Shown: in pieces, positions 1-64,000 of the stretch
How the letters are laid out: each line of letters starts with the position of its first letter
Numbering within the stretch: the first letter of the stretch is position 1
Assembly (NCBI RefSeq): GCF_006442975.2
Contig: NZ_CP083954.1
Span: forward strand, 4,657,501-4,721,500
Length of the DNA stretch: 64,000 nucleotides
Direction: 5' to 3'
DNA from: Mesorhizobium sp. B2-1-1
GTDB taxonomy: Bacteria > Pseudomonadota > Alphaproteobacteria > Rhizobiales > Rhizobiaceae
Notes under the pieces: model-generated
The model's input: only the letters and a program-made list of their open reading frames with translations
What the model was told of the DNA's origin: nothing
The model's database searches: none
Translations under genes and position numbers: made by a program

Positions 1-1
1 C

Positions 2-691
2 AATCTGGTGCTCAGGGCGCGTGACGCGCTGCGGCAGGCAGCCGGTCCTCGCGGCACGCCGCCGGTCGCCATCAAGCTCGAAAAGAACCTGCCCGTCGCT
101 TCCGGCGTCGGCGGCGGGTCGAGCGATGCGGCAGCAGTTCTGCGCGGGCTTGCGGCAAGCTGGCAACTCGACATCGACGATGTCGCGCTGGCGCGGATCG
201 GGCTTTCGCTTGGCGCCGATATTCCCATGTGTCTGGCAGCCAGGCCGCTGATTGCACGCGGCATCGGCGAGGAGCTGTCGATCGTGCCTGATTTCTCGGC
301 GCTCGGACTGGTGCTGGTCAATCCCGGCAAGGCGGTCTCGACAGCCGACGTGTTCAACGCGCTGTCGCGGCGCGACAATGAAGCGCTGCCGCCGCTGCCG
401 CGCGTGGTCGACTTCCACGGGCTGCGCAACTGGCTGGAGATTACGCGCAACGACCTCGAGCCGGCGGCCCGCGCCATCGAGCCCGCCATCGGCAAGGCAC
501 TTTCTGTGCTGAACAAGGCCGGAGCCGGTTTTGCCCGCATGTCGGGTTCCGGCGGCACCTGCTTCGGCCTGTTCGAGACCGGCAACGTCGCCAAGCGCGC
601 GGCCGCGGACATCCGCGCCCGGCAACCCGACTGGTTCGTCGCCGCGACGCGCAGCATGACGGCGGAGGCAGATGCCCATGGCCAGGACTGA
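2..691 (+). CDS. ispE: 4-diphosphocytidyl-2-C-methyl-D-erythritol kinase, 5' end outside window
   Basis: IspE phosphorylates the 2-hydroxyl of CDP-methylerythritol in the non-mevalonate isoprenoid pathway, in the cytoplasm. The reading frame is open from base 2, so the N-terminus lies before the window. The GHMP-kinase ATP loop is visible at about bases 86-125 (LPVASGVGGGSSDAA), and the C-terminal GHMP motif follows (AGAGFARMSGSGGTCFGLF). About 230 residues are present of a usual 280-300. The stop overlaps the start of the following moaB gene, which suggests cotranscription. The assignment rests on family motifs. Confidence 0.93.
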   Translation, partial: NLVLRARDALRQAAGPRGTPPVAIKLEKNLPVASGVGGGSSDAAAVLRGLAASWQLDIDDVALARIGLSLGADIPMCLAARPLIARGIGEELSIVPDFSALGLVLVNPGKAVSTADVFNALSRRDNEALPPLPRVVDFHGLRNWLEITRNDLEPAARAIEPAIGKALSVLNKAGAGFARMSGSGGTCFGLFETGNVAKRAAADIRARQPDWFVAATRSMTAEADAHGQD

Positions 692-1232
692 CGAGAACCG
701 TTCTTTCATCCCCGTGCGCATCGCGGTGCTGACCGTTTCCGACACACGCAGCCTTGCCGACGACAAATCCGGCCAGACGCTGGCCGACCGCATCGCGGAA
801 GCCGGCCACATCCTTGCCGCGCGCGATATCGTCACCGACGATGGAGACAAGATCCGCAACAAGGTGCTCGGCTGGTCGAAGGATGATGGGATCGATGTGG
901 TCATCACCACCGGCGGCACCGGCTTCACCGGGCGCGACGTGACGCCGGACGCGTTGGAGCCGATCTTCGAAAAGCGCATGGATGGTTTTTCCGAGGTGTT
1001 CCACCGCATTTCCTACGACAAGATCGGCACCTCCACGATCCAGAGCCGGGCGACCGGCGGCGTCGTCAACGCCACCTTCGTCTTCGTGCTGCCGGGCTCG
1101 CCCGGCGCCTGCAAGGATGCCTGGGACGGCATCTTGAAGGCGCAGCTCGACTACCGGCACATGCCCTGCAACTTCGTCGAGATCATGCCGCGCCTGGACG
1201 AGCACCTGCGGCGCGGCATGTCGGCTCCGTGA
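678..1232 (+). CDS. moaB: Molybdenum cofactor biosynthesis protein B (MoaB/Mog family)
   Basis: This is a MoaB/Mog-fold protein of about 184 aa that acts on molybdopterin during molybdenum cofactor synthesis; which step (adenylylation or another) cannot be read from sequence alone. Seen: the N-terminal VLTVSDTRSL strand, the TTGGTGFTGRDVTPDAL loop typical of the family's nucleotide/pterin pocket, and the LPGSPGAC motif near residue 140. ATG 678 is preferred over ATG 672 because the GGAGG at 664-668 is nine bases from 678 and only three from 672. The gene overlaps the end of ispE. Confidence 0.9.
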   Translation: MARTDENRSFIPVRIAVLTVSDTRSLADDKSGQTLADRIAEAGHILAARDIVTDDGDKIRNKVLGWSKDDGIDVVITTGGTGFTGRDVTPDALEPIFEKRMDGFSEVFHRISYDKIGTSTIQSRATGGVVNATFVFVLPGSPGACKDAWDGILKAQLDYRHMPCNFVEIMPRLDEHLRRGMSAP

Positions 1233-1374
1233 AAGCCGAGGCAAGGCGCTGGTTTCACGCCGCGTTTGCCAGGCAGAACACCGCCTTCGCCTTCGAAAGA
1301 CCATTCCAAACCGGATGCGGCAGGACGTATCGTCTCGCGGCGGCGGCCATCGCCGTTGAAGACGGGCGGATGCG

Positions 1375-1800
1375 ATGACAGTGCATAATGGCGGGTGCCA
1401 TTGCGGCAACATACGCCTTCGATTTTCAACCGAGCTCGATCCATCGACAATCGAGGTTCGCGCCTGCCAATGCTCGTTCTGTACCAAGCATGGCTCGCGC
1501 GCCGTCGCCGATCCGGACGGCAGGCTGGTCATCTCAGTCAAGGACATCCAGCGATTGAAGAAATACCGTTTTGGATTGGGGACGGCCGACTACCTGATCT
1601 GCGGTGAATGCGGTGTCTATACCGCCGCAATCGCCGGAGAGGACGATGCCAGGGCAATCGTCATCATCAACGCCCTGGACGATCAAAGGTCGTTCAGTCA
1701 GGAACCGATCCCGGTCGACTACGACGCGGAAAGCAAGGCAGAGCGTCAAGCCAGACGTCGTCTTCGCTGGATGCCTGTGGAGATGCGTTTTAGCGAATGA
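1375..1800 (+). CDS. GFA/CENP-V family zinc protein
   Basis: This 141-aa protein belongs to the glutathione-dependent formaldehyde-activating (GFA) / CENP-V fold family. Zinc-binding cysteines are visible: GGCHCGN near the N-terminus, CQCSFC near residue 36 and ICGECG near residue 78. The substrate is unknown; the family name comes from one member and most homologues are uncharacterised. It stands alone between moaB and a convergent glycosyltransferase gene, and no strong ribosome binding site precedes ATG 1375. A second, different GFA protein is encoded at 52013-52390 in the methylated-amine cluster. Confidence 0.8.
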   Translation: MTVHNGGCHCGNIRLRFSTELDPSTIEVRACQCSFCTKHGSRAVADPDGRLVISVKDIQRLKKYRFGLGTADYLICGECGVYTAAIAGEDDARAIVIINALDDQRSFSQEPIPVDYDAESKAERQARRRLRWMPVEMRFSE

Positions 1801-1948
1801 CCGGCTCGCCGTGGAAGCGCCGGCGCGAGGACCGCGAGACACCGAAACCACTTCCATCATCAGCCGCGGCCTGCGCGCCGGCACCCGCGTGATCGGAAGC
1901 TAGCTGCGCGTCGCATGTGCAACGCACGTAGACAGAGCTGCTGCAAAA

Positions 1949-2476
1949 TCATTTGGACGGGCGGTGCTCTTGTTTTGCCGGAGCGGCCCAGATTTCGGCA
2001 TCCAGCCGCTTGGTCACCAGGCCGCGAGCGAGGGCCTCGGCGCTGCCGGCTCTTTTCGACAAGGATGTGGCCTGGCGCTTGCTGATCAGCAGCCCGTCGC
2101 CCAAGGCACGGTTTCCCGAGAAGATACGGGCCAGGAATGGCGCGCGGCCGGCGCGTGTGCGTGAAAACCGCGCCGCCATGGTTTGCCTCGCTGTATGCGC
2201 AACGACCTCGTCGATCCATCCGTCGACCAGCCGCGCGCCCGGTTCCAGCAGCAACAGCCAATCGCCCTTCGCGTGCCGGATGGCCGCCGCGACGCCGTCG
2301 GTCGCATACTGGCACCCGGCATGCTCGGCGACGCGATGGGTCTGGTCGGTGGAACCGGCGTCGCAGACGATGACCTCGCGAACCACGCCCTCCACGGCGC
2401 CGCCGATCAGCGTCGCCAAGGTGCGAGCGAGGCCCTCCTCGTCATTGTGGGTCTCTATGAGAACGGTGAGCATCAT
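1949..2476 (-). CDS. Short GT2-like glycosyltransferase
   Basis: The protein is about 175 aa from ATG 2476 (ATG 2473 is equally possible). It starts with the GT2 nucleotide-sugar strand (MLTVLIETHNDEEGLARTL) and keeps the VCDAGSTDQT motif near residue 47. It is shorter than typical GT2 enzymes. At the place where the metal-binding DxD is expected, the sequence reads LLLLEPGARL, so the canonical acidic pair is missing. The open frame extends much further upstream, but that part lies antisense to the radical SAM gene and is not credible coding sequence. It is transcribed divergently from the next gene. The substrate is unknown. Confidence 0.65.
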   Translation of the reverse strand: MMLTVLIETHNDEEGLARTLATLIGGAVEGVVREVIVCDAGSTDQTHRVAEHAGCQYATDGVAAAIRHAKGDWLLLLEPGARLVDGWIDEVVAHTARQTMAARFSRTRAGRAPFLARIFSGNRALGDGLLISKRQATSLSKRAGSAEALARGLVTKRLDAEIWAAPAKQEHRPSK

Positions 2477-2572
2477 TTGCCGAATAGCGGAAAGCGGAAC
2501 GCAGCGCCAGTTTTTGCGACGCACCATAGAAAGTTCTTGCTTTGTTCTCGTTCGGCAAATAGGATTAAATTC

Positions 2573-3778
2573 ATGAGCAGAGCGATTCGAAACAACATGG
2601 ACAGTCCCTGGGAGCGGGCGAAGATGGAACCGATCATGCGCGCCGACATTGCCGCCTTCGGAGCAGGACGAGCCGAAATGGCCAACGCGATGATCGAGCA
2701 GAGCGGCATGCGCGTGCGTCCGGACCGCAACCGCGGCCGGTCGGCAGGCATCAACCCGTCCGGCCGGTTCGAGCCGGTCAGCCGGCATGTCTTCGACGAT
2801 GGCTGGAACTCGCTGGAGGAACTGCCTCCCTTCAAGACCGAGGTGCAGGTCGAGAAGCCGCGTACCATAATCACCCGCAATGAATCGCCCGACATCTCCT
2901 TCGACCGCTCGATCAATCCCTATCGCGGCTGCGAGCATGGCTGCGTCTATTGCTTTGCGCGGCCGACGCACAGTTTCATGGGCCTGTCGCCGGGGCTGGA
3001 TTTCGAATCCAAACTGTTCGCCAAGCCCGACGCGGCGCGCCTGCTCGACAAGGAACTGTCGAAGGACGGTTACCAGCCGCGAACCATCGCCATCGGCACC
3101 AATACCGATCCCTACCAGCCGATCGAGAAGCAGTACCGGATCATGCGCGAGATCCTCGAAGTGCTGGAGGCGCGCGGCCACCCGGTCGGCATCGTCACCA
3201 AATCCGCCCTGGTGACGCGCGATATCGACATCTTGTCACGCATGGCCGAACGGGGCCTCGCCAAGGTGGCGTTGTCGGTGACCACGCTCGACCGCATGCT
3301 GGCGCGCACCATGGAGCCACGCGCCTCGACGCCGGCCAAGCGGCTGGAGGCGATCAGGCAGCTTGCGGATGCCGGCATCCCTGCTTCGGTCATGGTGGCG
3401 CCGATCATCCCCGGGCTGACCGACCAGGAGATGGAACGCATCCTCGATTCGGCGCACCATGCCGGCGCACGCGAGGCGGGCTATGTCGTGCTGCGTCTGC
3501 CGCTCGAGGTCAGCCCGATCTTCAAGGACTGGCTGCTGCGCCACTATCCCGACCGCTATCGCCATGTGATGTCGCTGATCCGCTCGATGCGCGAGGGCAA
3601 GGATTACGATTCGGAATGGGGCAAGCGCATGAAGGGCGCGGGTCCTTACGCCTGGCAGATCGGCCGGCGCTTCGAAATCACCGCCAAGCGGCTCGGTCTC
3701 AATGCCGAGCGGCGCACGCTGCGGACCGACCAGTTCGTCGCCGCCGGCAAGGACCAGGAGCAGTTGATGCTGCTTTGA
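2573..3778 (+). CDS. PA0069-family radical SAM protein
   Basis: A radical S-adenosylmethionine protein of about 401 aa, related to the spore photoproduct lyase-like PA0069/Rv2578c group. The [4Fe-4S] motif CxxxCxxC is clear in [15 protein letters not shown] at about residue 113. The TIM-barrel part continues with [12 protein letters not shown] and [12 protein letters not shown]. Its reaction is not known. ATG 2573 is chosen as the first ATG after an AT-rich promoter-like stretch; 2597 and 2624 are alternatives. The open frame runs upstream of 2573 only because it overlaps the opposite-strand glycosyltransferase. Confidence 0.85.
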
Positions 3779-3920
3779 ACGACCGCGGCTGTTTGCCGCC
3801 GTGGCGAAAAAATCCCGTCCGGCCTGCCCCGGCCTGCAGACGGTGCCCTCCCGGTCCGGCGCCCCACCCGACCCGGAGGGACTTGCGGAGAATCAGAGCC
3901 GATGCGAACCTCGCCGCAAC

Positions 3921-4616
3921 ATGGCTCGCGCGCGTTCTGATTCTCCGCCTCTCTTCGAAATCGTCGAGAAACCCGATTTCTCCTTCGAGACGAAGGCGAT
4001 GGCCGAAGGCCTGTGGCCGGTCGCGGGGATGGACGAGGCCGGACGCGGCCCGCTGGCCGGACCGGTGGTGGCGGCTGCGGTCGTGCTCGACCCTGCCAAC
4101 ATCCCCGACGGCCTCGACGATTCCAAACGGCTCAGCCATTTGCAACGCGAGGCGCTGTTCGTGCGCATCATCGGCTCCGCGCTCGGCGTGTCGATGGCCT
4201 CGGTCAGCGCCGAGGGCATTGACGGCAGCAACATCCTCAAGGCGAGCCTGGAGGCGATGCGCCGTGCGCTCGCCGGCCTGCCGGTGCAGCCGAAGCTCGC
4301 GCTTGCCGATGGGCGCGACGTGCCGCCGGGCCTGCCTTGCATGGGGCGCGCGCTGATCAAGGGCGATCAGCGCTCGCAATCCATCGCCGCCGCCTCGATC
4401 GTCGCCAAGGTGATGCGCGACCGCATGATGTGCGGCTGCGGCAGCCATCACCAGCACTACGGCTTCGAAGTGCATATGGGCTATGCCACGGTCCGCCATC
4501 GCACCGCGATCGAGACGCACGGGCCGGTGGCGCGGCTGCACCGCGTGTCGTTCGCGCCATTCAGGCTTGAAGGTGCCGAGGTGGTGGAAGAAGAGAGCTT
4601 CGCCGGGCTGGAGTGA
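3921..4616 (+). CDS. rnhB: Ribonuclease HII
   Basis: RNase HII cuts RNA at RNA-DNA junctions, including single misincorporated ribonucleotides and primers. The family signature [19 protein letters not shown] is at residues 36-54 and carries the first two acidic metal ligands (D and E). The downstream aspartate is in [10 protein letters not shown], and [18 protein letters not shown] is the conserved helix. The protein is 231 aa from ATG 3921, normal for the family; the extra upstream frame (from 3801) is low-complexity and unlike other RNase HII N-termini. The gene is convergent with the ATP synthase operon, with a repeat locus and a terminator between them. Confidence 0.94.
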
Positions 4617-4635
4617 GCCGGCAGCGATATAGCTG

Positions 4636-4814
4636 ATCTCCCCCCTCGTGGGGGAGATGTCCGGCAGGACAGAGGGGGGCGCGAAAGATCGCTACCTTCC
4701 AGAACTACTTCTACTCACGCAGAAGTCGCAAGGCAGCGCAGGGATTGTCTGACAGGCTGGCGGGACAGCGCCCCCCTCTGCCCTGCCGGGCATCTCCCCC
4801 ACGAGGGGGGAGAT
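4636..4814. repeat. Pair of 47-bp inverted GC-rich repeat arms (locus 1)
   Basis: The left arm (4636-4682) begins ATCTCCCCCCTCGTGG and ends GAGGGGGGCGC. The right arm (4768-4814) is its reverse complement with two differences. Each arm also contains its own small hairpin. The 85 bases between the arms hold no gene. Nearly the same arms flank the DUF559 gene at 54799-55229. I know this type of element from memory as common between genes in Mesorhizobium; that has not been checked here. Confidence 0.85.
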
Positions 4815-4840
4815 TGGCAGCTTCTGCGCACTGCTCCAAC

Positions 4841-4872
4841 AAAAAAGCCGCCAGGTTGCCCAGGCGGCTTTT
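4841..4872. terminator. Bidirectional intrinsic terminator after atpF
   Basis: A perfect stem AAAAGCCGCC / GGCGGCTTTT with a loop of about ten bases lies 23 bases beyond the atpF stop codon. A- and T-runs on both sides allow it to stop transcription from the ATP synthase operon (minus strand) and from the rnhB side (plus strand). Confidence 0.85.
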
Positions 4873-4895
4873 GATTGTTCTGCGTCGGTCAAGGC

Positions 4896-5387
4896 TCAGT
4901 TCAGCTTCGCCTTCACATCGGCGAGCGAGGTCTTGAACAGGTCGGCTCCCGCCTTGGCGTCGATCTTGCCGGCGAGCAGCGTGCGAGCGGCTTCGACGGC
5001 GATGTCGACGGCGCTGGCGCGCACTTCGCCGATCGCCTCGCGCTCGGCCTGGCCGATCTTCTGTTCGGCAAGAGCGGTGCGCCGCGCGACGTAGTCCTCG
5101 GTCTTCTTGTGCGCCTCGGCGGCGAGCAGTTCGGCTTCGCGCTTGGCCGCGGCGACGATGTCTGCGGCCTCCTGCTCGGCTTCCTTGCGCTTGCGCTGGT
5201 ATTGGCCAAGCAACTGCTGGGCCTCCTCGCGCAGCCTGCGCGCCTCGTCAAGCTCGCTGCTGATCCTGGCGGCGCGGGCATCGAGCGCCTTGGCGATCAG
5301 GCGGGGCACCTTGATGTAGATGGCGATACCCAAAAAGATGACCAGGGCGATCGTGGCCCAGAGCGTTGCAAGAGATGTGGCGTCCAT
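4896..5387 (-). CDS. atpF: ATP synthase F0 subunit b
   Basis: Subunit b of F0F1 ATP synthase is part of the peripheral stalk, anchored in the inner membrane and reaching to F1. The 163-aa protein has one N-terminal membrane helix (about residues 5-25, TLWATIALVIFLGIAIYI) followed by a long, charged, Ala/Glu/Lys-rich coiled coil. It is the last gene of the F0 operon, 10 bases after the b' gene, and is followed by a strong terminator. The length is normal. Confidence 0.93.
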   Translation of the reverse strand: MDATSLATLWATIALVIFLGIAIYIKVPRLIAKALDARAARISSELDEARRLREEAQQLLGQYQRKRKEAEQEAADIVAAAKREAELLAAEAHKKTEDYVARRTALAEQKIGQAEREAIGEVRASAVDIAVEAARTLLAGKIDAKAGADLFKTSLADVKAKLN

Positions 5388-5397
5388 GATGCGCTCC

Positions 5398-5997
5398 TCA
5401 CCCGGCCACGGACTTGACCGCGGCCGCGATCTCGGCCTTGCTGGCCTTGCCGCCGACCAGCGCCTCGACGATCGCCGAGGCAGTGTCCTCGGCGATGCTG
5501 CCGACTTCCTTCATGGCGTTGGCCTTGATGGAAGAAATGCGCGCCTCGGCCTCGCCGAGCTTCTCGTCGAGCGCGGCCTCGATCTTCTTGCGCGCGGTCT
5601 CGGCTTCCGCCTTGGCCGCGTCATTGGCCTGCTGGCCGATGGCGTTGGCGTTCTTCTTGGCTTCCGCCAGCTCCTGCTCGTAAGCAGCAACGGCGGCGTC
5701 GGCCTCGCCCTTCAACTTCGCGGCCTGATCGAGATCCTGGCTGATACGGTCGTTGCGGACATCGATGATGCCGCCGACGCGCGGCACCACCACCCTCTTC
5801 AGGAAGAGGTAGAAGAGCCCGAACGTGATCGCCAGCCAAAGAAGCTGCGACGGAAACGTCGCCGGATCGAATGGCGGAAACATGCCATGAGCTTCGGCAG
5901 GCACGCTGGTGCCGGAATGCGTGTCGCCTTCCGTCGCAGCGTGGCCAGCCTCGGTGGCAGGCGCGGACTCTTGCGCAAAGGCAGATGTCACGAACAT
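5398..5997 (-). CDS. atpF2: ATP synthase F0 subunit b'
   Basis: This is the second, diverged b-type subunit (b'; also named AtpG or AtpX), found in alphaproteobacteria and other phototroph-related lineages, which pairs with b in the peripheral stalk. The 199-aa protein has a hydrophilic N-terminal segment of about 50 residues containing GDTHSGTSVPAEAHG. A single membrane helix follows near residues 55-75 (QLLWLAITFGLFYLFL), then a coiled coil. It lies between atpE and atpF in the same direction. b and b' are told apart by the longer N-terminus and by gene order. Confidence 0.9.
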   Translation of the reverse strand: MFVTSAFAQESAPATEAGHAATEGDTHSGTSVPAEAHGMFPPFDPATFPSQLLWLAITFGLFYLFLKRVVVPRVGGIIDVRNDRISQDLDQAAKLKGEADAAVAAYEQELAEAKKNANAIGQQANDAAKAEAETARKKIEAALDEKLGEAEARISSIKANAMKEVGSIAEDTASAIVEALVGGKASKAEIAAAVKSVAG

Positions 5998-6091
5998 GGA
6001 CTATCCCCTGATATCAGACCCGCCGCTCTCGCGGCCGGCCTGTCCAATCTTCCCATAGCTTAGCCAAATGGCGGCTCAGCCAAACAGGGGC

Positions 6092-6316
6092 TCAGCCGAA
6101 CAGGGCCAGCAGCGCGATGAGAAGCGAGAAGATGCCCAGAGCTTCGGTCACGGCGAAGCCGAAGATCAGACGGCCGAACTGGCCATCGGCGGCCGACGGG
6201 TTGCGCAGCGCGCCCGAGAGATAGCTGCCGAAGATGTTGCCGAGGCCAATGCCCGCGCCGCCCATGCCGAGGCAAGCGATGCCGGCGCCGATGTACTTTG
6301 CTGCTTCTACGTCCAT
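6092..6316 (-). CDS. atpE: ATP synthase F0 subunit c
   Basis: Subunit c forms the proton-carrying ring in the membrane. The 74-aa product has two membrane helices joined by the conserved polar loop RNPSAADGQ (about residues 38-46). The essential proton-binding acidic residue is Glu58 in FAVTEALG. Start 6316 is chosen because AAGGAG sits directly upstream and the product then begins [12 protein letters not shown] like other alphaproteobacterial c subunits. An in-frame ATG 42 bases upstream would add 14 atypical residues. Confidence 0.95.
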
Positions 6317-6400
6317 TTGTTCAACTCCTTTGGATCTGAAATTCCGTTGCGATTCCATTCCGGCGGCAATGTTGAAAACTCTTGCGCCGGAAATTTTTTA

Positions 6401-7165
6401 TCAGTGCCCCGGGTGCAGGGCGTCGTTGAGATACATGCAGGTCAGCACCGCGAAGACATAGGCCTGAAGGAAGGCGACCAGCAGTTCGAGCGCGGTCAAC
6501 GCCACGGCCATCGCCAGCGGCAGCACCGAGCCAGCGACGCCGACCGCGCCCAGCGCCGAGAGGCTGACCACGAAGCCGGAGAAGACCTTCAGCGTGATGT
6601 GCCCGGCGAGCATGTTGGCGAACAGACGAACCGAGAGGCTGACGGGGCGCGACACGAACGAGATCACTTCGATCAGCACCACCAGCGGCAGCAGGAACAC
6701 CGGCACGCCTTGCGGCACGAACAGCTTGAGGAAACCAAGGCCGTGCTTGCCGAAACCGTAGACAATCACGGTGCCGATAACCAACACGGCGAGGCCGAAG
6801 GTGACGATGATGTGGCTGGTGACGGTGAAGAAATACGGAAACAGGCCAAGCAGGTTGGCGACCAGCACGAACATGAACAGGGAAAACACGAAGGGAAAGA
6901 ACTTCATGCCCTGCGTGCCGGCCGCGTCGCGCAACATGTTGCCGACGAATTCATAGGCCATTTCGGAGATCGATTGCAGCCGGCCGGGAACGAGGCTGCG
7001 GCTCGACGTCGTCAGAAACAGGAATGCCGCGGCGACGACCACGGTCGCGACCATGAACAGCGCCGAATTGGTAAAGGACAAGTCGTAACCGCCGATATCG
7101 ATCGGTATCAGCTTGTTGATATGGAACTGGTGGATCGGATCGACCTTGTCAGCTGCCACGTTCAA
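6401..7165 (-). CDS. atpB: ATP synthase F0 subunit a
   Basis: Subunit a carries the two proton half-channels next to the c ring. The 254-aa protein has several hydrophobic helices. The essential arginine is in the segment [18 protein letters not shown] (about residues 175-195), and the C-terminal helix is [19 protein letters not shown]. The N-terminus ([18 protein letters not shown]) is typical of rhizobial AtpB. It lies between atpI and atpE in the same operon, with an 81-base gap to atpI and an 84-base gap to atpE. Confidence 0.95.
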
Positions 7166-7246
7166 ACCCCGTCAGTGCCGCATGCGGCCTTGTTACCATG
7201 CCGCCCGTCGAAAGGCGGCTATTTCCAAGTGCCGCCTGAACGGCGG

Positions 7247-7645
7247 TCACTTGCTGTCGTCGCGGCCAGAGCGCGATTTGTCGCCCTGTCCGAATTCCGC
7301 CACAACGCCTGCCGAACGCATGACATTGAGCACGCCCGCGCCAAAACCAAGCAGCAGAAACACGATCAGACCCCATGGCGATGTCCCCGCCAGACGGTCG
7401 ATGATCCAGCCGATGGCGGCACCGACTACCACCCCGGCGATGAACTCGCTGGACAGCTTGAGTGCCTGACCGTACCCGGTCACTGGTTTCGCGTCTTTCC
7501 CCTCGAGCCGGTCCGGCCGTCTTGTCGCAAGCGATGCTTCAAGTTCACGCCGGCGGCGCTCAAGTTCGTCGTCGCGGATGGCGGCTTCGTGCTGCTTGCC
7601 GCGGCCGGTTTCTCCGGTTCCGCCTGGCCCAGTTTCATCGGCCAT
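7247..7645 (-). CDS. atpI: ATP synthase accessory protein AtpI
   Basis: AtpI helps c-ring assembly and is often linked to Mg2+ handling. The 132-aa product has a charged N-terminal half (RDDELERRRRELEASL) and two membrane helices in the second half (SEFIAGVVVGAAIGWIID and WGLIVFLLLGFGAGVLNV). Start 7645 gives the family-like MADETG N-terminus; the 37 residues before it in the open frame are not family-like. It is the first gene of the F0 operon and lies just downstream of a candidate sigma-70 promoter. Confidence 0.88.
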   Translation of the reverse strand: MADETGPGGTGETGRGKQHEAAIRDDELERRRRELEASLATRRPDRLEGKDAKPVTGYGQALKLSSEFIAGVVVGAAIGWIIDRLAGTSPWGLIVFLLLGFGAGVLNVMRSAGVVAEFGQGDKSRSGRDDSK

Positions 7646-7702
7646 CGCAACCCCCCTGCCCGGGCAGACCGTCACCGTCCGTCCGCTTCTAAAGTCGCCG
7701 GC

Positions 7703-7731
7703 AACATAGTTAGAGGGTTTGCGCCCGTCAA
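7703..7731 (-). promoter_or_regulatory. Candidate sigma-70 promoter of the atpI-B-E-F'-F operon
   Basis: On the minus strand TTGACG (7731-7726) is followed after 17 bases by TATGTT (7708-7703), about 57 bases ahead of the atpI start. A very A/T-rich stretch lies just upstream (7753-7790) and could act as an UP element. The match is by eye only. Confidence 0.55.
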
Positions 7732-7901
7732 GCCACGGGCGGAAGTTCGTTACCATGTATTTTATACAATGAAATCAATATAATAGAGAGGTGCGACATC
7801 GTGCCCGCCATGGCGGCGCGGACGCCTTGAGCGAATCCTCCGCGCGACGGCTCTTCGAGAGACCGCGCAGCCGCGCAAAAATATGGACGCCTATCGGGCG
7901 T

Positions 7902-9083
7902 TCAGCTCCAGCCGCCGCCATAGGTGCGGTAGAAGATATGCAGGCCGATCTTGGTCATCTTCTGCATCGTACGCGCCCAGTTGGGATGGACGTAATTGGC
8001 ATAGTAATGGGTCGACGATCCGACTTCGGGAATGAAGACCTTGCCGGCGGTCACCGCCATGCCGACGTCCTGCGCAGTCTTGTAGGCGACCGGGTTGTCG
8101 ATGCGCTTCTTCCTGCCGTCGCAGGCGAAGGAGAACTGGCAACGGTTGAACCAGCTGTCGTTCTGGTAGACGACGCCGCAGATCGAATTGGGATAGGCCG
8201 GATTGCGGACACGGTTGAGGATGACCTGGGCGACGGCGGCCTGGCCGCGCACGGATTCGCCCCGCGCCTCGAAATAGATGCCGTTGGCCAGGCATTTCTG
8301 CTCGGGCTTGGAGAAGACGCTCGCCGGAAGTGGATTCTGGATCCACGAATGGTCGCCCTTGGCCATCGGCGGGATGAAACGGCCGTTGTTGGGCTCCTCG
8401 TCCTGGAGCAGGGCCTCGAAGGGCGACGCCTTGGCATAATCGGGCGCGGCCTGCGCATAGGCCGTCGCCAGCACATCCGGATGATCGTTGTTGACCAGGG
8501 CGGCAAGCATGGGCGACACGCCGGGATCCGGCTTCTTGTCCTCACGCGCGTGGAATGCCGCGGCGATCTGGATTTCCTTGCCTTTGATCTGGGGTTTGGC
8601 GAAAGCCATCTTCAGGCCGCTGTCCATGCTGGGCCGCAGCAGGGATGAGGTGCGCTCGAAGATCGAGCCGGCGTTGAAGTTCTTCGGCGGGGCGACGGGA
8701 GAGATCTGGACGATGCGGCCCTTCTTGTCGGCGCGCACGATGCGGTCCTCATCGGGCGCAGTGCTGACCTTGCCGCCCTTGCCGCGAAAGGAGACGGCGC
8801 CGACGCCGGGCAGGCGCACCCCCGATCCGGAGAGCGAACCCGTCACAGCGTCGTCGACAAACGGCATCTCGGCGGCATGGACCGATCCGGCGACGGATTT
8901 CTCGACATAGGAATTCCAGCGGGTCGGCGCCTCGAGGCCGGAAACGAGGCTCGTCATATCCTGGTAGGCGGAAACCGTCGGAAATCCGATCCAGATGCCG
9001 AGGCCGACGATGAAAGGTGCCACGAGGCTGCGTTTCTTCTCACCGGCGACGGCAACAAGGCGCGTCAAGACACGTCGATGCAC
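7902..9083 (-). CDS. Membrane-anchored SleB-like cell wall hydrolase
   Basis: The C-terminal part (about residues 275-393) is a Hydrolase_2 (SleB/CwlJ-type) peptidoglycan hydrolase domain, with the core ANGIYFEARGE containing the likely catalytic glutamate and the following QAAVAQVILNRVRNPAYP. Near the N-terminus is one hydrophobic segment (LVAPFIVGLGIWIGFPTVSAY), probably a membrane anchor or uncleaved signal. The middle is a low-conservation linker. GTG 9083 is preferred because GGAGAG lies six bases ahead of it; an upstream ATG at 9125 is in frame. Expected role: peptidoglycan cleavage in the periplasm. Confidence 0.82.
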   Translation of the reverse strand: MHRRVLTRLVAVAGEKKRSLVAPFIVGLGIWIGFPTVSAYQDMTSLVSGLEAPTRWNSYVEKSVAGSVHAAEMPFVDDAVTGSLSGSGVRLPGVGAVSFRGKGGKVSTAPDEDRIVRADKKGRIVQISPVAPPKNFNAGSIFERTSSLLRPSMDSGLKMAFAKPQIKGKEIQIAAAFHAREDKKPDPGVSPMLAALVNNDHPDVLATAYAQAAPDYAKASPFEALLQDEEPNNGRFIPPMAKGDHSWIQNPLPASVFSKPEQKCLANGIYFEARGESVRGQAAVAQVILNRVRNPAYPNSICGVVYQNDSWFNRCQFSFACDGRKKRIDNPVAYKTAQDVGMAVTAGKVFIPEVGSSTHYYANYVHPNWARTMQKMTKIGLHIFYRTYGGGWS

Positions 9084-9183
9084 GGAACTCTCTCCAGGAA
9101 CGCTACTGACCCCACTGGAGAGCAAAATGATGCATTAACCTTGATGGGACGTTAACAGCTTCGATCGGGTTTTCCCGGTCGGC

Positions 9184-10512
9184 TCAGGCTCGTGGTTGCG
9201 AAGTGGGGCGGTTTTGCGGCGGGACGGACATGGAGGCCGGCCGCAGGAAGATGGGCCACGCGATCAACGCGCACGCCGCAGCCGACAACCAGACGCCGGG
9301 CCAGGACCAGAGATGCAAGAGCCCCGGAATGGCCACCGGAACCAGGAAGAAGCCTATGAAAACGAAGCTGTTGGCGAGGCTGAGCGCTGTGCCGACATGG
9401 CCGGCGCCGGCAAGCGTGGCAAGCTCGGTGTAGGCGACGCCATGCCAGGTGGAGACCAGGATGCCTGCGACAATCAGCATCACGGGAAGCGTGGCCATAG
9501 CGACGGGCTGGCCGCCTGATGTGGTCGGGCCGGCCAGGACCAGCAGCCAGAGCAGCGTGAAGGCAAGCGCGCTGAGCGCACTGCACAGGCGCAGGAACGG
9601 CCTGCGATTACCGTGGCGGTCGGTGAAGCGCCCGCTCCAGACGCGCATCGCCATGGCGCCGGCCTGCACGGCGGCGAGGCTTGCGCTGGTGGCCAGGGTC
9701 CCCATGCCGGCGAAGTCGTGCAGGAAGACCGATGCGAAGGTGAGTACGGCCACTTGCGGAAAACACAGCAGGCCGATGGCTGCTGCGATGCGCCAGACCT
9801 CGACATTGCGCAGCGGCGGCGGCCCGGCCAGAACGGCCGGCGCGGCCGAACCCTGCGTCGGCGGTTCATGCAGCCAGCACCAGGCGAAGATAGCGGAGAT
9901 CACGGAGAAGACGGCGAGCAGGCCATAGACCGCCGCGAAGCCATGCGTGGCGGCGAGCGAGGGCAGGACAAGAGCGCCCAGCCCGCCGCCAAGCGGCACC
10001 GCCGTCTGCCGGATGCTCATGGCGAAGCCGCGCTCGCCTTCGCGGAACCAGCCCATGATGGCGCGGCCGCTCGAACCGTTGACGCTGCCGCCGAGCAGGC
10101 CGGTGACGAGCAAGGCGGCCGCCAGGACGTGCACGCCCGGCACGCCGGACGAGGATGGAACGATGAGCAACGCCATCAGGAACAGCCACGCCGCCGTGGC
10201 GCCGAGCCCGGTCAAAAGCACACGGCGGTCGCCCCAGCGATCGGTGAGCAGGCCCCAGGGCAGTTCGCTGAGCGCAACGCCCAGGCCGAGAAGGCCAAGC
10301 GCCAGGCCGAGCTGAGCATTGCCGAGATGATAGCCCTGCCGCATCAGCACCGCGGTTGCCGGTATGCCGGAGAAAGTAGCGGAAAAACCGGCATTGGCGG
10401 CGACGCCGATGCCCAGCACCTTCCAGCGGTGGTTGGGCGCGAAGGTTCTGGAGCCGGAGCCTTCGGCCCGTGGCGTCGACTGACAATCGGTGCGGGTGAC
10501 GATGGCGGACAT
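9184..10512 (-). CDS. MFS transporter
   Basis: A 442-aa major facilitator superfamily protein with about 12 hydrophobic helices and the loop motif between helices 2 and 3 (GLLTDRWGDRRVLL, an MFS motif-A variant). A second copy (WSGRFTDRHGNRRPFLR) lies in the second half, as expected from the internal duplication. The substrate is unknown. It is divergent from the LysR gene at 10629, a layout in which the LysR protein often controls the exporter. Confidence 0.8.
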   Translation of the reverse strand: MSAIVTRTDCQSTPRAEGSGSRTFAPNHRWKVLGIGVAANAGFSATFSGIPATAVLMRQGYHLGNAQLGLALGLLGLGVALSELPWGLLTDRWGDRRVLLTGLGATAAWLFLMALLIVPSSSGVPGVHVLAAALLVTGLLGGSVNGSSGRAIMGWFREGERGFAMSIRQTAVPLGGGLGALVLPSLAATHGFAAVYGLLAVFSVISAIFAWCWLHEPPTQGSAAPAVLAGPPPLRNVEVWRIAAAIGLLCFPQVAVLTFASVFLHDFAGMGTLATSASLAAVQAGAMAMRVWSGRFTDRHGNRRPFLRLCSALSALAFTLLWLLVLAGPTTSGGQPVAMATLPVMLIVAGILVSTWHGVAYTELATLAGAGHVGTALSLANSFVFIGFFLVPVAIPGLLHLWSWPGVWLSAAACALIAWPIFLRPASMSVPPQNRPTSQPRA

Positions 10513-10606
10513 GGTTTCATTCCCGTTTGCGGCCCGGTGACCGGCCTTGACGGCGCATGTCTATCGCCATAGCTTTGTCCATAAAATCAGGAAGTTTTTG
10601 ACGCAC

Positions 10607-10625
10607 AATCCTAAAAAACGGGATT
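10607..10625. promoter_or_regulatory. Inverted repeat between MFS and LysR genes
   Basis: AATCC and GGATT are separated by nine A-rich bases, ending four bases before the LysR start codon. It is placed where a LysR protein could bind to control itself and the divergent MFS gene. Five-base arms are short, so chance is possible. Confidence 0.35.
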
Positions 10626-10628
10626 ATC

Positions 10629-11549
10629 ATGCGACGCGTGACATTCGACCTCGACGTCCTCAGAAGCTTCGTCACCGGAATGGAGCTTGGCAGCTTCGCC
10701 AAGGCGGCCGACCGGCTTGGCCGCTCGACCTCGGCGGTCAGCGCGCAGTTGAAGAAACTGGAGGAGCAGGCGGCGACGCCTATCTTCCGCAAGTCGGGAC
10801 GCGGGCTGGCACTGACGGAAGCCGGCGAGACCATGCTCGGCTATGCGCGGCGGCTGGTCGAGCTCAATGACGAGGCGGCCGCCGCCATCCATGATGTCGA
10901 GCTGGAAGGCTGGGTGCGGCTCGGCCTGCAGGAGGATTTTGGCGAGGCGGTGCTACCTGACGTGCTCGGCCGCTTCGCCCGTGCCCATCCCAAAGTCAAG
11001 ATCGAGGCCCGCATCGCGCGCAGCCATGAGCTCGCGGAGCGGATCATCTCGGGCAGCCTGGACATCGCACTTGCCTGGCACAGCGGCGCGACGCTGCCAT
11101 ACAGCCAGCATGTCGCCGACGTGCGGATGCGCTGGATCGGCCCGGCAAAGCGCATCGAGACCAGCCTGCGCCATGGCGAGCCGCTGCCGCTGGTGGCGCT
11201 GGAAGCACCTTGCCTGTTGCGCACGGTCGCAACCGAAACGCTCGACCGCGCCGGCCTGCCCTGGCGCATGGCCTTCTCCAGCCCGAGCCTTGGTGGCATC
11301 TGGGCGGCTGTTGCAGCCGGGCTCGGGCTGACGATCCGCACCGACATCGGCCTGCCGGCCAGCGTCAGCGCGATGACGCCGGAGATTGCCGGTCTGCCGG
11401 CGCTGCCCAGGATGGCGCTGTTCCTGCACCGCAGGGATGCCGAACCCGAACCGGTGGCCGCCCGCCTCGCCGATATCCTGCTGGAAGCGGCGCGGCAGGC
11501 ACTACCGGAGGGCGCGCGGACGGATGAGAACCTGCTGAAGGTCGCCTAG
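10629..11549 (+). CDS. LysR-family transcriptional regulator
   Basis: A 306-aa LysR regulator. The N-terminal winged helix-turn-helix is clear (residues 5-65: FDLDVLRSFVTGMELGSFAKAA, then RSTSAVSAQLKKLEEQ), followed by an effector-binding domain beginning near residue 95. It is transcribed divergently from the MFS transporter 116 bases away, which it probably controls together with itself. The effector cannot be inferred. Confidence 0.87.
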   Translation: MRRVTFDLDVLRSFVTGMELGSFAKAADRLGRSTSAVSAQLKKLEEQAATPIFRKSGRGLALTEAGETMLGYARRLVELNDEAAAAIHDVELEGWVRLGLQEDFGEAVLPDVLGRFARAHPKVKIEARIARSHELAERIISGSLDIALAWHSGATLPYSQHVADVRMRWIGPAKRIETSLRHGEPLPLVALEAPCLLRTVATETLDRAGLPWRMAFSSPSLGGIWAAVAAGLGLTIRTDIGLPASVSAMTPEIAGLPALPRMALFLHRRDAEPEPVAARLADILLEAARQALPEGARTDENLLKVA

Positions 11550-11568
11550 GCCCTGGTCGCAACCCCTC

Positions 11569-11603
11569 TTCGTCATTCCAGGGTCTACACCGCGTCGAAG
11601 GGT
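11569..11603. repeat. Fragment resembling the 20.5-kb palindromic repeat
   Basis: TTCGTCATTCCAGGGTCTAC followed by ACCGCGTCG resembles the arm of the element at 20503-20662 (CGTCATCC, AGGGTCTGCGCCGCGTCG) with the interior missing. It sits between a LysR gene and the der stop codon. It may be a decayed copy. Confidence 0.4.
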
Positions 11604-11623
11604 TGGCACCCTTCCCCCGGACG

Positions 11624-13057
11624 TCAGCGCTTCTTGGCCCTGCCGGCAAAGGGATTGTCCGAAGTCCTCAACGCCATGCGGATCGGTACGCCCGGCATGT
11701 CGAAGGCTTCGCGCAGGCTGTTGGTGAGATAGCGGACATAGGATTGCGGCATCGCATCCGGGCGCGAGCACGAGACGACGAAGCCCGGCGGGCGCGTCTT
11801 GGCCTGCGTGACATATTTGACCTTCAGCCGGCGACCGGCAACCGCGGGCGGCGGATGATGCGCAAGAATGCCTTCCAGCCAGCGATTGAGCCTGCCGGTC
11901 GAGACGCGGCTGTTCCAGACCTTGTGCGTGCGGATGACGGCTTCCATGAGCTTGTCGAGGCCCCGTCCGGTCTCGGCCGAAACCGTCACCGCCTGCATGC
12001 CGCGCGCCTGCGGCAAAAGCCGTTCGGTCTTTTCGCGCAGTTCGGCCAAGAGTTCCTGCGGATTGTCGATCAGGTCCCATTTGTTGAAGGCGATCACCGG
12101 CGCGCGGCCCTCGCGGATGATCAGGTCGGCGATCTGGAGATCCTGCTTCTCGAAAGGGATGGTGGCGTCGAGCACGATGATGACGATCTCGGCGAAGCGG
12201 ATGGCGCGCAGGCCATCCTGCACCGACATGACCTCGAGCTTTTCATGGATCCTGGCCTTGCGGCGCATGCCGGCGGTGTCGAACAATTTTATACGGCGGC
12301 CGCGCCAGTCCCAATCGACCGAGATGGAATCGCGGGTGATGCCGGCTTCCGGTCCGGTCAAAAGCCGCTCCTCGCCGATCAGCGCGTTGATCAGCGTCGA
12401 CTTGCCGGCATTGGGGCGGCCGACGACGGCAATGCGCATCGGCTTGGTGTCGTCATAGGCCGGCACCTCGTCGGCGTCGGGATCGGCGATATCCTCGCCG
12501 ATCAGCACCTCGCTGGAGGCGATCTCCTCGTCGTCGTCCTCATCTTGGCCAAAGGCTCTCGCCTCGCCAAGTGCGGCGATCACCGCGTCGCGCAGGTCGG
12601 GCATGCCTTGGCCGTGTTCGGCCGAGACCGGAACCGGCTCGCCAAGCCCGAGCTCCCAGGCCTCCAGCATGCCGCCCTGCGCGCCCTTCGCCTCGGCCTT
12701 GTTGGCGACCAGCACGACCGGCTTGCCGGATTTGCGCACGATCTCGGCAAAGGTCCGGTCGTCCGGCAACAGGCCGGATTTGGCGTCGACGGTGAAGAAG
12801 ATCAGGTCGGCCTCACGGATAGCGATCTCGGTCTGCGCACGCATGCGGCCGGGCAGCGTCGAGGCGGCGGCGTCCTCGAAACCCGCAGTGTCGATGACGT
12901 CGAAATGCAGGTCGTAAAGCTTTGCCGCATGGACGCGGCGGTCGCGGGTGACGCCCGGCGTGTCATCGACAAGCGCCAGCTTCCTTCCCACCAGCCGATT
13001 GAAAAGAGTCGATTTGCCGACGTTAGGCCGGCCAATGATGGCGACTTTGAAGCTCAT
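11624..13057 (-). CDS. der: Ribosome-assembly GTPase Der (EngA)
   Basis: Der is an essential double GTPase needed for 50S ribosome maturation. The 477-aa protein has two consecutive G domains. The first has GRPNVGKS near residue 9, DTPG and NKAE. The second has GRPNAGKS near residue 212, DTAG and NKWD. A C-terminal KH-like domain ([20 protein letters not shown]) follows. An acidic linker ([14 protein letters not shown]) joins the G domains. It is followed by nothing on its strand and lies three bases after the TPR gene, so the two are an operon. Confidence 0.96.
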
Positions 13058-13060
13058 ATG

Positions 13061-13726
13061 TCACGACGCGCTGCCCGAGCCGCGGATCAGCTCGGACATC
13101 AGGGTCGCCCGTTCACGGGTGTTGCGCGGGGCACCGTCATCGGCGGCGATCTGGTCGAACAGCTTCAGCGCATCCTGGGTCTTGCCTTCCTTCCAGGCGG
13201 CCAGCCCGAGCGCCTCGCGCGCGGTGTGGCGCAGCGTGTTGGTGTCCGAGGTCAGGGCCTCGACGCGGCTCGACACATCGGCGAAGGAGCCGTGATCGAC
13301 CAGCAGCAGCGCCGCCCTCAACCGCGCCATGTCGCGAATGCCCTGGGGAATGGCGGCGTCGGCCGCCACCTCGTCGAAATCCTTGACGGCTGCGTCGACG
13401 TCGCCCTTGTCGGCCTTGACGGTGGCCGCGCGCATGCGGGCGAGCAGCGGATAGGCGCCGTAGCCATCCTTCTCCAATTGATCGAGCGCGGCCAGCGCCT
13501 CGTCGTTCTTGCCGTCATTGGCCAGCTTCAACGCTTGCGAGAAGGCATCGCCCGAACGGTTGGCGCGGGTCTCGTCCCAGTAGCGGTAGCCGACGAAGGC
13601 GGCGGTGCCGAGCACGACCAGCACCGCGACCACAAGCAGGGCCGGGCCGAAACGGTCCCACAGCTTCTGCGCCTGTTCGCGACGGATCTCGTCATTGACT
13701 TCACGGATAAAACTGTCGTCGGACAT
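13061..13726 (-). CDS. YfgM-like TPR membrane protein
   Basis: A 221-aa protein with one N-terminal membrane helix (about residues 26-46, PALLVVAVLVVLGTAAFVGY) and a periplasmic TPR-type helical repeat region. It resembles the YfgM/TPR_21 family, which in Escherichia coli associates with the SecYEG translocon and lies upstream of bamB and der. Here it precedes der directly, and no bamB is present between them. Start 13726 gives the family-like MSDDSFIREVNDEIRRE. The upstream part of the open frame is not family-like. Confidence 0.82.
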   Translation of the reverse strand: MSDDSFIREVNDEIRREQAQKLWDRFGPALLVVAVLVVLGTAAFVGYRYWDETRANRSGDAFSQALKLANDGKNDEALAALDQLEKDGYGAYPLLARMRAATVKADKGDVDAAVKDFDEVAADAAIPQGIRDMARLRAALLLVDHGSFADVSSRVEALTSDTNTLRHTAREALGLAAWKEGKTQDALKLFDQIAADDGAPRNTRERATLMSELIRGSGSAS

Positions 13727-13909
13727 CAATAAACCATTCCTGCCCCGGGCCGGAGCGTTCGCGAGCCCGCGTTTTAGCGAAATTTTGTCGGCATGGAAGG
13801 GGTTCGACCGGAAAATCACCTATTCGCGGGGCAAACGGACGAAAAGGCCACCGCACCCACGCCACATTTGCGCTATAGCGGGGCCAAAACCGCCCGGGGT
13901 CAGTAGCTG

Positions 13910-14929
13910 TTGCCAATATCCTTTTCGTCTCGCGTTGCCGCGTTCTGTCTCGCTTCGCTCGCCACGGCCGGTGCGGCTTTCGCCGATCCACCCGGCTCGC
14001 GGGCGCCTTTGCCGGCAAGACCGAAGCAGGTCGTCATCATCTCCTTCGACAGCGCCCGCGACATCTCGCAATGGAAGCGCAGCCGGGCGCTGGCGAAGCG
14101 CACCGGAGCGCATTTCACCTATTTCCTCTCCTGTGTCTTCCTGCTGTCACCCGAAACGCGCAGCCAATACACCGCGCCGGGCAAGACATCGGGCAAATCC
14201 AACATCGGCTTCGCCGCCTCGACGCAGGAAGTGAGCCAGCGGCTGGAGCAGATCGGGCTTGCGGCATCGGAAGGCCATGACATCGCCAGTCATGGCTGCG
14301 GCCATTTCGACGGCAAGGACTGGAGCAAGGCCGACTGGCTGAAGGAGTTCGCCTCGTTCGAGCACATCCTCGAAAACGCCTATGCGATCAACGGCATCGA
14401 GCCCGAGCCGACCGGCTGGCGCGATTTCGCGCGGCATGCGGTGGTTGGCTTCCGCGCGCCCTATCTGTCGACGAGCAAGGCGCTCTACGAGGCGCTGCCC
14501 GCCGCCGGTTACCGGTTCGACGCCAGCGGCGTCTCGCGCGGCCCGGTCCAGCCGCCGACCACCGCCGGCCTCGCGCGCTTTTCACTACCGCAGATCCCGG
14601 AAGGACCGAAATCGCGGCCGGTTATCGCCATGGACTACAATCTCTATGTCAGGCATTCCGGCGGCTTCGAGCGGCCGAGCAAGGCAGGCGAGTTCGCGGA
14701 CCGCACCTACCAGGCTTTCCGCGCCGCCTTCGAGGATCAATACCGGGGCAAGCGCGTTCCGCTGCAACTCGGCTTCCATTTCGCGCTGATGAATGACGGC
14801 GCCTACTGGAACGCGCTGGAGCGTTTTGCCGGCGAGGTCTGCGTCAAATCAGACGTCGAATGCATCAGTTTTCGCGATTACATCTCGCGGCAGGGTTCTG
14901 GCCAGAAGCAGGCTTCCGTCGGCGGCTGA
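13910..14929 (+). CDS. Secreted polysaccharide deacetylase (NodB-like fold)
   Basis: A 339-aa protein with a signal peptide (about residues 1-25, ending AGAAFA|DPPG) and a NodB-type carbohydrate esterase domain. The metal-binding HxxxH is present in ASHGCGHFDG near residue 125, and motif 3 in GFRAPYLS near residue 183. Motif 1, normally TFDDG, reads SFDSA: the first aspartate is kept and the second, a metal ligand, is serine. The start is TTG at 13910; no better ATG fits the signal peptide. Substrate unknown. The gene diverges from the TPR-der operon. Confidence 0.75.
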   Translation: MPISFSSRVAAFCLASLATAGAAFADPPGSRAPLPARPKQVVIISFDSARDISQWKRSRALAKRTGAHFTYFLSCVFLLSPETRSQYTAPGKTSGKSNIGFAASTQEVSQRLEQIGLAASEGHDIASHGCGHFDGKDWSKADWLKEFASFEHILENAYAINGIEPEPTGWRDFARHAVVGFRAPYLSTSKALYEALPAAGYRFDASGVSRGPVQPPTTAGLARFSLPQIPEGPKSRPVIAMDYNLYVRHSGGFERPSKAGEFADRTYQAFRAAFEDQYRGKRVPLQLGFHFALMNDGAYWNALERFAGEVCVKSDVECISFRDYISRQGSGQKQASVGG

Positions 14930-14938
14930 GCCGCCGAC
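14918..14938. terminator. Hairpin spanning the deacetylase stop codon
   Basis: GTCGGCGGC-TGA-GCCGCCGAC is a perfect nine-base stem whose loop is the stop codon itself. There is no clear T-run, so it is only a possible terminator between this gene and the convergent bacA gene. Confidence 0.45.
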
Positions 14939-14965
14939 CCGTTTCGCACCCAGGTCTTTCCTGAC

Positions 14966-16225
14966 TTAAGCGGGATCCTCGGCGCCTTGCCGCGCCAGAT
15001 AGCGCTGGTCGATTTCCGGCAGCGGCTCGCCCTGCAGCGTCGCCTCGAAGGCGCGCAGGCGCTTATGCACCGATTGCAGTTCGACGATGGTCGACCAGGA
15101 GGTGAGCAGGAATTGCAAGGAACCCGTCACCTTGCCGAATGCATTCGAAATCTGGTTCAGCGCGCCGAACGTTATCTTGTGGGCGACCAGCGACGGCCCG
15201 AGGATCAGCAGCGAGAAAATATTGTCGGCCTGCAGGTAGGTGTACCGGACGACATTGAAATAGATGTAGTGGAAATACAGCCGGAAATAATTGTGGCGAA
15301 CATTGGCGAACAGCGCGGCGGTGGTGGCGGGCTGGGCCCGGTCGGCATGATCCTCGCCGTAAACGAGCTCCTTGCGGTAGGCCGCCTCCACGCGCTGGTT
15401 GCGGAACTGCAGCCCTGGAAGCTTCATGCCGGCGATCATGACCGAAATCGTTCCGAACAGACACCAGGCCAGTGCCGCGACCACCAGTGGCTGGGGGATC
15501 GCGCCGATGATCGGCAACTCGGTGATATGGGCCTGCAACTGGATCATGACCGGCAGGAAGGCGATCAGCGTCATGATCGACTGGACGAAGCTGGAACCCA
15601 GATCTTCCATGATCTGGGAAAACCGCATCGTATCCTCCTGGATACGTTGCGAGGCGCCCTCGATGTGGCGCAGCCTGCCCCAGTTCTCGACGAAATAGTT
15701 GTTCATCGCCGTGCGCCAGCGGAAGATCCAATGGCTGACGATAAAGGCGTTGACCACCTGCACGTTCATGCCGACCAGCGCAAGCCACGAGAAATCGGCC
15801 AGCCCAATGTAGAATTCGGCGTTGGTCGATTTTCCGGTGCCCGACATCAGCCCCTGCACATAGTCGAAGAAGGGCCCGTACCAGGCGTTGACGGCGACGC
15901 TGACCTGCACATTGAAATAGATGAAGAACAGGATGACCGCCGTCATCAGGATCGACCAGCGTTGCCACGGATGCGGCGAATACCAGCTCCAGAACGCATA
16001 GAAAGCGACCACGCAGAACGCGAAGTAGATGTAGAACCAGAGAAACGGCTTCGAGACGAGGACGGCGATGCCGATAATGGGCGGTGCACCGGCTGCTGCC
16101 GGCGGCAGGCCGAAGACGGCGCCCAGTTGCTCACCCCCGAAAAACCAGAACAGGATCGCCGCAAGGCTCCAGACGGCGGCCGAAGAGAAAAACAGCTTCG
16201 GCTGCGGGAAGAAGGATACGAACAC
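14966..16225 (-). CDS. bacA: BacA/SbmA peptide-antibiotic transporter
   Basis: A 419-aa inner-membrane protein of the SbmA/BacA family, which takes up peptides driven by the proton gradient. In rhizobia BacA is needed for bacteroid survival against plant NCR peptides and affects very-long-chain fatty acids on lipid A (known for Sinorhizobium). Visible family features are multiple membrane helices, the conserved WRTAMNNYFVENWGRLRHIEGASQRIQED region split around residues 175-205, and the C-terminal LLTSWSTIVELQSVHKRL. The start is GTG 16225 with GAGGAA upstream. It is shorter-branched and ATPase-less, unlike ABC half-transporters of the YddA type. Confidence 0.85.
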   Translation of the reverse strand: MFVSFFPQPKLFFSSAAVWSLAAILFWFFGGEQLGAVFGLPPAAAGAPPIIGIAVLVSKPFLWFYIYFAFCVVAFYAFWSWYSPHPWQRWSILMTAVILFFIYFNVQVSVAVNAWYGPFFDYVQGLMSGTGKSTNAEFYIGLADFSWLALVGMNVQVVNAFIVSHWIFRWRTAMNNYFVENWGRLRHIEGASQRIQEDTMRFSQIMEDLGSSFVQSIMTLIAFLPVMIQLQAHITELPIIGAIPQPLVVAALAWCLFGTISVMIAGMKLPGLQFRNQRVEAAYRKELVYGEDHADRAQPATTAALFANVRHNYFRLYFHYIYFNVVRYTYLQADNIFSLLILGPSLVAHKITFGALNQISNAFGKVTGSLQFLLTSWSTIVELQSVHKRLRAFEATLQGEPLPEIDQRYLARQGAEDPA

Positions 16226-16340
16226 TGTGGCGAATTCCTCGGTTTTTGCGCAAATCAGCTGAGTTCAGCGGGCATAAAGTCACACATTAGGGGGAAAGAA
16301 AATGCCCATGCCCGATGCCCGGCACCGAGCAAACCCACAA

Positions 16341-17501
16341 TCATGGCGATTTTGGCGCGGCCGACCATATGATGACGCCGGAGGCGACCAGAACGGCCGC
16401 GGCGGCGATCGAGGCAAGGAAGAAATCGCCCGACGCCTGCGCCAGGAGCCCGGCGGCAATCGGGCCGATGATCTGGCCAAGACCGAACGAAGCCGTCATC
16501 AAGGCGAAGGTCCGCCGGGGAGCTTGTGGCGCCAGTTGCCGCGCGGTCTGCAGGCCGATCGCGGTGATGGCAATGAACGTGCCGCCAACGAGCAGGCCGC
16601 CGAGCAGCGGCCCGGTGCGCCCGCCCACCGCGACGCTTGCGACAATGCCGACGACCTCGACGAAACATCCCAGCGCATAGGTCGCGTAAAGGCCGATCCG
16701 TGCCGATATCTTCTGCCAGAGCCAGACCGAGGGAAAGCCGGCAAGACCGGTGACCATCCAGACCACCGCCTCGAACACGCGTCCGCCGCCGCCTTGCCGG
16801 ACAATGGCGACAAGAAAGGTCGCCGTTACCACGTAGCCGAAGCCGAACAAGCCGTAAGCGACGATCACCTTGGTCAGCGAGCGGTCTTTTGGCAGCGCCG
16901 GCTCGCGGCCGGTATCGCCGCTGGCCAGCGGACCGCTGTCCACCAACAGCGCCACGACGACGAAGCCACAAGCCGAGATCGCCGCCGACCACAGCCAGCC
17001 CGCCGCCCAGCCGGCATGTTCGCTGACCAGGGCCGCCATCAGCACCGAGGACAGGGCGATGCCGAGGCCGACGCCGCCGAAATGCCACGCCTGCAGATCG
17101 CTGCGGCCGGCCGCGGCAAGATGGCTGAAAACAATGCTGGCCAGGAACACCATGACAAAGGCGCTGGCCAGGCCTGCAAGAAAGCGGATGACGAGAAAGG
17201 CGGCGATCGTATCCGACAGCCCCATCAGCGCGGCAAGCAAGGCGCTGGCGCCGAGGCCGGCCAGCATCAGCAGGCGCTCGCGTCCATGCGCCCAGCCGCC
17301 CGCCGCGGCGAAGGCGCCGGCGAGGTAGCCGAGATAATTGGCTGACGCGATCCAGCCCGCATCGGCCGCCGACAGATGGAGTTCTTCCATCATGCCGGGC
17401 AGGATCGGCGTATAGACGAAACGACCAATGCCCATGGCGACAGCCATGGCGATCATGCCGGCGAAAGCGAACCGCAGCGCTGTTGAGGTGGCGGATGTCA
17501 T
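16341..17501 (-). CDS. YbfB/YjiJ-family MFS transporter
   Basis: A 386-aa major facilitator of the YbfB/YjiJ group, recognised from the N-terminal AMAVAMGIGRFVYTPILPGM, the Gly-rich YLGYLAGAFAAAGGW in helix 2, and about 12 membrane helices. Function unknown. ATG 17501 is preferred because the extra 12 residues of the open frame are polar and Cys-rich, unlike homologues. A small gene on the same strand (17578-17778) lies just upstream, and the LysR gene at 17872 is divergent. Confidence 0.8.
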   Translation of the reverse strand: MTSATSTALRFAFAGMIAMAVAMGIGRFVYTPILPGMMEELHLSAADAGWIASANYLGYLAGAFAAAGGWAHGRERLLMLAGLGASALLAALMGLSDTIAAFLVIRFLAGLASAFVMVFLASIVFSHLAAAGRSDLQAWHFGGVGLGIALSSVLMAALVSEHAGWAAGWLWSAAISACGFVVVALLVDSGPLASGDTGREPALPKDRSLTKVIVAYGLFGFGYVVTATFLVAIVRQGGGGRVFEAVVWMVTGLAGFPSVWLWQKISARIGLYATYALGCFVEVVGIVASVAVGGRTGPLLGGLLVGGTFIAITAIGLQTARQLAPQAPRRTFALMTASFGLGQIIGPIAAGLLAQASGDFFLASIAAAAVLVASGVIIWSAAPKSP

Positions 17502-17577
17502 CGCGGTGCACAATAAGTGCGAAGACCGGCGACACAACGCGCTTGCGTTGGGCCAGGCGCCGGACCGTCAGCACCAA

Positions 17578-17778
17578 TCAGCGGCAGCCCGCTTGCGCCG
17601 TCTCGTGGGCGGTGCGTCGCGCCGTCAGCCGGAACGGCATGTCGCCGAGCTCACGCTCCGACATGGCGTCGAGCACGGGATGCGCAAGCGGATCGGCCAG
17701 CCAGGCGACCATTTCGCAGCCGTCTGGCGGCTCGTGCACAGGGAATACTATCTTGAGTGACGATAACAGCCTCAACAT
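17578..17778 (-). CDS. Small conserved-looking protein, 66 aa
   Basis: I do not assign a function. A GGAGG ribosome binding site lies eight bases ahead of ATG 17778, which is the main reason to accept the frame. The 66-aa product contains a segment reminiscent of short rhizobial hypothetical proteins (DPLAHPVLDAMSERELGDMPF, given here in part as DPLAHPVLDAMSERELGD). It has no membrane helix or signal peptide. It fills the gap between the YbfB-type transporter, which is downstream on the same strand, and the divergent LysR gene. Confidence 0.55.
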   Translation of the reverse strand: MLRLLSSLKIVFPVHEPPDGCEMVAWLADPLAHPVLDAMSERELGDMPFRLTARRTAHETAQAGCR

Positions 17779-17871
17779 GTCAGCCTCCGCAGGCCTGTCC
17801 CGTGAATAAAGTCTGCGCTTTCGGCATCACTTTCAATTGAGATTTCAGCCCCGCTGGTTTAGAAAAACTCA

Positions 17872-18864
17872 ATGGCCATGCTCAACCGCGTCCACCTCAA
17901 CGGCCTTCGCGCCGTGGAGACCGTCGCCCGTCTCGGCTCGCTCGCCGCGGCCGCCGGCGAACTCAACGTTTCGGCCAGCGCCGTCAGCCAGCAGATAAAG
18001 CGCGTGGAGCAGAAGCTCGGCCAGGCCGTGTTCGAGCGAACGACCAAGGGGCTGGTCCTGACCGAATTCGGCGCCATGTTCGCGATGCGCCTCGGCGCGG
18101 GTTTCCGCGAGCTCACCCAGGCCGTGGCGCTGGCCGACGAGGCGCGACAATGCACGCTGGTGGTTTCCGTGGCGCCGGCATTCGCCTCGAAATGGCTGCT
18201 GGCGCGGCTGTCGCATCACTTCACCCGGCATCCCAACGTGCTGTTGCGCATCGACGCCTCGGTGCGGCTGGCCGACCTCGACCATTCCGATATCGATATC
18301 GCCATCCGGCTTGGCGACGGCACATGGCCGGCCAGCAAGGCGGAGTTGCTTTTGGCACAAGAGGTGTTCCCGGTCTGCGCGCCCTCGATAGCGAAGAAAC
18401 TGAAATCGATCGAAGACCTTGCCCAGACCTGCGCGATTACCGACGAACGGGCGATGATCAACTGGGAAAGCTGGTTCGACGCCGCTGGTGTCGAACCAGT
18501 CACTTTCCTGAAGGGCGCTCGCTTCACCGATCCGATGCTTTGCCTGGAATCGGCGATTGCCGGCCATGGCGTGATGCTGGGCTGGCAGTTGCTCGCCGCC
18601 GACGCGCTGGCCGACGGGCGGCTCGTCGCGCCGTTCGGGATCCGCGCCCAGAGCGGGCTTGGCTATTGGCTGGTGACCTCCGCCGCCAAGGCCGAAAGCC
18701 GCAAGGTCCGGGATTTCAAGCTCTGGATCAGGGAAGAGATCGAGGCGACGATGGCGCGGTTCGGCTCCGCGAAGACGGGCACGAGCGATGCGATCACTGT
18801 GGAAAGCACCGTGGCGCCGGTCTATGTAGAGTCCGACATCAAACTACGGCAGGCAGGATCATGA
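17872..18864 (+). CDS. LysR-family regulator (GcvA-like)
   Basis: A 330-aa LysR regulator of the GcvA-like branch. The helix-turn-helix domain is at residues 6-65 (LNGLRAVETVARLGSLAAAA, VSASAVSQQIKRVEQKLGQ), followed by an effector domain with the characteristic HPNVLLRIDASVRLADL near residue 118. Its stop overlaps the start of the aminopeptidase gene by four bases (ATGA), so the two are translationally coupled. It is also divergent from the small gene and the YbfB-type MFS, and either side could be its target. Confidence 0.87.
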   Translation: MAMLNRVHLNGLRAVETVARLGSLAAAAGELNVSASAVSQQIKRVEQKLGQAVFERTTKGLVLTEFGAMFAMRLGAGFRELTQAVALADEARQCTLVVSVAPAFASKWLLARLSHHFTRHPNVLLRIDASVRLADLDHSDIDIAIRLGDGTWPASKAELLLAQEVFPVCAPSIAKKLKSIEDLAQTCAITDERAMINWESWFDAAGVEPVTFLKGARFTDPMLCLESAIAGHGVMLGWQLLAADALADGRLVAPFGIRAQSGLGYWLVTSAAKAESRKVRDFKLWIREEIEATMARFGSAKTGTSDAITVESTVAPVYVESDIKLRQAGS

Positions 18865-20117
18865 CCACACATTCGCGCGGCGTTTCCGCAACGATCGACC
18901 GGGTGAAGCTCGACAGGCTGGCGGAAGTCGCCATCAAGGTGGGGCTGCAATTGCAGCCCGGGCAGGACCTGGTGCTGACCTCCTCCATCGCCGCGCTGCC
19001 GCTGACCCGGCGCATCGTCGAGCATGCCTACAAGGCCGGCGCGGGGCTGGTGACGCCGATCTTCAACGATGACGAGATCACGCTGGCGCGCTTTCGCTAT
19101 GGCGCCGACGCCGGTTTCGACCGCGCCGCCGGCTGGCTCTATGAAGGCATGGCCAAAGCCTTCTCCAACAATGCGGCGCGACTTGCCGTGCGCGGCGAAG
19201 ATCCCTCGCTCCTGTCGGCGCAGGACCCGGCGAACGTGGCGCGCGCCAACAAGGCCAATTCGATGGCCTACCAGCCGGCGCTGGAAAAGATCACCGGCTT
19301 CGACATCAACTGGAACATCGTCGCCTATCCCGATCTCGCCTGGGCCAAGCAGGTCTTCCCCGATGATGCCGACGATGTTGCGGTCGCCAAGCTCGCCGAC
19401 GCCATCTTCGCCGCGTCGCGAGTGGACGTGGAAGATCCGATCGGCAACTGGAAGGCGCACAATGCGGCCCTTCGCAGCCGCACCGAATGGCTCAACGGCC
19501 ATGCTTTCCATGCGCTTCATTTCACCGGGCCGGGCACCGACCTGACGGTCGGGCTGGCCGACGGCCATGAGTGGATGGGCGGCGCCTCCACCGCCAAGAA
19601 CGGCGTCACCTGCAATCCCAACATCCCGACCGAGGAGGTCTTCACCACGCCACATGCGCGGCGGGTGGAAGGCCATGTTTCATCGACCAAGCCGCTCTCC
19701 TACCAGGGCACGCTGATCGACGAGATCTCGGTGCGTTTCGAGGGCGGCAGGATCGTCGAGGCGAAGGCTTCGAAGGGCGAGGACGTGCTGAAGAAAGTGC
19801 TGGACACCGACGAGGGCGCACGCCGGCTTGGCGAAGTGGCGCTGGTGCCGCATTCCTCGCCGATCTCGGCGAGCGGCCTGTTGTTCTTCAACACGCTGTT
19901 CGACGAAAACGCCGCCTGTCACATCGCGCTCGGCCAATGCTATTCGAAGTGCTTCGTCGACGGCGCCTCGCTCAGCCAGGCCGAGATCGCGGAGCGCGGC
20001 GGCAACAAGAGCTTCATCCACATCGACTGGATGATCGGCTCGGACAAGATCGACATCGACGGCGTCGGCAAGGACGGCAGCCGCGTGCCGGTCATGCGCA
20101 AGGGCGAGTGGGCCTGA
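18861..20117 (+). CDS. M29-family metalloaminopeptidase
   Basis: A 418-aa aminopeptidase of family M29 (AmpS/thermophilic aminopeptidase type), a cytoplasmic two-metal enzyme that removes N-terminal residues. Family features are the N-terminal KLDRLAEVAIKVGLQLQPGQ, GPGTDLTVGLADGHEW near residue 218, NIPTEEVFTTPHARRVEG near residue 254 with metal ligands Glu and His, and the C-terminal IHIDWMIGS. The start at 18861 overlaps the LysR stop; the long upstream frame (from 18150) is antisense-like shadow within lysR. Confidence 0.88.
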   Translation: MTTHSRGVSATIDRVKLDRLAEVAIKVGLQLQPGQDLVLTSSIAALPLTRRIVEHAYKAGAGLVTPIFNDDEITLARFRYGADAGFDRAAGWLYEGMAKAFSNNAARLAVRGEDPSLLSAQDPANVARANKANSMAYQPALEKITGFDINWNIVAYPDLAWAKQVFPDDADDVAVAKLADAIFAASRVDVEDPIGNWKAHNAALRSRTEWLNGHAFHALHFTGPGTDLTVGLADGHEWMGGASTAKNGVTCNPNIPTEEVFTTPHARRVEGHVSSTKPLSYQGTLIDEISVRFEGGRIVEAKASKGEDVLKKVLDTDEGARRLGEVALVPHSSPISASGLLFFNTLFDENAACHIALGQCYSKCFVDGASLSQAEIAERGGNKSFIHIDWMIGSDKIDIDGVGKDGSRVPVMRKGEWA

Positions 20118-20140
20118 CGGGAGCGCACGAAGGAGAGCGG

Positions 20141-20494
20141 ATGGCCTTCGAGATCGCGGTCAAGCGGGTGTATGAACCACCCTCGTTCGATGACGGGCAG
20201 CGGGTCCTGGTCGATCGTGTCTGGCCACGTGGCGTCAGCAAGGAGCATGCCGCGCTGGCGCTATGGCTGAAGGACATCGCGCCGAGCACCGACTTGCGCA
20301 AGTGGTTCGGGCACGAGTCCGAACGATGGGCCGAGTTCCAGAAGCGGTATCGTGCCGAACTGGAAGGCAATGGCGAGGCCGTGGCGCAACTGCGCGCCCT
20401 GCTCCGCGACGGCAAGGTGACGCTGCTCTACGGCGCCCATGACGAGGCGCACAACAATGCCGTGGTACTGGCGGGGTATCTGAGAGGACAGTGA
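20141..20494 (+). CDS. DUF488 family protein
   Basis: A 117-aa DUF488-family protein with the family's opening KRVYEPPSFDDGQRVLVDR, the WPRGVSK motif near residue 30 and the C-terminal TLLYGAHDEAHNNAVVL. Its biochemical role is unknown. AAGGAG lies directly upstream of ATG 20141. It lies 23 bases after the aminopeptidase gene in the same direction and is probably the third gene of that operon. Confidence 0.85.
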   Translation: MAFEIAVKRVYEPPSFDDGQRVLVDRVWPRGVSKEHAALALWLKDIAPSTDLRKWFGHESERWAEFQKRYRAELEGNGEAVAQLRALLRDGKVTLLYGAHDEAHNNAVVLAGYLRGQ

Positions 20495-20502
20495 CCTGTC
20501 CC

Positions 20503-20662
20503 TTCGTCATCCTCGGGCTTGACCCGAGGATCCATGCCGTGACGTCCGTCCGCAAATGCAACGGAGCAGAATCTGCACGGCTGCGACGCCCAAAAGTCAC
20601 GGCATGGATCCTAGGGTCTGCGCCGCGTCGCTTCGCTCCTTGCTCCGCCCTAGGATGACGAA
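20503..20662. repeat. Large palindromic intergenic repeat
   Basis: The outer arms TTCGTCATCC (20503-20512) and GGATGACGAA (20653-20662) and the inner arms GGATCCATGCCGTGAC (20528-20543) and GTCACGGCATGGATCC (20596-20611) form one imperfect palindrome of about 160 bases. Each half contains its own hairpin, e.g. CCTCGGG and CCCGAGG in the left half. It has no gene and lies between convergent genes, so it could also end transcription. It differs from the GC-rich arms at 4.7 and 54.8 kb. Confidence 0.8.
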
Positions 20663-20680
20663 CTGAGAGTGTACCGCGCC

Positions 20681-21034
20681 CTACTTCCCGACCACCGCCG
20701 CCTCATAAACATCCGGCTTGAACCCGACCAGGATGCGGTCGCCAACCTCGAGCACAGGCCGTTTGATCATCGTCGGCTTGGCCAGCATCAGTGCCTTGGC
20801 CTTCTTTTCATCCAGGCCCTGCTTATCCTTGTCCGGCAACTCGCGGAACGTGGTGCTGCCCTTATTGAGCAGCTTTTCCCAGCCGACCTTGCGGACCCAG
20901 CCATCCAGCCTGCCCGCCTCGATGCCTTCGGCCCGATAGTCGTGGAACCGGTACGGCACGTCGTGGCCCTCCAGCCAGACGCGGGCCTTCCTGATCGTGT
21001 CGCAGGTGGTGATGCCGTACATGGTGATCGTCAA
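20681..21034 (-). CDS. ArsC/Spx-family (YffB-like) reductase
   Basis: A 117-aa thioredoxin-fold protein of the ArsC/Spx family. It opens MTITMYGITTCDTIRKAR, where a single cysteine (Cys11) is present without the CxxC partner, as in YffB-type and ArsC-type proteins. The family's RPVLE near residue 92 is present. YffB-type proteins are described as glutathione-dependent reductases of uncertain substrate; no arsenic genes are nearby, so an arsenate role is not supported. Confidence 0.82.
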   Translation of the reverse strand: MTITMYGITTCDTIRKARVWLEGHDVPYRFHDYRAEGIEAGRLDGWVRKVGWEKLLNKGSTTFRELPDKDKQGLDEKKAKALMLAKPTMIKRPVLEVGDRILVGFKPDVYEAAVVGK

Positions 21035-21251
21035 AACAGGTGCCTTCCGGACTTCGAATCTGGCCGCAGATTAAGCAGCCCCGGCGCGCTTTGCCAGCGG
21101 CCCGGCAGAACCATCGAAGAGTAAGTTTCTTCAATGGCGGGCGCGCGGTCGCCGATCCGTGACGACGATGTGCATCAGGTCGGATAGCGGCCAGGACATG
21201 ATCCTGGCCGCTTAGGATGCGGCGAAATGTGCCGACAGCCGGAAACCCGTC

Positions 21252-21605
21252 TCAATAATAGAAGCGCTCTTCGGCAATCTTGCCGTTCTTGACCGTGTAC
21301 AGGCCAACCTCGTCCATGGTGACACGCTGGCCCGTGGCCTTGGGCGTTATGTCAAATGTAAAGCGCACGGCGAACTGGTCGCCGTTGACATAAGGGCCCT
21401 CGACCGAGCCGCCATGGACTTCGTTGTTTTCCTGCCACCACTGGCCTTTCTGCTTGACGGCGTCCTTGCCGCGGCAGACGGCCATCGGCCCCTCCATGGC
21501 CTCATAGCTGACGATGTCGTCGGCGTTGTATTTCTCGGCAGCACTTTCGTAGTCACCGCGCTTGAGAAGCTCCGTGAAATCCTTGGCAATTTCCGTGTTG
21601 GTCAT
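21252..21605 (-). CDS. SnoaL-like (NTF2-fold) protein
   Basis: A 117-aa protein with the NTF2/SnoaL-like fold: MTNTEIAKDFTELLKRGDYE at the N-terminus, then an alternating strand region ending with the typical LYTVKNGKIAEERFYY. Members range from isomerases to stress proteins, so no function is assigned. AGGAGG lies seven bases ahead of ATG 21605, which fixes the start; the longer open frame upstream is not family-like. It stands alone. Confidence 0.8.
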   Translation of the reverse strand: MTNTEIAKDFTELLKRGDYESAAEKYNADDIVSYEAMEGPMAVCRGKDAVKQKGQWWQENNEVHGGSVEGPYVNGDQFAVRFTFDITPKATGQRVTMDEVGLYTVKNGKIAEERFYY

Positions 21606-21735
21606 GTGTTCCTCCTGTTCAGACGCATTGCAAATAGGGAAAGGTTGGCGGCCTGCCATCGTCGTGCCGTCTGGTAGCTGACATGCCATGTCAGGATGAT
21701 GGACCGCGCGGACTATGCGAGGACGATGCAGGCTC

Positions 21736-22368
21736 TCACATGGCGGGCAGTGCATCGTCCTGACCGGTCAGCCGCCAGCGTCCGGGCTGCTTGTAGGCGC
21801 CCTTCCCAATGAGACTGTGGATCAGCACAAAATCCCGGACAGTCCAGCCGATCGGATCGATCGACCGCTCGCGAATGCTGGGAACGCCCACTTCATCACG
21901 AAGCAATGTAACATGCGGTTCGATGGACCTGGTGAGAAAGGGGTTTAGCGGGCTGTCCGAGATCACCGCCGTCAGATCACGCCAGAATTTCTGCAGCGGC
22001 GGATTGCCATCGCTGCCGCGCAGGACCAGTGCACCACCGCCAAAAGCCGACAGGCGATCGAACGATACCTCGAAGGGCTTCGCAACGATCATCGATCCGA
22101 TATGACAGGCGGCCTCTGCCAGCTCTTGCGGATACTCCTCATGGTCGCCGAGGCCGACAAGCGAGATGTGGATGTGATTTTCCGGAACCAGCCAGCCTTG
22201 CAATCCGAACTCACGGTTCAAGGCAATGGCCTTTCGCGCGAGACGACCAGCAATCGCGCTGCCGACGAGGATGGCAAAGAACAGCCGGTGGAAATGCTTC
22301 CCGGCCTGTTCCCATCGGAAAAAGGCCTGGCCGTTCTTCGCGGTTCCGAATGCGGGTTGCCCACTCAC
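21736..22368 (-). CDS. 2'-5' RNA ligase / cyclic phosphodiesterase family (2H) protein
   Basis: A 210-aa 2H phosphoesterase superfamily protein with both HxTx-type catalytic motifs: HISLVGLG near residue 67 and HVTLLRD near residue 152. Family members open 2',3'-cyclic phosphates or join 2'-5' RNA ends. About 25 residues precede the usual start of the domain (HRLFFAILV), so an internal start such as Met at the domain edge cannot be excluded. No RNA-repair partner is next to it. Confidence 0.75.
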   Translation of the reverse strand: MSGQPAFGTAKNGQAFFRWEQAGKHFHRLFFAILVGSAIAGRLARKAIALNREFGLQGWLVPENHIHISLVGLGDHEEYPQELAEAACHIGSMIVAKPFEVSFDRLSAFGGGALVLRGSDGNPPLQKFWRDLTAVISDSPLNPFLTRSIEPHVTLLRDEVGVPSIRERSIDPIGWTVRDFVLIHSLIGKGAYKQPGRWRLTGQDDALPAM

Positions 22369-22640
22369 TGATCTCGTCCGCCAATTGACTCAGGTTGGGC
22401 ATTTTAGAACAAAACGAGAACATACGCAAGCCGAAAAATGACGCAGGCGTTGGGGCTCCCGCACCGCCGCATGCATCCAACCCCCGACGGAGTGCTTCCT
22501 TGCGGTACGCCAATCGCCGACGACGCCGGCAGACATGGCGCCTGGCTCACCACAAACGGGATAGACCTTTGACAGGAATCCGGTGAAAGTGCCGCGCCGA
22601 ACCGGCAAGCCGCATTTTTGATGATCAGAGGACCGCACGC

Positions 22641-23798
22641 ATGACAAACCCGATGCATCTGCCCGCCGAAGGCCTTTTTGTCGGGCGCGCCAGAAGCAGC
22701 GACGCCTCGCATCCCCTGGTGGTCACGGTGCGTGATGGCACCGTCTTCGACATCACGTCGAGCACGGCGCCGACCGTGCGCGATATCTGCGAGATGGCCG
22801 ATCCGGCCGGTTATGTGCGCTCGGCCAAGGGCAAGCCGATCGGCTCGCTCGACGGCATCGCGGCCAACAGTTTCGAAGCCACGCGTGATCCGGCAAGGCC
22901 CTATCTCATCTCCCCCGTCGACCTGCAGGCGATCAAGGCCTCGGGCGTCACCTTCGTCGTCAGCCTTTTGGAACGCGTCATCGAGGAACAGGCGCGCGGT
23001 TCGGCGGAAAAGGCCGACGCCATCCGCGCCGACATTGCCGGGCTGATCGGCCACGATCTGTCCAAGCTCAAGCCCGGTTCGCCGGAAGCGATGGAGATCA
23101 AGGCCAAGCTCATCGCACGCGGCGCCTGGTCGCAATATCTGGAAGTGGGCATCGGCCCCGACGCCGAGATCTTCACCAAATGCCAGCCGATGGCCTCGGT
23201 CGGCTTCGGCGCCGATGTCGGCCTGCATCCCGTCTCGACCTGGAACAATCCGGAGCCGGAGATCGCCATGATCGCCGCCTCAAGCGGCAGGATCGTCGGC
23301 GCCACCATCGGCAACGACGTAAATCTGCGCGATGTCGAAGGGCGCTCCGCGCTGCTGCTCGGCAAGGCCAAGGACAACAACGCCTCCGCCTCGCTCGGCC
23401 CCTTCATCCGCCTGTTCGACGGCACGTTCTCCATCGACGACGTAAAGCGGGCCGTGGTCCGGCTGAAAGTGGAAGGTGAGGACGGGTTCTCGCTGGAGGG
23501 CGCGAGCTCGATGGCCGAGATCAGCCGCTCTCCCGAAGAGCTCGTAGCGGCTGCCATGGGCCCGCATCACCAGTACCCGGACGGCCTGGCGCTCTATCTC
23601 GGCACCATGTTCGTGCCTTCGAAGGACCGCGGCGAGAAGGGCAAGGGTTTCACCCATAAGGTCGGCGACATCGTCACCATCTCGTCGGAGAAATTCGGCG
23701 CGCTGGTCAACCGGGTGCGACTGTCGCCGGACTGCCCGCACTGGACCTACGGCGCCAGCCATCTGATGCGCGATCTTGCCAGGGCCGGCCTCCTCTAG
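22641..23798 (+). CDS. Fumarylacetoacetate hydrolase-family protein
   Basis: A 385-aa protein with a C-terminal FAH-fold domain. Metal and catalytic positions are suggested by VGIGPDAEIFTKCQP near residue 172, WNNPEPEIAMI near residue 200 and IGNDVNLRDVEGRSALLLGKAKD near residue 223. FAH enzymes cleave C-C bonds or act as hydratases or decarboxylases on acylpyruvate-like substrates. It is a single gene with no pathway neighbours, so the substrate stays open; sugar-acid or aromatic breakdown are possibilities. Confidence 0.83.
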   Translation: MTNPMHLPAEGLFVGRARSSDASHPLVVTVRDGTVFDITSSTAPTVRDICEMADPAGYVRSAKGKPIGSLDGIAANSFEATRDPARPYLISPVDLQAIKASGVTFVVSLLERVIEEQARGSAEKADAIRADIAGLIGHDLSKLKPGSPEAMEIKAKLIARGAWSQYLEVGIGPDAEIFTKCQPMASVGFGADVGLHPVSTWNNPEPEIAMIAASSGRIVGATIGNDVNLRDVEGRSALLLGKAKDNNASASLGPFIRLFDGTFSIDDVKRAVVRLKVEGEDGFSLEGASSMAEISRSPEELVAAAMGPHHQYPDGLALYLGTMFVPSKDRGEKGKGFTHKVGDIVTISSEKFGALVNRVRLSPDCPHWTYGASHLMRDLARAGLL

Positions 23799-24032
23799 CT
23801 CTGGGTTCACCCGAGGGCGGTCAATCATCGCTCCGGCGACCCTCGAGGCCGGTATCGCCTGCCGCGAAAATCATCCGAACTGATGCAATCTGATGGGACC
23901 GCTGATGGCGCCCCGTCAGGCGCCGACTACGACTGACAGGCGGAGGCTTGCCATTTGTCGAAAAAGAGGATGCTCTGATCATCCAACACGGCGTTGGCGG
24001 GGAGGACGCGGTCTTGCCCGATCAAGAGGGCG

Positions 24033-24056
24033 GTTTCGAACTGATCAGTTTCAAAC
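24033..24056. promoter_or_regulatory. Palindromic operator candidate ahead of sugar importer
   Basis: A 24-base near-perfect palindrome with the core AACTGATCAGTT and flanks GTTT/AAAC lies 13 bases before the binding-protein start codon. It overlaps the probable transcription start or leader. A LacI-family repressor is encoded at the end of this operon (27022), and palindromes of this size are usual for that family. Confidence 0.55.
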
Positions 24057-24069
24057 GGGAGGAAATCAA

Positions 24070-25005
24070 ATGCTGACACGGCTAAGAGTGGTTCTATACG
24101 GCCTGCTGGTCGCGCTGACGGTCATTCCGGCGGCGGCGCAGGCCAAGACGTTCTACTGGATTTCACATGGCGGCCCGGCCGATCCGGTCTGGACCTACTT
24201 CCTTGCCGGCGCCAAGCAATGGGCCAAGGACACCGGCAATACCGTCAACACCTCGTTCCACAATGGCGACGTCGCCTCGCAGCAGGAGGCGGTGCGGGCC
24301 GCGATCTCGGCCAAGGCCGACGGCATCACCACCACCAGCCCCGATCCGGGCAGCCTTGTCGAGATCGTCAAGGAAGCCCGCGCGGCCAACATTCCGATCA
24401 TCAATTTCAACACGCCCGATCCCAAGGCCAATTTCAACGCCTATGTCGGCGGCGACAATGTCACCTTCGGCAAGCACTGGGCGCAGTATCTGGTCGACAA
24501 GGGCCTGGTGAAGAAGGGCGACTTCGTCTGGATGCCTGTCGAGATTCCCGGCGCCACCTATGGCGTGCAGGAAGAGGAAGGCATCAAGAGCGTGTTCGAG
24601 CCGCTCGGCATCACCTATGAGGTGACCGAGGCGACGCTCGACCAGGCCGAGGTGATCAACCGCATGGTCGACTATCTCACCGCTAACAAGGCCAAGGTGA
24701 AGGCGATCATCGGCCTTGGCGACCTCGTCACCGGCTCGATCAAACGCGTGTTCGACCAGGTCGGCGTCAAGCCCGGCGAAATCCCCGTCGTCGGCTGGGG
24801 CAACTCGCTCGACACCACCCAGGAAGTGCTGAACGGCTACGTCAATGCCGGCCAGTGGCAGGACCCGCAGGCGACCAGCTATGTCGCGCTGTCGCTCGCC
24901 AACATGGCCGCAAGCGGCATTCCCCCGGGCTTCAACGTCATCACCGGCGCGCTCTATGAGAAAGACACCGCCGAGATCTACGACAAGATCCTGTCCGGCA
25001 AATAG
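24070..25005 (+). CDS. Sugar ABC transporter, periplasmic binding protein
   Basis: A 311-aa RbsB-type (Peripla_BP_4) binding protein exported by a Sec signal peptide (residues 1-24, ending AAAQA|KTFYWISHGG). The family's first strand (FYWISHGGPADPVWTYFLAG) and the AISAKADGITTTSPDP loop are visible. It should bind a sugar or sugar-like ligand for the following permease and ATPase; the exact ligand is not deducible. ATG 24070 is supported by GGGAGGA seven bases upstream. The preceding in-frame stretch from 23893 lacks coding character. Confidence 0.88.
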   Translation: MLTRLRVVLYGLLVALTVIPAAAQAKTFYWISHGGPADPVWTYFLAGAKQWAKDTGNTVNTSFHNGDVASQQEAVRAAISAKADGITTTSPDPGSLVEIVKEARAANIPIINFNTPDPKANFNAYVGGDNVTFGKHWAQYLVDKGLVKKGDFVWMPVEIPGATYGVQEEEGIKSVFEPLGITYEVTEATLDQAEVINRMVDYLTANKAKVKAIIGLGDLVTGSIKRVFDQVGVKPGEIPVVGWGNSLDTTQEVLNGYVNAGQWQDPQATSYVALSLANMAASGIPPGFNVITGALYEKDTAEIYDKILSGK

Positions 25006-25020
25006 CCCCTGATCTCCAGC

Positions 25021-25045
25021 GCCGCGCGTCCACCGGGCGTGCGGC
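25021..25045 (+). other. Hairpin between binding-protein and permease genes
   Basis: GCCGCGCG and CGTGCGGC pair over seven of eight positions around a nine-base loop, directly after the binding-protein stop. Such hairpins often protect the 3' end of a binding-protein message and raise its level over the permease message. Confidence 0.4.
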
Positions 25046-25088
25046 GTCCCGCCCTTTCGCCTGGTATCGAGCCGTTTGATGCGGCCCG

Positions 25089-26111
25089 ATGGTCCGGCCC
25101 ATTCCAACCAGTCGCGGGTTACACGTGGAAAATCGTTCGCTTGTCCAAGGCCTGATCGCGCGGCCGGAATTCGGCCCCTTCGTGCTGCTCGTCGTCGAGA
25201 TCGCCGTCTTCTGGGGTTTCAACCACGACTTCCTGTCACCCCAGAACATCTCCAACACGTTGGCCTTCACGGTCGAGCTCGGGCTGATCGCGCTGGCGAT
25301 GACGTTGCTGATGACGTCGGGCGAATTCGACCTTTCCGTCGGCTCGCTGTTCGGCTTCTCGCCGGTGCTGATGTGGACGCTGTTCAACAGCGGCCTCACC
25401 TCGCTGGAGATGGGCTTCGTCCTCGCGCTGCTGGTCGCCGCCTTCATCGGCCTGGTCAATGGCTGGTTCGTCACGCAGCTCAAGATCCCGTCCTTTCTGG
25501 TCACGCTCGGCATGCTCCTGGTGGTGCGCGGCACCGCGCTGTTCGTCACCGACGGCTTTCCGCAGCGCACCTGGAGCGCCGAGGGCAGTTGGCTGGCGGA
25601 GGCGCTGGTCGGCGATTTCTTCATCGGCCCGTTCCGCATCTACATGTCGCTGTTCTGGTTCATCGCCGCGGCCATCGCGCTGGGCTATGTGCTGACGCAA
25701 AGCCGCACCGGCAACTGGATCCAGGCCGCCGGCGGCAACCCGAACGCTGCGAGGGCGCGCGGCGTCAATGTCAGCCGCGTCAAGATCGGCCTGTTCGTGC
25801 TGTCCTCGGTCATGGCCTCGCTTGCAGGCGTCATCTCCTCGCTGCGCACCTCGGCGGCCAACCCCAACAGCGGCACCGGCTACGAACTCGAGGTCATCGC
25901 CATGGTGGTGATCGGCGGCACGGCGCTGACGGGCGGGCGCGGCACCATCATCGGCACCGTGCTCGGCATCCTGATCCTGCGCGTCATGCGCAACGGCATC
26001 GTGCTGATCGGCGTGCCCGGCCTTGCCTACAACATCTTCATCGGCGCGATCATCCTTGGCATGATGGCGCTTCATTCATGGCTGGAACGCCGGCATCAGG
26101 CAGGGACGTGA
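25089..26111 (+). CDS. Sugar ABC transporter permease (RbsC-like)
   Basis: A 340-aa inner-membrane permease of the BPD_transp_2 (ribose/xylose type) family. It has about ten hydrophobic helices, the TSGEFDLSVGSLFG motif near residue 78 and the C-terminal GGTALTGGRGTIIGTVLG near residue 276 that are hallmarks of RbsC-like permeases. ATG 25089 is taken, but GTG 25125 is equally plausible since neither has a strong ribosome binding site. It is followed after three bases by the ATPase gene. Confidence 0.88.
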   Translation: MVRPIPTSRGLHVENRSLVQGLIARPEFGPFVLLVVEIAVFWGFNHDFLSPQNISNTLAFTVELGLIALAMTLLMTSGEFDLSVGSLFGFSPVLMWTLFNSGLTSLEMGFVLALLVAAFIGLVNGWFVTQLKIPSFLVTLGMLLVVRGTALFVTDGFPQRTWSAEGSWLAEALVGDFFIGPFRIYMSLFWFIAAAIALGYVLTQSRTGNWIQAAGGNPNAARARGVNVSRVKIGLFVLSSVMASLAGVISSLRTSAANPNSGTGYELEVIAMVVIGGTALTGGRGTIIGTVLGILILRVMRNGIVLIGVPGLAYNIFIGAIILGMMALHSWLERRHQAGT

Positions 26112-26114
26112 ACC

Positions 26115-26906
26115 ATGGCCGAGCCACTGATCCGCATGCAGAACATCCGCAAGTCCTACGGGCGCGTGCAGGCGCTGGTGGACGCCAATTTCCATGTCAA
26201 CGAGCGCGAGATCGTCGGCCTGCTCGGCGACAATGGCGCCGGCAAGTCGACGCTGATCAAAGTGCTGTCGGGCGCGGTGCCGCTGACCAGCGGCGACATC
26301 TTCATCCGCGGCAAGAAGGTGAACCTGCGCAACACCAGCGACGCCATCGCCAACGGCATAGAGACCATCTACCAGGATTCGGCGCTGGTCACCCAACTGT
26401 CGATCGCCCGCAATTTGTTCCTCGGGCGCGAGCCGATCAAGCCGCCGCGCTTCCTCAACCGCATGGACCAGGAGGCGATGAACACGGTCGCCCGCGACCT
26501 GCTCAAGCAGGTCGGCATTTCCAAGAACATTCCGCCGACCACGCCGATCGGCTCGCTCTCCGGCGGCGAGCGCCAGGCGGTGGCGATCGCGCGCGCCATG
26601 CATTTCGACAGCGATCTCATCATCCTCGACGAACCGACCAACAATCTTGGCGTCGCCGAAACCCAGGGCGTGCTGAGCTTCGTGCGCAGCGCGCGCGATT
26701 CCGGCCATTCCTGCATCTTCATCGCGCACAACATCCACCATGTCTTCCAGGTGGTGGACCGCATCGTCGTCATGCGGCGCGGCAAGGTGGTGGCCGGGGA
26801 CATCGACCCCAAGACGACCAGCGTGGCGGAGGTTGAACGCGTCATCACCGGCATGTCGGACAAGGAGATCCGCGACGCCATCGCCGATGGCAAGGGATCG
26901 CATTGA
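26115..26906 (+). CDS. Sugar ABC transporter ATP-binding protein
   Basis: A 263-aa single-domain ABC ATPase that energises the adjacent permease. Walker A is GDNGAGKST near residue 39, the signature is LSGGERQAV near residue 150, and Walker B is LIILDEPTNNLG near residue 170. Many ribose-type systems have a fused double ATPase of about 500 aa; this is a single domain and must act as a homodimer. Confidence 0.9.
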   Translation: MAEPLIRMQNIRKSYGRVQALVDANFHVNEREIVGLLGDNGAGKSTLIKVLSGAVPLTSGDIFIRGKKVNLRNTSDAIANGIETIYQDSALVTQLSIARNLFLGREPIKPPRFLNRMDQEAMNTVARDLLKQVGISKNIPPTTPIGSLSGGERQAVAIARAMHFDSDLIILDEPTNNLGVAETQGVLSFVRSARDSGHSCIFIAHNIHHVFQVVDRIVVMRRGKVVAGDIDPKTTSVAEVERVITGMSDKEIRDAIADGKGSH

Positions 26907-27021
26907 GGACGAGGGCAACATCCCTGCGAAACAGCAGAATGGGCGTCCGGGCGATGGGCGCGATCGGCGCCGCTCAAATCGGCCGTCTGGCGTGCCATCG
27001 CATCGGCAATAGGGTTGCGGC

Positions 27022-28044
27022 ATGAAAGCCACCGTCTCTGACATCGCCAGGAACTGCGAACTGTCGACGGCGACGGTCGACAGGGTGCTCAACAACCGGA
27101 AGGGGGTCAGCGCGGCCAACCGGCAGCGCGTCATGGAGGCCGCCAAGCAGCTCGGCTATCTGCCGGTCGCCGATCAGGTAACGCTCCCCTCGCGGCCGGC
27201 CAATCTGGAATTCTTCCTGCCGATCGGCAGCAACGCCTTCATGCAGGATCTGGCCATGCATATCGAGGATTATACCTCGCGCCTGCCGCTCGTTGCCTCG
27301 TGCCGGATCCACAACCTCGCCGGAATCTCGCCGAACGCTTTGCAGACCGCCGTCGAAAACCTGTCGCTGAAAGCCAACGGCGTCGGCGTCATCGCCGTCG
27401 ATCATCCCAGGACGCGCAACATCCTGCGCGACATCGTCGAGGCCGGCATTCGCCTGGTGACGCTGGTGTCCGATATTCCGGCCGCACCACGCTCGGCCTA
27501 TGTCGGCATAGACAACCGGGTGGCGGGACGGACCGCCGCACTCCTGATGGGGCGCTTCCTCGCCGACCGCGAGGGCCAGTTGGCGATGGTGGTCGGCTCG
27601 CGCTCCTATCGCGGCCATGAGGAACGTGAGATGGGTTTCCGCTCCGTGCTCGGCGAGGAGTTCCCCAACCTGAGCGTCAGCAGCGCCGTCGAGATCAACG
27701 ACGAGACCGATGCCAGCTATGCCGAAACCATGAAGGCGCTGCGCAACGAGCCGGAACTGCTCGGCATCTATTGCATTGGAGCCGGACGCTCCGGCGTTGC
27801 CAAGGCCATCCGGGAGGCCAGGCCCAACCGCAAACCGGTATTCATCTGTCACGACCTGACGAGGGAAACGCGCGGCTATCTCGTCGACGATCTAGCCGAC
27901 GTCGTCATCGACCAGAATGCCAGGCTGATCGCCGAGCAATCGGTCATCCGCCTGCTTGGCTCGATCGCATCATCGGCGCCCTACCTGACGCGGAAATTCA
28001 TCGAGCCGCGGCTGATCTTCCGGGAAAACGTCCCGGTGCAGTGA
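27022..28044 (+). CDS. LacI-family transcriptional regulator
   Basis: A 340-aa LacI-family repressor. The N-terminal helix-turn-helix and hinge are clear (ATVSDIARNCELSTATVDRV, then LNNRKGVSAANRQRVMEAAKQLGY), followed by a periplasmic-binding-like effector domain. It is 115 bases after the sugar ATPase gene in the same direction and probably responds to the importer's ligand. A palindrome at 24033-24056 is the best operator candidate. The HTH carries the family's recognition residues but the specificity is unknown. Confidence 0.88.
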   Translation: MKATVSDIARNCELSTATVDRVLNNRKGVSAANRQRVMEAAKQLGYLPVADQVTLPSRPANLEFFLPIGSNAFMQDLAMHIEDYTSRLPLVASCRIHNLAGISPNALQTAVENLSLKANGVGVIAVDHPRTRNILRDIVEAGIRLVTLVSDIPAAPRSAYVGIDNRVAGRTAALLMGRFLADREGQLAMVVGSRSYRGHEEREMGFRSVLGEEFPNLSVSSAVEINDETDASYAETMKALRNEPELLGIYCIGAGRSGVAKAIREARPNRKPVFICHDLTRETRGYLVDDLADVVIDQNARLIAEQSVIRLLGSIASSAPYLTRKFIEPRLIFRENVPVQ

Positions 28045-28131
28045 CGCGGCCCGCGAGGTCTTCCGGTCACTGTGTTCGCGAGCGATACGGCGAATCTGCA
28101 CAGCTGCTATGCACGATTCACGATTGCCGAA

Positions 28132-28167
28132 TCATTGGGCAACCCATAGCTTCTGGTTGTCGGCCAT
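28132..28167 (-). other. Very short reading frame with strong ribosome binding site (leader peptide or gene remnant)
   Basis: GGGAGGAG lies directly before ATG 28167, which opens a frame of only 11 residues (MADNQKLWVAQ) ending at 28132. The GGGAGGAG string occurs two more times just upstream on the same strand (around 28207-28217 and 28248-28257). The peptide looks like the N-terminus of a larger protein, so a truncated gene is possible. Confidence 0.3.
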
Positions 28168-28237
28168 CTACTCCTCCCAGATGCGATGCCGACGCTGAGT
28201 GGGGTGCACCTCCTCCCGCACCACATTCGAAATCGAG

Positions 28238-28272
28238 CCCGCTGCCACCTCCTCCCGGCAGCGGGCTTTTTT
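28238..28272 (+). terminator. Intrinsic terminator after the LacI gene
   Basis: CCCGCTGCC (28238-28246) and GGCAGCGGG (28257-28265) form a perfect nine-base GC-rich stem followed by CTTTTTT. It would end transcription of the sugar importer-LacI operon. The rest of the 336-base gap (28045-28380) shows only the short frame at 28132-28167. Confidence 0.88.
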
Positions 28273-28380
28273 ATTGCATGCCGGACATTTCCGGGAACGG
28301 CAGGGAACCCACGCAACATCAAAGCCACGGCAGACCGGAAGCGCACGCGCTGTCCGGCGCCAATGAGCCTTGCCGATGGA

Positions 28381-28977
28381 TCAGCCCGCGGCGGCTCCGC
28401 CCCTGAAGGACTGGATCAACCCTTCCGCCATGCGCACCAATTGCGCGCTGGGACCTTCGGTGCCAACGGTCTGCACGCTCACGCGCGCGCCTTCGCACAG
28501 CAGCGAAAGCGTATCGGCCAGAAGTTCGGCCTGGCCGATGCCGGCGCCCCGGCAGAGCGCCACCAGGCGCTCGCGCTGGGCTTCCTTGAGTTCCTTGATC
28601 ACGCGCCTGGCCGGATGGTCGGGTTCAGTCAGTTCAACCGCGGCGTTGGCCATGTCGCAGCCCCGGCAATCGGCCGTAAGCATCTCGGCCGCCTTGCGAA
28701 CCCAGGCATGCAGTTGCGCGAGCTTGTCGCCCGGGTGCTCGGCTTCGAATGCGTCCCACATCGCGCCGGCCTTTGATGCGGTGGCGCGCAGGCATTCGAT
28801 GATCAGATCGTCCTTGGATTCGAAATGACGGTAGAGCGTCATCTTGTTCGTGCCGGCAGCCTCGGTGATGGCGTCGACGCCGACGCCCTTGATGCCGTGC
28901 TTGTGGAACATGTCGCGCGCCGTCTCCAGGATCCGATCCCGGGGACGAGGACGCTCCACGACGCCGTCTGTCATCAT
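28381..28977 (-). CDS. TetR-family regulator of the RND pump
   Basis: A 198-aa TetR-family repressor with the N-terminal helix-turn-helix (residues 12-58: RILETARDMFHKHGIKGVGV, ITEAAGTNKMTLYRHFESKD) and an all-helical ligand domain. It is divergent from the RND efflux operon, the typical layout for a local repressor. An 18-base inverted repeat in the gap (29025-29069) is the likely operator. The inducer is probably a pump substrate. Confidence 0.88.
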   Translation of the reverse strand: MMTDGVVERPRPRDRILETARDMFHKHGIKGVGVDAITEAAGTNKMTLYRHFESKDDLIIECLRATASKAGAMWDAFEAEHPGDKLAQLHAWVRKAAEMLTADCRGCDMANAAVELTEPDHPARRVIKELKEAQRERLVALCRGAGIGQAELLADTLSLLCEGARVSVQTVGTEGPSAQLVRMAEGLIQSFRGGAAAG

Positions 28978-29024
28978 TGATCTCCTTTCGTTTCCAAAAA
29001 TCCCTCGGCCACCTCTTGACTAGG

Positions 29025-29069
29025 GTGTTACCGGTCTGTAACTTCCAGAATGTTACTTACTGGTAACAC
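29025..29069. promoter_or_regulatory. TetR operator candidate
   Basis: GTGTTACCGGTCTGTAAC (29025-29042) and GTTACTTACTGGTAACAC (29052-29069) are inverted copies matching at 15 of 18 positions, with a nine-base centre. A TTGAC element overlaps the left end. The site lies between the divergent TetR and pump operons, 48 bases from the tetR start. Confidence 0.7.
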
Positions 29070-29220
29070 CTATGGCGTCCGCCGTCAATAACAAGACCGT
29101 GATCTGGTCCGGCCAGATCGGGGCGGGCGAAAAATTGCATTTCATGCGGCTCCGGCCGGTGAAGAGATGAAAAACGGTTCGCGAGCATGGGCTGCGAATC
29201 GACAGACAAGGAGCCGGCCA

Positions 29221-29469
29221 ATGCCACAGCGCCGCGATCTTACCATAGATGAAGCCGTTTGGGATCCGATGATCCGGCTGGTCATGAAAGCCGACGGGGT
29301 CGATCCGCGCGCTTTCGAAACAATGCTGCGCACGCTTGCCGGTTCGCAGCGCGGCGAGGTGCCGTTGCTCCGTTCGTCGGAAGAGTTCGGACGCGGCCGG
29401 AGGCTGTCCAGGGTTGCCAGTGCGTTCGGCAGGGCAAGAGCAGCCGGAGAGGCGTGCGTGTCGTGGTAA
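29221..29469 (+). CDS. Small uncharacterised protein overlapping the RND permease
   Basis: An 82-aa protein starting MPQRRDLTIDEAVWDPMIRL. The segment up to FETMLRTLA resembles, from memory, a group of short rhizobial hypothetical proteins; no function is known. AGGAG lies upstream of ATG 29221 (AAGGAGCCGGCCA). The stop at 29467-29469 overlaps the GTG start of the RND permease by seven bases, so its translation likely drives that of the pump. The basic C-terminal half is less typical of the family and may be overlap-driven. Confidence 0.6.
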   Translation: MPQRRDLTIDEAVWDPMIRLVMKADGVDPRAFETMLRTLAGSQRGEVPLLRSSEEFGRGRRLSRVASAFGRARAAGEACVSW

Positions 29470-32400
29470 ACTTCTTCATTCACCGCCCGATCTTCGCCTC
29501 GGCGATCGCCATCATCATGGTGCTCGCCGGGACGATTTGTTATTTCCTGCTGCCCGTCTCGCAGTTTCCCGACATCACACCGCCGCAGGTCGTGGTCAGC
29601 GCCCACTATCCGGGAGCCAGCGCGCAGGTGGTCGCCGACACTGTGACGACGCCGCTGGAGCAGCAGATCAACGGCGTGCAAGGCATGACCTACATGTCGT
29701 CGACCAGCTCCAATGACGGTTCCTCGACGATCACCATCACCTTCGATGTCGGCTATTCCCTGAGCACCGCCGCCGTCGACGTCCAGAACCGCGTCTCGCA
29801 GGCTGCCTCGTCGCTGCCGGCGATCGTCAATCAGGGCGGCGTGACGATCAAGAAGCAGAATCCGAACTTTGTCCTCATCGTCAATCTCACCTCGCCCGAC
29901 GGCTCCGTCGATCCGGTGGCGCTGTCGAACCTTGCCTATCTGCAAGTGGTCGACCCGCTGAAGCGGCTGCCCGGTGTCGGTGACGTGCAGATATTCGGCG
30001 AGCGGCGCTATTCGATGCGCGTCTGGCTCGATCCGGACAAGCTCGCCAATCTCGGCATCACCGCTGTCGACGTCCAGAACGCCATTGCCGAGCAGAACGT
30101 CCAGGTGGCCGCCGGCAAGATCGGCCAGTCTCCGGCGCCTGCCGGCACCGCCTTCGAGATGCAGGTCAATGCCGTCGGCCGGTTGAGCGATCCCAAGGAG
30201 TTCGGCGACATCGTCGTGCGCGCCAACACCACCACCGGTTCGCTGGTGCGGCTGCGCGACGTCGCCCGCATCGAGCTCGGCGCCCTGCAATATTCGTCGT
30301 CGGCCTTCTTCGGCAAGGACCCGACCGTGGTGCTCGCCGTCTACCAGATGCCCGGCTCCAACGCGCTCGATCTGCAGCAGCGCGTCAAGGACAAGATGCA
30401 GGAGCTGTCCGCCCGCTTCCCCAAGGGTGTCAGCTATGCCATGCACTACGACACGACGCGCTTCGTCTCGGCCTCCATGCATGACGTGCTGATCACGCTC
30501 GGCGAGGCTCTGGTCCTCGTCGTCGCCGTGGTTTTCATCTTCCTGCAAAGCTGGCGCACCACAATCATTCCAACGATCGCCATCCCGGTGTCGCTGGTAG
30601 CGACGCTCGTCGTCATGGAGATGATGGGCTTCTCGCTCAACATGCTCTCCCTGCTCGGCATGGTGCTGGCGATCGGCCTTGTCGTCGACGACGCCATCGT
30701 GGTGGTCGAGAATGTCGAACGACAGCTCGAGGCCGGGCTGAAACCGTTGGCGGCTACCAAGGCCGCCATGGCCGAAGTCACCGGTCCGATCATCGCCACG
30801 ACAGCGGTGCTGATGGCCGTCTTCGTGCCGGTCGCCTTCATCCCCGGCGTTTCGGGACGCCTCTACAACCAGTTCGCGCTGACGGTGGCGATCTCGGTCG
30901 GCATTTCCGCCTTCAATTCGCTGACGCTGAGCCCGGCGCTGAGCGCCGCCTTCCTGCGCCATCGCCAAGGCACGCAATTCGTGCTGTTCCGCTGGTTCAA
31001 TACGGGCTTTGACAGGCTGTCGCATGCCTATGCCAATGGCGTGCGCGTCCTCATCCGTTTGCGCTGGATCATGCTCGGCCTGTTCGCGGCCGGGCTGGTC
31101 GCCACCTATTTCGTCTGGGCGAAGCTTCCCTCGACCTTCCTTCCGGTCGAGGACCAGGGCTATTTCTTTGTCGTCATCCAGTTGCCCGACGGCGCTTCGC
31201 TGGAACGGACGGACGCTGTGGCGCAGAAGGCGCGCGACATCCTGCAGGCGACGCCCGGCGTCGACATCGTCGGCTCGATCAGCGGCCTGAACTTCCTGAC
31301 CAGCGCGGCGCAGTCGAATTCCGCGGTCGAATTCGCCATCCTCAAGCCGTGGGAGGAGCGCGGTCCCGACCAGAGCGCCTCCAAGCTCGTCGCCGACGTG
31401 CGCGGCAAGCTGATGCAGATCCCGGAGGCGTTCGCGCTCTCCTTCGATCCGCCCTCGATCCCGGGCATCGGCACCACGGGCGGCTTCGAATTCGTCGTCG
31501 AGGACCTTACCGGCCGCGGCAGCACCGCGCTCAACGACGCAACGCAAGCCGTGATCGCCGAGGCGCGCAAGCAGCCGGAAATCAACCCTCAGCAGCTTTT
31601 CTCGCCATTCTCGACCTCGACGCCGCAGTTCAACTACGACCTCGACCGCGCCAAGGCGAAGCTGCTCGGGCTCAACCTGCCGGACGTCTTCAACACGCTG
31701 CAGATCTATCTCGGCTCGCTCTACGTCAACGACTTCAACCTGTTCGGCCGCACCTTCCGGGTGACCATCCAGGCCGACAAGGATGCACGCGCGGGTGCGG
31801 CCGACATTTCGCGGCTCTATGTGCGCAATGCCTCCGGCGGCATGGTGCCACTCAGCACGCTGGGCAAGCTGGTGCCGTTCGTCGGCCCGGAAACGGTGCC
31901 GCACTACAACAACAACGCCTCGGCCTCGATCAATGGCGGCGCCGCGCCCGGCTATTCGTCCGGCCAGGCGGTCGCCGCCATGGAACGGGCCGCCGCCACG
32001 GCTCTGCCAAGGGATTTCGGCTTCGAATGGACCGGCATCACCTTCCAGGAGCTCAAGGCGGGATCGATCGCGTCGGTCGTCTTCGGCCTCGCCATCGTCT
32101 TCGTCTTCCTGATCCTGGCGGCGCAATATGAGAGCTGGGCGATGCCGTTCATGGTGCTGCTGGCAGTGCCGCTCGCCTTGTTCGGCGCGTTCGTGGTGCT
32201 GTGGGTGCGCGGCATGCAGATCGACGTCTACTCGCAGATCGGCTTCGTCATGCTGATCGGCCTGGCGGCCAAGAACGCCATCCTGATCGTCGAGTTCGCC
32301 CGGCGACGGCGCGAAGAAGGCCTCAGCATCGTCGAAGCGGCGATGGAAGCGGCACGGCTGAGGCTGCGGCCGATCCTGATGACGGCCTTCGCCTTCATCC

Positions 32401-32639
32401 TGGGCGTGCTGCCGCTGATGTTCGCGACCGGCGCCGGTGCTGCCAGCCGTCAATCGATCGGCACCACCGTCTTCGGCGGCATGGTGGCGGCGACCATCCT
32501 GTCGCTGGTGTTCGTGCCGGTCTTCTATGCGGTCATCGAACAGCTGCGCGAACGGCGCGGCGGTGAAGAGCCCGCTTCCCTGCATTCCGAACCAACTGCC
32601 GAACCCGCCTTGCCGCCCATGGCGCAAGCGGCCGAATAA
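29463..32639 (+). CDS. RND (HAE1-type) multidrug efflux permease
   Basis: A protein of about 1058 aa in the AcrB/MexB-like HAE1 family, which exports hydrophobic compounds using the proton gradient. Visible are the N-terminal NFFIHRPIFASAIAIIMVLAG helix (written in part), the porter region with FPDITPPQVVVSA, and the transmembrane proton-relay segment GLVVDDAIVVVENVER near residue 405 with paired aspartates. The second-half GLAAKNAILIVEFA near residue 935 follows. GTG 29463 is chosen; GTG 29454 is possible. The fusion protein gene follows after 15 bases, but no outer-membrane channel gene is present. Confidence 0.93.
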   Translation: MVNFFIHRPIFASAIAIIMVLAGTICYFLLPVSQFPDITPPQVVVSAHYPGASAQVVADTVTTPLEQQINGVQGMTYMSSTSSNDGSSTITITFDVGYSLSTAAVDVQNRVSQAASSLPAIVNQGGVTIKKQNPNFVLIVNLTSPDGSVDPVALSNLAYLQVVDPLKRLPGVGDVQIFGERRYSMRVWLDPDKLANLGITAVDVQNAIAEQNVQVAAGKIGQSPAPAGTAFEMQVNAVGRLSDPKEFGDIVVRANTTTGSLVRLRDVARIELGALQYSSSAFFGKDPTVVLAVYQMPGSNALDLQQRVKDKMQELSARFPKGVSYAMHYDTTRFVSASMHDVLITLGEALVLVVAVVFIFLQSWRTTIIPTIAIPVSLVATLVVMEMMGFSLNMLSLLGMVLAIGLVVDDAIVVVENVERQLEAGLKPLAATKAAMAEVTGPIIATTAVLMAVFVPVAFIPGVSGRLYNQFALTVAISVGISAFNSLTLSPALSAAFLRHRQGTQFVLFRWFNTGFDRLSHAYANGVRVLIRLRWIMLGLFAAGLVATYFVWAKLPSTFLPVEDQGYFFVVIQLPDGASLERTDAVAQKARDILQATPGVDIVGSISGLNFLTSAAQSNSAVEFAILKPWEERGPDQSASKLVADVRGKLMQIPEAFALSFDPPSIPGIGTTGGFEFVVEDLTGRGSTALNDATQAVIAEARKQPEINPQQLFSPFSTSTPQFNYDLDRAKAKLLGLNLPDVFNTLQIYLGSLYVNDFNLFGRTFRVTIQADKDARAGAADISRLYVRNASGGMVPLSTLGKLVPFVGPETVPHYNNNASASINGGAAPGYSSGQAVAAMERAAATALPRDFGFEWTGITFQELKAGSIASVVFGLAIVFVFLILAAQYESWAMPFMVLLAVPLALFGAFVVLWVRGMQIDVYSQIGFVMLIGLAAKNAILIVEFARRRREEGLSIVEAAMEAARLRLRPILMTAFAFILGVLPLMFATGAGAASRQSIGTTVFGGMVAATILSLVFVPVFYAVIEQLRERRGGEEPASLHSEPTAEPALPPMAQAAE

Positions 32640-32654
32640 GATTGGAGACTGAAC

Positions 32655-33809
32655 ATGCGTAAATGGAAAATCGCTTTGGGCGCCGCTGTCGCGCTGGGTG
32701 CAATCTCGGTGGCGAGCGTTCACCTGCTCGATATGGGCAGCCTCAGCCTCAATGCCGGCACGGCCGGAGCGGCAACGCCCGCTCCCGCGGCATTCGTCAT
32801 GCCGGTGCCGGTGACCAGCGTGGTGAAGAAAACGATCCCGATCTATCTCGACTATGCCGCCCGCACCGAACCGATCCGCAGCGTCACGCTGCAGGCCAGA
32901 GTGCCGGGCTACCTGGAAGAGCAGGCCGCCGAAGACGGCGCCGACGTCAGGAAGGGCGACCTCCTCTACAGGATCGCGCCGCAGGACTTCCAGGCGGCGC
33001 TCGACCAGGCGAAGGCGCAGGTGCAGCGTGATACAGCGACGCTCGACTATGCCCGCTCCAATCTCGGCCGCGGCACCGAGCTCGCCAAGAGCGGCTATCT
33101 GGCCAAGGACAGCTTCGACCAGCGCACCAGCACCTTGCGCGAGGCGCAGGCGTCGCTGGCGCTCAACCAGGCGGCGGTCCGCTCGGCCGAGCTCAATTTG
33201 AGCTATTCGGAGATTCGCGCTCCCTTCGCAGGCCGCATCGGCCGTAACCAGGCCTCGATCGGCACGCTGGTCAGCGTCGCCGGCACGGTGCTCAACACGC
33301 TGGTGCAGCTCGACCCGATCTATGTAACCTTCAATCCGAGCGAGAGCGATCTGGCGCAGATCGAGGAAGCTCGCGCCGCCGGCCCGATCGAGGTCGAGGT
33401 GCTGCTCCCGGGCGAGACCGAAGCCCATCAGAAGGGCGAACTCACCTTCATCGACAACACGATCGACCATTCGACCGGCACCATCACCGCGCGCGCCACC
33501 ATCGGCAACGCCAAGTTCGCGCTGCTGCCTGGCCAATATGTTCGCGTCCGGCTGCACGTCAAACAGCAGCCCGATGCGCTGATGGTGCCGCAGGTCGCAC
33601 TGGGTTCGAGCCAGCTCGGCAAATATCTCTACGTCGTCGGCAAGGGCAACACGGTCGACCAGCGGCTGGTTTCGACCGGGCCGACCAGCGGCGACCTGGT
33701 CGCCATCCTGAGCGGAGTCGCGGAAGGCGACCAGGTGATAACAGGCAATCTGCAGAAGATCGGCCCTGGAATGCCGGTTTCGCCACTGCCACAGAAACCG
33801 GCCACCTGA
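32655..33809 (+). CDS. RND periplasmic adaptor (membrane fusion) protein
   Basis: A 384-aa HlyD/AcrA-type adaptor that links the RND pump to an outer-membrane channel. It has an N-terminal hydrophobic segment (WKIALGAAVALGAISVASV), a lipoyl-like split domain (VTLQARVPGYLEEQAAEDGA and LNLSYSEIRAPFAGRIGRNQ) around an alpha-helical hairpin, and the beta-barrel region. There is no lipobox cysteine, so it is anchored by the N-terminal helix. Gene order is permease then adaptor, the reverse of the common order. Confidence 0.9.
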   Translation: MRKWKIALGAAVALGAISVASVHLLDMGSLSLNAGTAGAATPAPAAFVMPVPVTSVVKKTIPIYLDYAARTEPIRSVTLQARVPGYLEEQAAEDGADVRKGDLLYRIAPQDFQAALDQAKAQVQRDTATLDYARSNLGRGTELAKSGYLAKDSFDQRTSTLREAQASLALNQAAVRSAELNLSYSEIRAPFAGRIGRNQASIGTLVSVAGTVLNTLVQLDPIYVTFNPSESDLAQIEEARAAGPIEVEVLLPGETEAHQKGELTFIDNTIDHSTGTITARATIGNAKFALLPGQYVRVRLHVKQQPDALMVPQVALGSSQLGKYLYVVGKGNTVDQRLVSTGPTSGDLVAILSGVAEGDQVITGNLQKIGPGMPVSPLPQKPAT

Positions 33810-33933
33810 CTCCCCCGCAGGCCCGGTTTCAGCGCGGCGCCCCGGCCTTCCCACAGGTCGCGGGCGCCGCTTTTGCGAGCAGCTCCGCCCGGCCAGTACC
33901 GGCGATGTGAAAAAAGCCGCAAAAGCTCTTGTT

Positions 33934-33949
33934 AGATTGTCGACAATCT
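33934..33949. promoter_or_regulatory. GntR/FCD operator candidate
   Basis: AGATTGTCGACAATCT is a perfect 16-base palindrome 37 bases ahead of the GntR start codon. The core TTGTCGACAA fits the general form of FadR/FCD-type operators (a short palindrome with T-G-T and A-C-A), so it is likely bound by the adjacent regulator. Confidence 0.65.
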
Positions 33950-33985
33950 GCTTGTCTTGCCCTTGTTTCGTCGGGAGTGGCCGGG

Positions 33986-34678
33986 ATGGCAAAGGCGGAT
34001 TTCAGTCCAATCGCGGATACGACACGACGCGCGGAGATCGTGGCGCTGCTGCGACGGGCAATCCTGACCGGCCAGTTGGAGCCGGGCCAAAAGCTCAACG
34101 AGCTCAGGATTTCCGAACAGATGCGCGTCAGCCGCGCGCCTTTGCGCGAAGCGATGCGCGAGCTGGTGCAGGAAGGTATCCTGACCAGCATCCCCTATGC
34201 CGGCACCTTCGTCATCGATGTCACCGCCAAGGACATCGACGATGTCTACTCGCTCAACAAGGTGCTCGACGAATTCGCCATCGAGCGGACATGGGAGCTG
34301 CGCGACCAGCGCTTTTTCGATGAGCTCGACCGGCGCCATGAGGCGGTGAAGCAGGCGACGCGCGACCGCGACACCACAAGGCAGATCGAAACCGCGCTGC
34401 AACTGCATGGCCTGATTCACGAATGGGCCGACAATTCCGTTCTTTTGGAAACATGGCAGCGACTGACCAGCCGGTTGCAGATGTATTTCGCCCTGCACCA
34501 GCAGGCACGCAACGAAGCCGTGCCCGCCGAGGACGTTCACGAGACCTACGTGCGGCTGCTCAAGGGCAACGACATGCGTGCTGCGCAGCGCCACGCCCGT
34601 CAACATATCGACCAAGATTTCCAAGAGCTTCTTGCCTACGCGCGCGCTCTCGAACGGCGCCCGTCGAAAGGCGCCTGA
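33986..34678 (+). CDS. GntR-family regulator, FCD type
   Basis: A 230-aa GntR regulator with a winged helix (residues 15-80; LRRAILTGQLEPGQKLNELR and SRAPLREAMRELVQEG) and an FCD all-helical effector domain with probable metal-binding histidines (LHGLIHEWADN and RHARQHIDQDF). ATG 33986 is used, since the 19 residues before it in the open frame are not family-like. It is the first gene of a unit with two enolase-superfamily enzymes and probably controls them; the overlapping palindrome upstream suggests autoregulation. Confidence 0.88.
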   Translation: MAKADFSPIADTTRRAEIVALLRRAILTGQLEPGQKLNELRISEQMRVSRAPLREAMRELVQEGILTSIPYAGTFVIDVTAKDIDDVYSLNKVLDEFAIERTWELRDQRFFDELDRRHEAVKQATRDRDTTRQIETALQLHGLIHEWADNSVLLETWQRLTSRLQMYFALHQQARNEAVPAEDVHETYVRLLKGNDMRAAQRHARQHIDQDFQELLAYARALERRPSKGA

Positions 34679-34707
34679 TCCTTCCCCAGCGGACAACGGA
34701 CATCAAC

Positions 34708-35814
34708 GTGCAGATCGCAACCATCAAAGCCTACCATGTCGTGCAGCCCTTCGTGGACGGCCCCTACCGTATGTCCAAGGGACGCGTCGCCGACGCCTTC
34801 GACGCGGTGATCGTCGCCATCACCTCGGACGATGGCATCACCGGTTGGGGCGAGATGGCGCCGCTCGGTAATTTCTATTCGGCCGCCTTCCCTGCGGGCG
34901 CCCGTGCCGGCGTTATGGAGATCGCCCCGCACCTCATCGGCCACGACCCGCGCGGCCTCGCCGGCATCGGCCGGCTGATGGACATCGTGTTCAAAGGGCA
35001 TCCCTACATCAAGTCGGCGCTCGACATGGCCTGCTGGGATCTCGCCGCGCGCGCCGCCGACGTGCCGCTGGTGACGATGCTGGGCGGCAAGGAGAGCGAT
35101 ACGGCCGAGCTCTACAAGGTCGTCACCCATGGCAGCGTCGATGCCATGGCCGCACTTGCGAAGCGCATCGTCCAGGACGGCTTCCACCGGCTGCAGGTCA
35201 AGGTCGGCGGCAACGTTCGCGACGACATCGAACGCGTCACGGCGGTCGCCGCCTCAGTGCCGAAAGACACTGTCATCTTCTGCGATGCCAATGCCGGCTG
35301 GACGCACTACCAGGCGCGCCAGTTCGCTGATGCGACGCGCTCGATCGATTACACATTCGAGCAACCCTGCACGACGATCGAGGAAAACATGTCGGTGCGC
35401 CGCATGCTCGACAAGCCGATGGTGCTCGACGAATCCGTCACCTCGCTGGAGGACATGCTGGAAATTCATCGCCGGGGCGCGGCCGACGGGCTGACGCTGA
35501 AGATCTCGCGGCTCGGCGGCGTCGGCAGGACCCGGCTGATCCGCGATGTCGCCGTCGACCTCGGCTTCATGATCACCGTCGAGGATACCGGCGGCGCCGA
35601 GATCGACACGGCGGCCATGGCGCATCTGTCGCTGTCGACGCCGCAGGAGCGCCGCCTGCACGCCATCGCCTTCCACGAATGGGTGACGGTGCGCACGGCG
35701 TCGAACAAGCCGCCGGTCACCGGCAGCCGCATGGGCGTTCCGGATGGTCCGGGCCTCGGCATCGACGTCGTCCCGGATCTGCTCGGCAAGCCCTTCTTCG
35801 AGGTCGGCCGGTGA
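34708..35814 (+). CDS. Enolase-superfamily enzyme (MR/MLE type), hydroxyproline dehydratase-like
   Basis: A 368-aa mandelate racemase/muconate-lactonising type enzyme. Visible are the lid domain (residues 1-125), the lysine motif LQVKVGGN near residue 165, the metal ligands in CDANAGW, FEQPC and LDESV (near 195, 220 and 244), and the second lysine in LKISRLGG near residue 266. Sequence features such as GPYRMSKGRVADAFDAVIV recall cis-3-hydroxyproline dehydratases or betaine epimerases, but the substrate is inferred only loosely. The start is GTG 34708; the upstream open frame overlaps the GntR gene. The next gene overlaps its stop. Confidence 0.8.
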   Translation: MQIATIKAYHVVQPFVDGPYRMSKGRVADAFDAVIVAITSDDGITGWGEMAPLGNFYSAAFPAGARAGVMEIAPHLIGHDPRGLAGIGRLMDIVFKGHPYIKSALDMACWDLAARAADVPLVTMLGGKESDTAELYKVVTHGSVDAMAALAKRIVQDGFHRLQVKVGGNVRDDIERVTAVAASVPKDTVIFCDANAGWTHYQARQFADATRSIDYTFEQPCTTIEENMSVRRMLDKPMVLDESVTSLEDMLEIHRRGAADGLTLKISRLGGVGRTRLIRDVAVDLGFMITVEDTGGAEIDTAAMAHLSLSTPQERRLHAIAFHEWVTVRTASNKPPVTGSRMGVPDGPGLGIDVVPDLLGKPFFEVGR

Positions 35815-36995
35815 AAATCCGCGGCATCAACGCGACGCCGATCAACCTCAGGCTCGAGGCGCCTTATGCCTGGGTGTTCGGTGAACTCGACGGCTTCTCG
35901 CCGACCATTGTCGAAGTGGAGACCGAAGATGGCCTGATCGGCCTCGGCGAAGCACCGATGCCGGCAGCAGCCGCGATCATCAACGACATCCTGGCACCCC
36001 GGCTCGTGGGCCGCGACGCCTTCGACATCGCCGGCGCCGAGCATGTCTGCCTGCCCTACTGGACCGGCGTGCAGTCGATCAACGACCGCACCCGCATCAT
36101 GGCCTTCGGCGCGATCGAGATGGCGCTCTGGGACCTGCGCGGCAAGGTGTGGAACCAGCCGCTCTACCAACTGCTCGGCGGCGCCGTGCGCAAGGAGATC
36201 CCGTTCACCGATTACTTTTCGCTGCGCGGCGACGGGCCAAGGGTGAAAGGCGAGACGACGCCGGAGGAAGTCGCCGACTACTGCGTCGAGCTTCATGAGA
36301 CCCACGGAACGACCTTCTTCGAAGGGAAGTTCTCGACGCAGGATCCAAAAATCTCGCTGAAGATGATCGAATTGATCCGCAGGAAGCTCGGCGACGATGC
36401 AATGATCCGCATCGATTCCAACCAGGCCTATTCGCTCAGCACCGCCCGGCGACTGACGCGGCCGCTGGAAGAGCTTAGCGTGCGCAATTGGGAGGATCCA
36501 GTGGCGACGATCGAGGAGATGCGCGAACTCAGGCGCCATTGCTCGATCCCGTTCTCGACCCACAACATCGACATCGCCCGCGCCATGGACCTCAAGGTGC
36601 CCGACGCCTTCGTCGGCAATCCAACCGCGCATGGCGGCATCGGCCGCATGCTGCGCTTCGTCGGCGCCTGCGAGCACGCCGGCATCGATTTCTGGTGCTA
36701 CAGCGGCGACAGCGGCATCGGCAGCGCCGCCTACCTGCATCTGTGCGCGGCGCTCGGCTGGATACGGGAACCGAACCAGTCGCTGTTTCGCATGCAACCG
36801 ACCGACATCACCGAGGAAGGACCGTTTTGCCCGAGGAATAATGTCGTGCCTGTGCCGGAGGGGCCCGGTCTCGGCATCACATTGTCGCGAGAACGGCTCG
36901 CTGCCTGCCATCGCGACTTCGCCGAGAACGGGCCCTGCAACAAATATCACGATCCGGCAAAGCCCGGAACTTACCGTCGTTTGCCGCTGAACTAG
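35811..36995 (+). CDS. Second enolase-superfamily enzyme (glucarate dehydratase-like)
   Basis: A 394-aa mandelate racemase/enolase-superfamily protein that overlaps the previous gene by four bases (GTGA). Domain order is the lid (VKIRGINATPINLRLEAPYA), then the barrel with FFEGKFSTQD near residue 167, IRIDSNQAYS near residue 199 and NWEDP near residue 226 (metal ligands D and E). The C-terminal part has NPTAHGGIGR near residue 271 and WCYSGDSGIGSAAYLHL near residue 292. The usual KxK dyad is reduced to one lysine, and no C-terminal histidine dyad is obvious, so the chemistry may differ from glucarate dehydratase. Confidence 0.75.
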   Translation: MKIRGINATPINLRLEAPYAWVFGELDGFSPTIVEVETEDGLIGLGEAPMPAAAAIINDILAPRLVGRDAFDIAGAEHVCLPYWTGVQSINDRTRIMAFGAIEMALWDLRGKVWNQPLYQLLGGAVRKEIPFTDYFSLRGDGPRVKGETTPEEVADYCVELHETHGTTFFEGKFSTQDPKISLKMIELIRRKLGDDAMIRIDSNQAYSLSTARRLTRPLEELSVRNWEDPVATIEEMRELRRHCSIPFSTHNIDIARAMDLKVPDAFVGNPTAHGGIGRMLRFVGACEHAGIDFWCYSGDSGIGSAAYLHLCAALGWIREPNQSLFRMQPTDITEEGPFCPRNNVVPVPEGPGLGITLSRERLAACHRDFAENGPCNKYHDPAKPGTYRRLPLN

Positions 36996-37228
36996 ATGAG
37001 GGCGGCCGGCCACAACAGCAGAAGCCAGCCGCCGCGATCCCGGTCGGAAAGGGTGGCCACGGACTAGAGGAAGCAGTGCAGCCCAGAAACCGGCACGTCC
37101 GCGCCAAGGACTGGATGGACCGGACAAAACCGCGTGCTACAGTCCCGGTCTACAGGCCTCTGGCGACCGGAAACGGTATAGTCGCGAATTTTCGTCAACC
37201 ATAAGAAACAGGGGAAAGGGTCAAACCC

Positions 37229-38893
37229 ATGAGCAAGAATTATCGCATTCTCGACCTCATCCGGCGCAATCGCTCGCCGCTCGAAAATCACCTCATCGAC
37301 GGTCTCGTCGACGGCCGTGTCAGCCGCCGCGACTTCATCCGCCATGGCAGCCTGCTCGGCCTGTCGCTGCCGCTGCTGGGCGGCATCACCACGGCCGCGG
37401 GCCTCGGTGCCATGCCGTCGCTCGCCCGGGCGCAAGGCGCGCCAGGCGCCACGATCCGCGTCGCAAGCAGCGTGCCGGCGGCGACGATCGACCCTGTCAC
37501 CATCGCCGATGCCGGCGGCCTGCTGATCATGCAGCAAGTCGCGGAGTTCCTCTGCGTCGACGGCCCCGATCTCGTGCTCAAGCCGGCGCTGGCTGAAAGC
37601 TGGAAGCCGAACGACAACGGCTCGGTGTGGACTTTCAAGCTGCGCAAGGGCGTGAAGTTCCACTCAGGCGGCGAAATGAAGGCCGACGACGTGGTGGCCA
37701 GCATCGACCGGATCGCCGACCCGGCCAACTCGTCCAACGCATTGTCGGTGTTCACCGGTATCCTGTCGAAGGGCGCCAGCAAGAAGGTCGACGACTACAC
37801 GGTGGAATTCCACCTCGACGCCCCGAACGGCAACTTTCCCTACATGGTGTCGTCCGATAATTACAACGCCGTCATCGTGCCGGCGAGCTACAAGGGCGAC
37901 TACGAAAAGAGCTTCGACGGCACCGGGCCCTTCAAGATCGACAAATACACGCCGAAGGTCGGCGCTTCCTTCGTCCGGAACGAAGGCTACTGGGGCGAGA
38001 AGGCGCTGCCGGAACGCACCGAATTCACGTTCTTTGCCGACATGCAGCCAATGATCCTGGCGCTGCAGGGCGGGCAGGTCGACATCATCAACCAGATGCC
38101 TGTCCTGTCTGGCGTGGCGCTGCTCAACGATCCCAACATCGACATCATCAGCCTGAAATCGTCGGCGCACCAGCAACTGCACCTGCGCTGCGACGACGGG
38201 CCGATGAAGGATGCGCGCGTGCGCCGCGCCATCGCGCTCAGCCTGGACCGCGACAAGCTAGTCGCGGGCCTGATGAAGGGGCGCGCCGTGGCCGGCAACG
38301 ACAGCCCGTTCGCCCCGGTTTATCCCTCGACCGATGCGAGCGTGCCGCAGCGCAAGCAGGACATCGCGCAGGCCAAGCAGCTCATGGAGGCGGCGGGCGC
38401 GGGCAAGGGCTTCAAGATGACGCTGACCACCGAGCGCTATCTCGAAATCCCCGAATACGCCCAGCTCATCCAGAACTGGGTCAAGGAAATCGGCATCGAG
38501 CTCGAGCTCAACATCCTCGACCAGAGCGCCTATTACGGCGACGCCGTGTTCGGCAAATCGAACTGGCTGGACTCGGAAATGGGCATCACCGACTACGGCC
38601 ACCGCGGCGTGCCGAACGTCTATCTTGCCGCCCCGCTGAAGAGCGAAGGCACATGGAACGCGGCGCACTTCAAGAACAAGGACTACGACGCGCTGGCGAC
38701 CAGCTATATCGCGGCCCTCGATCTCGAAGCGCAGAAGGCGACGGCAGGCAAGATCCAGAAACTTCTGCTCGAGGAGACGCCGGTCATCTTCGGCTATTTC
38801 TACGACTATCTGACGGCGACGGCGAAGGGCGTGGCCGGCGTGCAGCCGACCGCGATGTCGCAGCTGTTCCTCGAAAAGGCGTCGAAGGCCTGA
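37229..38893 (+). CDS. Dpp/Opp-type ABC binding protein with Tat signal (SBP 1)
   Basis: A 554-aa extracellular solute-binding family 5 protein. A twin-arginine signal is present: RRDF at residues 33-36 followed by the hydrophobic GSLLGLSLPLLGGITTAAGLGA region, with a cleavage-like ARAQG nearby. The N-terminal 32 residues ahead of the RR pair are unusually long. Family features are DGSVWTFKLRKGVKFHSG near residue 128 and the C-terminal PTAMSQLFLEKASKA. It binds an unknown solute for the permeases that follow. A paralogue with the same signal layout lies at 43876. Confidence 0.9.
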   Translation: MSKNYRILDLIRRNRSPLENHLIDGLVDGRVSRRDFIRHGSLLGLSLPLLGGITTAAGLGAMPSLARAQGAPGATIRVASSVPAATIDPVTIADAGGLLIMQQVAEFLCVDGPDLVLKPALAESWKPNDNGSVWTFKLRKGVKFHSGGEMKADDVVASIDRIADPANSSNALSVFTGILSKGASKKVDDYTVEFHLDAPNGNFPYMVSSDNYNAVIVPASYKGDYEKSFDGTGPFKIDKYTPKVGASFVRNEGYWGEKALPERTEFTFFADMQPMILALQGGQVDIINQMPVLSGVALLNDPNIDIISLKSSAHQQLHLRCDDGPMKDARVRRAIALSLDRDKLVAGLMKGRAVAGNDSPFAPVYPSTDASVPQRKQDIAQAKQLMEAAGAGKGFKMTLTTERYLEIPEYAQLIQNWVKEIGIELELNILDQSAYYGDAVFGKSNWLDSEMGITDYGHRGVPNVYLAAPLKSEGTWNAAHFKNKDYDALATSYIAALDLEAQKATAGKIQKLLLEETPVIFGYFYDYLTATAKGVAGVQPTAMSQLFLEKASKA

Positions 38894-38919
38894 GCGGAAG
38901 GGAAAGCCAATCCTATAAC

Positions 38920-38945
38920 AGCCAGCTTCCTGACGGGAGCTGGCT
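38920..38945 (+). other. Hairpin between binding-protein and permease genes
   Basis: AGCCAGCTTCC and GGGAGCTGGCT form an 11-base stem with one T-G wobble and a TGAC loop, ending ten bases before the first permease start. This is the usual place for a 3'-stabilising hairpin that lets binding-protein mRNA outlast permease mRNA. Confidence 0.6.
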
Positions 38946-38954
38946 ACTCAGGGA

Positions 38955-39917
38955 GTGTTAGCCATTCTCTCCTTCCTTGTCCGGCGCGTCTCGCTTTCGC
39001 TCGTCACGCTGTTCCTGCTCAGCATCATGGTCTTCCTGGGCGGCCAGGTGCTTCCAGGCAATGTCGGGCGCGCCATATTGGGGCCGTTCGCCGACCAGCG
39101 CGCCGTCGATGCGCTCAACCATTCGCTCGGCGTCGACCGGCCACTGCTTGCCCAGTACTGGAGCTGGATTTCAAACTTCGTCCAGGGCGACATGGGCACG
39201 TCCTACATCTTCCGCTCGCCGGTCGCCCCCTTCGTTATCGATGCGCTGGGAAATTCGATGAAGCTGGCGGCGGTCGCCTTCGTGCTGGTGGTGCCAATCG
39301 GCATCCTTGGCGGCGTCGTCGCGGCTCTCAATCTCAACCGGCCGCTCGACCGCATCATCAGCCTTGGCGGCCTGTCGGTGACGGTGCTGCCGGAGTTCGT
39401 CACCGGCATCATCCTGATCCTGATCTTCGGTGTCTGGCTGCGCTGGCTGCCGATCTCGGCGGCATGGCCGCGTGATGCCGGTTTCTTCACGCAGCTTTAC
39501 TACCTGATCCTGCCGGCGCTGCCGCTGTTCCTGGTGCTGTTCGGCTATATCGCGCGCATGGCGCGCTCGGGCATGATCGAGGCGCTCGATTCCGACTATA
39601 CGCGAACCGCGGTGCTCAAGGGCCTGCCCTGGCGCACGGTGATCTGGCGCCATGTGCTGCGCAATGCGCTGCTGCCCACCATCACCGTCATTGCCACCCA
39701 GACCGGCTATCTCATCGGCGGCCTCGTGGTGATCGAGACGCTGTTCCGCTACCAGGGTATCGGCTCGCTGATCTTCACCGCTGCGCGCGGCAAGGATTTC
39801 CCGATGCTGGAATCAGGCATCCTGACCATCGGCATCGTGTATGCCGTGGCCACCCTTGTGGCCGACTTCCTCTATTCCGTGCTCAATCCACGCATCCGGC
39901 TGGGGTCAGAACAATGA
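38955..39917 (+). CDS. Dpp/Opp-type ABC permease (DppB-like)
   Basis: A 320-aa inner-membrane permease with about six helices and the EAA-type loop EALDSDYTRTAVLKGLPW near residue 212 that contacts the ATPase. The N-terminal LSFLVRRVSLSLVTLFLLS fits the DppB group. The start is GTG 38955 in GGGAGTG, where the binding site partly overlaps the start. It overlaps the next permease by four bases, so the operon is tightly coupled. Confidence 0.88.
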   Translation: MLAILSFLVRRVSLSLVTLFLLSIMVFLGGQVLPGNVGRAILGPFADQRAVDALNHSLGVDRPLLAQYWSWISNFVQGDMGTSYIFRSPVAPFVIDALGNSMKLAAVAFVLVVPIGILGGVVAALNLNRPLDRIISLGGLSVTVLPEFVTGIILILIFGVWLRWLPISAAWPRDAGFFTQLYYLILPALPLFLVLFGYIARMARSGMIEALDSDYTRTAVLKGLPWRTVIWRHVLRNALLPTITVIATQTGYLIGGLVVIETLFRYQGIGSLIFTAARGKDFPMLESGILTIGIVYAVATLVADFLYSVLNPRIRLGSEQ

Positions 39918-40792
39918 GCGCCGTCCAGACCAGTCCCGCCAGACAGGACGACACCCGCCAGCGCAGCCCCCTGGCGGAGGTTTTGTCCTCGCTGCTTCGC
40001 TCCGGCACCTTCCTCGTCGGCATCACCATCGTGCTGTTCTGGGTCGCCTGTGCGCTGTTCGGCGAACATTTCGCGCCCTACGATCCGCTCGCCGACGACA
40101 TCATCAACGCGCTGGCGCCGCCTTCGGCCGAACACTGGTTCGGCACCGACCAGATCGGCCGCGACGTCTTCTCGCGCGTCATCGTCGGCTCGCGCGACAT
40201 CCTGACCGTGGCGCCGCTGGCGACATTGCTGGCGACGGTGGCCGGCACGGCGCTCGGGCTGCTCACCGGTTACTTCCGCGGTATCGTCGACGATGTCGTC
40301 AGCCGCATCCTGGAAGCCTTCATGGCAATCCCGGTGGTGATCGTGGCGCTGCTCGCCATCGTGGCGCTCGGCACGTCCAAGACCACCGTCATCGTGGTCA
40401 TCGGCCTGAGCTTCGCGCCGATCATCGCGCGCACCGTGCGCTCGGCGGTGCTGGCTGAGCGCGAGCTCGACTATGTCGCCGCGGCCCAGCTCAGGCATGA
40501 GAGTGCGCTGCATACGATGTTCGTCGAGATCCTGCCCAACGTCATTCCGCCGATCCTGGTCGAAACCACCGTGCGGCTTGGTTATGCCATTTTCGCGGTT
40601 GCCACGCTTTCCTTCATGGGCTTCGGCATCCAGCCGCCGTCGCCGGACTGGGGGCTCTCGATTTCCAGCAATTACGGCATGATCGGCGGCGGCTTCTGGT
40701 GGACCGTGCTGTTCGACGCGCTCGCCATCGCCTCGCTGGTGATCGGCGTCAACCTGGCGGCCGACGGCGTGCATGGAGCCTTCAATGACTGA
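39914..40792 (+). CDS. Dpp/Opp-type ABC permease (DppC-like)
   Basis: A 292-aa permease of the DppC type with the N-terminal hydrophobic helix, the conserved GTDQIGRDVFSRVIVGSR near residue 77 and the EAA loop ERELDYVAAAQLRHESALHT near residue 188. It is stacked directly on the previous gene and overlaps the ATPase gene by eight bases. It pairs with the DppB-like protein to form the channel for the periplasmic solute. Confidence 0.9.
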   Translation: MSAVQTSPARQDDTRQRSPLAEVLSSLLRSGTFLVGITIVLFWVACALFGEHFAPYDPLADDIINALAPPSAEHWFGTDQIGRDVFSRVIVGSRDILTVAPLATLLATVAGTALGLLTGYFRGIVDDVVSRILEAFMAIPVVIVALLAIVALGTSKTTVIVVIGLSFAPIIARTVRSAVLAERELDYVAAAQLRHESALHTMFVEILPNVIPPILVETTVRLGYAIFAVATLSFMGFGIQPPSPDWGLSISSNYGMIGGGFWWTVLFDALAIASLVIGVNLAADGVHGAFND

Positions 40793-42836
40793 ACCCTCCA
40801 AGACCCGGAAGGCGCAGGCCCTGAACGCACTCGACCTCAACGACCTGTCGGTCGCTTATCGTGTTTCCGGCCGAAACCGGGCGGTGCTGCGCAATCTCAG
40901 TCTCACCATCGGCCAAGGCGAGGCCTATGGGCTGGTCGGCGAATCCGGCTGCGGCAAATCCACGGTCGCCCTTTCCGTCGTGCGCTACCTGCCGCGAAAC
41001 GGTTCCATATCAGGCGGCGCGATCTCGCTCGACGGACAGGACGTCATGAAGCTCGATGCCGAGGCGCTCAGAAAGATGCGAGCCGAAAGCGTCTCAATGG
41101 TCTATCAGGACCCCGGCAAGGCGCTGAACCCGTCGATCCGCATCGGTCGCCAGCTGACCGAGATCTTCGAGCTTGGGGGCAAAACGGGGCAGGCAGCCGA
41201 GGATCGCGCAATCGCCATGCTGAACCGGGTGCGGATCTCCGATCCGGTCAGCGTCATGCAACGCTATCCGCACCAGCTTTCCGGCGGCATGCAGCAGCGC
41301 GTGGCGATCGCCATGGCGCTGGCCAACGATCCTTCGATGCTGATCCTGGACGAGCCGACGACCGGCCTCGACGCGACCGTCGAAGCCGAGGTGCTCGACC
41401 TGATCGCGCAGCTGCGGCAAGAATTGTCGGCCTCGATCCTGTTCATCAGCCACAATCTCGCCGTCGTCTCCAACATGTGCGATCGCGTCGGCGTGCTCTA
41501 TGCCGGCATGCTGGTCGAGGAAGGGCCGACGGAGGCCGTCTTCAACGATCCGCGCCATCCCTATACGGTAGCGCTGCTGCGCTGCCTGCCGCGCGGCGGC
41601 CAGCGCAAGGACCAGGGCCGCCTCGACACCATCCCGGGCTTTTTGCCCGGCATCGGGGCCGACATCAAGGGCTGCCCCTTCACCGACCGCTGCGCTCTCG
41701 CTACCGATCGCTGCCGCAACGAGTTGCCGCCGCTCTACGAACTGGGCGGCCGGCTGTCGCGCTGCCACTATCACGAGAAGGCGCAATCCCTGCCGCGCGC
41801 GACGCCCAGCGACGCGCCCGCCGCGCCGAAAGCCGCAGCCGCGCCGGTATTGCGGGTCGCCGGGCTGAACAAGACCTTTGCCAGCCATGGCCATTCGCTG
41901 CGCGCGGTGAAGGACGTGTCGCTCGATCTCAGGCCGGGCGAAACGCTCGGGCTGGTCGGCGAATCCGGCAGCGGCAAGACCACTTTCGCCAGGCTGCTGC
42001 TCGGCCTTGTGCCGCCCGACGACGGCGGCAGCATCGAGCTCGAGGGCAAGGCGCTGGCGCCGCGGCTGGGGGACCGCAGCGACGACCAGGTCAAGGCGAT
42101 GCAGATCGTCTTCCAGAATCCGGACTCCGCACTCAACCGGTCGCATTCGATAAGGCATCTGATCGGCCGCGCGCTGAAGCGGCTGGCGGGCTTGAGCGGC
42201 AAGGCGCTCGAGGCGCGCCTCGACGACCTCGTCCGCTCGGTGCGGCTGACCGACCGGCATCTGGTCGTGAAGCCGCGCCAGCTGTCGGGCGGACTGAAAC
42301 AGCGCGTTGCCATAGCGCGCGCCTTCGCCGGCGATCCACGCATCGTCGTGTGCGACGAGCCGACCTCGGCGCTCGACGTGTCGGTGCAGGCCGCGATCCT
42401 GAACCTGCTCGCCGATCTGCAAGCGAAGGAAGACGTCAGCTACATCTTCATCTCGCATGACCTTGGCGTGGTGCGCTACCTCTCCGACAAGATCGCCGTG
42501 CTCTATCTCGGTCGCATCATGGAGCTTGGGCCGTCGGAAGAGGTTTTCTCCGGCCCGCATCATCCCTACACCGAAGCGCTGCTGTCGGCCGTGCCCAGGC
42601 TCGACCAGACCGAGACGGCACGCATCCGTCTCGACGGCGAAATCCCCAGCGCCACCAATCCGCCGCCGGGCTGTGTCTTCCACACGCGCTGCCCACGCAA
42701 GATCGGCCCGATCTGCGAACAGCAGGAACCGGCGCTGGCCGAGGCGCGCCCCGGACACTCGATCCGCTGCCATATTCCCTACGCGGAACTCGCCAGGCTG
42801 CAGAGGCCGGCAGCGGTCGATACCGAGCCGGCGTAG
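40785..42836 (+). CDS. Fused ABC ATPase (DppD-DppF-like double protein)
   Basis: A 683-aa protein with two complete ABC ATPase domains, as if DppD and DppF were joined. The first has Walker A GESGCGKST near residue 53, LSGGMQQRV and LILDEP. The oligopeptide-transporter C-terminal extension (CPFTDRCALATDRC) follows, then a linker of about 30 Ala/Pro-rich residues. The second has GESGSGKTT near residue 395, LSGGLKQRV and VCDEP, and its own Cys-rich tail (CVFHTRCPRKIGPIC). Both Walker sets are intact. ATG 40785 is used because it gives normal spacing and follows the family. Confidence 0.9.
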   Translation: MTEPSKTRKAQALNALDLNDLSVAYRVSGRNRAVLRNLSLTIGQGEAYGLVGESGCGKSTVALSVVRYLPRNGSISGGAISLDGQDVMKLDAEALRKMRAESVSMVYQDPGKALNPSIRIGRQLTEIFELGGKTGQAAEDRAIAMLNRVRISDPVSVMQRYPHQLSGGMQQRVAIAMALANDPSMLILDEPTTGLDATVEAEVLDLIAQLRQELSASILFISHNLAVVSNMCDRVGVLYAGMLVEEGPTEAVFNDPRHPYTVALLRCLPRGGQRKDQGRLDTIPGFLPGIGADIKGCPFTDRCALATDRCRNELPPLYELGGRLSRCHYHEKAQSLPRATPSDAPAAPKAAAAPVLRVAGLNKTFASHGHSLRAVKDVSLDLRPGETLGLVGESGSGKTTFARLLLGLVPPDDGGSIELEGKALAPRLGDRSDDQVKAMQIVFQNPDSALNRSHSIRHLIGRALKRLAGLSGKALEARLDDLVRSVRLTDRHLVVKPRQLSGGLKQRVAIARAFAGDPRIVVCDEPTSALDVSVQAAILNLLADLQAKEDVSYIFISHDLGVVRYLSDKIAVLYLGRIMELGPSEEVFSGPHHPYTEALLSAVPRLDQTETARIRLDGEIPSATNPPPGCVFHTRCPRKIGPICEQQEPALAEARPGHSIRCHIPYAELARLQRPAAVDTEPA

Positions 42837-42858
42837 CCGAACATACGGCCCCTGCCCT

Positions 42859-43761
42859 TCACGGATGGCCGGCCATGCTGAAGGACCGGTCGCCCTCGGC
42901 GAAGCCCTGCTCGCCGGCCCAATCCCTCGTCAGTGCCCGCAATCCCGCCAAGGCCACGTCGAGCACATCCGACGAGGCCGGATTGCTGGGATAGGCAAGA
43001 TAGATCGGCCGCTGGAACACGGGCGTGTTCGCGACGCGTTTCATTTCGCCGCGCTCGATATGGGCGCTGACGGCGCTGAGCGGCAGATAGGCGGCGGCTT
43101 GCTGCGACAGCACGTGCTGCAACCCGATGAAGACTAGGCCGGCCGAAATGGCCGGCTTGACCATGCCGGCAAACGCCCGATCATGCTCGATGCGGAATTC
43201 GAGCCCCCAGTCCATCAGTATGTAGTTCTCGGTCCACGGCTTCGTCTGGGCGGCATGCTGGACAAGCACCACCTGGTCGACGGCCAGCGTTTCGTAAACG
43301 ATGCCGGGATGCGGCCGCGGCAGATAGAGGATGCAGATGTCGAGCAGGCCTTCGGCCAGTTGATCGATCGCCAGATCGGGAAAACTGCCCTCGAGCCGCA
43401 ACGCAACGTTCGGCCGCTCGGCGCGCATCCATTCGACCCATGGCGAAGTGATGCGCTCCCACAGATAGGCGGGCGCGGTCAGCCGCAGCAGTGTTTCGTA
43501 GCCATCGGGAACGGCGATGTCCTGCCTCGATTGCTCCCAGGTACGGGTGATGGCGGATGCATGCGGCAGGAACTGGCGGCCGGCCGGCGTCAGCGTGATG
43601 CCATCGCGGTCGCGGATGAAAAGCCGTCGCCCCAACTGCTCCTCCAGCACTCTTATCCGCGCACTGACGGTGGACTGGGCAAGGTTCAGCCGATTGGCCG
43701 CGACGGTGAAGCTGCCATGCTCGGCAATCTCCAGGAAACTGCGCAGGTTTTCGGTGTCCAT
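42859..43761 (-). CDS. LysR-family regulator of the second binding protein
   Basis: A 300-aa LysR regulator with the HTH at residues 3-62 (ENLRSFLEIAEHGSFTVAAN, RLNLAQSTVSARIRVLEEQ) and an effector domain. It ends 22 bases from the convergent ATPase gene and is divergent from the SBP at 43876, which it probably controls. The antisense frame continues much further upstream, but that part lies over the SBP gene and is not coding for this protein. Confidence 0.87.
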   Translation of the reverse strand: MDTENLRSFLEIAEHGSFTVAANRLNLAQSTVSARIRVLEEQLGRRLFIRDRDGITLTPAGRQFLPHASAITRTWEQSRQDIAVPDGYETLLRLTAPAYLWERITSPWVEWMRAERPNVALRLEGSFPDLAIDQLAEGLLDICILYLPRPHPGIVYETLAVDQVVLVQHAAQTKPWTENYILMDWGLEFRIEHDRAFAGMVKPAISAGLVFIGLQHVLSQQAAAYLPLSAVSAHIERGEMKRVANTPVFQRPIYLAYPSNPASSDVLDVALAGLRALTRDWAGEQGFAEGDRSFSMAGHP

Positions 43762-43774
43762 GCCTTGGCTCCCC

Positions 43775-43793
43775 GCATCGAAAATTCCGATGC
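43775..43793. promoter_or_regulatory. LysR operator candidate
   Basis: GCATCG (43775-43780) and CGATGC (43788-43793) are inverted arms around AAAATTC. The site lies 13 bases from the LysR start and about 80 bases from the SBP start, the place expected for a LysR box controlling both. Confidence 0.5.
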
Positions 43794-43875
43794 CCCCTAT
43801 CAAAAAATATCGCTTTCCGCTCGCGGTCAACGATGAACTAGATGGCCTGTCCCAAGACAAGCGAGGATTGCAGCC

Positions 43876-45531
43876 ATGCCGAAGCATTTCGAGAGGATCG
43901 ACATCGCCCGCAGGAATCTGACTGCAATCGAAAATTCCGCTGTCGACGAGTTGCTGGCCGGCCGGCTCGACCGGCGCGATTTCCTGCGTCATGGCAGCGT
44001 TCTCGGCCTTTCGCTGCCGTTCTTGGGCAGCCTTGTCGCCGCCGCCGGTCTCGACACGCAAGAAGCCCGCGCCGAAGGCAAGCCGGGCGGCACGGTGCGC
44101 GCCGGCGTGGCGACGCCAGGCGGGGCCATCGATCCCGTCACCTACTACGACAGCGGCAGCTACCAGCTGGTTTTCCAGACCGCCGAATTCCTCTGCGTCA
44201 CACAGCCGGACCTCACGCTGAAGCCGGTGCTGGCGGAAAGCTGGTCGCCGAACGAGGACGGCAGCGTCTGGACGTTCAAGCTGCGCAAGGGCGTGAAATT
44301 CCACAATGGCGAGGACTTCAAGGCCGACGACGTCGTCGCGACCTTCGACCGGCTGGCCGACCCGGACGGGGCCTCGAACGCGCTTTCGGTGTTCAAGGGC
44401 CTGCTGTCGAAGGGCGGCACCCGCAAGGTCGACGACCACACCGTCGCCTTCCATCTCGACGTGCCGAACGGCAGCTTTCCCTATTCGGTGTCGATCGACA
44501 ACTACAATGCCGTCATCCTGCCGGCGAGCTACAAGGGCGATTACGAAAAGACTTTTGAAGGCACCGGCCCATTTCGGCTGGAGAGCTACACGCCGAAAGT
44601 CGGCGCGACGTTCATCCGCAACCCCGATTATTGGGGCGAGAAGGCGCTGCCCGACCGGCTCGAGTTCAAATTCTACGGCGATGTCCAGCCGCGCATCCTG
44701 GCGCTGCAGGCCGGCGAAGTGGACATTCTCGACGCCGTTCCGCTCGATGTCAGCCAAGTGGTGCTGAACAGCCCCGACATCACCGTGCTGCGCGTCGCCT
44801 CGACCGCGCACCGCCAGCTCCACATGCGCTGCGACATGGCGCCTTTCACCGACAAGCGCGTGCGCCAGGCGCTGGCGCTGTGCATCGACCGTTCCAAGCT
44901 GGTGGATGGGCTGTGCCGCGGGATGGCGGCGACCGGCAATGACAGCCCGTTTGCGCCGGCCTTCCCCGCGACCGACAGAACGGTGCCGCAGCGCGCCCAG
45001 GACATCGCCAAGGCCAAGCAGCTTATGGAAGCCGTGGGCCTCGGCAGCGGCTTCGACATCACGCTGACGACGCTGCGCTACTCCGACATTCCCGGCTACG
45101 CGCAGCTGTTCCAGAACTTCGCCAAGGAGATCGGCGCGCGCGTCTCGCTCAACATCGAGGACCAGGACAAATATTACGGCAAGGCGGTGTTCGGTCAATC
45201 GGACTGGCTGGACAGCCCGCTCGGCATCACCGACTACGCCCATCGCAGCGTGCCGAACGTGTTCCTGAAAAGCCCGCTGGTCAGCGACGGTCCGTGGAAC
45301 GCGGCGCATTTCAAGAGCCCAGCCTATGACGGCATGGTCACTTCCTATCTCAAGGCGCTCGACATCGGCGCACAGCGCGCGGCGGCGTCAGACATCCAGA
45401 AGCTGCTGCTCGACGAGACGCCTGTCATCTTCAGCTATTTCCCCGACCTCCTGGTGCCGGTGCGCAAGAATGTCAGCGGGCTGCCGCCGATCGCCGCCGG
45501 CCTGCTGCTCGACCGGGTGTCGCTGGGATAG
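43876..45531 (+). CDS. Dpp/Opp-type ABC binding protein with Tat signal (SBP 2)
   Basis: A 551-aa family 5 binding protein, paralogous to the one at 37229: same N-terminal layout with RRDF at residues 33-36, then GSVLGLSLPFLGSLVAAA, and long identical stretches such as the ILPASYKGDYEK and GSVWTFKLRKGVKFHNG regions. It has no permease or ATPase of its own. It probably serves the transporter at 38955-42836 with a different ligand, under the control of the divergent LysR gene. The identity looks well above half, by eye. Confidence 0.88.
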   Translation: MPKHFERIDIARRNLTAIENSAVDELLAGRLDRRDFLRHGSVLGLSLPFLGSLVAAAGLDTQEARAEGKPGGTVRAGVATPGGAIDPVTYYDSGSYQLVFQTAEFLCVTQPDLTLKPVLAESWSPNEDGSVWTFKLRKGVKFHNGEDFKADDVVATFDRLADPDGASNALSVFKGLLSKGGTRKVDDHTVAFHLDVPNGSFPYSVSIDNYNAVILPASYKGDYEKTFEGTGPFRLESYTPKVGATFIRNPDYWGEKALPDRLEFKFYGDVQPRILALQAGEVDILDAVPLDVSQVVLNSPDITVLRVASTAHRQLHMRCDMAPFTDKRVRQALALCIDRSKLVDGLCRGMAATGNDSPFAPAFPATDRTVPQRAQDIAKAKQLMEAVGLGSGFDITLTTLRYSDIPGYAQLFQNFAKEIGARVSLNIEDQDKYYGKAVFGQSDWLDSPLGITDYAHRSVPNVFLKSPLVSDGPWNAAHFKSPAYDGMVTSYLKALDIGAQRAAASDIQKLLLDETPVIFSYFPDLLVPVRKNVSGLPPIAAGLLLDRVSLG

Positions 45532-45704
45532 GGGCTGGATGGACAATTTCTGATTTCGGGCGGCGAGGCTATCCGCCAGCGGGCTGCGAAGGGCGATGGG
45601 GGGCCATTGTTCGAGCCGCTCGACTCAGGAGAAGCCCGCCGCCCGGAAACCCACTCCGATACGATGACTCAATCCAGCTCCATCTCGCTTTGCGCGAACA
45701 CTCG

Positions 45705-46574
45705 ATGACAAAAGAAAAGAAACGGGAGACTACCATTCGCAAGCCTCATTTGCGCGGCCGCGGGCCGCATTTTCCCTTGCTCGACACGATCGTGCAGTAT
45801 GAGTTCGAGCCCGGCTACGTCGCCTTCACCATGCCGATGCAGAAGCGGCTGCGCGTGCAAGTGGGATCGATGATCGTCGCCGACACGACCAGGGCGCTGG
45901 TGTTCTACGAATCCGATCACCTGCCGGTCTACTACTTCCCGATGAGTGACGTGCGCGAGGAGTTCCTGCTGCCGAGCAGGACGACGACGGAAGATCCGTT
46001 CAAGGGCCTGGCTACGCACTACTCGCTCAACACCGGCATCACGCTGGTCGAGGATGCCGCCTGGCGCTATCTCGACCCGGTCAAGGGCTGTCCGCCGATC
46101 GCGGACTACATGTCCTTCTACTGGCCCAAGATGACGCACTGGTATGAGGAGGACGAGGAGATCTTCGTCCACGCCCGCGACCCGTTCCGGCGGGTCGACT
46201 GCCTGCCGTCCTCACGGCGGGTGCAGGTCATCCTGGACGGCGAGCAGGTCGCCGATTCACGGCGCGGCGTGTTCCTGTTCGAGACCGGCCATCCGGTACG
46301 CCATTATCTGCCAATCTCCGACACGCGGCTCGATATGTTCGCGCCCAGCCGCTACATCTCGCGCTGCCCCTACAAGGGCATCTCCAACTACTATCACGTG
46401 ACGACGGGCAAGAAGCGCCACGAGAACCTCGTCTGGTATTATCCCGAGCCGGTGCATGAGGCGGAGCGCATCAAGGGCCTGGTCTGCTTCCATCACGAAC
46501 TGGTCGACAAGATCCTGGTCGACGGCGTCGAGATCCCGAAAGAAGCCACGGCCGCCTCCGACGGCTATTTCTAG
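45705..46574 (+). CDS. Protein with two DUF427 domains
   Basis: A 289-aa protein with two DUF427 repeats, roughly residues 35-130 and 160-260; compare RVQVGSMIVADTTRALVFYE with RVQVILDGEQVADSRRGVFL. DUF427 proteins are small beta-rich folds of unknown biochemical role. ATG 45705 has no obvious ribosome binding site; a start further in cannot be excluded. It precedes the SDR gene by 80 bases in the same direction, and a functional link is possible but unproven. Confidence 0.75.
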   Translation: MTKEKKRETTIRKPHLRGRGPHFPLLDTIVQYEFEPGYVAFTMPMQKRLRVQVGSMIVADTTRALVFYESDHLPVYYFPMSDVREEFLLPSRTTTEDPFKGLATHYSLNTGITLVEDAAWRYLDPVKGCPPIADYMSFYWPKMTHWYEEDEEIFVHARDPFRRVDCLPSSRRVQVILDGEQVADSRRGVFLFETGHPVRHYLPISDTRLDMFAPSRYISRCPYKGISNYYHVTTGKKRHENLVWYYPEPVHEAERIKGLVCFHHELVDKILVDGVEIPKEATAASDGYF

Positions 46575-46627
46575 CCGTGTCGCCATGCCCGCGCTGAAGG
46601 CTTGATCGGAACGCGGGACAGCGCATA

Positions 46628-46648
46628 CCCTCCCTGAAGCAGGGAGGG
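46628..46648 (+). promoter_or_regulatory. Hairpin that buries the SDR ribosome binding site
   Basis: CCCTCCCTG (46628-46636) and CAGGGAGGG (46640-46648) pair perfectly over nine bases with an AAG loop. The right arm contains the AGGGAGGG ribosome binding site, which ends six bases before ATG 46655. The stem would block translation initiation unless opened. Confidence 0.65.
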
Positions 46649-46654
46649 CTATCG

Positions 46655-47419
46655 ATGGATCTTTTCAAGCTGGACGGCGATGTCGCGCTGGTTACCGGTG
46701 CCGGCAGCGGCATCGGCCAGGCAATCGCGATCGGATTGGCGCAGGCCGGCGCCGACGTCGCCTGTTTCGGCCATGCATCGAAGGGCGGGCTGGAGGAGAC
46801 CGCACAGCGTATCACCGCGCTTGGGCGCAAGGCGCTGGTGCTGACGGGCACGGTGACGTCCGAGGGCGATCTCGCGGCGGCGACCGACCGCGTCGAGAGC
46901 GAACTCGGCGCCCTGACGATTGCCGTCAACAATGCCGGCATCGCCGGATCGGAGCCGGCCGAGACAATGGCCCTGGAGACGTGGCGGAAGGTGCACGAGG
47001 TCAATGTCGCCGGCGTGTTCCTGTCCTGCCAGGCCGAAGCGCGCAAGATGCTGGCGCGGCGCAAGGGCTCGATCGTCAACATCGCCTCGATGTCGGGCAC
47101 CATCGTCAATCGCGGGCTGACGCAGGCGCATTACAATTCCTCGAAGGCCGCCGTCATCCACATGTCGAAGAGCCTCGCCATGGAGTGGGCCGACCGCGGC
47201 CTGCGCGTCAATGTGGTCAGCCCGGGCTACACGCTGACGCCGATGAACAAGCGGCCGGAGGTGGCGGAAGAGATAAAGATCTTCAAGCGCGACACGCCGA
47301 TGGGGCGCATGGCGGCGCCCGAGGAAATGGTCGGGCCGACCGTGTTCCTGGCCAGCCGCGCGTCGAGCTTCGTCACCGGCCTCGACCTGATCGTCGATGG
47401 CGGCTACGTCTGCTGGTAA
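46655..47419 (+). CDS. Short-chain dehydrogenase/reductase
   Basis: A 254-aa classical SDR oxidoreductase. NAD(P) binding is at TGAGSGIGQ near residue 15, NNAGIAG near residue 90, and the catalytic Ser plus YxxxK (QAHYNSSKAAVIHMSKSLAM) near residues 153-157. The C-terminus VDGGYVCW is typical of sugar- or polyol-type SDRs. The substrate is not deducible from context. A hairpin covers its ribosome binding site. Confidence 0.88.
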   Translation: MDLFKLDGDVALVTGAGSGIGQAIAIGLAQAGADVACFGHASKGGLEETAQRITALGRKALVLTGTVTSEGDLAAATDRVESELGALTIAVNNAGIAGSEPAETMALETWRKVHEVNVAGVFLSCQAEARKMLARRKGSIVNIASMSGTIVNRGLTQAHYNSSKAAVIHMSKSLAMEWADRGLRVNVVSPGYTLTPMNKRPEVAEEIKIFKRDTPMGRMAAPEEMVGPTVFLASRASSFVTGLDLIVDGGYVCW

Positions 47420-47869
47420 GGTGGCTCGGCAGGTGGGTTGGGTGCGACCTCGCCTGCGGTCCGAATTATGCATCCAGCAAAGCCTTAGTCGTTGCGCGCG
47501 ATGAACGTTGGTATATATAATTTCATCCCATGAAACCGTCCTGGCGATGGGGCTTGCCGGGCCGATAGCCGAGGTCAGGGGACCCTGATGGCTCGCATTT
47601 TGCAGGGCGCCATAAGGCTGGCAATCGACCGGCAGGTGATCGCTGTCGTAGCGATGCGTCGGCAGCTATGACGCCGACCCTCTCAGCACCATTTCCGCAA
47701 ATCAAAAACTCAGCACAATCCCGCCTGCGCCGGTTTTGGCCGCGCGATGGCGGAAACGGCCTTGCGCAAAGGCAGGTCTTTCCAACACAATCAAGAAAAA
47801 ACCCAACAAGGGCAGAAAGACGCAAGAAGGGAACGAACGATAACCGTCACAGCTTGAAGGAGAACAAGC
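47420..47869 (+). promoter_or_regulatory. Long promoter/leader region of the TMAO-type importer
   Basis: A 450-base gap with no credible gene. Near its left end is an A/T-rich block (TATATAATTTC) with the inverted repeat TTTCAT-CCC-ATGAAA at 47521-47535, about 335 bases before the binding-protein start. If transcription starts there, the mRNA leader would be unusually long. A normal ribosome binding site (AAGGAG) lies before ATG 47870. No known riboswitch fold was recognised. Confidence 0.5.
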
Positions 47870-48844
47870 ATGTCATTTCGGAGCAGAGTTTCTAAACTGT
47901 CCCTGGGCGCCGCCGCGCTCGCGGCACTGAGCCTGCCAACGCTTTCCGTCCACGCCGCAGCCCCTGAATCCAACGACCCCATCAAGATCGCGCTGTTCGA
48001 CTGGACCAGCGTCAACCTCAACGCCAAGATTCTCGGCGGCATTCTCGAAAAGCTCGGCTACACCGTCGAATATCCGACCGCCGATTACCTCTCCAGCCTG
48101 ACCACCGGTCTCACCAATGGCGACCTCGATGTCGGCCTGGAATTCTGGGACACGACCGCCGGCGAGGCGATGAAGGCTTCCGATGCCACCGGCCAGACCG
48201 AGCGCCTCGGCAAGCTCGGCCCCAAGGCCAAGGAAGAGTGGTGGTTCCCCGAATATATGAAGGAGAAATGCCCGGGCCTGCCCAATTGGGAAGCGCTGAA
48301 GGATCCGAAATGCGCCGAGGCCTTTTCGACGGCCGAGACGGCGCCCAAGGGTCGTTATCTCGGCGGTCCGGTGACCTGGGAGGGTTTTGACGACGAGCGC
48401 GTCGAGGCACTCAAATTGCCATTCACCGTCATCCACGCCGGCACCGACGCGGCGATGTTCGCGGAGCTCGATTCCGCTTACCAGCGCAAGGCGCCGATCA
48501 TGCTGTGGATCTATTCGCCGCATTGGGCGCCGGCCAAATACAAGGGCGAGTGGGTCGAATTCCCCGAATACACGCCCGAATGCTACAGCGACCCGAAATG
48601 GGGCACGAATCCCGATGCCAAATATGATTGCGGCAAGCCGCATGGCGAGATCTGGAAATATGCCTGGAACGGCATGAAGGACAAATGGCCCGTCGCCTAC
48701 AAGGTGGCCAAGGCCTACACGGTCGACACCGACGAGCTCAACAAGATGAGCGGCGAGATCGACCTCGGCGGCAAGACGCCGGAGGACGTCGCCGCCGCCT
48801 GGATCGCCGCCCACGAAGCCGACTGGAAAGCCTGGGCACAGTGA
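47870..48844 (+). CDS. tmoX: TMAO/betaine-type ABC binding protein (TmoX-like)
   Basis: A 324-aa OpuAC-family periplasmic binding protein with a signal peptide (residues 1-29, ending SVHAAA). Aromatic residues typical of quaternary-amine and TMAO pockets are frequent, e.g. FDWTSVN, LEFWDTT, EEWWFPEYMKEKCPGLPNW. The closest remembered relative is TmoX of Ruegeria pomeroyi, the TMAO-binding protein of TmoXWV; a glycine-betaine binder is the alternative. The location 3.5 kb from trimethylamine monooxygenase supports TMAO. The gene is followed by a hairpin and then the ATPase. Confidence 0.75.
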   Translation: MSFRSRVSKLSLGAAALAALSLPTLSVHAAAPESNDPIKIALFDWTSVNLNAKILGGILEKLGYTVEYPTADYLSSLTTGLTNGDLDVGLEFWDTTAGEAMKASDATGQTERLGKLGPKAKEEWWFPEYMKEKCPGLPNWEALKDPKCAEAFSTAETAPKGRYLGGPVTWEGFDDERVEALKLPFTVIHAGTDAAMFAELDSAYQRKAPIMLWIYSPHWAPAKYKGEWVEFPEYTPECYSDPKWGTNPDAKYDCGKPHGEIWKYAWNGMKDKWPVAYKVAKAYTVDTDELNKMSGEIDLGGKTPEDVAAAWIAAHEADWKAWAQ

Positions 48845-48866
48845 TCGCTCCGACTGGAGAATGAGA

Positions 48867-48887
48867 CCCGGCCGTCGATCGGCCGGG
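48867..48887 (+). other. Hairpin between binding-protein and ATPase genes
   Basis: CCCGGCCG and CGGCCGGG form a perfect eight-base GC stem with a five-base loop, 22 bases after the binding-protein stop. A weaker terminator or mRNA-stabilising role is likely, as at 25021 and 38920. Confidence 0.6.
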
Positions 48888-48920
48888 CCTCAATCGTCGA
48901 TATTCCAGAAGGACGCTTGA

Positions 48921-50006
48921 ATGCCTGACAAGACCGAACACGGACCGAACGCTGCGGGCGCGCCAAAGGATGCCCGCCCGATAAAGCTGGCTTGCCGCAA
49001 TGTCTGGAAACTGTTCGGTTCGAGCGCGGCGAGTTTCATCCGCGAGCGCGACGGCAAGGCCAGCATGGCCGATGTCGCCGCTGCCGGACTGGTCGGGGCG
49101 GTACGCGGCGTCGATCTTGAAATCCGCCAGGGCGAGGTCTTCACCATCATGGGGCTCTCGGGGTCGGGCAAGTCGACCCTGGTGCGCTGCATGTCGCGTC
49201 TGGTCGAGCCGACGCACGGCAAGGTCGAGTTCGAGGGCAAGAACCTGCTCAAGATCTCGGATGCAGCGCTCATCGAACTCAGGCGCCACCGCATGGGCAT
49301 GGTGTTCCAGAATTTCGCGCTGCTGCCGCATCTCAACGTGCTGGACAACATCGCCTTTCCGCTCAGCATCCAGGGGCAGGACCGTGCGACGCGCGAAGCA
49401 CGCGCCCGCGAAGTCATCGAGCTTGTCGGCCTGCGCGGCCGCGAGCATTTCTATCCGCGCGAACTTTCAGGCGGCCAGCAGCAGCGTGTCGGCATCGCCC
49501 GCAGCCTGGCGACCAAGCCGGAGATCTGGTTCCTCGACGAACCGTTCTCGGCGCTCGACCCGTTGATCCGCCGCGAGATGCAGGACGAGTTGATGCGATT
49601 GCAAACCATGCTGCACAAGACCATCGTCTTCATCACCCATGATTTCGACGAGGCGACAAGGCTGGCCGACCGCATCGCCATCATGAAGGATGGCGAAGTC
49701 ATCCAGATCGGCACGCCGGAGGAACTGGTGGTTAATCCCGCGACAGACTATGTCGCCGAATTCACCCGCGACGTCGACCGCGCCAAGGTGATCTCGGCGA
49801 AGAGCCTCATGCGCGCCTGCGACGGCGCCGAGCATGGCGGCACGGTGGCGCCGGAGGCCAAGATTGCCAGCTTCTCGGCCAGCATCGTGGCGGGCGGCAG
49901 ACCGTTCGCGGTGATCAACGGCAGCGGCAAGCCGATCGGCGAGGTGACGCCGCAAGCGGTGATCGACCTGCTCGCCGGCATCGAGAGGTCAGGAGCCGGT
50001 GCATGA
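48921..50006 (+). CDS. tmoW: TMAO/betaine-type ABC ATPase (TmoW-like)
   Basis: A 361-aa ProV/OpuAA-type ATPase. An N-terminal extension (DTARPIKLACRNVWKLFG-like region) precedes Walker A GLSGSGKST near residue 81; the signature LSGGQQQRV is near residue 185 and Walker B IWFLDEPFSALD near residue 205. The C-terminal 80 residues contain one CBS-like segment (SIVAGGRPFAVINGSGKPIG) of the kind used in osmotic or ligand gating. It overlaps the permease gene by four bases (ATGA). Confidence 0.82.
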   Translation: MPDKTEHGPNAAGAPKDARPIKLACRNVWKLFGSSAASFIRERDGKASMADVAAAGLVGAVRGVDLEIRQGEVFTIMGLSGSGKSTLVRCMSRLVEPTHGKVEFEGKNLLKISDAALIELRRHRMGMVFQNFALLPHLNVLDNIAFPLSIQGQDRATREARAREVIELVGLRGREHFYPRELSGGQQQRVGIARSLATKPEIWFLDEPFSALDPLIRREMQDELMRLQTMLHKTIVFITHDFDEATRLADRIAIMKDGEVIQIGTPEELVVNPATDYVAEFTRDVDRAKVISAKSLMRACDGAEHGGTVAPEAKIASFSASIVAGGRPFAVINGSGKPIGEVTPQAVIDLLAGIERSGAGA

Positions 50007-51979
50007 CAGTAACGGCAAGCGCCAGTGGGACGAGGCCGCGACCGGCGCAGACCCGGCTGCTGGTCTGGGCCGCAGCGCTTGCGGTGGTGCTGGTCGTGTT
50101 CCTGCTCCAGGACAGTCTTCCCTGGGCCGTCAATTATCCGGCCGAGGCGATCGTGCCGGTCGCCGACTGGGTCAGCGCCCTGATGCGCTGGATAAAGATA
50201 AACCTGTCATGGCTGACGCGGTCGATCACCGCCGTGCTCGGCGTGCCGCTCGATTTCGCGCTCGACCTTCTGGCCAAGAATTTCAAGATCGGCCACGGTG
50301 CCGACGCCTATGTGCTGCCGCGCCTGTCCTGGATCGGCGTCTGCGCGGCAGCCTTTGTCGCCGGGCATGCCGCTGGCGGTCGCAAGCTCGGCATGCTGGT
50401 CGGCGGCTGTTTTCTCTACATCGCGCTGTTCGGCCAATGGACCAGCGCCATGCTGACGCTGGCGCTGATTTCCATCGCCGTGCCATTCTGCATCGCCACG
50501 GGATTGTTCGTCGGCATCTGGGCTTGGCGGAAACCCTGGGCGGAGCGGCTGGTGGTCTCCCCTGCCCTCGATCTGATGCAGACCATCCCGACCTTCGCGT
50601 ACCTCATCCCGATGCTGCTTCTGTTCGGCAACAGCCCGGTTTCGGCGATGATCGCCACCGCCATCTTCGCCACGCCGCCAATGGTGCGGGCAACGATGCT
50701 CGGCCTGTCGCGGGTGCCGTCCGAGATCGACGATTTCAGCGAGATGGCCGGCTGCACGGCGCGGCAGAAACTGTGGCGCGTGCTTTTGCCGTCGGCGCGG
50801 CCGACGCTGATGGTCGGCGTCAACCAGGTGATCATGCTGGCGCTGAACATGGTGATCATCGCCTCGATGATCGGCGCCGGCGGGCTAGGCTATGACGTGT
50901 TGCTGGCGCTGCGTGCGCTGAAGGTCGGCGAAGCCATGGAAGCGGGGCTGGCCATCGTGGCGCTAGCCATCGCGCTCGACCGGCTGAGCCAGGCCATCGC
51001 CGCCAACCATGCAAAAGGTCACGTCCACCGGCAAGTCCAGCCCGCCTTCTGGCGGCGCAATCTGACGCTGGCCGTCGCCATCCTGATCGCCACCACACTG
51101 CTTGGCCTCTTCGTGCCTGCCTTCGCGGCGGTGCCGAAGGCGATCACCTTCACCACCGCGCCATTGTGGAAAGCGGCGGTGAATTGGGTGACGATCAACT
51201 TCTTCGACGTCATCGAGGCGTTCCGCGTGGCGCTGATCCTTAACGTGCTGAACCCGGTGCGGGCCTTCTGCGAGGGCTTTCCGTGGCTGGGTGCGGTGTT
51301 CCTGCTCGGCCTTGCCGGCTTTCAGCTTTCCGGGTTGCGCCTGGCCGCTCTGGTGGCAGTGCTGACCGCCTTCTGCGCCGTCACCGGGCTGTGGGAAAAG
51401 ACGATGGCGACCGTCTATCTCTGCGGCATCTCGGCTTTCATCGCTTGCCTGATCGGCATTCCGATCGGCCTGATGGCCGCGCGCAGCGACCGCTTCGAGA
51501 AGGTGACCACGCCCGTCATCGACACGCTGCAGGTGCTGCCCTCCTTCTGCTTCATCATTCCGGTGGTGATGCTTTTCCGCGTCGGCGACGTCACCGCGAT
51601 GATCGCAACGATCGCCTTCGCCGTGGTGCCGGCGATCCGCTACACCAATCACGGCATCAGGCAGGTGCCGCCGGCACTGATCGAGGCGGCCAAGGTTTCG
51701 GGCTGCACGCCGCGCCAGACTTTCTTTCGCGTGCAATTGCCACTCGCGCTGCCCGAGATCATGCTGGGCGTCAACCAGACGATCCTGATGGCGTTGGCGA
51801 TGATCATCATCTGCGCCATGGTCGGCACCCGTGATCTCGGCCAGGAGGTGTTCATCGCGCTGTCCAAGGCCGATTCGGGCCGCGGCATCGTCGCAGGGCT
51901 CGCCATCGCCTTCATCGGCATCGTCGCCGACCGGCTGTTCAATGCCTGGACGGCCAAGGCACGGGCGAGGCTGGGTTAA
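50003..51979 (+). CDS. tmoV: TMAO/betaine-type ABC permease with two fused permease domains (TmoV-like)
   Basis: A 658-aa membrane protein with two BPD_transp_1 permease domains in one chain: the first with EAA-type GCTARQKLWRVLLPSARPTL near residue 250 and the second with GCTPRQTFFRVQLPLALPEI near residue 565. Betaine systems such as ProU have one permease of about 350 aa; the fused form matches TmoV. The two copies let one chain fill both positions in the transporter. It is followed after 33 bases by a GFA gene in the same direction. Confidence 0.82.
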   Translation: MTVTASASGTRPRPAQTRLLVWAAALAVVLVVFLLQDSLPWAVNYPAEAIVPVADWVSALMRWIKINLSWLTRSITAVLGVPLDFALDLLAKNFKIGHGADAYVLPRLSWIGVCAAAFVAGHAAGGRKLGMLVGGCFLYIALFGQWTSAMLTLALISIAVPFCIATGLFVGIWAWRKPWAERLVVSPALDLMQTIPTFAYLIPMLLLFGNSPVSAMIATAIFATPPMVRATMLGLSRVPSEIDDFSEMAGCTARQKLWRVLLPSARPTLMVGVNQVIMLALNMVIIASMIGAGGLGYDVLLALRALKVGEAMEAGLAIVALAIALDRLSQAIAANHAKGHVHRQVQPAFWRRNLTLAVAILIATTLLGLFVPAFAAVPKAITFTTAPLWKAAVNWVTINFFDVIEAFRVALILNVLNPVRAFCEGFPWLGAVFLLGLAGFQLSGLRLAALVAVLTAFCAVTGLWEKTMATVYLCGISAFIACLIGIPIGLMAARSDRFEKVTTPVIDTLQVLPSFCFIIPVVMLFRVGDVTAMIATIAFAVVPAIRYTNHGIRQVPPALIEAAKVSGCTPRQTFFRVQLPLALPEIMLGVNQTILMALAMIIICAMVGTRDLGQEVFIALSKADSGRGIVAGLAIAFIGIVADRLFNAWTAKARARLG

Positions 51980-52012
51980 GCTCAAGCGGCGAACTTATCA
52001 AGGGAGGAAGAC

Positions 52013-52390
52013 ATGACCAGCAGGATTGCCCGCTGCACCTGTGGCCAATTGCAGATCCGCTGTCCGCAACAGCCGGCCAAAATATCGCTTTGCCACTGCC
52101 TGGACTGCCAGCGGCGCACCGGCAGTCCGTTCGGGATAGCGGCTTTTTTCGCTGCCGACGCGATCGACATCGACGGCTCATCCCAGACATTCCGGCGCAA
52201 TTCCGACAGCGGCTTTCCCGTCACGTTCCACTTTTGTGGAAACTGCGGCTCGACGGTGTTCTGGTATCCGTCGCGCAAACCGGAGGCGGTCGCTGTCGCG
52301 GTCGGCTGTTTCGCCGATCCGTCTTTCCCCGCGCCGACGCAAGCCGTCTATGGCGAAAGCCGCCACGACTGGGTCGTGTTGCCGGCCTGA
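52013..52390 (+). CDS. GFA-family protein in the TMAO operon
   Basis: A 125-aa GFA/CENP-V-fold protein. Zinc-binding cysteines are in ARCTCGQLQIRC near residue 7, SLCHCLDCQRRTG near residue 31 and FHFCGNCGSTVFW near residue 73. It is 33 bases after the TmoV-like permease with a strong GGGAGGA site, so probably the fourth gene of the tmo operon. Because TMAO and DMA demethylation release formaldehyde, a role in formaldehyde or thiol-adduct handling is a reasonable inference, but the family's general activity is uncertain. It is convergent with tmm, six bases away. Confidence 0.82.
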   Translation: MTSRIARCTCGQLQIRCPQQPAKISLCHCLDCQRRTGSPFGIAAFFAADAIDIDGSSQTFRRNSDSGFPVTFHFCGNCGSTVFWYPSRKPEAVAVAVGCFADPSFPAPTQAVYGESRHDWVVLPA

Positions 52391-52396
52391 AAGCCG

Positions 52397-53755
52397 CTAC
52401 TCCGCCGCGACGCCCTTCACTTCCAGATAGCTCTCCATCGAATCGTCCAGCGCCTGCAGCCACGGCGTATGGTGCAGCGGCGCCATGGTGCCGGTCATCA
52501 ACGAGCGGTAGGAATGGTCGCGGAAGCTCATGATGTCTTCCACCTTGTGGTGCTCCCATTCCATGAAGGTCTGGTTGACCGCCTCGACGTCGAAGCCGGG
52601 ATAGTCGGTCTGGTCCATCAGTTCCTTGGTGTAGTCGCCCTGGAACCAGATCATCTGCTCGGCGTCTTCCAGCGTCTCCTCGCGCGCCCGCCATCTGGCA
52701 CCGTGCTCGGCCATTGCCTGCGCGGACGGCAGCTTGATGCGGCCCATGATGACGTCGCGCGCGTACCAAGCCTGCGCGTCGAACATGTTGAAAGTGTAGA
52801 ACTGGTCCTGCATGCCGATGTAGAAAAGCTTCGGGTTCTTCTCCCAAACGACGCCTTCATAGAGATCCAGCGGCCACATGCGGTTGGCGGTCTTGAGTTT
52901 CAGGTCGTCGGTGAGGAAAGGGAAGGAATGGAGATAGCCGGTGCACAGGATGATTGCGTCGATATCCTTGGTTGAACCATCCTTGAAATGCGCCGTCTTG
53001 CCGACGACCTTCTGCAGCAGCGGCACCTCTTTCCAGTTCTCAGGCCATTTGAAGCCCATCGGCTTGGAGCGGTAGCTCGAGGTGATCGACTTCGCGCCGT
53101 ATTTGTAGCATTGCGAGCCGATGTCCTCGGCCGAATAGGAGCGTCCGATGATCAGGATGTCCTTGCCCTTGAATTCCATCGCGTCGCGGAAATCGTGGCT
53201 GTGCAGGATGCGGCCGTTGAAGGTCGAGAACCCCTCGAAATAGGGAACGTTTGGCACCGAGAAATGCCCGGAGGCGACGACGACATTGTCGAACTCTTCC
53301 GAATAGGTGACGTCATTGGTGCGGTCATGCGCGGTGACGGTGAATTTCTTCGTCTCGTCCGAGAAGGTCACCATGCGCACAGGACTGTTGAAGCGCACCC
53401 ATTTGCGCACGCCTGACTTTTCGACGCGGCCCTTGATGTAGTCCCACAGCACGGCGCGCGGGGGATAGGAGCCGATCGGTCGGCCGAAATGTTCCTCGAA
53501 CGTGTAGTCGGCGAATTCCAGGCATTCCTTCGGCCCGTTCGACCAGAGATAGCGATACATCGAGCCGTGCACCGGATCGCCATGTTCGTCGAGGCCGGTG
53601 CGCCATGTATAATTCCACAGGCCGCCCCAGTCGGACTGCTTTTCGAAGCAGACGATCTCGGGAATGTCTGCCCCTTTGTCGGCCGCTGACTTGAAGGCCC
53701 TGAGCTGTGCTAGGCCGGACGGTCCGGCCCCGATGACGGCAACGCGAGTGTTCAT
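52397..53755 (-). CDS. tmm: Trimethylamine monooxygenase (flavin-containing)
   Basis: Tmm oxidises trimethylamine to TMAO with NADPH, O2 and FAD. The 452-aa sequence has the FAD motif GAGPSG at residues 9-14, the FMO-type FNGRILHS at residues 179-186 and the NADP motif [10 protein letters not shown] at residues 204-213. Stretches such as [21 protein letters not shown] and [19 protein letters not shown] match Tmm enzymes of Methylocella and Ruegeria from memory and differ from Baeyer-Villiger enzymes. ATG 53755 follows a GGAGG. A palindromic element lies at 53793-53818. The importer, XRE-cupin gene and dmm operon nearby support the role. Confidence 0.88.
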
Positions 53756-53792
53756 GTCCGGGCCTCCATTTTTTTGATTTCCCCAGCGAAAC

Positions 53793-53818
53793 AAATTTCA
53801 CTGGCAGTGACAGTAATT
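53793..53818 (-). promoter_or_regulatory. Operator candidate ahead of tmm (motif A)
   Basis: The element reads AAATTTCACTGGCAGTGACAG plus five bases (written in plus orientation); the inner CACTGGCAGTG is an 11-base palindrome. It ends 38 bases before the tmm start codon, where a repressor would block transcription. The same ATTTCA(C/T)T core occurs ahead of dmm and the permease operon. Confidence 0.5.
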
Positions 53819-53974
53819 GGCCCTCCGGCACTGTCAACAGCCATCTGCGGGAACGGCGTTTGCGCAAGGCGGATTCCTGGCGAAGAACCCGCATTGCCCG
53901 AAATCGCGGGATTGGCGCATGCGGCATAAGACGGCTTGCCGACGCGGCTGCGCTCATGTATCGCCACCGAATAT

Positions 53975-53994
53975 GTTCACCTTGAGTGAAATAA
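53975..53994 (+). promoter_or_regulatory. Operator candidate ahead of the XRE-cupin gene (motif E)
   Basis: TTCAC-CTTGA-GTGAA is an inverted repeat 26 bases ahead of the regulator's start codon, with AGTGAAAT matching the opposite orientation of motif A. Autoregulation by the XRE-cupin protein is the simplest reading. Confidence 0.45.
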
Positions 53995-54016
53995 ATCCGC
54001 GAAGTCCGGGGGCGAC

Positions 54017-54739
54017 ATGGCGAAAAACGCTTCAAATCCAAAGGCCGGTGCTGGAGCCGGCGGCGCAAAGGCAAAGCCGCTGCCAAAGGTCTCGGTGGAC
54101 GGGAAGACCATCCGCGCGCCGCTTACCCAGAACCCGCACGCCATCCGCGACACGCGTGAAAAGGTGCTGGAAGTGGCGATCGGCCGCGAGGTGCGCGCGT
54201 TCCGCAAGAAGCTCGGCATCACCGTCGCCGATCTGGCGGTCGCCACCGACATTTCGCTGGGCATGCTGTCGAAGATCGAGAACGGCATCACCTCGCCGTC
54301 GCTGACCACCTTGCAGGCGCTGTCGCGGGCGCTGGGTGTTCCCGTCACCGCCTTCTTCCGCCGCTTCGAAGAGGAGCGCAGCGCCGTTTTCGTCAAGGCG
54401 GGCGAAGGGTTGGACGTCGAGCGCCGCGGCACGCGCGCCGGCCACCAGTACAATCTGCTTGGTCACATCGGCTCGAACACCAGCGGCGTCGTCGTCGAGC
54501 CCTATCTGATCACGCTGACCGAGGATTCGGACGTGTTCCCGACCTTCCAGCACGAGGGCATGGAGTTCCTCTATATGCTGGAGGGCGAGGTCGTTTACCG
54601 ACACGGCAGCAATCTCTACCCGATGAAGCCCGGCGACAGCCTGTTCTTCGACGCCGACGCCCCGCACGGGCCGGAGCAACTGACGAAACTGCCGATGCGC
54701 TATCTGTCGATCATCTGCTATCCGCAGAGCGCGGGTTAA
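54017..54739 (+). CDS. XRE-cupin transcriptional regulator of the methylated-amine cluster
   Basis: A 240-aa regulator with an XRE-type helix-turn-helix (residues 56-112: GREVRAFRKKLGITVADLAV, DISLGMLSKIENGITSPSL) and a C-terminal cupin (about 155-235: GMEFLYMLEGEVVYRHGSNL, KPGDSLFFDADAPHGPE) that likely binds a small ligand. The N-terminal 50 residues are Ala/Lys/Gly-rich and disordered-looking. It is divergent from tmm. XRE-cupin regulators of tmm are known in marine roseobacters; equivalence here is inferred. Repeat arms follow 60 bases after its stop. Confidence 0.85.
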   Translation: MAKNASNPKAGAGAGGAKAKPLPKVSVDGKTIRAPLTQNPHAIRDTREKVLEVAIGREVRAFRKKLGITVADLAVATDISLGMLSKIENGITSPSLTTLQALSRALGVPVTAFFRRFEEERSAVFVKAGEGLDVERRGTRAGHQYNLLGHIGSNTSGVVVEPYLITLTEDSDVFPTFQHEGMEFLYMLEGEVVYRHGSNLYPMKPGDSLFFDADAPHGPEQLTKLPMRYLSIICYPQSAG

Positions 54740-54798
54740 CGGAGCTCGATCTCCTTTTTTACAGCATTGGCGATTGGCGAAAGCCGAAGTGGCATCCG

Positions 54799-55229
54799 AT
54801 CTCCCCCCTTGAGGGGGAGATGTCCGGCAGGACAGAGGGGGGCGAACCGCGATGACGCATAATCTCGTATCCGCCAACAACCGCCGCAATGCGCGCAGGA
54901 TGCGCAAGGTGATGACCGACGCCGAACTCAAGCTCTGGAATGAGATCAGGGCACATAGGTTGATGGGACTGGGGTTTCGGCGCCAGATGCCTATCGCCGG
55001 CCATATCGTCGACTTGCATGCCCGGACAAAAAGCTGGACCGTCCTGCGCTTCTGGAACGACGATGTTATCCGCGACATCGACAGTGTCTGCCAGCATGTC
55101 GTGATTGTGGCCGGGCTGGGCGGCGGGTGAGTTTCGCGGAGCGTTAGAGGTTGGACATTGGGCAAGGCCTGCGCTCCACGGCGCCCCCCTTCTGCCCTGC
55201 CGGGCATCTCCCCCTCTTGGGGGGGGATT
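54799..55229. repeat. Inverted GC-rich repeat arms flanking a DUF559 gene (locus 2)
   Basis: The left arm (54799-54844, ATCTCCCCCCTTGAGG to GAGGGGGGCG) and the right arm (55181-55229) are inverted near-copies of each other and of the arms at 4636-4814. The DUF559 gene lies exactly between them, seven bases after the left arm, and uses the arm's G-rich end as its ribosome binding site. Confidence 0.85.
54852..55130 (+). CDS. DUF559 protein lacking the central core
   Basis: A 92-aa protein with both ends of the DUF559 (Vsr-like endonuclease-fold) family: MRKVMTDAELKLWNEIRAHR and FRRQMPIAGHIVDL at the N-terminal side, TVLRFWNDDVIRDIDSVCQH at the C-terminal side. The middle portion expected in this family, which carries the acidic residue and the E-D-G core (in full-length members about 35-45 residues), is missing between VDLH and RTKSW. 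The frame is otherwise intact. It is probably an inactive remnant, and the short length is due to an internal deletion, not to a late start. Confidence 0.7.
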   Translation: MTHNLVSANNRRNARRMRKVMTDAELKLWNEIRAHRLMGLGFRRQMPIAGHIVDLHARTKSWTVLRFWNDDVIRDIDSVCQHVVIVAGLGGG

Positions 55230-55260
55230 GGCTGCTTGGAGGGCAGCGTCAATACAGCAA

Positions 55261-56301
55261 TCAATCCGGCCCGAATCCCGGGCTCGTCGCACTGCCATCA
55301 TCCAATTTCGACAGCCACTCGACCAGTGTCGGGCGGTAGCGCGTCAGCCCCTTGTAGGTGGCAAGCTCCTCGGGCAGGTCGCGGATGACGCGGTGCAGGC
55401 GGCGCGCCCATTTCGGTTGCGTCACCAGCTCGTCCATCTTGATCAGGTAGCAGCGGATCGGGAAGACGATGGCGTTGGAGCGCGGCAGGCGCCAGAAGCT
55501 CTGCAACTCGACGCGCAGATGCACCTTGTCGCCGACATTGTCGGGCGTCACCGTCGCCCGGTCCGGACCCCATTTGTGGTAATTCTCGGGGCTGGTGTCG
55601 AGGCGCGGATTGATGGTCATCGTCCAGTTGAGGCGACGCGCCGGCTTGCCTTGCTGGATGTTGGTGAGGAATTTCAGGGCGCGCGTGAAAATCCCCTTTT
55701 CGTGCGCCAGCGGCACCGGCGCGTGCCACTCGAAGAAGTTCATGCCGATGTCGAAGTCGAGCGACCAGTCGGCCTGGGTGGTGACCATGCCGGCATCCAT
55801 CCAAAGATTGCCGTCGCGCTGGTCGAGGATGCAGAAATCGCCCTGGCTCTGGCGGGTGATGTATTCCATCGGCCCGTAAGGCAAGGTCGAGGTGTCGCCG
55901 AAGGTGAAGGTGTCGTCGATGCCGAGCGGTCGGTTGATCCAGCGCCAGCGGTCGCCGTCTCGGGTCAGCGTGAAATGCTCGGGATAGCCCAGCGCCTGCT
56001 GCTCCATCAGAAGTTCGAGCAGATCCCAGCCGGCGAGCGTCATGTGCGGCAGCGACTGGCAGCGCAACGGATCCTCGGCCAGCACCAGAGCGCGGTCCTG
56101 CATCTCGGCGACATAGTGCTCATCGACATCTATCAGGTTTTCCAGCACGCTGCCCTTCGGACCGACGACATGCGGCTCGATGTTGACCGCATACATGTAG
56201 CTGTCTTCATGGAACGGAAACGGGAACCGCCTGATGTGCTCAGGGCTGTTCCTGAAGGTGAAGTCGTCGCGAAACGTTTCCTTGCGAAAGGTGATGCCCA
56301 A
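55261..56301 (-). CDS. Heme-dependent oxidative N-demethylase family protein (dimethylamine monooxygenase component)
   Basis: A 346-aa protein of the DUF3445 / HODM family, described as heme-dependent oxidative N-demethylase. Visible features include FPFPFHEDSYMYAVNIEPHV near residue 26 and the histidine-containing FFEWHAPVPLAHEKG near residue 188. It is the last gene of the dmm operon, nine bases after the reductase gene. In the described system this component with the others converts dimethylamine to methylamine and formaldehyde; the exact letter (DmmC or other) for this subunit is not assigned here. Confidence 0.82.
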   Translation of the reverse strand: MGITFRKETFRDDFTFRNSPEHIRRFPFPFHEDSYMYAVNIEPHVVGPKGSVLENLIDVDEHYVAEMQDRALVLAEDPLRCQSLPHMTLAGWDLLELLMEQQALGYPEHFTLTRDGDRWRWINRPLGIDDTFTFGDTSTLPYGPMEYITRQSQGDFCILDQRDGNLWMDAGMVTTQADWSLDFDIGMNFFEWHAPVPLAHEKGIFTRALKFLTNIQQGKPARRLNWTMTINPRLDTSPENYHKWGPDRATVTPDNVGDKVHLRVELQSFWRLPRSNAIVFPIRCYLIKMDELVTQPKWARRLHRVIRDLPEELATYKGLTRYRPTLVEWLSKLDDGSATSPGFGPD

Positions 56302-56310
56302 GCTCGCCTC

Positions 56311-57276
56311 CTATCTTTCCAACACCAGCGATTTGCCTTCGAAGCGCGACACGCACGGCATGATCTTGCAGCCGGAGCGATGATCTTCCTCGCTCAGCCA
56401 ATGGTCGTTGTGGATGAACTTGCCGTCGGACGCGATGACGTTGGTCTCGCACTGGCCGCAGACGCCGCCGCGGCAAAGATAGGGCGGATCGACGCCGGCC
56501 GCCTCGATCGCCTCGAGCAGGCTCTGCTGCTCGCCGACGCGGATGGTCTTGCCGCTGATTGCCAGCGTCACGTCGAAGGGCAATCCCGGCTGCGGTGCCG
56601 CGAAATGCTCGAAATGCACGGTCTCCGGTGGCCAGCCAAGCGCGGCGGCGCGCTCGCGCACCCAGCCGATCATGCCTGCCGGACCGCAGACATAGAGATG
56701 CGTGCCGAGCGGCTGCGACGACAGCAGCCGGTCGAGGTCTATGCGTTCCCCGCGGTCGTCGTGATAGAGCCGGACCCGGCGGCCGTAACGCTGTTGCAGC
56801 ACATCGGCATAAGTGCCGAGCGAAGCCGTGCGGCAGGTGTAGTGCAGTTCGAAATTGCCGCCCTCGCCCGCCAACTGCGCGGTCTGGGCCATGAAGGGCG
56901 TGATGCCGATGCCGCCGGCCAGCATCAAATGTTTCTTCGCCCTGAGATCGAGCGAGAACAGATTGACGGGATAGGAGATCACCATCTCCAGCCCGGGCCT
57001 GACGCTCCGGTGCATGAACAGCGAGCCGCCCCGGCCGACATCGTCGCGACGTATCGAGATCGTGTATTCGCGCGTGTCGAGCGGCGAGCCCATCAGCGAA
57101 TAGGGATTGAGCCTTGTGCGGTCGCCGTCGCGCATCTCGACCACGACATGGGCACCGCCTGAAAAGGTCGGCAACAGCTCGCCGTCGCGGCGGCGGAAAT
57201 GAAAGCGGGTGACCAGCTCGTTGACGGGAACAACATCGCTGACGACGACGTCGAGTTTGGTGGTGCCGGTGCTCAT
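56311..57276 (-). CDS. Phthalate-dioxygenase-type reductase of the dmm operon (PDR/VanB family)
   Basis: A 321-aa reductase with an FMN/FAD-binding barrel (residues 1-100: RLNPYSLMG and REYTISIRR), an NAD domain (GGIGITPFMA near residue 121, VCGPAGMIG near residue 196) and a C-terminal plant-type [2Fe-2S] ferredoxin domain. Its cysteines are C268, C273 and C276 with a fourth at C303 or C308. It would feed electrons from NAD(P)H to the heme component. The open frame is longer, but ATG 57276 follows AGGAGG and overlaps the previous gene by four bases. DmmB is the likely name. Confidence 0.85.
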   Translation of the reverse strand: MSTGTTKLDVVVSDVVPVNELVTRFHFRRRDGELLPTFSGGAHVVVEMRDGDRTRLNPYSLMGSPLDTREYTISIRRDDVGRGGSLFMHRSVRPGLEMVISYPVNLFSLDLRAKKHLMLAGGIGITPFMAQTAQLAGEGGNFELHYTCRTASLGTYADVLQQRYGRRVRLYHDDRGERIDLDRLLSSQPLGTHLYVCGPAGMIGWVRERAAALGWPPETVHFEHFAAPQPGLPFDVTLAISGKTIRVGEQQSLLEAIEAAGVDPPYLCRGGVCGQCETNVIASDGKFIHNDHWLSEEDHRSGCKIMPCVSRFEGKSLVLER

Positions 57277-57869
57277 CGGAAGACCTCCTCGATCGGAGGA
57301 ATTTCGCTGCGATCCTCGGCATTGATGCAGACGCCCTGGAACGCCGCCAGCCGCCGCGAATAGTGGTCGCGTACCAGAAGTAGCAGGCCGCAATGCGAGC
57401 AGGTGGCGGGTTGCGTCGTTACATTCTCGGTGATGCCCTTGCAATGCACGCACTGCACGCGGCGCGCCAGCGAGCCGCGATGTTCGGTCTGGATCGCGGT
57501 GTGGTCGATGCCGGCATCGAGCGCCACCTGCATGGCCTGGCCGATCAGCCCTTCGGTACCGGCGAGATAGAGGCGCAGGCCCATATGCGCGTTATCAAGC
57601 GTCTGTTTCAGCCGCGGCAGCAGGCTGGCGAAGGACGGCGCCTGGTGGAAGCGCGCCGGTTTCAGCGCTTCGAGAGCGGCGACATGCTTGTCGTCCGGCC
57701 CGGGAATGAAGACGATCTCGGCACCGTCGAAGAACCTGTCCGGAGCCGTTTTGGCCATGTCCGCTATCGCGAGCGCACCCTCGGCATCGGCGATGAAAAG
57801 ATGATGCTTGCCGGGCTGCGGCGACAAGGTTCCGTAGACGGGCCGGCTGATGATCGACTTGGCTGCCAT
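57273..57869 (-). CDS. dmmA: Dimethylamine monooxygenase subunit DmmA family protein
   Basis: A 198-aa protein of the DmmA family. The N-terminal 130 residues form an alpha/beta region (HHLFIADAEGALAIADMAK, RLYLAGTEGLIGQAMQVALD), and a CxxC-x13-CxxC zinc-ribbon or rubredoxin-like element follows with C140, C143, C157 and C160. It is a subunit of dimethylamine monooxygenase, probably for electron transfer or assembly. It overlaps the reductase gene by four bases and follows the GcvT-like gene by 40 bases. Confidence 0.82.
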   Translation of the reverse strand: MAAKSIISRPVYGTLSPQPGKHHLFIADAEGALAIADMAKTAPDRFFDGAEIVFIPGPDDKHVAALEALKPARFHQAPSFASLLPRLKQTLDNAHMGLRLYLAGTEGLIGQAMQVALDAGIDHTAIQTEHRGSLARRVQCVHCKGITENVTTQPATCSHCGLLLLVRDHYSRRLAAFQGVCINAEDRSEIPPIEEVFR

Positions 57870-57909
57870 TCTCTGCTTCGTGCCTCGAACCCTCGCCTTC
57901 GACTATGCC

Positions 57910-59043
57910 TCAGCCTTTCGCCGTGCGCTTGGTCTTCTTTGGGTCATCGAACGGCAATGGCTGCGCCGTCGCCTTGATCGATCCGCTCCTGTTGCGGATC
58001 TCGAGCCTTGTGTCCTTGACGGCGCAGTCGACGTCGAGGCGGACGATGCCCATCGATTTCTCGACCAGCGGCGAATACATGGCGCAGGTGACGACGCCGA
58101 CTTTCTTCCCATCGCGATAGACCGGGGCGCCCTCGTCGGCCGGCTCCTTGCCGTCGAGCAACACGCCATAGATCTTGAAGCGCTCCTTGCCCTTGAGACG
58201 GTAGTGCTCCTCGGCGCCGCGAAAGCCGGTCTTGCCCGGGCTGACGGTGAAGTCGAGGCCGAGTTCCCACAGCGTGTCGCCGGGGCCTTCATTCTCGAAC
58301 GGATATTTCTGCGAATTGTCGTAGGGATAGAACAGGAGATAGCTCTCGACGCGCAGCATGTCGAGCGTGGTGAAGCGGCACGGGATAATGCCGGCGCTCT
58401 TGCCCTCGTCGAGGATCCTGTCCCAGATCGTGCCGGCATCCTGGCCGCGGCAGAAGATTTCATAGCCGCGCTCGCCGGTATAGCCGGTGCGCGAGATCAT
58501 CACCGGAAAACCGAAGAGCTGCGTCTGCATGTGATGGAAATAGTTGAGGTCGCGAATGCCCGGCACGTGCCTGGCAAGATAGTCGACCGCCGCCGGCCCC
58601 TGCAGCGAGAGGTCGTGCAGATTGTCGTCGAAGCGCAGCGACACGTCCCTGCCCATCGCCGCCCGCTGCAACTCCTCATGTCCGGTTCCCGAGCCATGCA
58701 CCACCATCCAGCTATTCGGCCCGGTGCGGTAGAGGATGCAGTCGTCGGTGAATTTTCCCGCCTCGTTGAGCATGCAGGCATAGGCCGATTTGCCGGGATA
58801 GATTTTTTCGACGTCGCGCGTGGTGGCGAGATCGATGAGGTGCGAGGCGTGCGGGCCTGTGATGTGGACCTTCTTCAGGCCCGAGACATCCATCAGCCCG
58901 GCCTTGGTGCGGATAGCGATGTATTCCTCGTCGGCATCCTTGTCGTAGGTCCAGGCGGTGCCCATGCCGCTCCAGTCTTCGAGTTTCGAACCCAGCGCGC
59001 GATGGCGATCCGCCAGGGTTGAAAATCTCCAGGATGCCGTCAT
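57910..59043 (-). CDS. GcvT-like aminomethyltransferase of the dmm operon
   Basis: A 377-aa tetrahydrofolate-binding GcvT-family protein (T-protein fold): GLMDVSGLKKVHITGPHASH near residue 50, PFENEGPGDTLWELG near residue 248 and the C-terminal VGVVTCAMYSPLVEKSMGIV near residue 312. It is the first gene of the four-gene dmm operon. It likely transfers the released C1 unit (formaldehyde level) to tetrahydrofolate, giving methylene-THF. It is not a Tdm: it has only the GcvT part, without the N-terminal domain of TMAO demethylase. ATG 59043 follows GGAGG. Confidence 0.82.
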   Translation of the reverse strand: MTASWRFSTLADRHRALGSKLEDWSGMGTAWTYDKDADEEYIAIRTKAGLMDVSGLKKVHITGPHASHLIDLATTRDVEKIYPGKSAYACMLNEAGKFTDDCILYRTGPNSWMVVHGSGTGHEELQRAAMGRDVSLRFDDNLHDLSLQGPAAVDYLARHVPGIRDLNYFHHMQTQLFGFPVMISRTGYTGERGYEIFCRGQDAGTIWDRILDEGKSAGIIPCRFTTLDMLRVESYLLFYPYDNSQKYPFENEGPGDTLWELGLDFTVSPGKTGFRGAEEHYRLKGKERFKIYGVLLDGKEPADEGAPVYRDGKKVGVVTCAMYSPLVEKSMGIVRLDVDCAVKDTRLEIRNRSGSIKATAQPLPFDDPKKTKRTAKG

Positions 59044-59158
59044 CCGATCCTCCGTTCGATATTTTGATTATGTTCCCTGCTCCTGTGCGCGCGGGCTGGA
59101 GCTTTGAGCGAATATTGATCGCAAACGCGTGGGGCCTGCAATCCCCTGAAAGCAAATA

Positions 59159-59172
59159 ATTTCATTGTCAGG
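59159..59172 (-). promoter_or_regulatory. Operator candidate ahead of dmm (motif B)
   Basis: ATTTCATTGTCAGG in plus orientation matches the tmm element AATTTCACTGGCAG in 10 of 12 core positions. It lies 116 bases before the dmm start codon and about 90 bases from motif C. Confidence 0.4.
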
Positions 59173-59219
59173 CAAAATTCGTCATCCGAACAAGACGGTT
59201 AACTCTGCGTAAATTCGCC

Positions 59220-59278
59220 TTGACAATTTCCGAATTCGGTCTGAATTTATGAAAAAAATTTCACTCTCTTGAAAGAGA
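59220..59278 (+). promoter_or_regulatory. Promoter and operator candidate of the permease operon (motif C)
   Basis: TTGACA (59220-59225) is a consensus -35 element with GAATTT about 17 bases on. The element AAATTTCACTCTCTTGAAAG at 59256-59275 follows and includes the inverted TCTCTT-GA-AAGAGA. It sits at the expected transcription start of the operon beginning at 59327 and carries the ATTTCACT core shared with tmm. The remaining gap (59044-59158) shows no other feature. Confidence 0.5.
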
Positions 59279-59326
59279 ACGGCGGACGGTGGATTCGGAA
59301 CCGGACGTCGAAAAAGGGGAAAACCG

Positions 59327-59608
59327 ATGTCAGACCTGCAGCAGCGCATCGAGGCGCTGTACCGTTCCGACTTGCGCGGATCCGCGCTCCTGATCGTCTG
59401 CCTGTGGGCGACGATCCTCTTCGTCCTCTTCATGACATGGCCGCATATCCCGCATGACGGCATCAAGGCCGTCGTCGCGATTGCCGCCGCCGCGGTGCTG
59501 ATCTTCAACACGGCGGCGATCCTGGCCATGGTCAACCACTACAAGGAGGACAAGGAGTTCATCTACGGGCTCGACATCAAGAATTACGACCGCAACCGCA
59601 AATCCTGA
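59327..59608 (+). CDS. Small membrane protein 1, two helices
   Basis: I do not recognise this 93-aa protein. It has two hydrophobic segments (SALLIVCLWATILFVLFMTW and AVVAIAAAAVLIFNTAAILA, residues 19-70) and a charged C-terminal tail ending GLDIKNYDRNRKS. It is the first gene of an operon with two more small membrane proteins and an APC-type permease; the gap to the next gene is exactly 14 bases, as are the following two. Location between dmm and mgs suggests a role with methylated amines. Confidence 0.75.
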   Translation: MSDLQQRIEALYRSDLRGSALLIVCLWATILFVLFMTWPHIPHDGIKAVVAIAAAAVLIFNTAAILAMVNHYKEDKEFIYGLDIKNYDRNRKS

Positions 59609-59622
59609 GGGGGGAGAGAAGC

Positions 59623-60000
59623 ATGTCCCGCTACACGCCGCCGCAACAGAGCAAGGCCGGGCAGGTCTTCGATATCGCCGTCGTCGTGGTCGCCATCTTC
59701 GTGGCGCTGTGGCTGCCGCTGAAACTGGGATTGGCGGGAGCAGCCAAGTCCATCGATGCGCTCGACGCCAAGACCTGGGAGGCGCTCGGCCAGAACCCGA
59801 CCATGGCGTCGATTTGGGAAAGGCTCGGCTATACGCCCGAGACCGCGCACGACATCATCCAGAACCGTTTCCACTACATCATCGACTGGCCGACGCTGGT
59901 TGTCATGGCAGCCGTGTTGATCGGTTATTTCGTGTTCCTGTTCCGGGCATCGGACCGTGAATATCGCGACGTCATCAACGAGAAGTTCGACGAGAAATAA
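59623..60000 (+). CDS. Small membrane protein 2, two helices
   Basis: A 125-aa protein that I do not recognise. It has a hydrophobic helix at about residues 17-38 (FDIAVVVVAIFVALWLPLKL) and a second at about 87-106 (WPTLVVMAAVLIGYFVFLF), with a polar loop of about 45 residues between them (DALDAKTWEALGQNP, WERLGYTPETAHDI). The C-terminal tail is acidic and basic mixed (DREYRDVINEKFDEK). GGGGGGAGAG precedes ATG 59623. It is likely a partner of the following genes in the membrane. Confidence 0.78.
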   Translation: MSRYTPPQQSKAGQVFDIAVVVVAIFVALWLPLKLGLAGAAKSIDALDAKTWEALGQNPTMASIWERLGYTPETAHDIIQNRFHYIIDWPTLVVMAAVLIGYFVFLFRASDREYRDVINEKFDEK

Positions 60001-60014
60001 TCCGGGGACAGACC

Positions 60015-60176
60015 ATGTGGATAGTACTCTCTTACGCATGCTGGGGCATCTCGATCGTGCTTGCGCTGTGGATGCTCTACGATTGGTTCAAGGTCGATAC
60101 GACCTACTCCGAGGATGTGCTGACGTCCTCGCGCGAAGGCGAACTTGAAGCCGCTTCCGAAAAACACCGGATCTGA
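60015..60176 (+). CDS. Small membrane protein 3, one helix, 53 aa
   Basis: A very short gene: ATG 60015 to TGA 60174-60176, 53 residues. It starts MWIVLSYACWGISIVLALWM, so a single N-terminal helix is clear, followed by LYDWFKVDTTYSEDVLTSSR and an acidic/basic tail. CGGGGAC lies upstream. Its 14-base gaps on both sides and the same frame-independent spacing as its neighbours make it a real operon member. It is the kind of gene automated calling tends to miss. Function unknown. Confidence 0.7.
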   Translation: MWIVLSYACWGISIVLALWMLYDWFKVDTTYSEDVLTSSREGELEAASEKHRI

Positions 60177-60190
60177 GTGGGGATTGATCG

Positions 60191-61594
60191 ATGACGGTCG
60201 TGGTTGAAACTGCGGGTTCGGCAACAAATGGCGACAGGGTCTCGCTGCTTCGGGTGCTTGGCCCGGCCCATGTCTGGGCGTTGGGTGTGGGCATCGTCCT
60301 GGTCGGCGAGTTCACCGGCTGGAATTTCTCCGCCGACAAGGGCGGCGCGCTTGCCGCGCTGATCGTCTGCTGGGTCGTCGGGCTGCTCTATACCTCGGTC
60401 GCCATGATCGATTCCGAAGTGACGTCGACGGTCGCCGCCGCGGGCGGCCAATATGCGCAGGCCAAGCACATCGTCGGGCCGCTGATGGCCTTCAACGTCG
60501 CGCTGTTCCTGGTCTTTGCCTACACCATGCTCGAAGTGTCGGACGCCATCCTGCTCGGCGACACGATCGTCGCCAAGGCGGGCGTCGAGGGCCTCACCCA
60601 CAACTCCTTCATCGCCGCCACCATCGTCGTCCTGGCATGGCTTAACTATCGCGGCGTGCTGATGACGCTCAACGTCAACTTCGTCATCACCGCGATTGCC
60701 TACATCTCCATCGTCATCCTGTTCTTCTCGGTCAGCCCGTGGACGCAAGGCGCGGTGCTCAAGCTCAACGAGTTGGTCACCCCAGAGAACGCGCTGCCCT
60801 ATGGCTGGATCGGCGTCATCGCCGCTTTCCAGTTCGGCATCTGGTACTATCTCGGCATCGAGGGCACCACGCAGGCGGCCGAGGAAGTGCGCTCGCCCGC
60901 GCGCTCGCTGCCTTATGGCACGATGGCCGGCATGATCACGCTTCTGATCGCCGCCGCCATGACCTGGTATGTCTGCGCCTCGCTGATGCCCTGGGAATAT
61001 CTCGGCATCACTTATTATCCGCTGTGGGACGCCGGCAAGCTGACCGGCAACCCGCTGCTGGAAAACCTGCTGTTCATCGCCACGCTGCTTGCCGCACTGG
61101 CGTCCGCCAATGGCTGCATCAACGACGCGGCGCGCGCCTGGTTCTCGCTCGGCCGCGATCGCTACCTGCCGAGCTGGTTCTCGGCGGTGCACCCGAGATA
61201 CCGCACACCCTACCGCTCGATCCTGTTCCTGCTGCCGATCGCGCTCGCCTTCGCCTTCATCGCCGACCTCAACCAGGCGATTACTTTCTCGATCCTGTCT
61301 GGCGTGCTGCAATATACGTTCATGAGCATCAACATCATGATGTTCCGGAAGAAGTGGCCGCTGGGCTCCATCCGCCGCGGCTACACGCATCCCTTCCACC
61401 CGCTGCCGGCGATCGTCTTGTTCTGCCTGTGCGTGGTGACCTTCTTCGCCATCTTCCTCGGCTTCGGCTCGCAGCTCATCGCCATGGTCGCGTTCTATTT
61501 CCTGATCTCGCTGTGGTTCCATTTCTACCGCTACAAATTCGTACGGCGCGGCGACCAGTTCACCATGCCGTGGCCGAAACCGCAGGGCTATTGA
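60191..61594 (+). CDS. APC-family permease, ethanolamine-permease-like
   Basis: A 467-aa APC-superfamily transporter with about 12 helices. The N-terminal RVLGPAHVWALGVGIVLVGE and FTGWNFSADKGG resemble ethanolamine permeases (EAT group). Other typical segments are AAGGQYAQAKHIVGP near residue 82 and YYLGIEGTTQAAEEVRSPAR near residue 219. The substrate is inferred to be a small amine or amino acid, for example a methylated amine or N-methylglutamate, from its position between dmm and mgs. The three small membrane proteins just upstream may be its accessory subunits. Confidence 0.82.
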   Translation: MTVVVETAGSATNGDRVSLLRVLGPAHVWALGVGIVLVGEFTGWNFSADKGGALAALIVCWVVGLLYTSVAMIDSEVTSTVAAAGGQYAQAKHIVGPLMAFNVALFLVFAYTMLEVSDAILLGDTIVAKAGVEGLTHNSFIAATIVVLAWLNYRGVLMTLNVNFVITAIAYISIVILFFSVSPWTQGAVLKLNELVTPENALPYGWIGVIAAFQFGIWYYLGIEGTTQAAEEVRSPARSLPYGTMAGMITLLIAAAMTWYVCASLMPWEYLGITYYPLWDAGKLTGNPLLENLLFIATLLAALASANGCINDAARAWFSLGRDRYLPSWFSAVHPRYRTPYRSILFLLPIALAFAFIADLNQAITFSILSGVLQYTFMSINIMMFRKKWPLGSIRRGYTHPFHPLPAIVLFCLCVVTFFAIFLGFGSQLIAMVAFYFLISLWFHFYRYKFVRRGDQFTMPWPKPQGY

Positions 61595-61601
61595 TGGGAG
61601 T

Positions 61602-61626
61602 AGGCCCGTCCGAATTGGGCGGGCCT
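61602..61626 (+). other. Hairpin after the permease gene
   Basis: AGGCCCG and CGGGCCT are perfect seven-base arms around an 11-base loop, seven bases after the permease stop. It may weaken transcription into the next genes or stabilise the permease mRNA. Confidence 0.45.
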
Positions 61627-61637
61627 GGCATGACGAA

Positions 61638-62327
61638 ATGTCCGAGGTGACGTCAGCACTGCTTGCCGGGGCGGCTGTCCTGGCTCTCGTCCTGCATTTT
61701 GCCTGGCTGGCACGCCGCAGCCGCAACAGGGCTGCCGTGGCACGCGCCGCCGACCAGGCCAGCATCCGCGCCGTCATTGCCGACGCCGAAGATGTCTCGG
61801 ACGGTACTGCCGGCGTCATCACCTGGGAAGGCTCGTGGAATGGCCAGCGCGTGCAGCTGCGCACCATCGTCGACACGCTGGCGACGAGAAAGCTGCCGGC
61901 GCGCTGGCTCAGCGTATCGATAACGGAGAAAACAGTCGTGCCCGGCACGTTCGACATGATGATGCGGCCGGGCTCGCCGACGACGTTCTCCAATTTCGAC
62001 CATCTCGACCACACGCTGCCGAAGGCGCCCGGCTTTCCCGCCGAGGCGGTGCTTCGAACGGACCGCAGAGGCGTGCGCTTCCCGCAAAACATCATCGCCG
62101 ACCATCTGGAGCCCTTTTCAGAAGGACGCGCCAAGGAGCTACTGATCACGCCAAAGGGTGTGCGTATCGTCTGGCTGCTGGCCGAAGCCGAGCGGGCCCG
62201 CTACGGTGTCTTCCGGCAAGCCGCTTTCGGTGACGCGCAAATCGACCCGGCGCTGATCTCGCGGCTGCTCGTATCCCTTTCGGGACTGCGCGACGCGATC
62301 AACAGGAACGAACGGAAAGCGGCATGA
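61638..62327 (+). CDS. Uncharacterised membrane-anchored protein
   Basis: A 229-aa protein I do not recognise. It has one N-terminal helix (SALLAGAAVLALVLHFAWLA, residues 6-25) followed by a basic stretch (RRSRNRAAVARAAD) and a soluble domain of about 180 residues with strand-rich segments (AGVITWEGSWNGQRVQLRTI, RWLSVSITEKTVVPGTFDMM). The domain has no catalytic motif I can name. It is coupled by a four-base overlap to the next gene and separated from the permease by a hairpin. Its soluble part may face the cytoplasm by the positive-inside rule. Confidence 0.7.
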   Translation: MSEVTSALLAGAAVLALVLHFAWLARRSRNRAAVARAADQASIRAVIADAEDVSDGTAGVITWEGSWNGQRVQLRTIVDTLATRKLPARWLSVSITEKTVVPGTFDMMMRPGSPTTFSNFDHLDHTLPKAPGFPAEAVLRTDRRGVRFPQNIIADHLEPFSEGRAKELLITPKGVRIVWLLAEAERARYGVFRQAAFGDAQIDPALISRLLVSLSGLRDAINRNERKAA

Positions 62328-62653
62328 CCGGCGCAACCCCCTCGCCCGGACCTACCAGCCCATATATCGTCCTGGGCGCGGCAACCCTGCTGCCGGGCAG
62401 CGGCCACGTCATGCTGGGCGTTCCGACGCGCGGCCTGCAGTTTCTTTTCTTCATGGTCATCCTGGCCTGGGTGACGGCGAAGATCGCCCCGCCCGACGCC
62501 AGCTTTGTCGGCCGCCACGCCGGCGGCTTCCTGATCTATGCGCTGTCGATCCTCGACGCCTACAAGATGGCTCGTATCCGGACCGCCAAATGGGCCCATT
62601 CCATGCGCCGACAAGGCGATGGGCCGCCGGATGGGACAAAACACAACGCGTAA
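62324..62653 (+). CDS. Uncharacterised small membrane protein
   Basis: A 109-aa protein with hydrophobic segments at about residues 14-35 and 40-55, and a third near residues 68-78. The first contains ATLLPGSGHVMLGVPTRGLQ, which looks like the short loop motif (PG-GH) of small membrane proteins related to TM2-like domains; I cannot name the family with confidence. It overlaps the previous gene by four bases, so they are co-translated. The C-terminal tail is polar (RRQGDGPPDGTKHNA). Confidence 0.65.
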   Translation: MTGATPSPGPTSPYIVLGAATLLPGSGHVMLGVPTRGLQFLFFMVILAWVTAKIAPPDASFVGRHAGGFLIYALSILDAYKMARIRTAKWAHSMRRQGDGPPDGTKHNA

Positions 62654-62679
62654 CGAGAGGAATATTTTTTTCATACCAA

Positions 62680-62708
62680 TTGAATTCCCCGAACTCATTC
62701 GATACATC
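62680..62708 (+). promoter_or_regulatory. Candidate promoter of mgsA
   Basis: TTGAAT (62680-62685) and TACATC (62703-62708) are 17 bases apart in an A/T-rich gap, 31 bases ahead of mgsA. A TTTCAT string at about 62669-62674 lies directly upstream and may be a weaker copy of the cluster motif. The gap is 86 bases long. Confidence 0.4.
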
Positions 62709-62739
62709 ATTTTTAGCGACAAAGGGTCTGGAGGCTGGC

Positions 62740-63636
62740 ATGTGCGGAATCGTTGGACTTTTCCTCAAGGACAAAGCGCTGGAGCCGCAGCTCGGTGCGA
62801 TGTTGTCGCAGATGCTGGTATCGCTCAGCGATCGCGGACCCGACAGCGCCGGCATCGCGATCTATGGCGCGCCGTCCCGCAACGAGGCCAAGATCACCAT
62901 CCAGTCGCCGAGGCCGGAGCGTGATTTCCGTGGACTGGACGCCGAACTCACCAAGGCGCTCGGCGTGCCGGTGAGCGTCATGGTAAAATCGACGCATGCC
63001 GTCATCAGGACCACGCCCGAAAAGGTCGATGCCGCGCGTGAGACCATCCAGTCGCTCAGGCCCGACATCCGCATCATGGGTGCCGGCGAAGCCGTGGAAA
63101 TATACAAGGAAGTCGGCTTGCCCGAGGCTGTGGTCGACCGCTTCGACATCCGTGGGATGACCGGAACGCATGGCATCGGGCACACCCGCATGGCGACGGA
63201 ATCGGCGGTGACGACGATGGGCGCGCATCCGTTCTCGACCGGCGCCGACCAGTGCCTGGTGCACAATGGCTCGCTGTCCAACCACAACAACGTTCGCCGC
63301 GAACTGGTCCGCGAAGGCATGACATTCGAGACCGAGAACGACACCGAAGTGGCGGCCGCCTATCTCTCCTCCCAGATGGCGCATGGCAAGAACCTCGGCG
63401 AGGCACTGGAGGGCACCCTCTCAGATCTCGACGGTTTCTTCACCTTCGTCGTCGGCACCAAGAACGGCTTCGGCGTGGTGCGCGACCCGATCGCCTGCAA
63501 GCCCGCCGTGATGGCCGAAACGGACCAGTATGTCGCCTTCGGCTCGGAATATCGCGCGCTGACCAAACTGCCCGGCATAGACAATGCGAGAGTCTGGGAA
63601 CCGGAACCCGCAACCGTCTATTTCTGGGAGCATTGA
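62740..63636 (+). CDS. mgsA: N-methylglutamate synthase subunit A (class II glutamine amidotransferase type)
   Basis: A 298-aa class II amidotransferase-like protein whose N-terminal Cys2 (MCGIVGLF) is the nucleophile of the family. Other landmarks are LSDRGPDSAGIAIYG near residue 31 and GTHGIGHTRMATESAVTTMG near residue 144. In methylotrophs MgsA with MgsB and MgsC makes N-methylglutamate from methylamine and glutamate; in rhizobia the same gene is often named glxB. Because the synthase uses methylamine rather than glutamine-derived ammonia, the amidotransferase role may be reduced. The start is fixed by GGAGG eight bases upstream. Confidence 0.85.
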   Translation: MCGIVGLFLKDKALEPQLGAMLSQMLVSLSDRGPDSAGIAIYGAPSRNEAKITIQSPRPERDFRGLDAELTKALGVPVSVMVKSTHAVIRTTPEKVDAARETIQSLRPDIRIMGAGEAVEIYKEVGLPEAVVDRFDIRGMTGTHGIGHTRMATESAVTTMGAHPFSTGADQCLVHNGSLSNHNNVRRELVREGMTFETENDTEVAAAYLSSQMAHGKNLGEALEGTLSDLDGFFTFVVGTKNGFGVVRDPIACKPAVMAETDQYVAFGSEYRALTKLPGIDNARVWEPEPATVYFWEH

Positions 63637-63640
63637 GTTC

Positions 63641-64000
63641 ATGCCGGCAACAAAACTTTCAACCGCGGCGGCGAGCGACCATGCCTCCCGGGTGTTCGAC
63701 CTGGACCAGATGTCGCTGCGCGAGCTCAACCAGGCACTGCACAATCTGATGCCAGGCTCGAACGAGACCGCCTGGGAAGTGTTGAACCCGAAGGGCAGCC
63801 ATTCGGTCGCCGTCGGCGTCGACCAGCCGGTCAGCATCGATGTGCGCGGCAGCGTCGGCTATTACTGTGGCGGCATGAATTCCGGCAGTGCCATCACCGT
63901 GCATGGTTCGGCGGGACCCGGCGTCGGCGAAAACATGATGTCGGGGTCGATAACAGTCAAAGGCGACGCCAGCCAGTATGCCGGCGCCACCGGCAAGGGC
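63641..64000 (+). CDS. mgsB: N-methylglutamate synthase subunit B (GXGXG type), 3' end outside window
   Basis: The frame opens at ATG 63641 and runs to the window end without a stop, giving 120 residues. After a helical N-terminus (DLDQMSLRELNQALHNLMPG) the beta-helix repeats of the glutamate synthase GXGXG domain begin (VDVRGSVGYYCGGMNSGS-like and GSAGPGVGENMMSGSITVKG). MgsB (also called GlxC) is the middle subunit. It is four bases after mgsA, so they form one operon; mgsC and perhaps gmaS should follow outside the window. Confidence 0.85.
   Translation, partial: MPATKLSTAAASDHASRVFDLDQMSLRELNQALHNLMPGSNETAWEVLNPKGSHSVAVGVDQPVSIDVRGSVGYYCGGMNSGSAITVHGSAGPGVGENMMSGSITVKGDASQYAGATGKG

Follow-up and report, generated by a model that had tools for sequence, protein, structure and literature searches.

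A conserved six-gene unit of an APC permease and five smaller membrane proteins, linked to methylamine-use genes, as a candidate monomethylamine importer

Introduction

Carriers of the APC superfamily usually move amino acids, and those of the type described here are usually single-subunit proteins. Membrane partners are familiar from other secondary carriers: SSS transporters with DUF485 or DUF4212 partners have a small membrane protein encoded beside the carrier, and the SLC3-type partner of the heteromeric amino acid transporters is one large glycoprotein. The ethanolamine permease family is not known to have small partners. Heteromeric amino acid transporters pair an APC carrier (the SLC7 light chain) with a membrane partner, the SLC3 heavy chain (PMC5803215). 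In crystals of GkApcT, a bacterial CAT homologue (PDB 5oqt/6f34), the one-helix protein MgtS packs against TM5, and GkApcT from a strain without MgtS gave a lower final substrate uptake at similar initial rates (PMC5803215).

Methylamine use of the GmaS type is widespread, with gmaS reported in ~23% of surface-ocean genomes (PMC7948447). One review names an Amt-type protein as methylamine importer (PMC8292978), and one report describes amino-acid permeases induced on methylamine (PMC5023235), which may or may not be those of the genes described here. Among the matches listed from open-licence literature on methylamine use and transport (titles and abstract starts), none names a dedicated importer for the GmaS-type pathway other than the Amt-type protein and none describes the present gene set, in keeping with a preliminary description of this DNA, which could point to no described system with this content.

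Results and discussion

A conserved unit of six genes

The locus lies in a 64,000-nucleotide stretch of the Mesorhizobium sp. B2-1-1 genome, referred to as the window (Table 1). Three small genes coding for proteins of one or two helices each had been noted ahead of an APC permease, and these hold up: all are open reading frames on the plus strand, and hydropathy gives two helices for S1, two for S2 and one for S3. The unit had been taken to comprise four genes, but it has six, since S5 and S6, which overlap by 4 nt, had been overlooked. The 124 complete loci include the window; in 122 of them all six genes occur in a single order on a single strand, and S1 and S6 were found in all 124. Members come from Hyphomicrobiales, Rhodobacterales, Burkholderiales and gammaproteobacterial assemblies. 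The permease (P) and the five smaller membrane proteins are one conserved six-gene unit, hereafter the cassette. A search for operators in the divergent region upstream of S1 returned a single imperfect 15-nt palindrome and nothing more.

Table 1. Features of the window at and around the cassette
Feature	Position	Strand	Remarks
trimethylamine monooxygenase tmm	52397..53755	-	NF058570, 855 bits, cut-off 675
HODM alpha-subunit-like dimethylamine monooxygenase component	55261..56301	-	PF11927
DmmA-like N / 2Fe-2S reductase component	56311..57393	-	PF22290, PF00111
further dmm operon gene	57273..57869	-	context; dmmA label by neighbourhood only
GcvT-like aminomethyltransferase, dmm operon	57910..59043	-	context
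divergent intergenic region	59044..59326		283 nt, between dmm operon (-) and S1 (+)
S1	59327..59608	+	93 aa; 2 membrane helices; conserved end HYxEDKxFIYGLDI; no named family
S2	59623..60000	+	125 aa; 2 membrane helices flanking ~55-residue loop; conserved tail SDKEYRxVIxERF; no named family
S3	60015..60176	+	53 aa; 1 membrane helix, then conserved tail YSExxLxSSREGE; no named family
P	60191..61594	+	467-aa APC permease; TM1 motif VGE[FY]xGWN, Glu40 invariant
S5	61638..62327	+	229 aa; N-terminal membrane helix and domain predicted to be TtfA/CCDC47-like
S6	62324..62653	+	109 aa; 2 hydrophobic stretches; weakly DUF6677/DUF5683-like
mgsA-like, N-methylglutamate synthase glutamine amidotransferase part	62740..63636	+	start chosen at MCGIV
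mgsB	from ~63692, past window end		after mgsA-like gene

The coordinates bear out the three gaps of exactly 14 nt among S1, S2, S3 and P in the window. The weight placed on this spacing did not survive comparison, and we dropped it as a signal because gaps vary across complete loci: 65 of 124 have 11-12 nt between S1 and S2, 65 of 124 have 12-14 nt between S3 and P, and the S2-S3 gap mostly spans 9-36 nt. The combination 14/14/14 appears in none of those listed; neither the window nor its re-fetched copy (L157) counts as such there, because automatic start choice shifted the window's P start by 9 nt. Each of the three gaps in the window contains a G-rich, Shine-Dalgarno-like stretch, which the short regular spacing fits.

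S3 had been judged too short for standard gene calling, but its homologues are annotated publicly in five organisms (Paracoccus aminophilus, Aminobacter, Pararhizobium, Pseudohalocynthiibacter and Paracoccus sp. MA); the annotation of Sinorhizobium meliloti Ak57 omits it. A possible natural fusion of S3 with P in that strain (L036), where the stop codon of S3 reads as Trp, was set aside, the stop being normal in Sinorhizobium K101 (L205). Codon-level conservation of the 53-aa frame, on which the earlier reading had been staked beforehand, is evident: among the 73 of loci L038-L111 with S3 of equal length, pN/pS was 0.186 in its own frame, and the two shifted frames gave 2.58 and 1.15. The corresponding values were 0.231 for S5 (n = 27) and 0.404 for S6 (n = 30); the codon comparison of S1 comprised a single equal-length relative.

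Small proteins and the accessory pair

Pfam gave scattered weak matches to S1-S3 and S5, all below cut-off, and Pfam names for these proteins were rejected for that reason. P is an APC rather than an SSS carrier, which separates it from the SSS transporters. DUF485 and DUF4212 were absent from the families listed at E<=0.1 for S2 (36 members) and S3 (39 members) and from the best 25 of 34 weak families matched by S1. No SLC3-like domain appears among the Pfam matches listed for S1-S3, S5 and S6, so that none of them answers to a heavy chain; where heteromeric amino acid transporters have one large partner, the cassette has five small ones of 53-229 aa. The structure model of S2 was modest (pLDDT 82.6, pTM 0.45) and had no PDB match at E<=0.001.

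The structure model of S5 is confident, and its domain is predicted to resemble, to a moderate degree, both TtfA, an MmpL3 accessory, and CCDC47. Foldseek TM-scores were 0.38/0.47 for TtfA (PDB 6t84) and 0.39/0.28 for CCDC47 (7tm3_4), with all best matches below 0.5, and a profile of 39 S5 sequences matched no PDB sequence, TtfA and CCDC47 included, at E<=1. The nearest bacterial fold relative, TtfA, is a mycobacterial transporter accessory (PMC6593404); its partner is an RND flippase (MmpL3), whereas the partner gene of S5 encodes an APC carrier. CCDC47 belongs to the eukaryotic PAT complex, and S5 and S6 differ from it in having neither an Asterix family match nor a sign of ribosome binding. 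S6 weakly matched DUF6677 in 31 of 39 members and DUF5683 in nine of 39 (best E ~1e-4), and Asterix (WDR83OS) was absent among the eight families matched by these 39 members at E<=0.1.

By the positive-inside rule, the large soluble domain of S5 would be cytoplasmic. Together with the conserved charged tails of S1-S3, such a placement could also suit a sensor or transceptor, in which P reports amine supply, the S5 domain relays the signal and S1-S3 serve as signalling adaptors. We regard this as highly improbable: no catalytic, DNA-binding or signalling Pfam domain scored above cut-off in S1-S3, S5 or S6 (for S1, among the best 25 of 34 weak families), and the role of TtfA as a transporter accessory (PMC6593404) points elsewhere.

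Distribution across genomes

Of the 297 genomes of the order, 44 have S2 and 43 have P orthologs (E<=1e-70), every one of the latter also having S2; in the remaining genome, S2 lies at a contig edge that cuts the locus. The two sets are thus equal except for one cut contig, and with the fixed gene order this upholds the proposal that the small proteins accompany this permease. Across 28 loci, P, S1 and S2 correlate with one another in their pairwise distances at r 0.75-0.81; against mgsC, r is 0.48 for P and 0.34 for S2.

These data bear on a simpler reading, in which P acts alone, as is usual for carriers of its type, and S1-S3, S5 and S6 are only co-transcribed, with some other role in methylamine users. 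A second, diverged set in one genome (G031) fits it, as S1 and P are there apart from S2, with S3, S5 and S6 undetectable within the 20 kb searched. We nonetheless find this reading distinctly unlikely, given the co-occurrence of P and S2, the fixed gene order, and distances of P that follow S1 and S2 more closely than mgsC.

The methylamine-use pathway is present in cassette genomes. The N-methylglutamate synthase gene mgsB occurs in 43 of the 44 S2-positive genomes (as two partial matches in one of them, G213) versus 59 of 253 S2-negative genomes (Fisher 2.7e-22, uncorrected for kinship). At the genus level, mgsB occurs in 51 of 122 genera, which include all 11 with S2 (p=3.4e-5), and in wider samples mgsB was found in 7 of 9 S2-matching genomes. 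A dimethylamine monooxygenase (dmm) subunit is encoded in 31 of the 44 cassette genomes and trimethylamine monooxygenase (tmm) in 28. The expected co-occurrence with tmm, dmm and mgs therefore stands for mgs and falls short for the other two: because 13 of 44 genomes lack dmm and 16 lack tmm, the partner pathway narrows to the N-methylglutamate (monomethylamine) pathway.

The converse dependence does not hold. The cassette is missing from 59 of 102 mgsB-bearing genomes, so the N-methylglutamate pathway can do without it. In one mgs locus from each of 38 of these 59 genomes, no P homologue was found near mgs (0/38). An Amt-like protein, detected with a rough profile, was present in 3 of 38, and Amt was rejected as the replacement at cassette-free loci.

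Locus neighbourhoods

In the window, as in most Mesorhizobium relatives, the cassette and the dmm operon point away from each other, with tmm close by. Among the 80 named loci L038-L117, mostly Mesorhizobium, the flanks contain dmm in 67 and tmm in 60; this arrangement invites the reading that the same multi-part carrier takes up dimethylamine or trimethylamine, or several methylamines, to feed tmm and dmm. Dimethylamine is a possible substrate in Mesorhizobium because the cassette sits between dmm and mgs there. In three loci (L085, L124 and L142), dmm or tmm is close by but mgs is not, and L124 and L142 lend this reading some support; the contig of L085 is cut inside the permease. The balance shifts in the 38 diverse loci L118-L155, where mgs is near 19, dmm near four and tmm near one, and where L121, L122, L127 and L129 have mgs without dmm or tmm nearby. 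Given also the cassette genomes that carry mgsB and lack dmm or tmm, we consider such a carrier rather unlikely.

A point against the explanation we favour below is that marker genes were absent from the fetched flanks of 12 of the 38 diverse loci and five of the 80 named loci. Of these 12, L144 is a 3-kb contig, and L120 and L130 adjoin mau genes. Methylamine dehydrogenase (MADH) genes adjoin two cassette sets: in L130 the cassette lies ~2 kb downstream of mauA on the same strand, after mauB, mauE and a MauD-like gene, and in L221 mauB/mauA-like genes are flanked by S2 on one side and by diverged copies of S1 and P on the other. MADH is not known to use glutamyl intermediates. Because the enzyme is periplasmic (PMC5023228), mau proximity alone does not demand uptake.

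The permease and its substrate site

P exceeds the Pfam gathering scores of AA_permease / AA_permease_2 (PF00324/PF13520), with 106.4 bits (cut-off 24.6) and 95.3 bits (cut-off 27), and so belongs to the APC superfamily. Its earlier assignment to the ethanolamine permeases was rejected: TIGR00908 is the best NCBIfam match, yet P reaches 171.8 bits against a cut-off of 381.75. What P has in common with TIGR00908 relatives, as judged from one ethanolamine-permease-like protein, is the TM1 motif GE[YF]xGWN (GEYSGWN in that protein), Glu40 included; in P this glutamate is invariant in an alignment of 39 sequences.

The closest solved sequences are those of GkApcT (E ~1e-23), which shares the APC fold with P, and SLC7 light chains are among the PDB matches. 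The carboxylate site of GkApcT, Thr43-Gly44, is Val-Gly followed by the invariant glutamate in P, Glu40 lying one position past Gly44 by hand count on the alignment. GkApcT is an amino-acid carrier with a proton-coupling Glu115 and with Lys191; in the hand-read alignment, P has alanine opposite both, next to a gap in the case of Lys191. This counts against the explanation we favour below.

Kinship with amino-acid carriers and the same linkage to mgs and gmaS would also fit a P that moves an intermediate or by-product (gamma-glutamylmethylamide, N-methylglutamate or ammonium), for instance exporting a surplus. The altered carboxylate site, with its glutamate as in the ethanolamine-permease-like protein, and the two sets beside MADH genes speak against this, and we consider it unlikely.

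A proposed role for the cassette

On balance, we think that the cassette is probably, though by no means securely, a multi-component monomethylamine importer for the N-methylglutamate pathway. Its linkage and conservation are observed; from these we infer the substrate, direction, physical complex, roles of the small proteins and membrane sides. The earlier proposal, a transporter of several components with a link to methylated amines, is thus supported in outline, narrowed to the monomethylamine pathway and extended to six genes. P, with its APC fold, would be the translocator through which monomethylamine (methylammonium) enters the cell. Glu40, beside the carboxylate-binding site of the amino-acid carrier of this fold, may take the ammonium group of a substrate lacking a carboxylate. 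S1, S2 and S3 would be obligate one- or two-helix subunits packed on P and presenting their conserved charged tails; by analogy with the one-helix protein on TM5 of GkApcT, they might stabilise or gate P. MgtS is a co-purified E. coli protein and no operon partner of GkApcT, unlike S1-S3. S5, a membrane anchor with its TtfA/CCDC47-like domain, and S6 could form an accessory pair for assembly or activity.

If this reading is correct, the cassette would supply such an importer, together with a marker set, and five 'hypothetical' families would be explained together. It would also offer a secondary carrier from bacteria that depends on several small subunits, in which one could test why a single-chain fold would need them, and the likeness of S5 would tie bacterial transporter accessory factors to a eukaryotic membrane-protein chaperone. 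In its most far-reaching form, the cassette would be the first six-protein APC carrier, dedicated to methylamine scavenging: P and three obligate helix subunits would be assembled or licensed in the membrane by S5 and S6, a bacterial pair belonging to the TtfA/CCDC47 fold class, and a eukaryotic intramembrane chaperone fold would thereby be tied to transporter biogenesis in bacteria. We hold that version to be improbable.

TmoP, the TMAO permease, is likewise annotated as an APC protein and found in amine clusters. That P is TmoP was rejected on a match of 27% over 56 aa (28.9 bits) with the amine-cluster APC protein beside tmm of P. aminophilus, whose TmoP label is our reading of a figure legend. 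The window's genome has another APC match, at G000:C1:4733377, which we take to be TmoP-like from its place.

A conserved six-gene unit

The preliminary description had singled out three small membrane genes (S1, S2 and S3) preceding an APC permease (P), and this arrangement was borne out in the window sequence, where the S1-S2, S2-S3 and S3-P gaps measure 14 nt each. The 14/14/14 spacing failed as a signal: among the scanned loci listed, none besides the window has it. The grouping itself stood, but its size did not, as six genes rather than four travel together.

Cassette genes in the window
Gene	Position	Strand	Features
S1	59327-59608	+	93 aa; two helices
S2	59623-60000	+	125 aa; two helices
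S3	60015-60176	+	53 aa; one helix
P, APC permease	60191-61594	+	467 aa
S5	61638-62327	+	229 aa; downstream of P
S6	62324-62653	+	109 aa; after S5, before mgsA

We scanned L031-L157 and the window with six protein profiles (L001-L030, L158, L205 and L206 lay outside the scan; the window entered twice, also as L157, and L156 is probably the same record as L077). The 80 named loci, predominantly Mesorhizobium, were the best among 278 confirmed relatives; further loci came from annotated plasmid regions and additional genome stretches. S2 was found in 128 loci, 124 of which held the full set, and in 122 of these the six genes were ordered, on a single strand and separated by short gaps, as determined by script. 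The two exceptions kept the gene order, with stop codons lost in L036 and an extra permease interposed in L130. The four incomplete loci were contig ends (L085, L141, L144) and a diverged set (L120/L221). The six genes thus firmly form one unit.

None of S1, S2, S3, S5 and S6 matched a Pfam or NCBIfam family above cut-off; the tails of S1-S3 are conserved and charged. The proposed 53-aa frame is conserved at the codon level, with a pN/pS of 0.186 versus 2.58 and 1.15 in the shifted frames (73 equal-length relatives within L038-L111), and S3 is a real gene. The corresponding values were 0.104 for S2 (71 relatives), 0.076 for P (17), 0.231 for S5 (27) and 0.404 for S6 (30); for S1, the comparison comprised a single equal-length relative.

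In Sinorhizobium meliloti Ak57 (L036:12392-13966), the S3 stop has become Trp and the frame continues into the permease, and S2 likewise lacks its usual stop codon, unlike Sinorhizobium K101, where the S3 stop is normal. S2 is longer in L145, L146, L147, L148 and L035 (family f89 genomes and Paraburkholderia), apparently through an insertion near residue 45, between both helices.

Linkage to methylamine use

Across 297 genomes spread evenly over the order, S2 was present in 44, and 43 had a P ortholog at E<=1e-70. The P set equals the S2 set minus G004, where S2 sits at a contig edge; therefore, neither occurs without the other in this sample, save for one cut contig, and the small proteins accompany the permease as proposed. 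The expected co-occurrence with amine genes held for mgsB of the N-methylglutamate pathway, found in 102 genomes and in 43 of the 44 with S2 (missing in G004; G213 counted from two partial matches; Fisher 2.7e-22, uncorrected for kinship; p=3.4e-5 by genera). It held only in part for the dimethylamine (dmm alpha-like subunit, 31/44) and trimethylamine (tmm, 28/44) monooxygenases. In wider samples, mgsB was present in 7 of 9 further S2-matching genomes, the misses being G302 (weak S2 match, E 9e-4) and G366 (assembly 82% complete). There is no reverse dependence: the cassette is absent from 59 of the 102 mgsB genomes, and mgs loci from 38 of these contained no P homologue.

Within the fetched flanks, mgs genes lay close by in 74 of the 80 named loci and in 19 of the 38 diverse loci (L118-L155), the latter having dmm nearby in four cases and tmm in one. 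L085, L124 and L142 had dmm or tmm nearby, with mgs absent from the fetched flanks. Flanks devoid of any marker gene numbered 5/80 and 12/38. Two of these 12 carry methylamine dehydrogenase (mau) genes: in L130 mauA lies ~2 kb upstream of the cassette on the same strand, with mauB, mauE and a MauD-like gene also ahead of it, and in L120/L221 mauB/mauA-like genes lie between diverged S1 and P and diverged S2. What mgs and mau have in common is monomethylamine. Overall, the six-gene membrane cassette is widely conserved and firmly tied to methylamine use.

Pairwise distances over 28 loci with mgsC nearby correlated better between P and S1 (r 0.745) or S2 (0.813) than between mgsC and P (0.482) or S2 (0.338), which suits a cassette moving as a unit.

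The complete cassette at L130:1569-14529 carries two tandem permease copies, with mau genes upstream. The diverged set at L221 (4382-6188 and 16929-17336) is a second set in genome G031; S3, S5 and S6 were undetected within 20 kb.

A candidate multi-component importer

P is an APC protein by Pfam, and its nearest solved relative is GkApcT, in which Thr43 and Gly44 of TM1 hold the substrate carboxylate (PMC5803215). In a hand-counted profile alignment, P has Val38/Gly39 at these positions. The next residue, Glu40, does not vary across 39 diverse sequences, and an ethanolamine-permease-like protein shares it within GEYSGWN. From this altered carboxylate site and the invariant Glu40, we infer that the substrate would bear an ammonium group and no carboxylate. 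In P, alanine aligns with both the proton-coupling Glu115 and Lys191 of GkApcT (the latter beside a gap in the hand-counted alignment). In the GkApcT crystal, the one-helix protein MgtS sits on TM5, and GkApcT from an MgtS-less strain showed lower substrate uptake, with initial rates alike (PMC5803215). The pairing gives a precedent for an APC carrier with small helices attached. The confidently predicted structure of S5 appears to resemble, moderately, the CCDC47 cytosolic domain and TtfA, with no sequence similarity to either.

No description of the cassette was found among the matches listed in open-licence literature on methylamine use and transport, and within that scope it counts as undescribed. 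The proposal of an undescribed amine transporter stood as to linkage and novelty among those matches; our preferred reading of the cassette is a methylamine importer of several components, for which we infer both substrate and complex.

Neighbouring genes

On plasmid paAMD1, the cassette lies ~17 kb downstream of gmaS on the same strand. Most genes of the plasmid's methylamine region, which may or may not include the cassette, are reported to rise on dimethylamine (PMC9699525). The Aminobacter cassettes (L032, L158) are plasmid-borne, with sarcosine-oxidase-like (mgd-type) genes upstream, joined in L158 by mgsC and gmaS, and hppD/hmgA genes downstream; hmgA is also close to the cassette in Pseudohalocynthiibacter (L034).

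In the window, the dmm genes and tmm lie left of the cassette on the - strand. Within their cluster, a 92-aa ORF (54852-55130) presumably resembles a DUF559-type endonuclease fragment, and we take a small ORF adjoining tmm (52013-52390) to resemble a GFA (formaldehyde-activating) family protein. An annotated GFA gene is also close to the cassette in Pararhizobium (L033:16394-16786).
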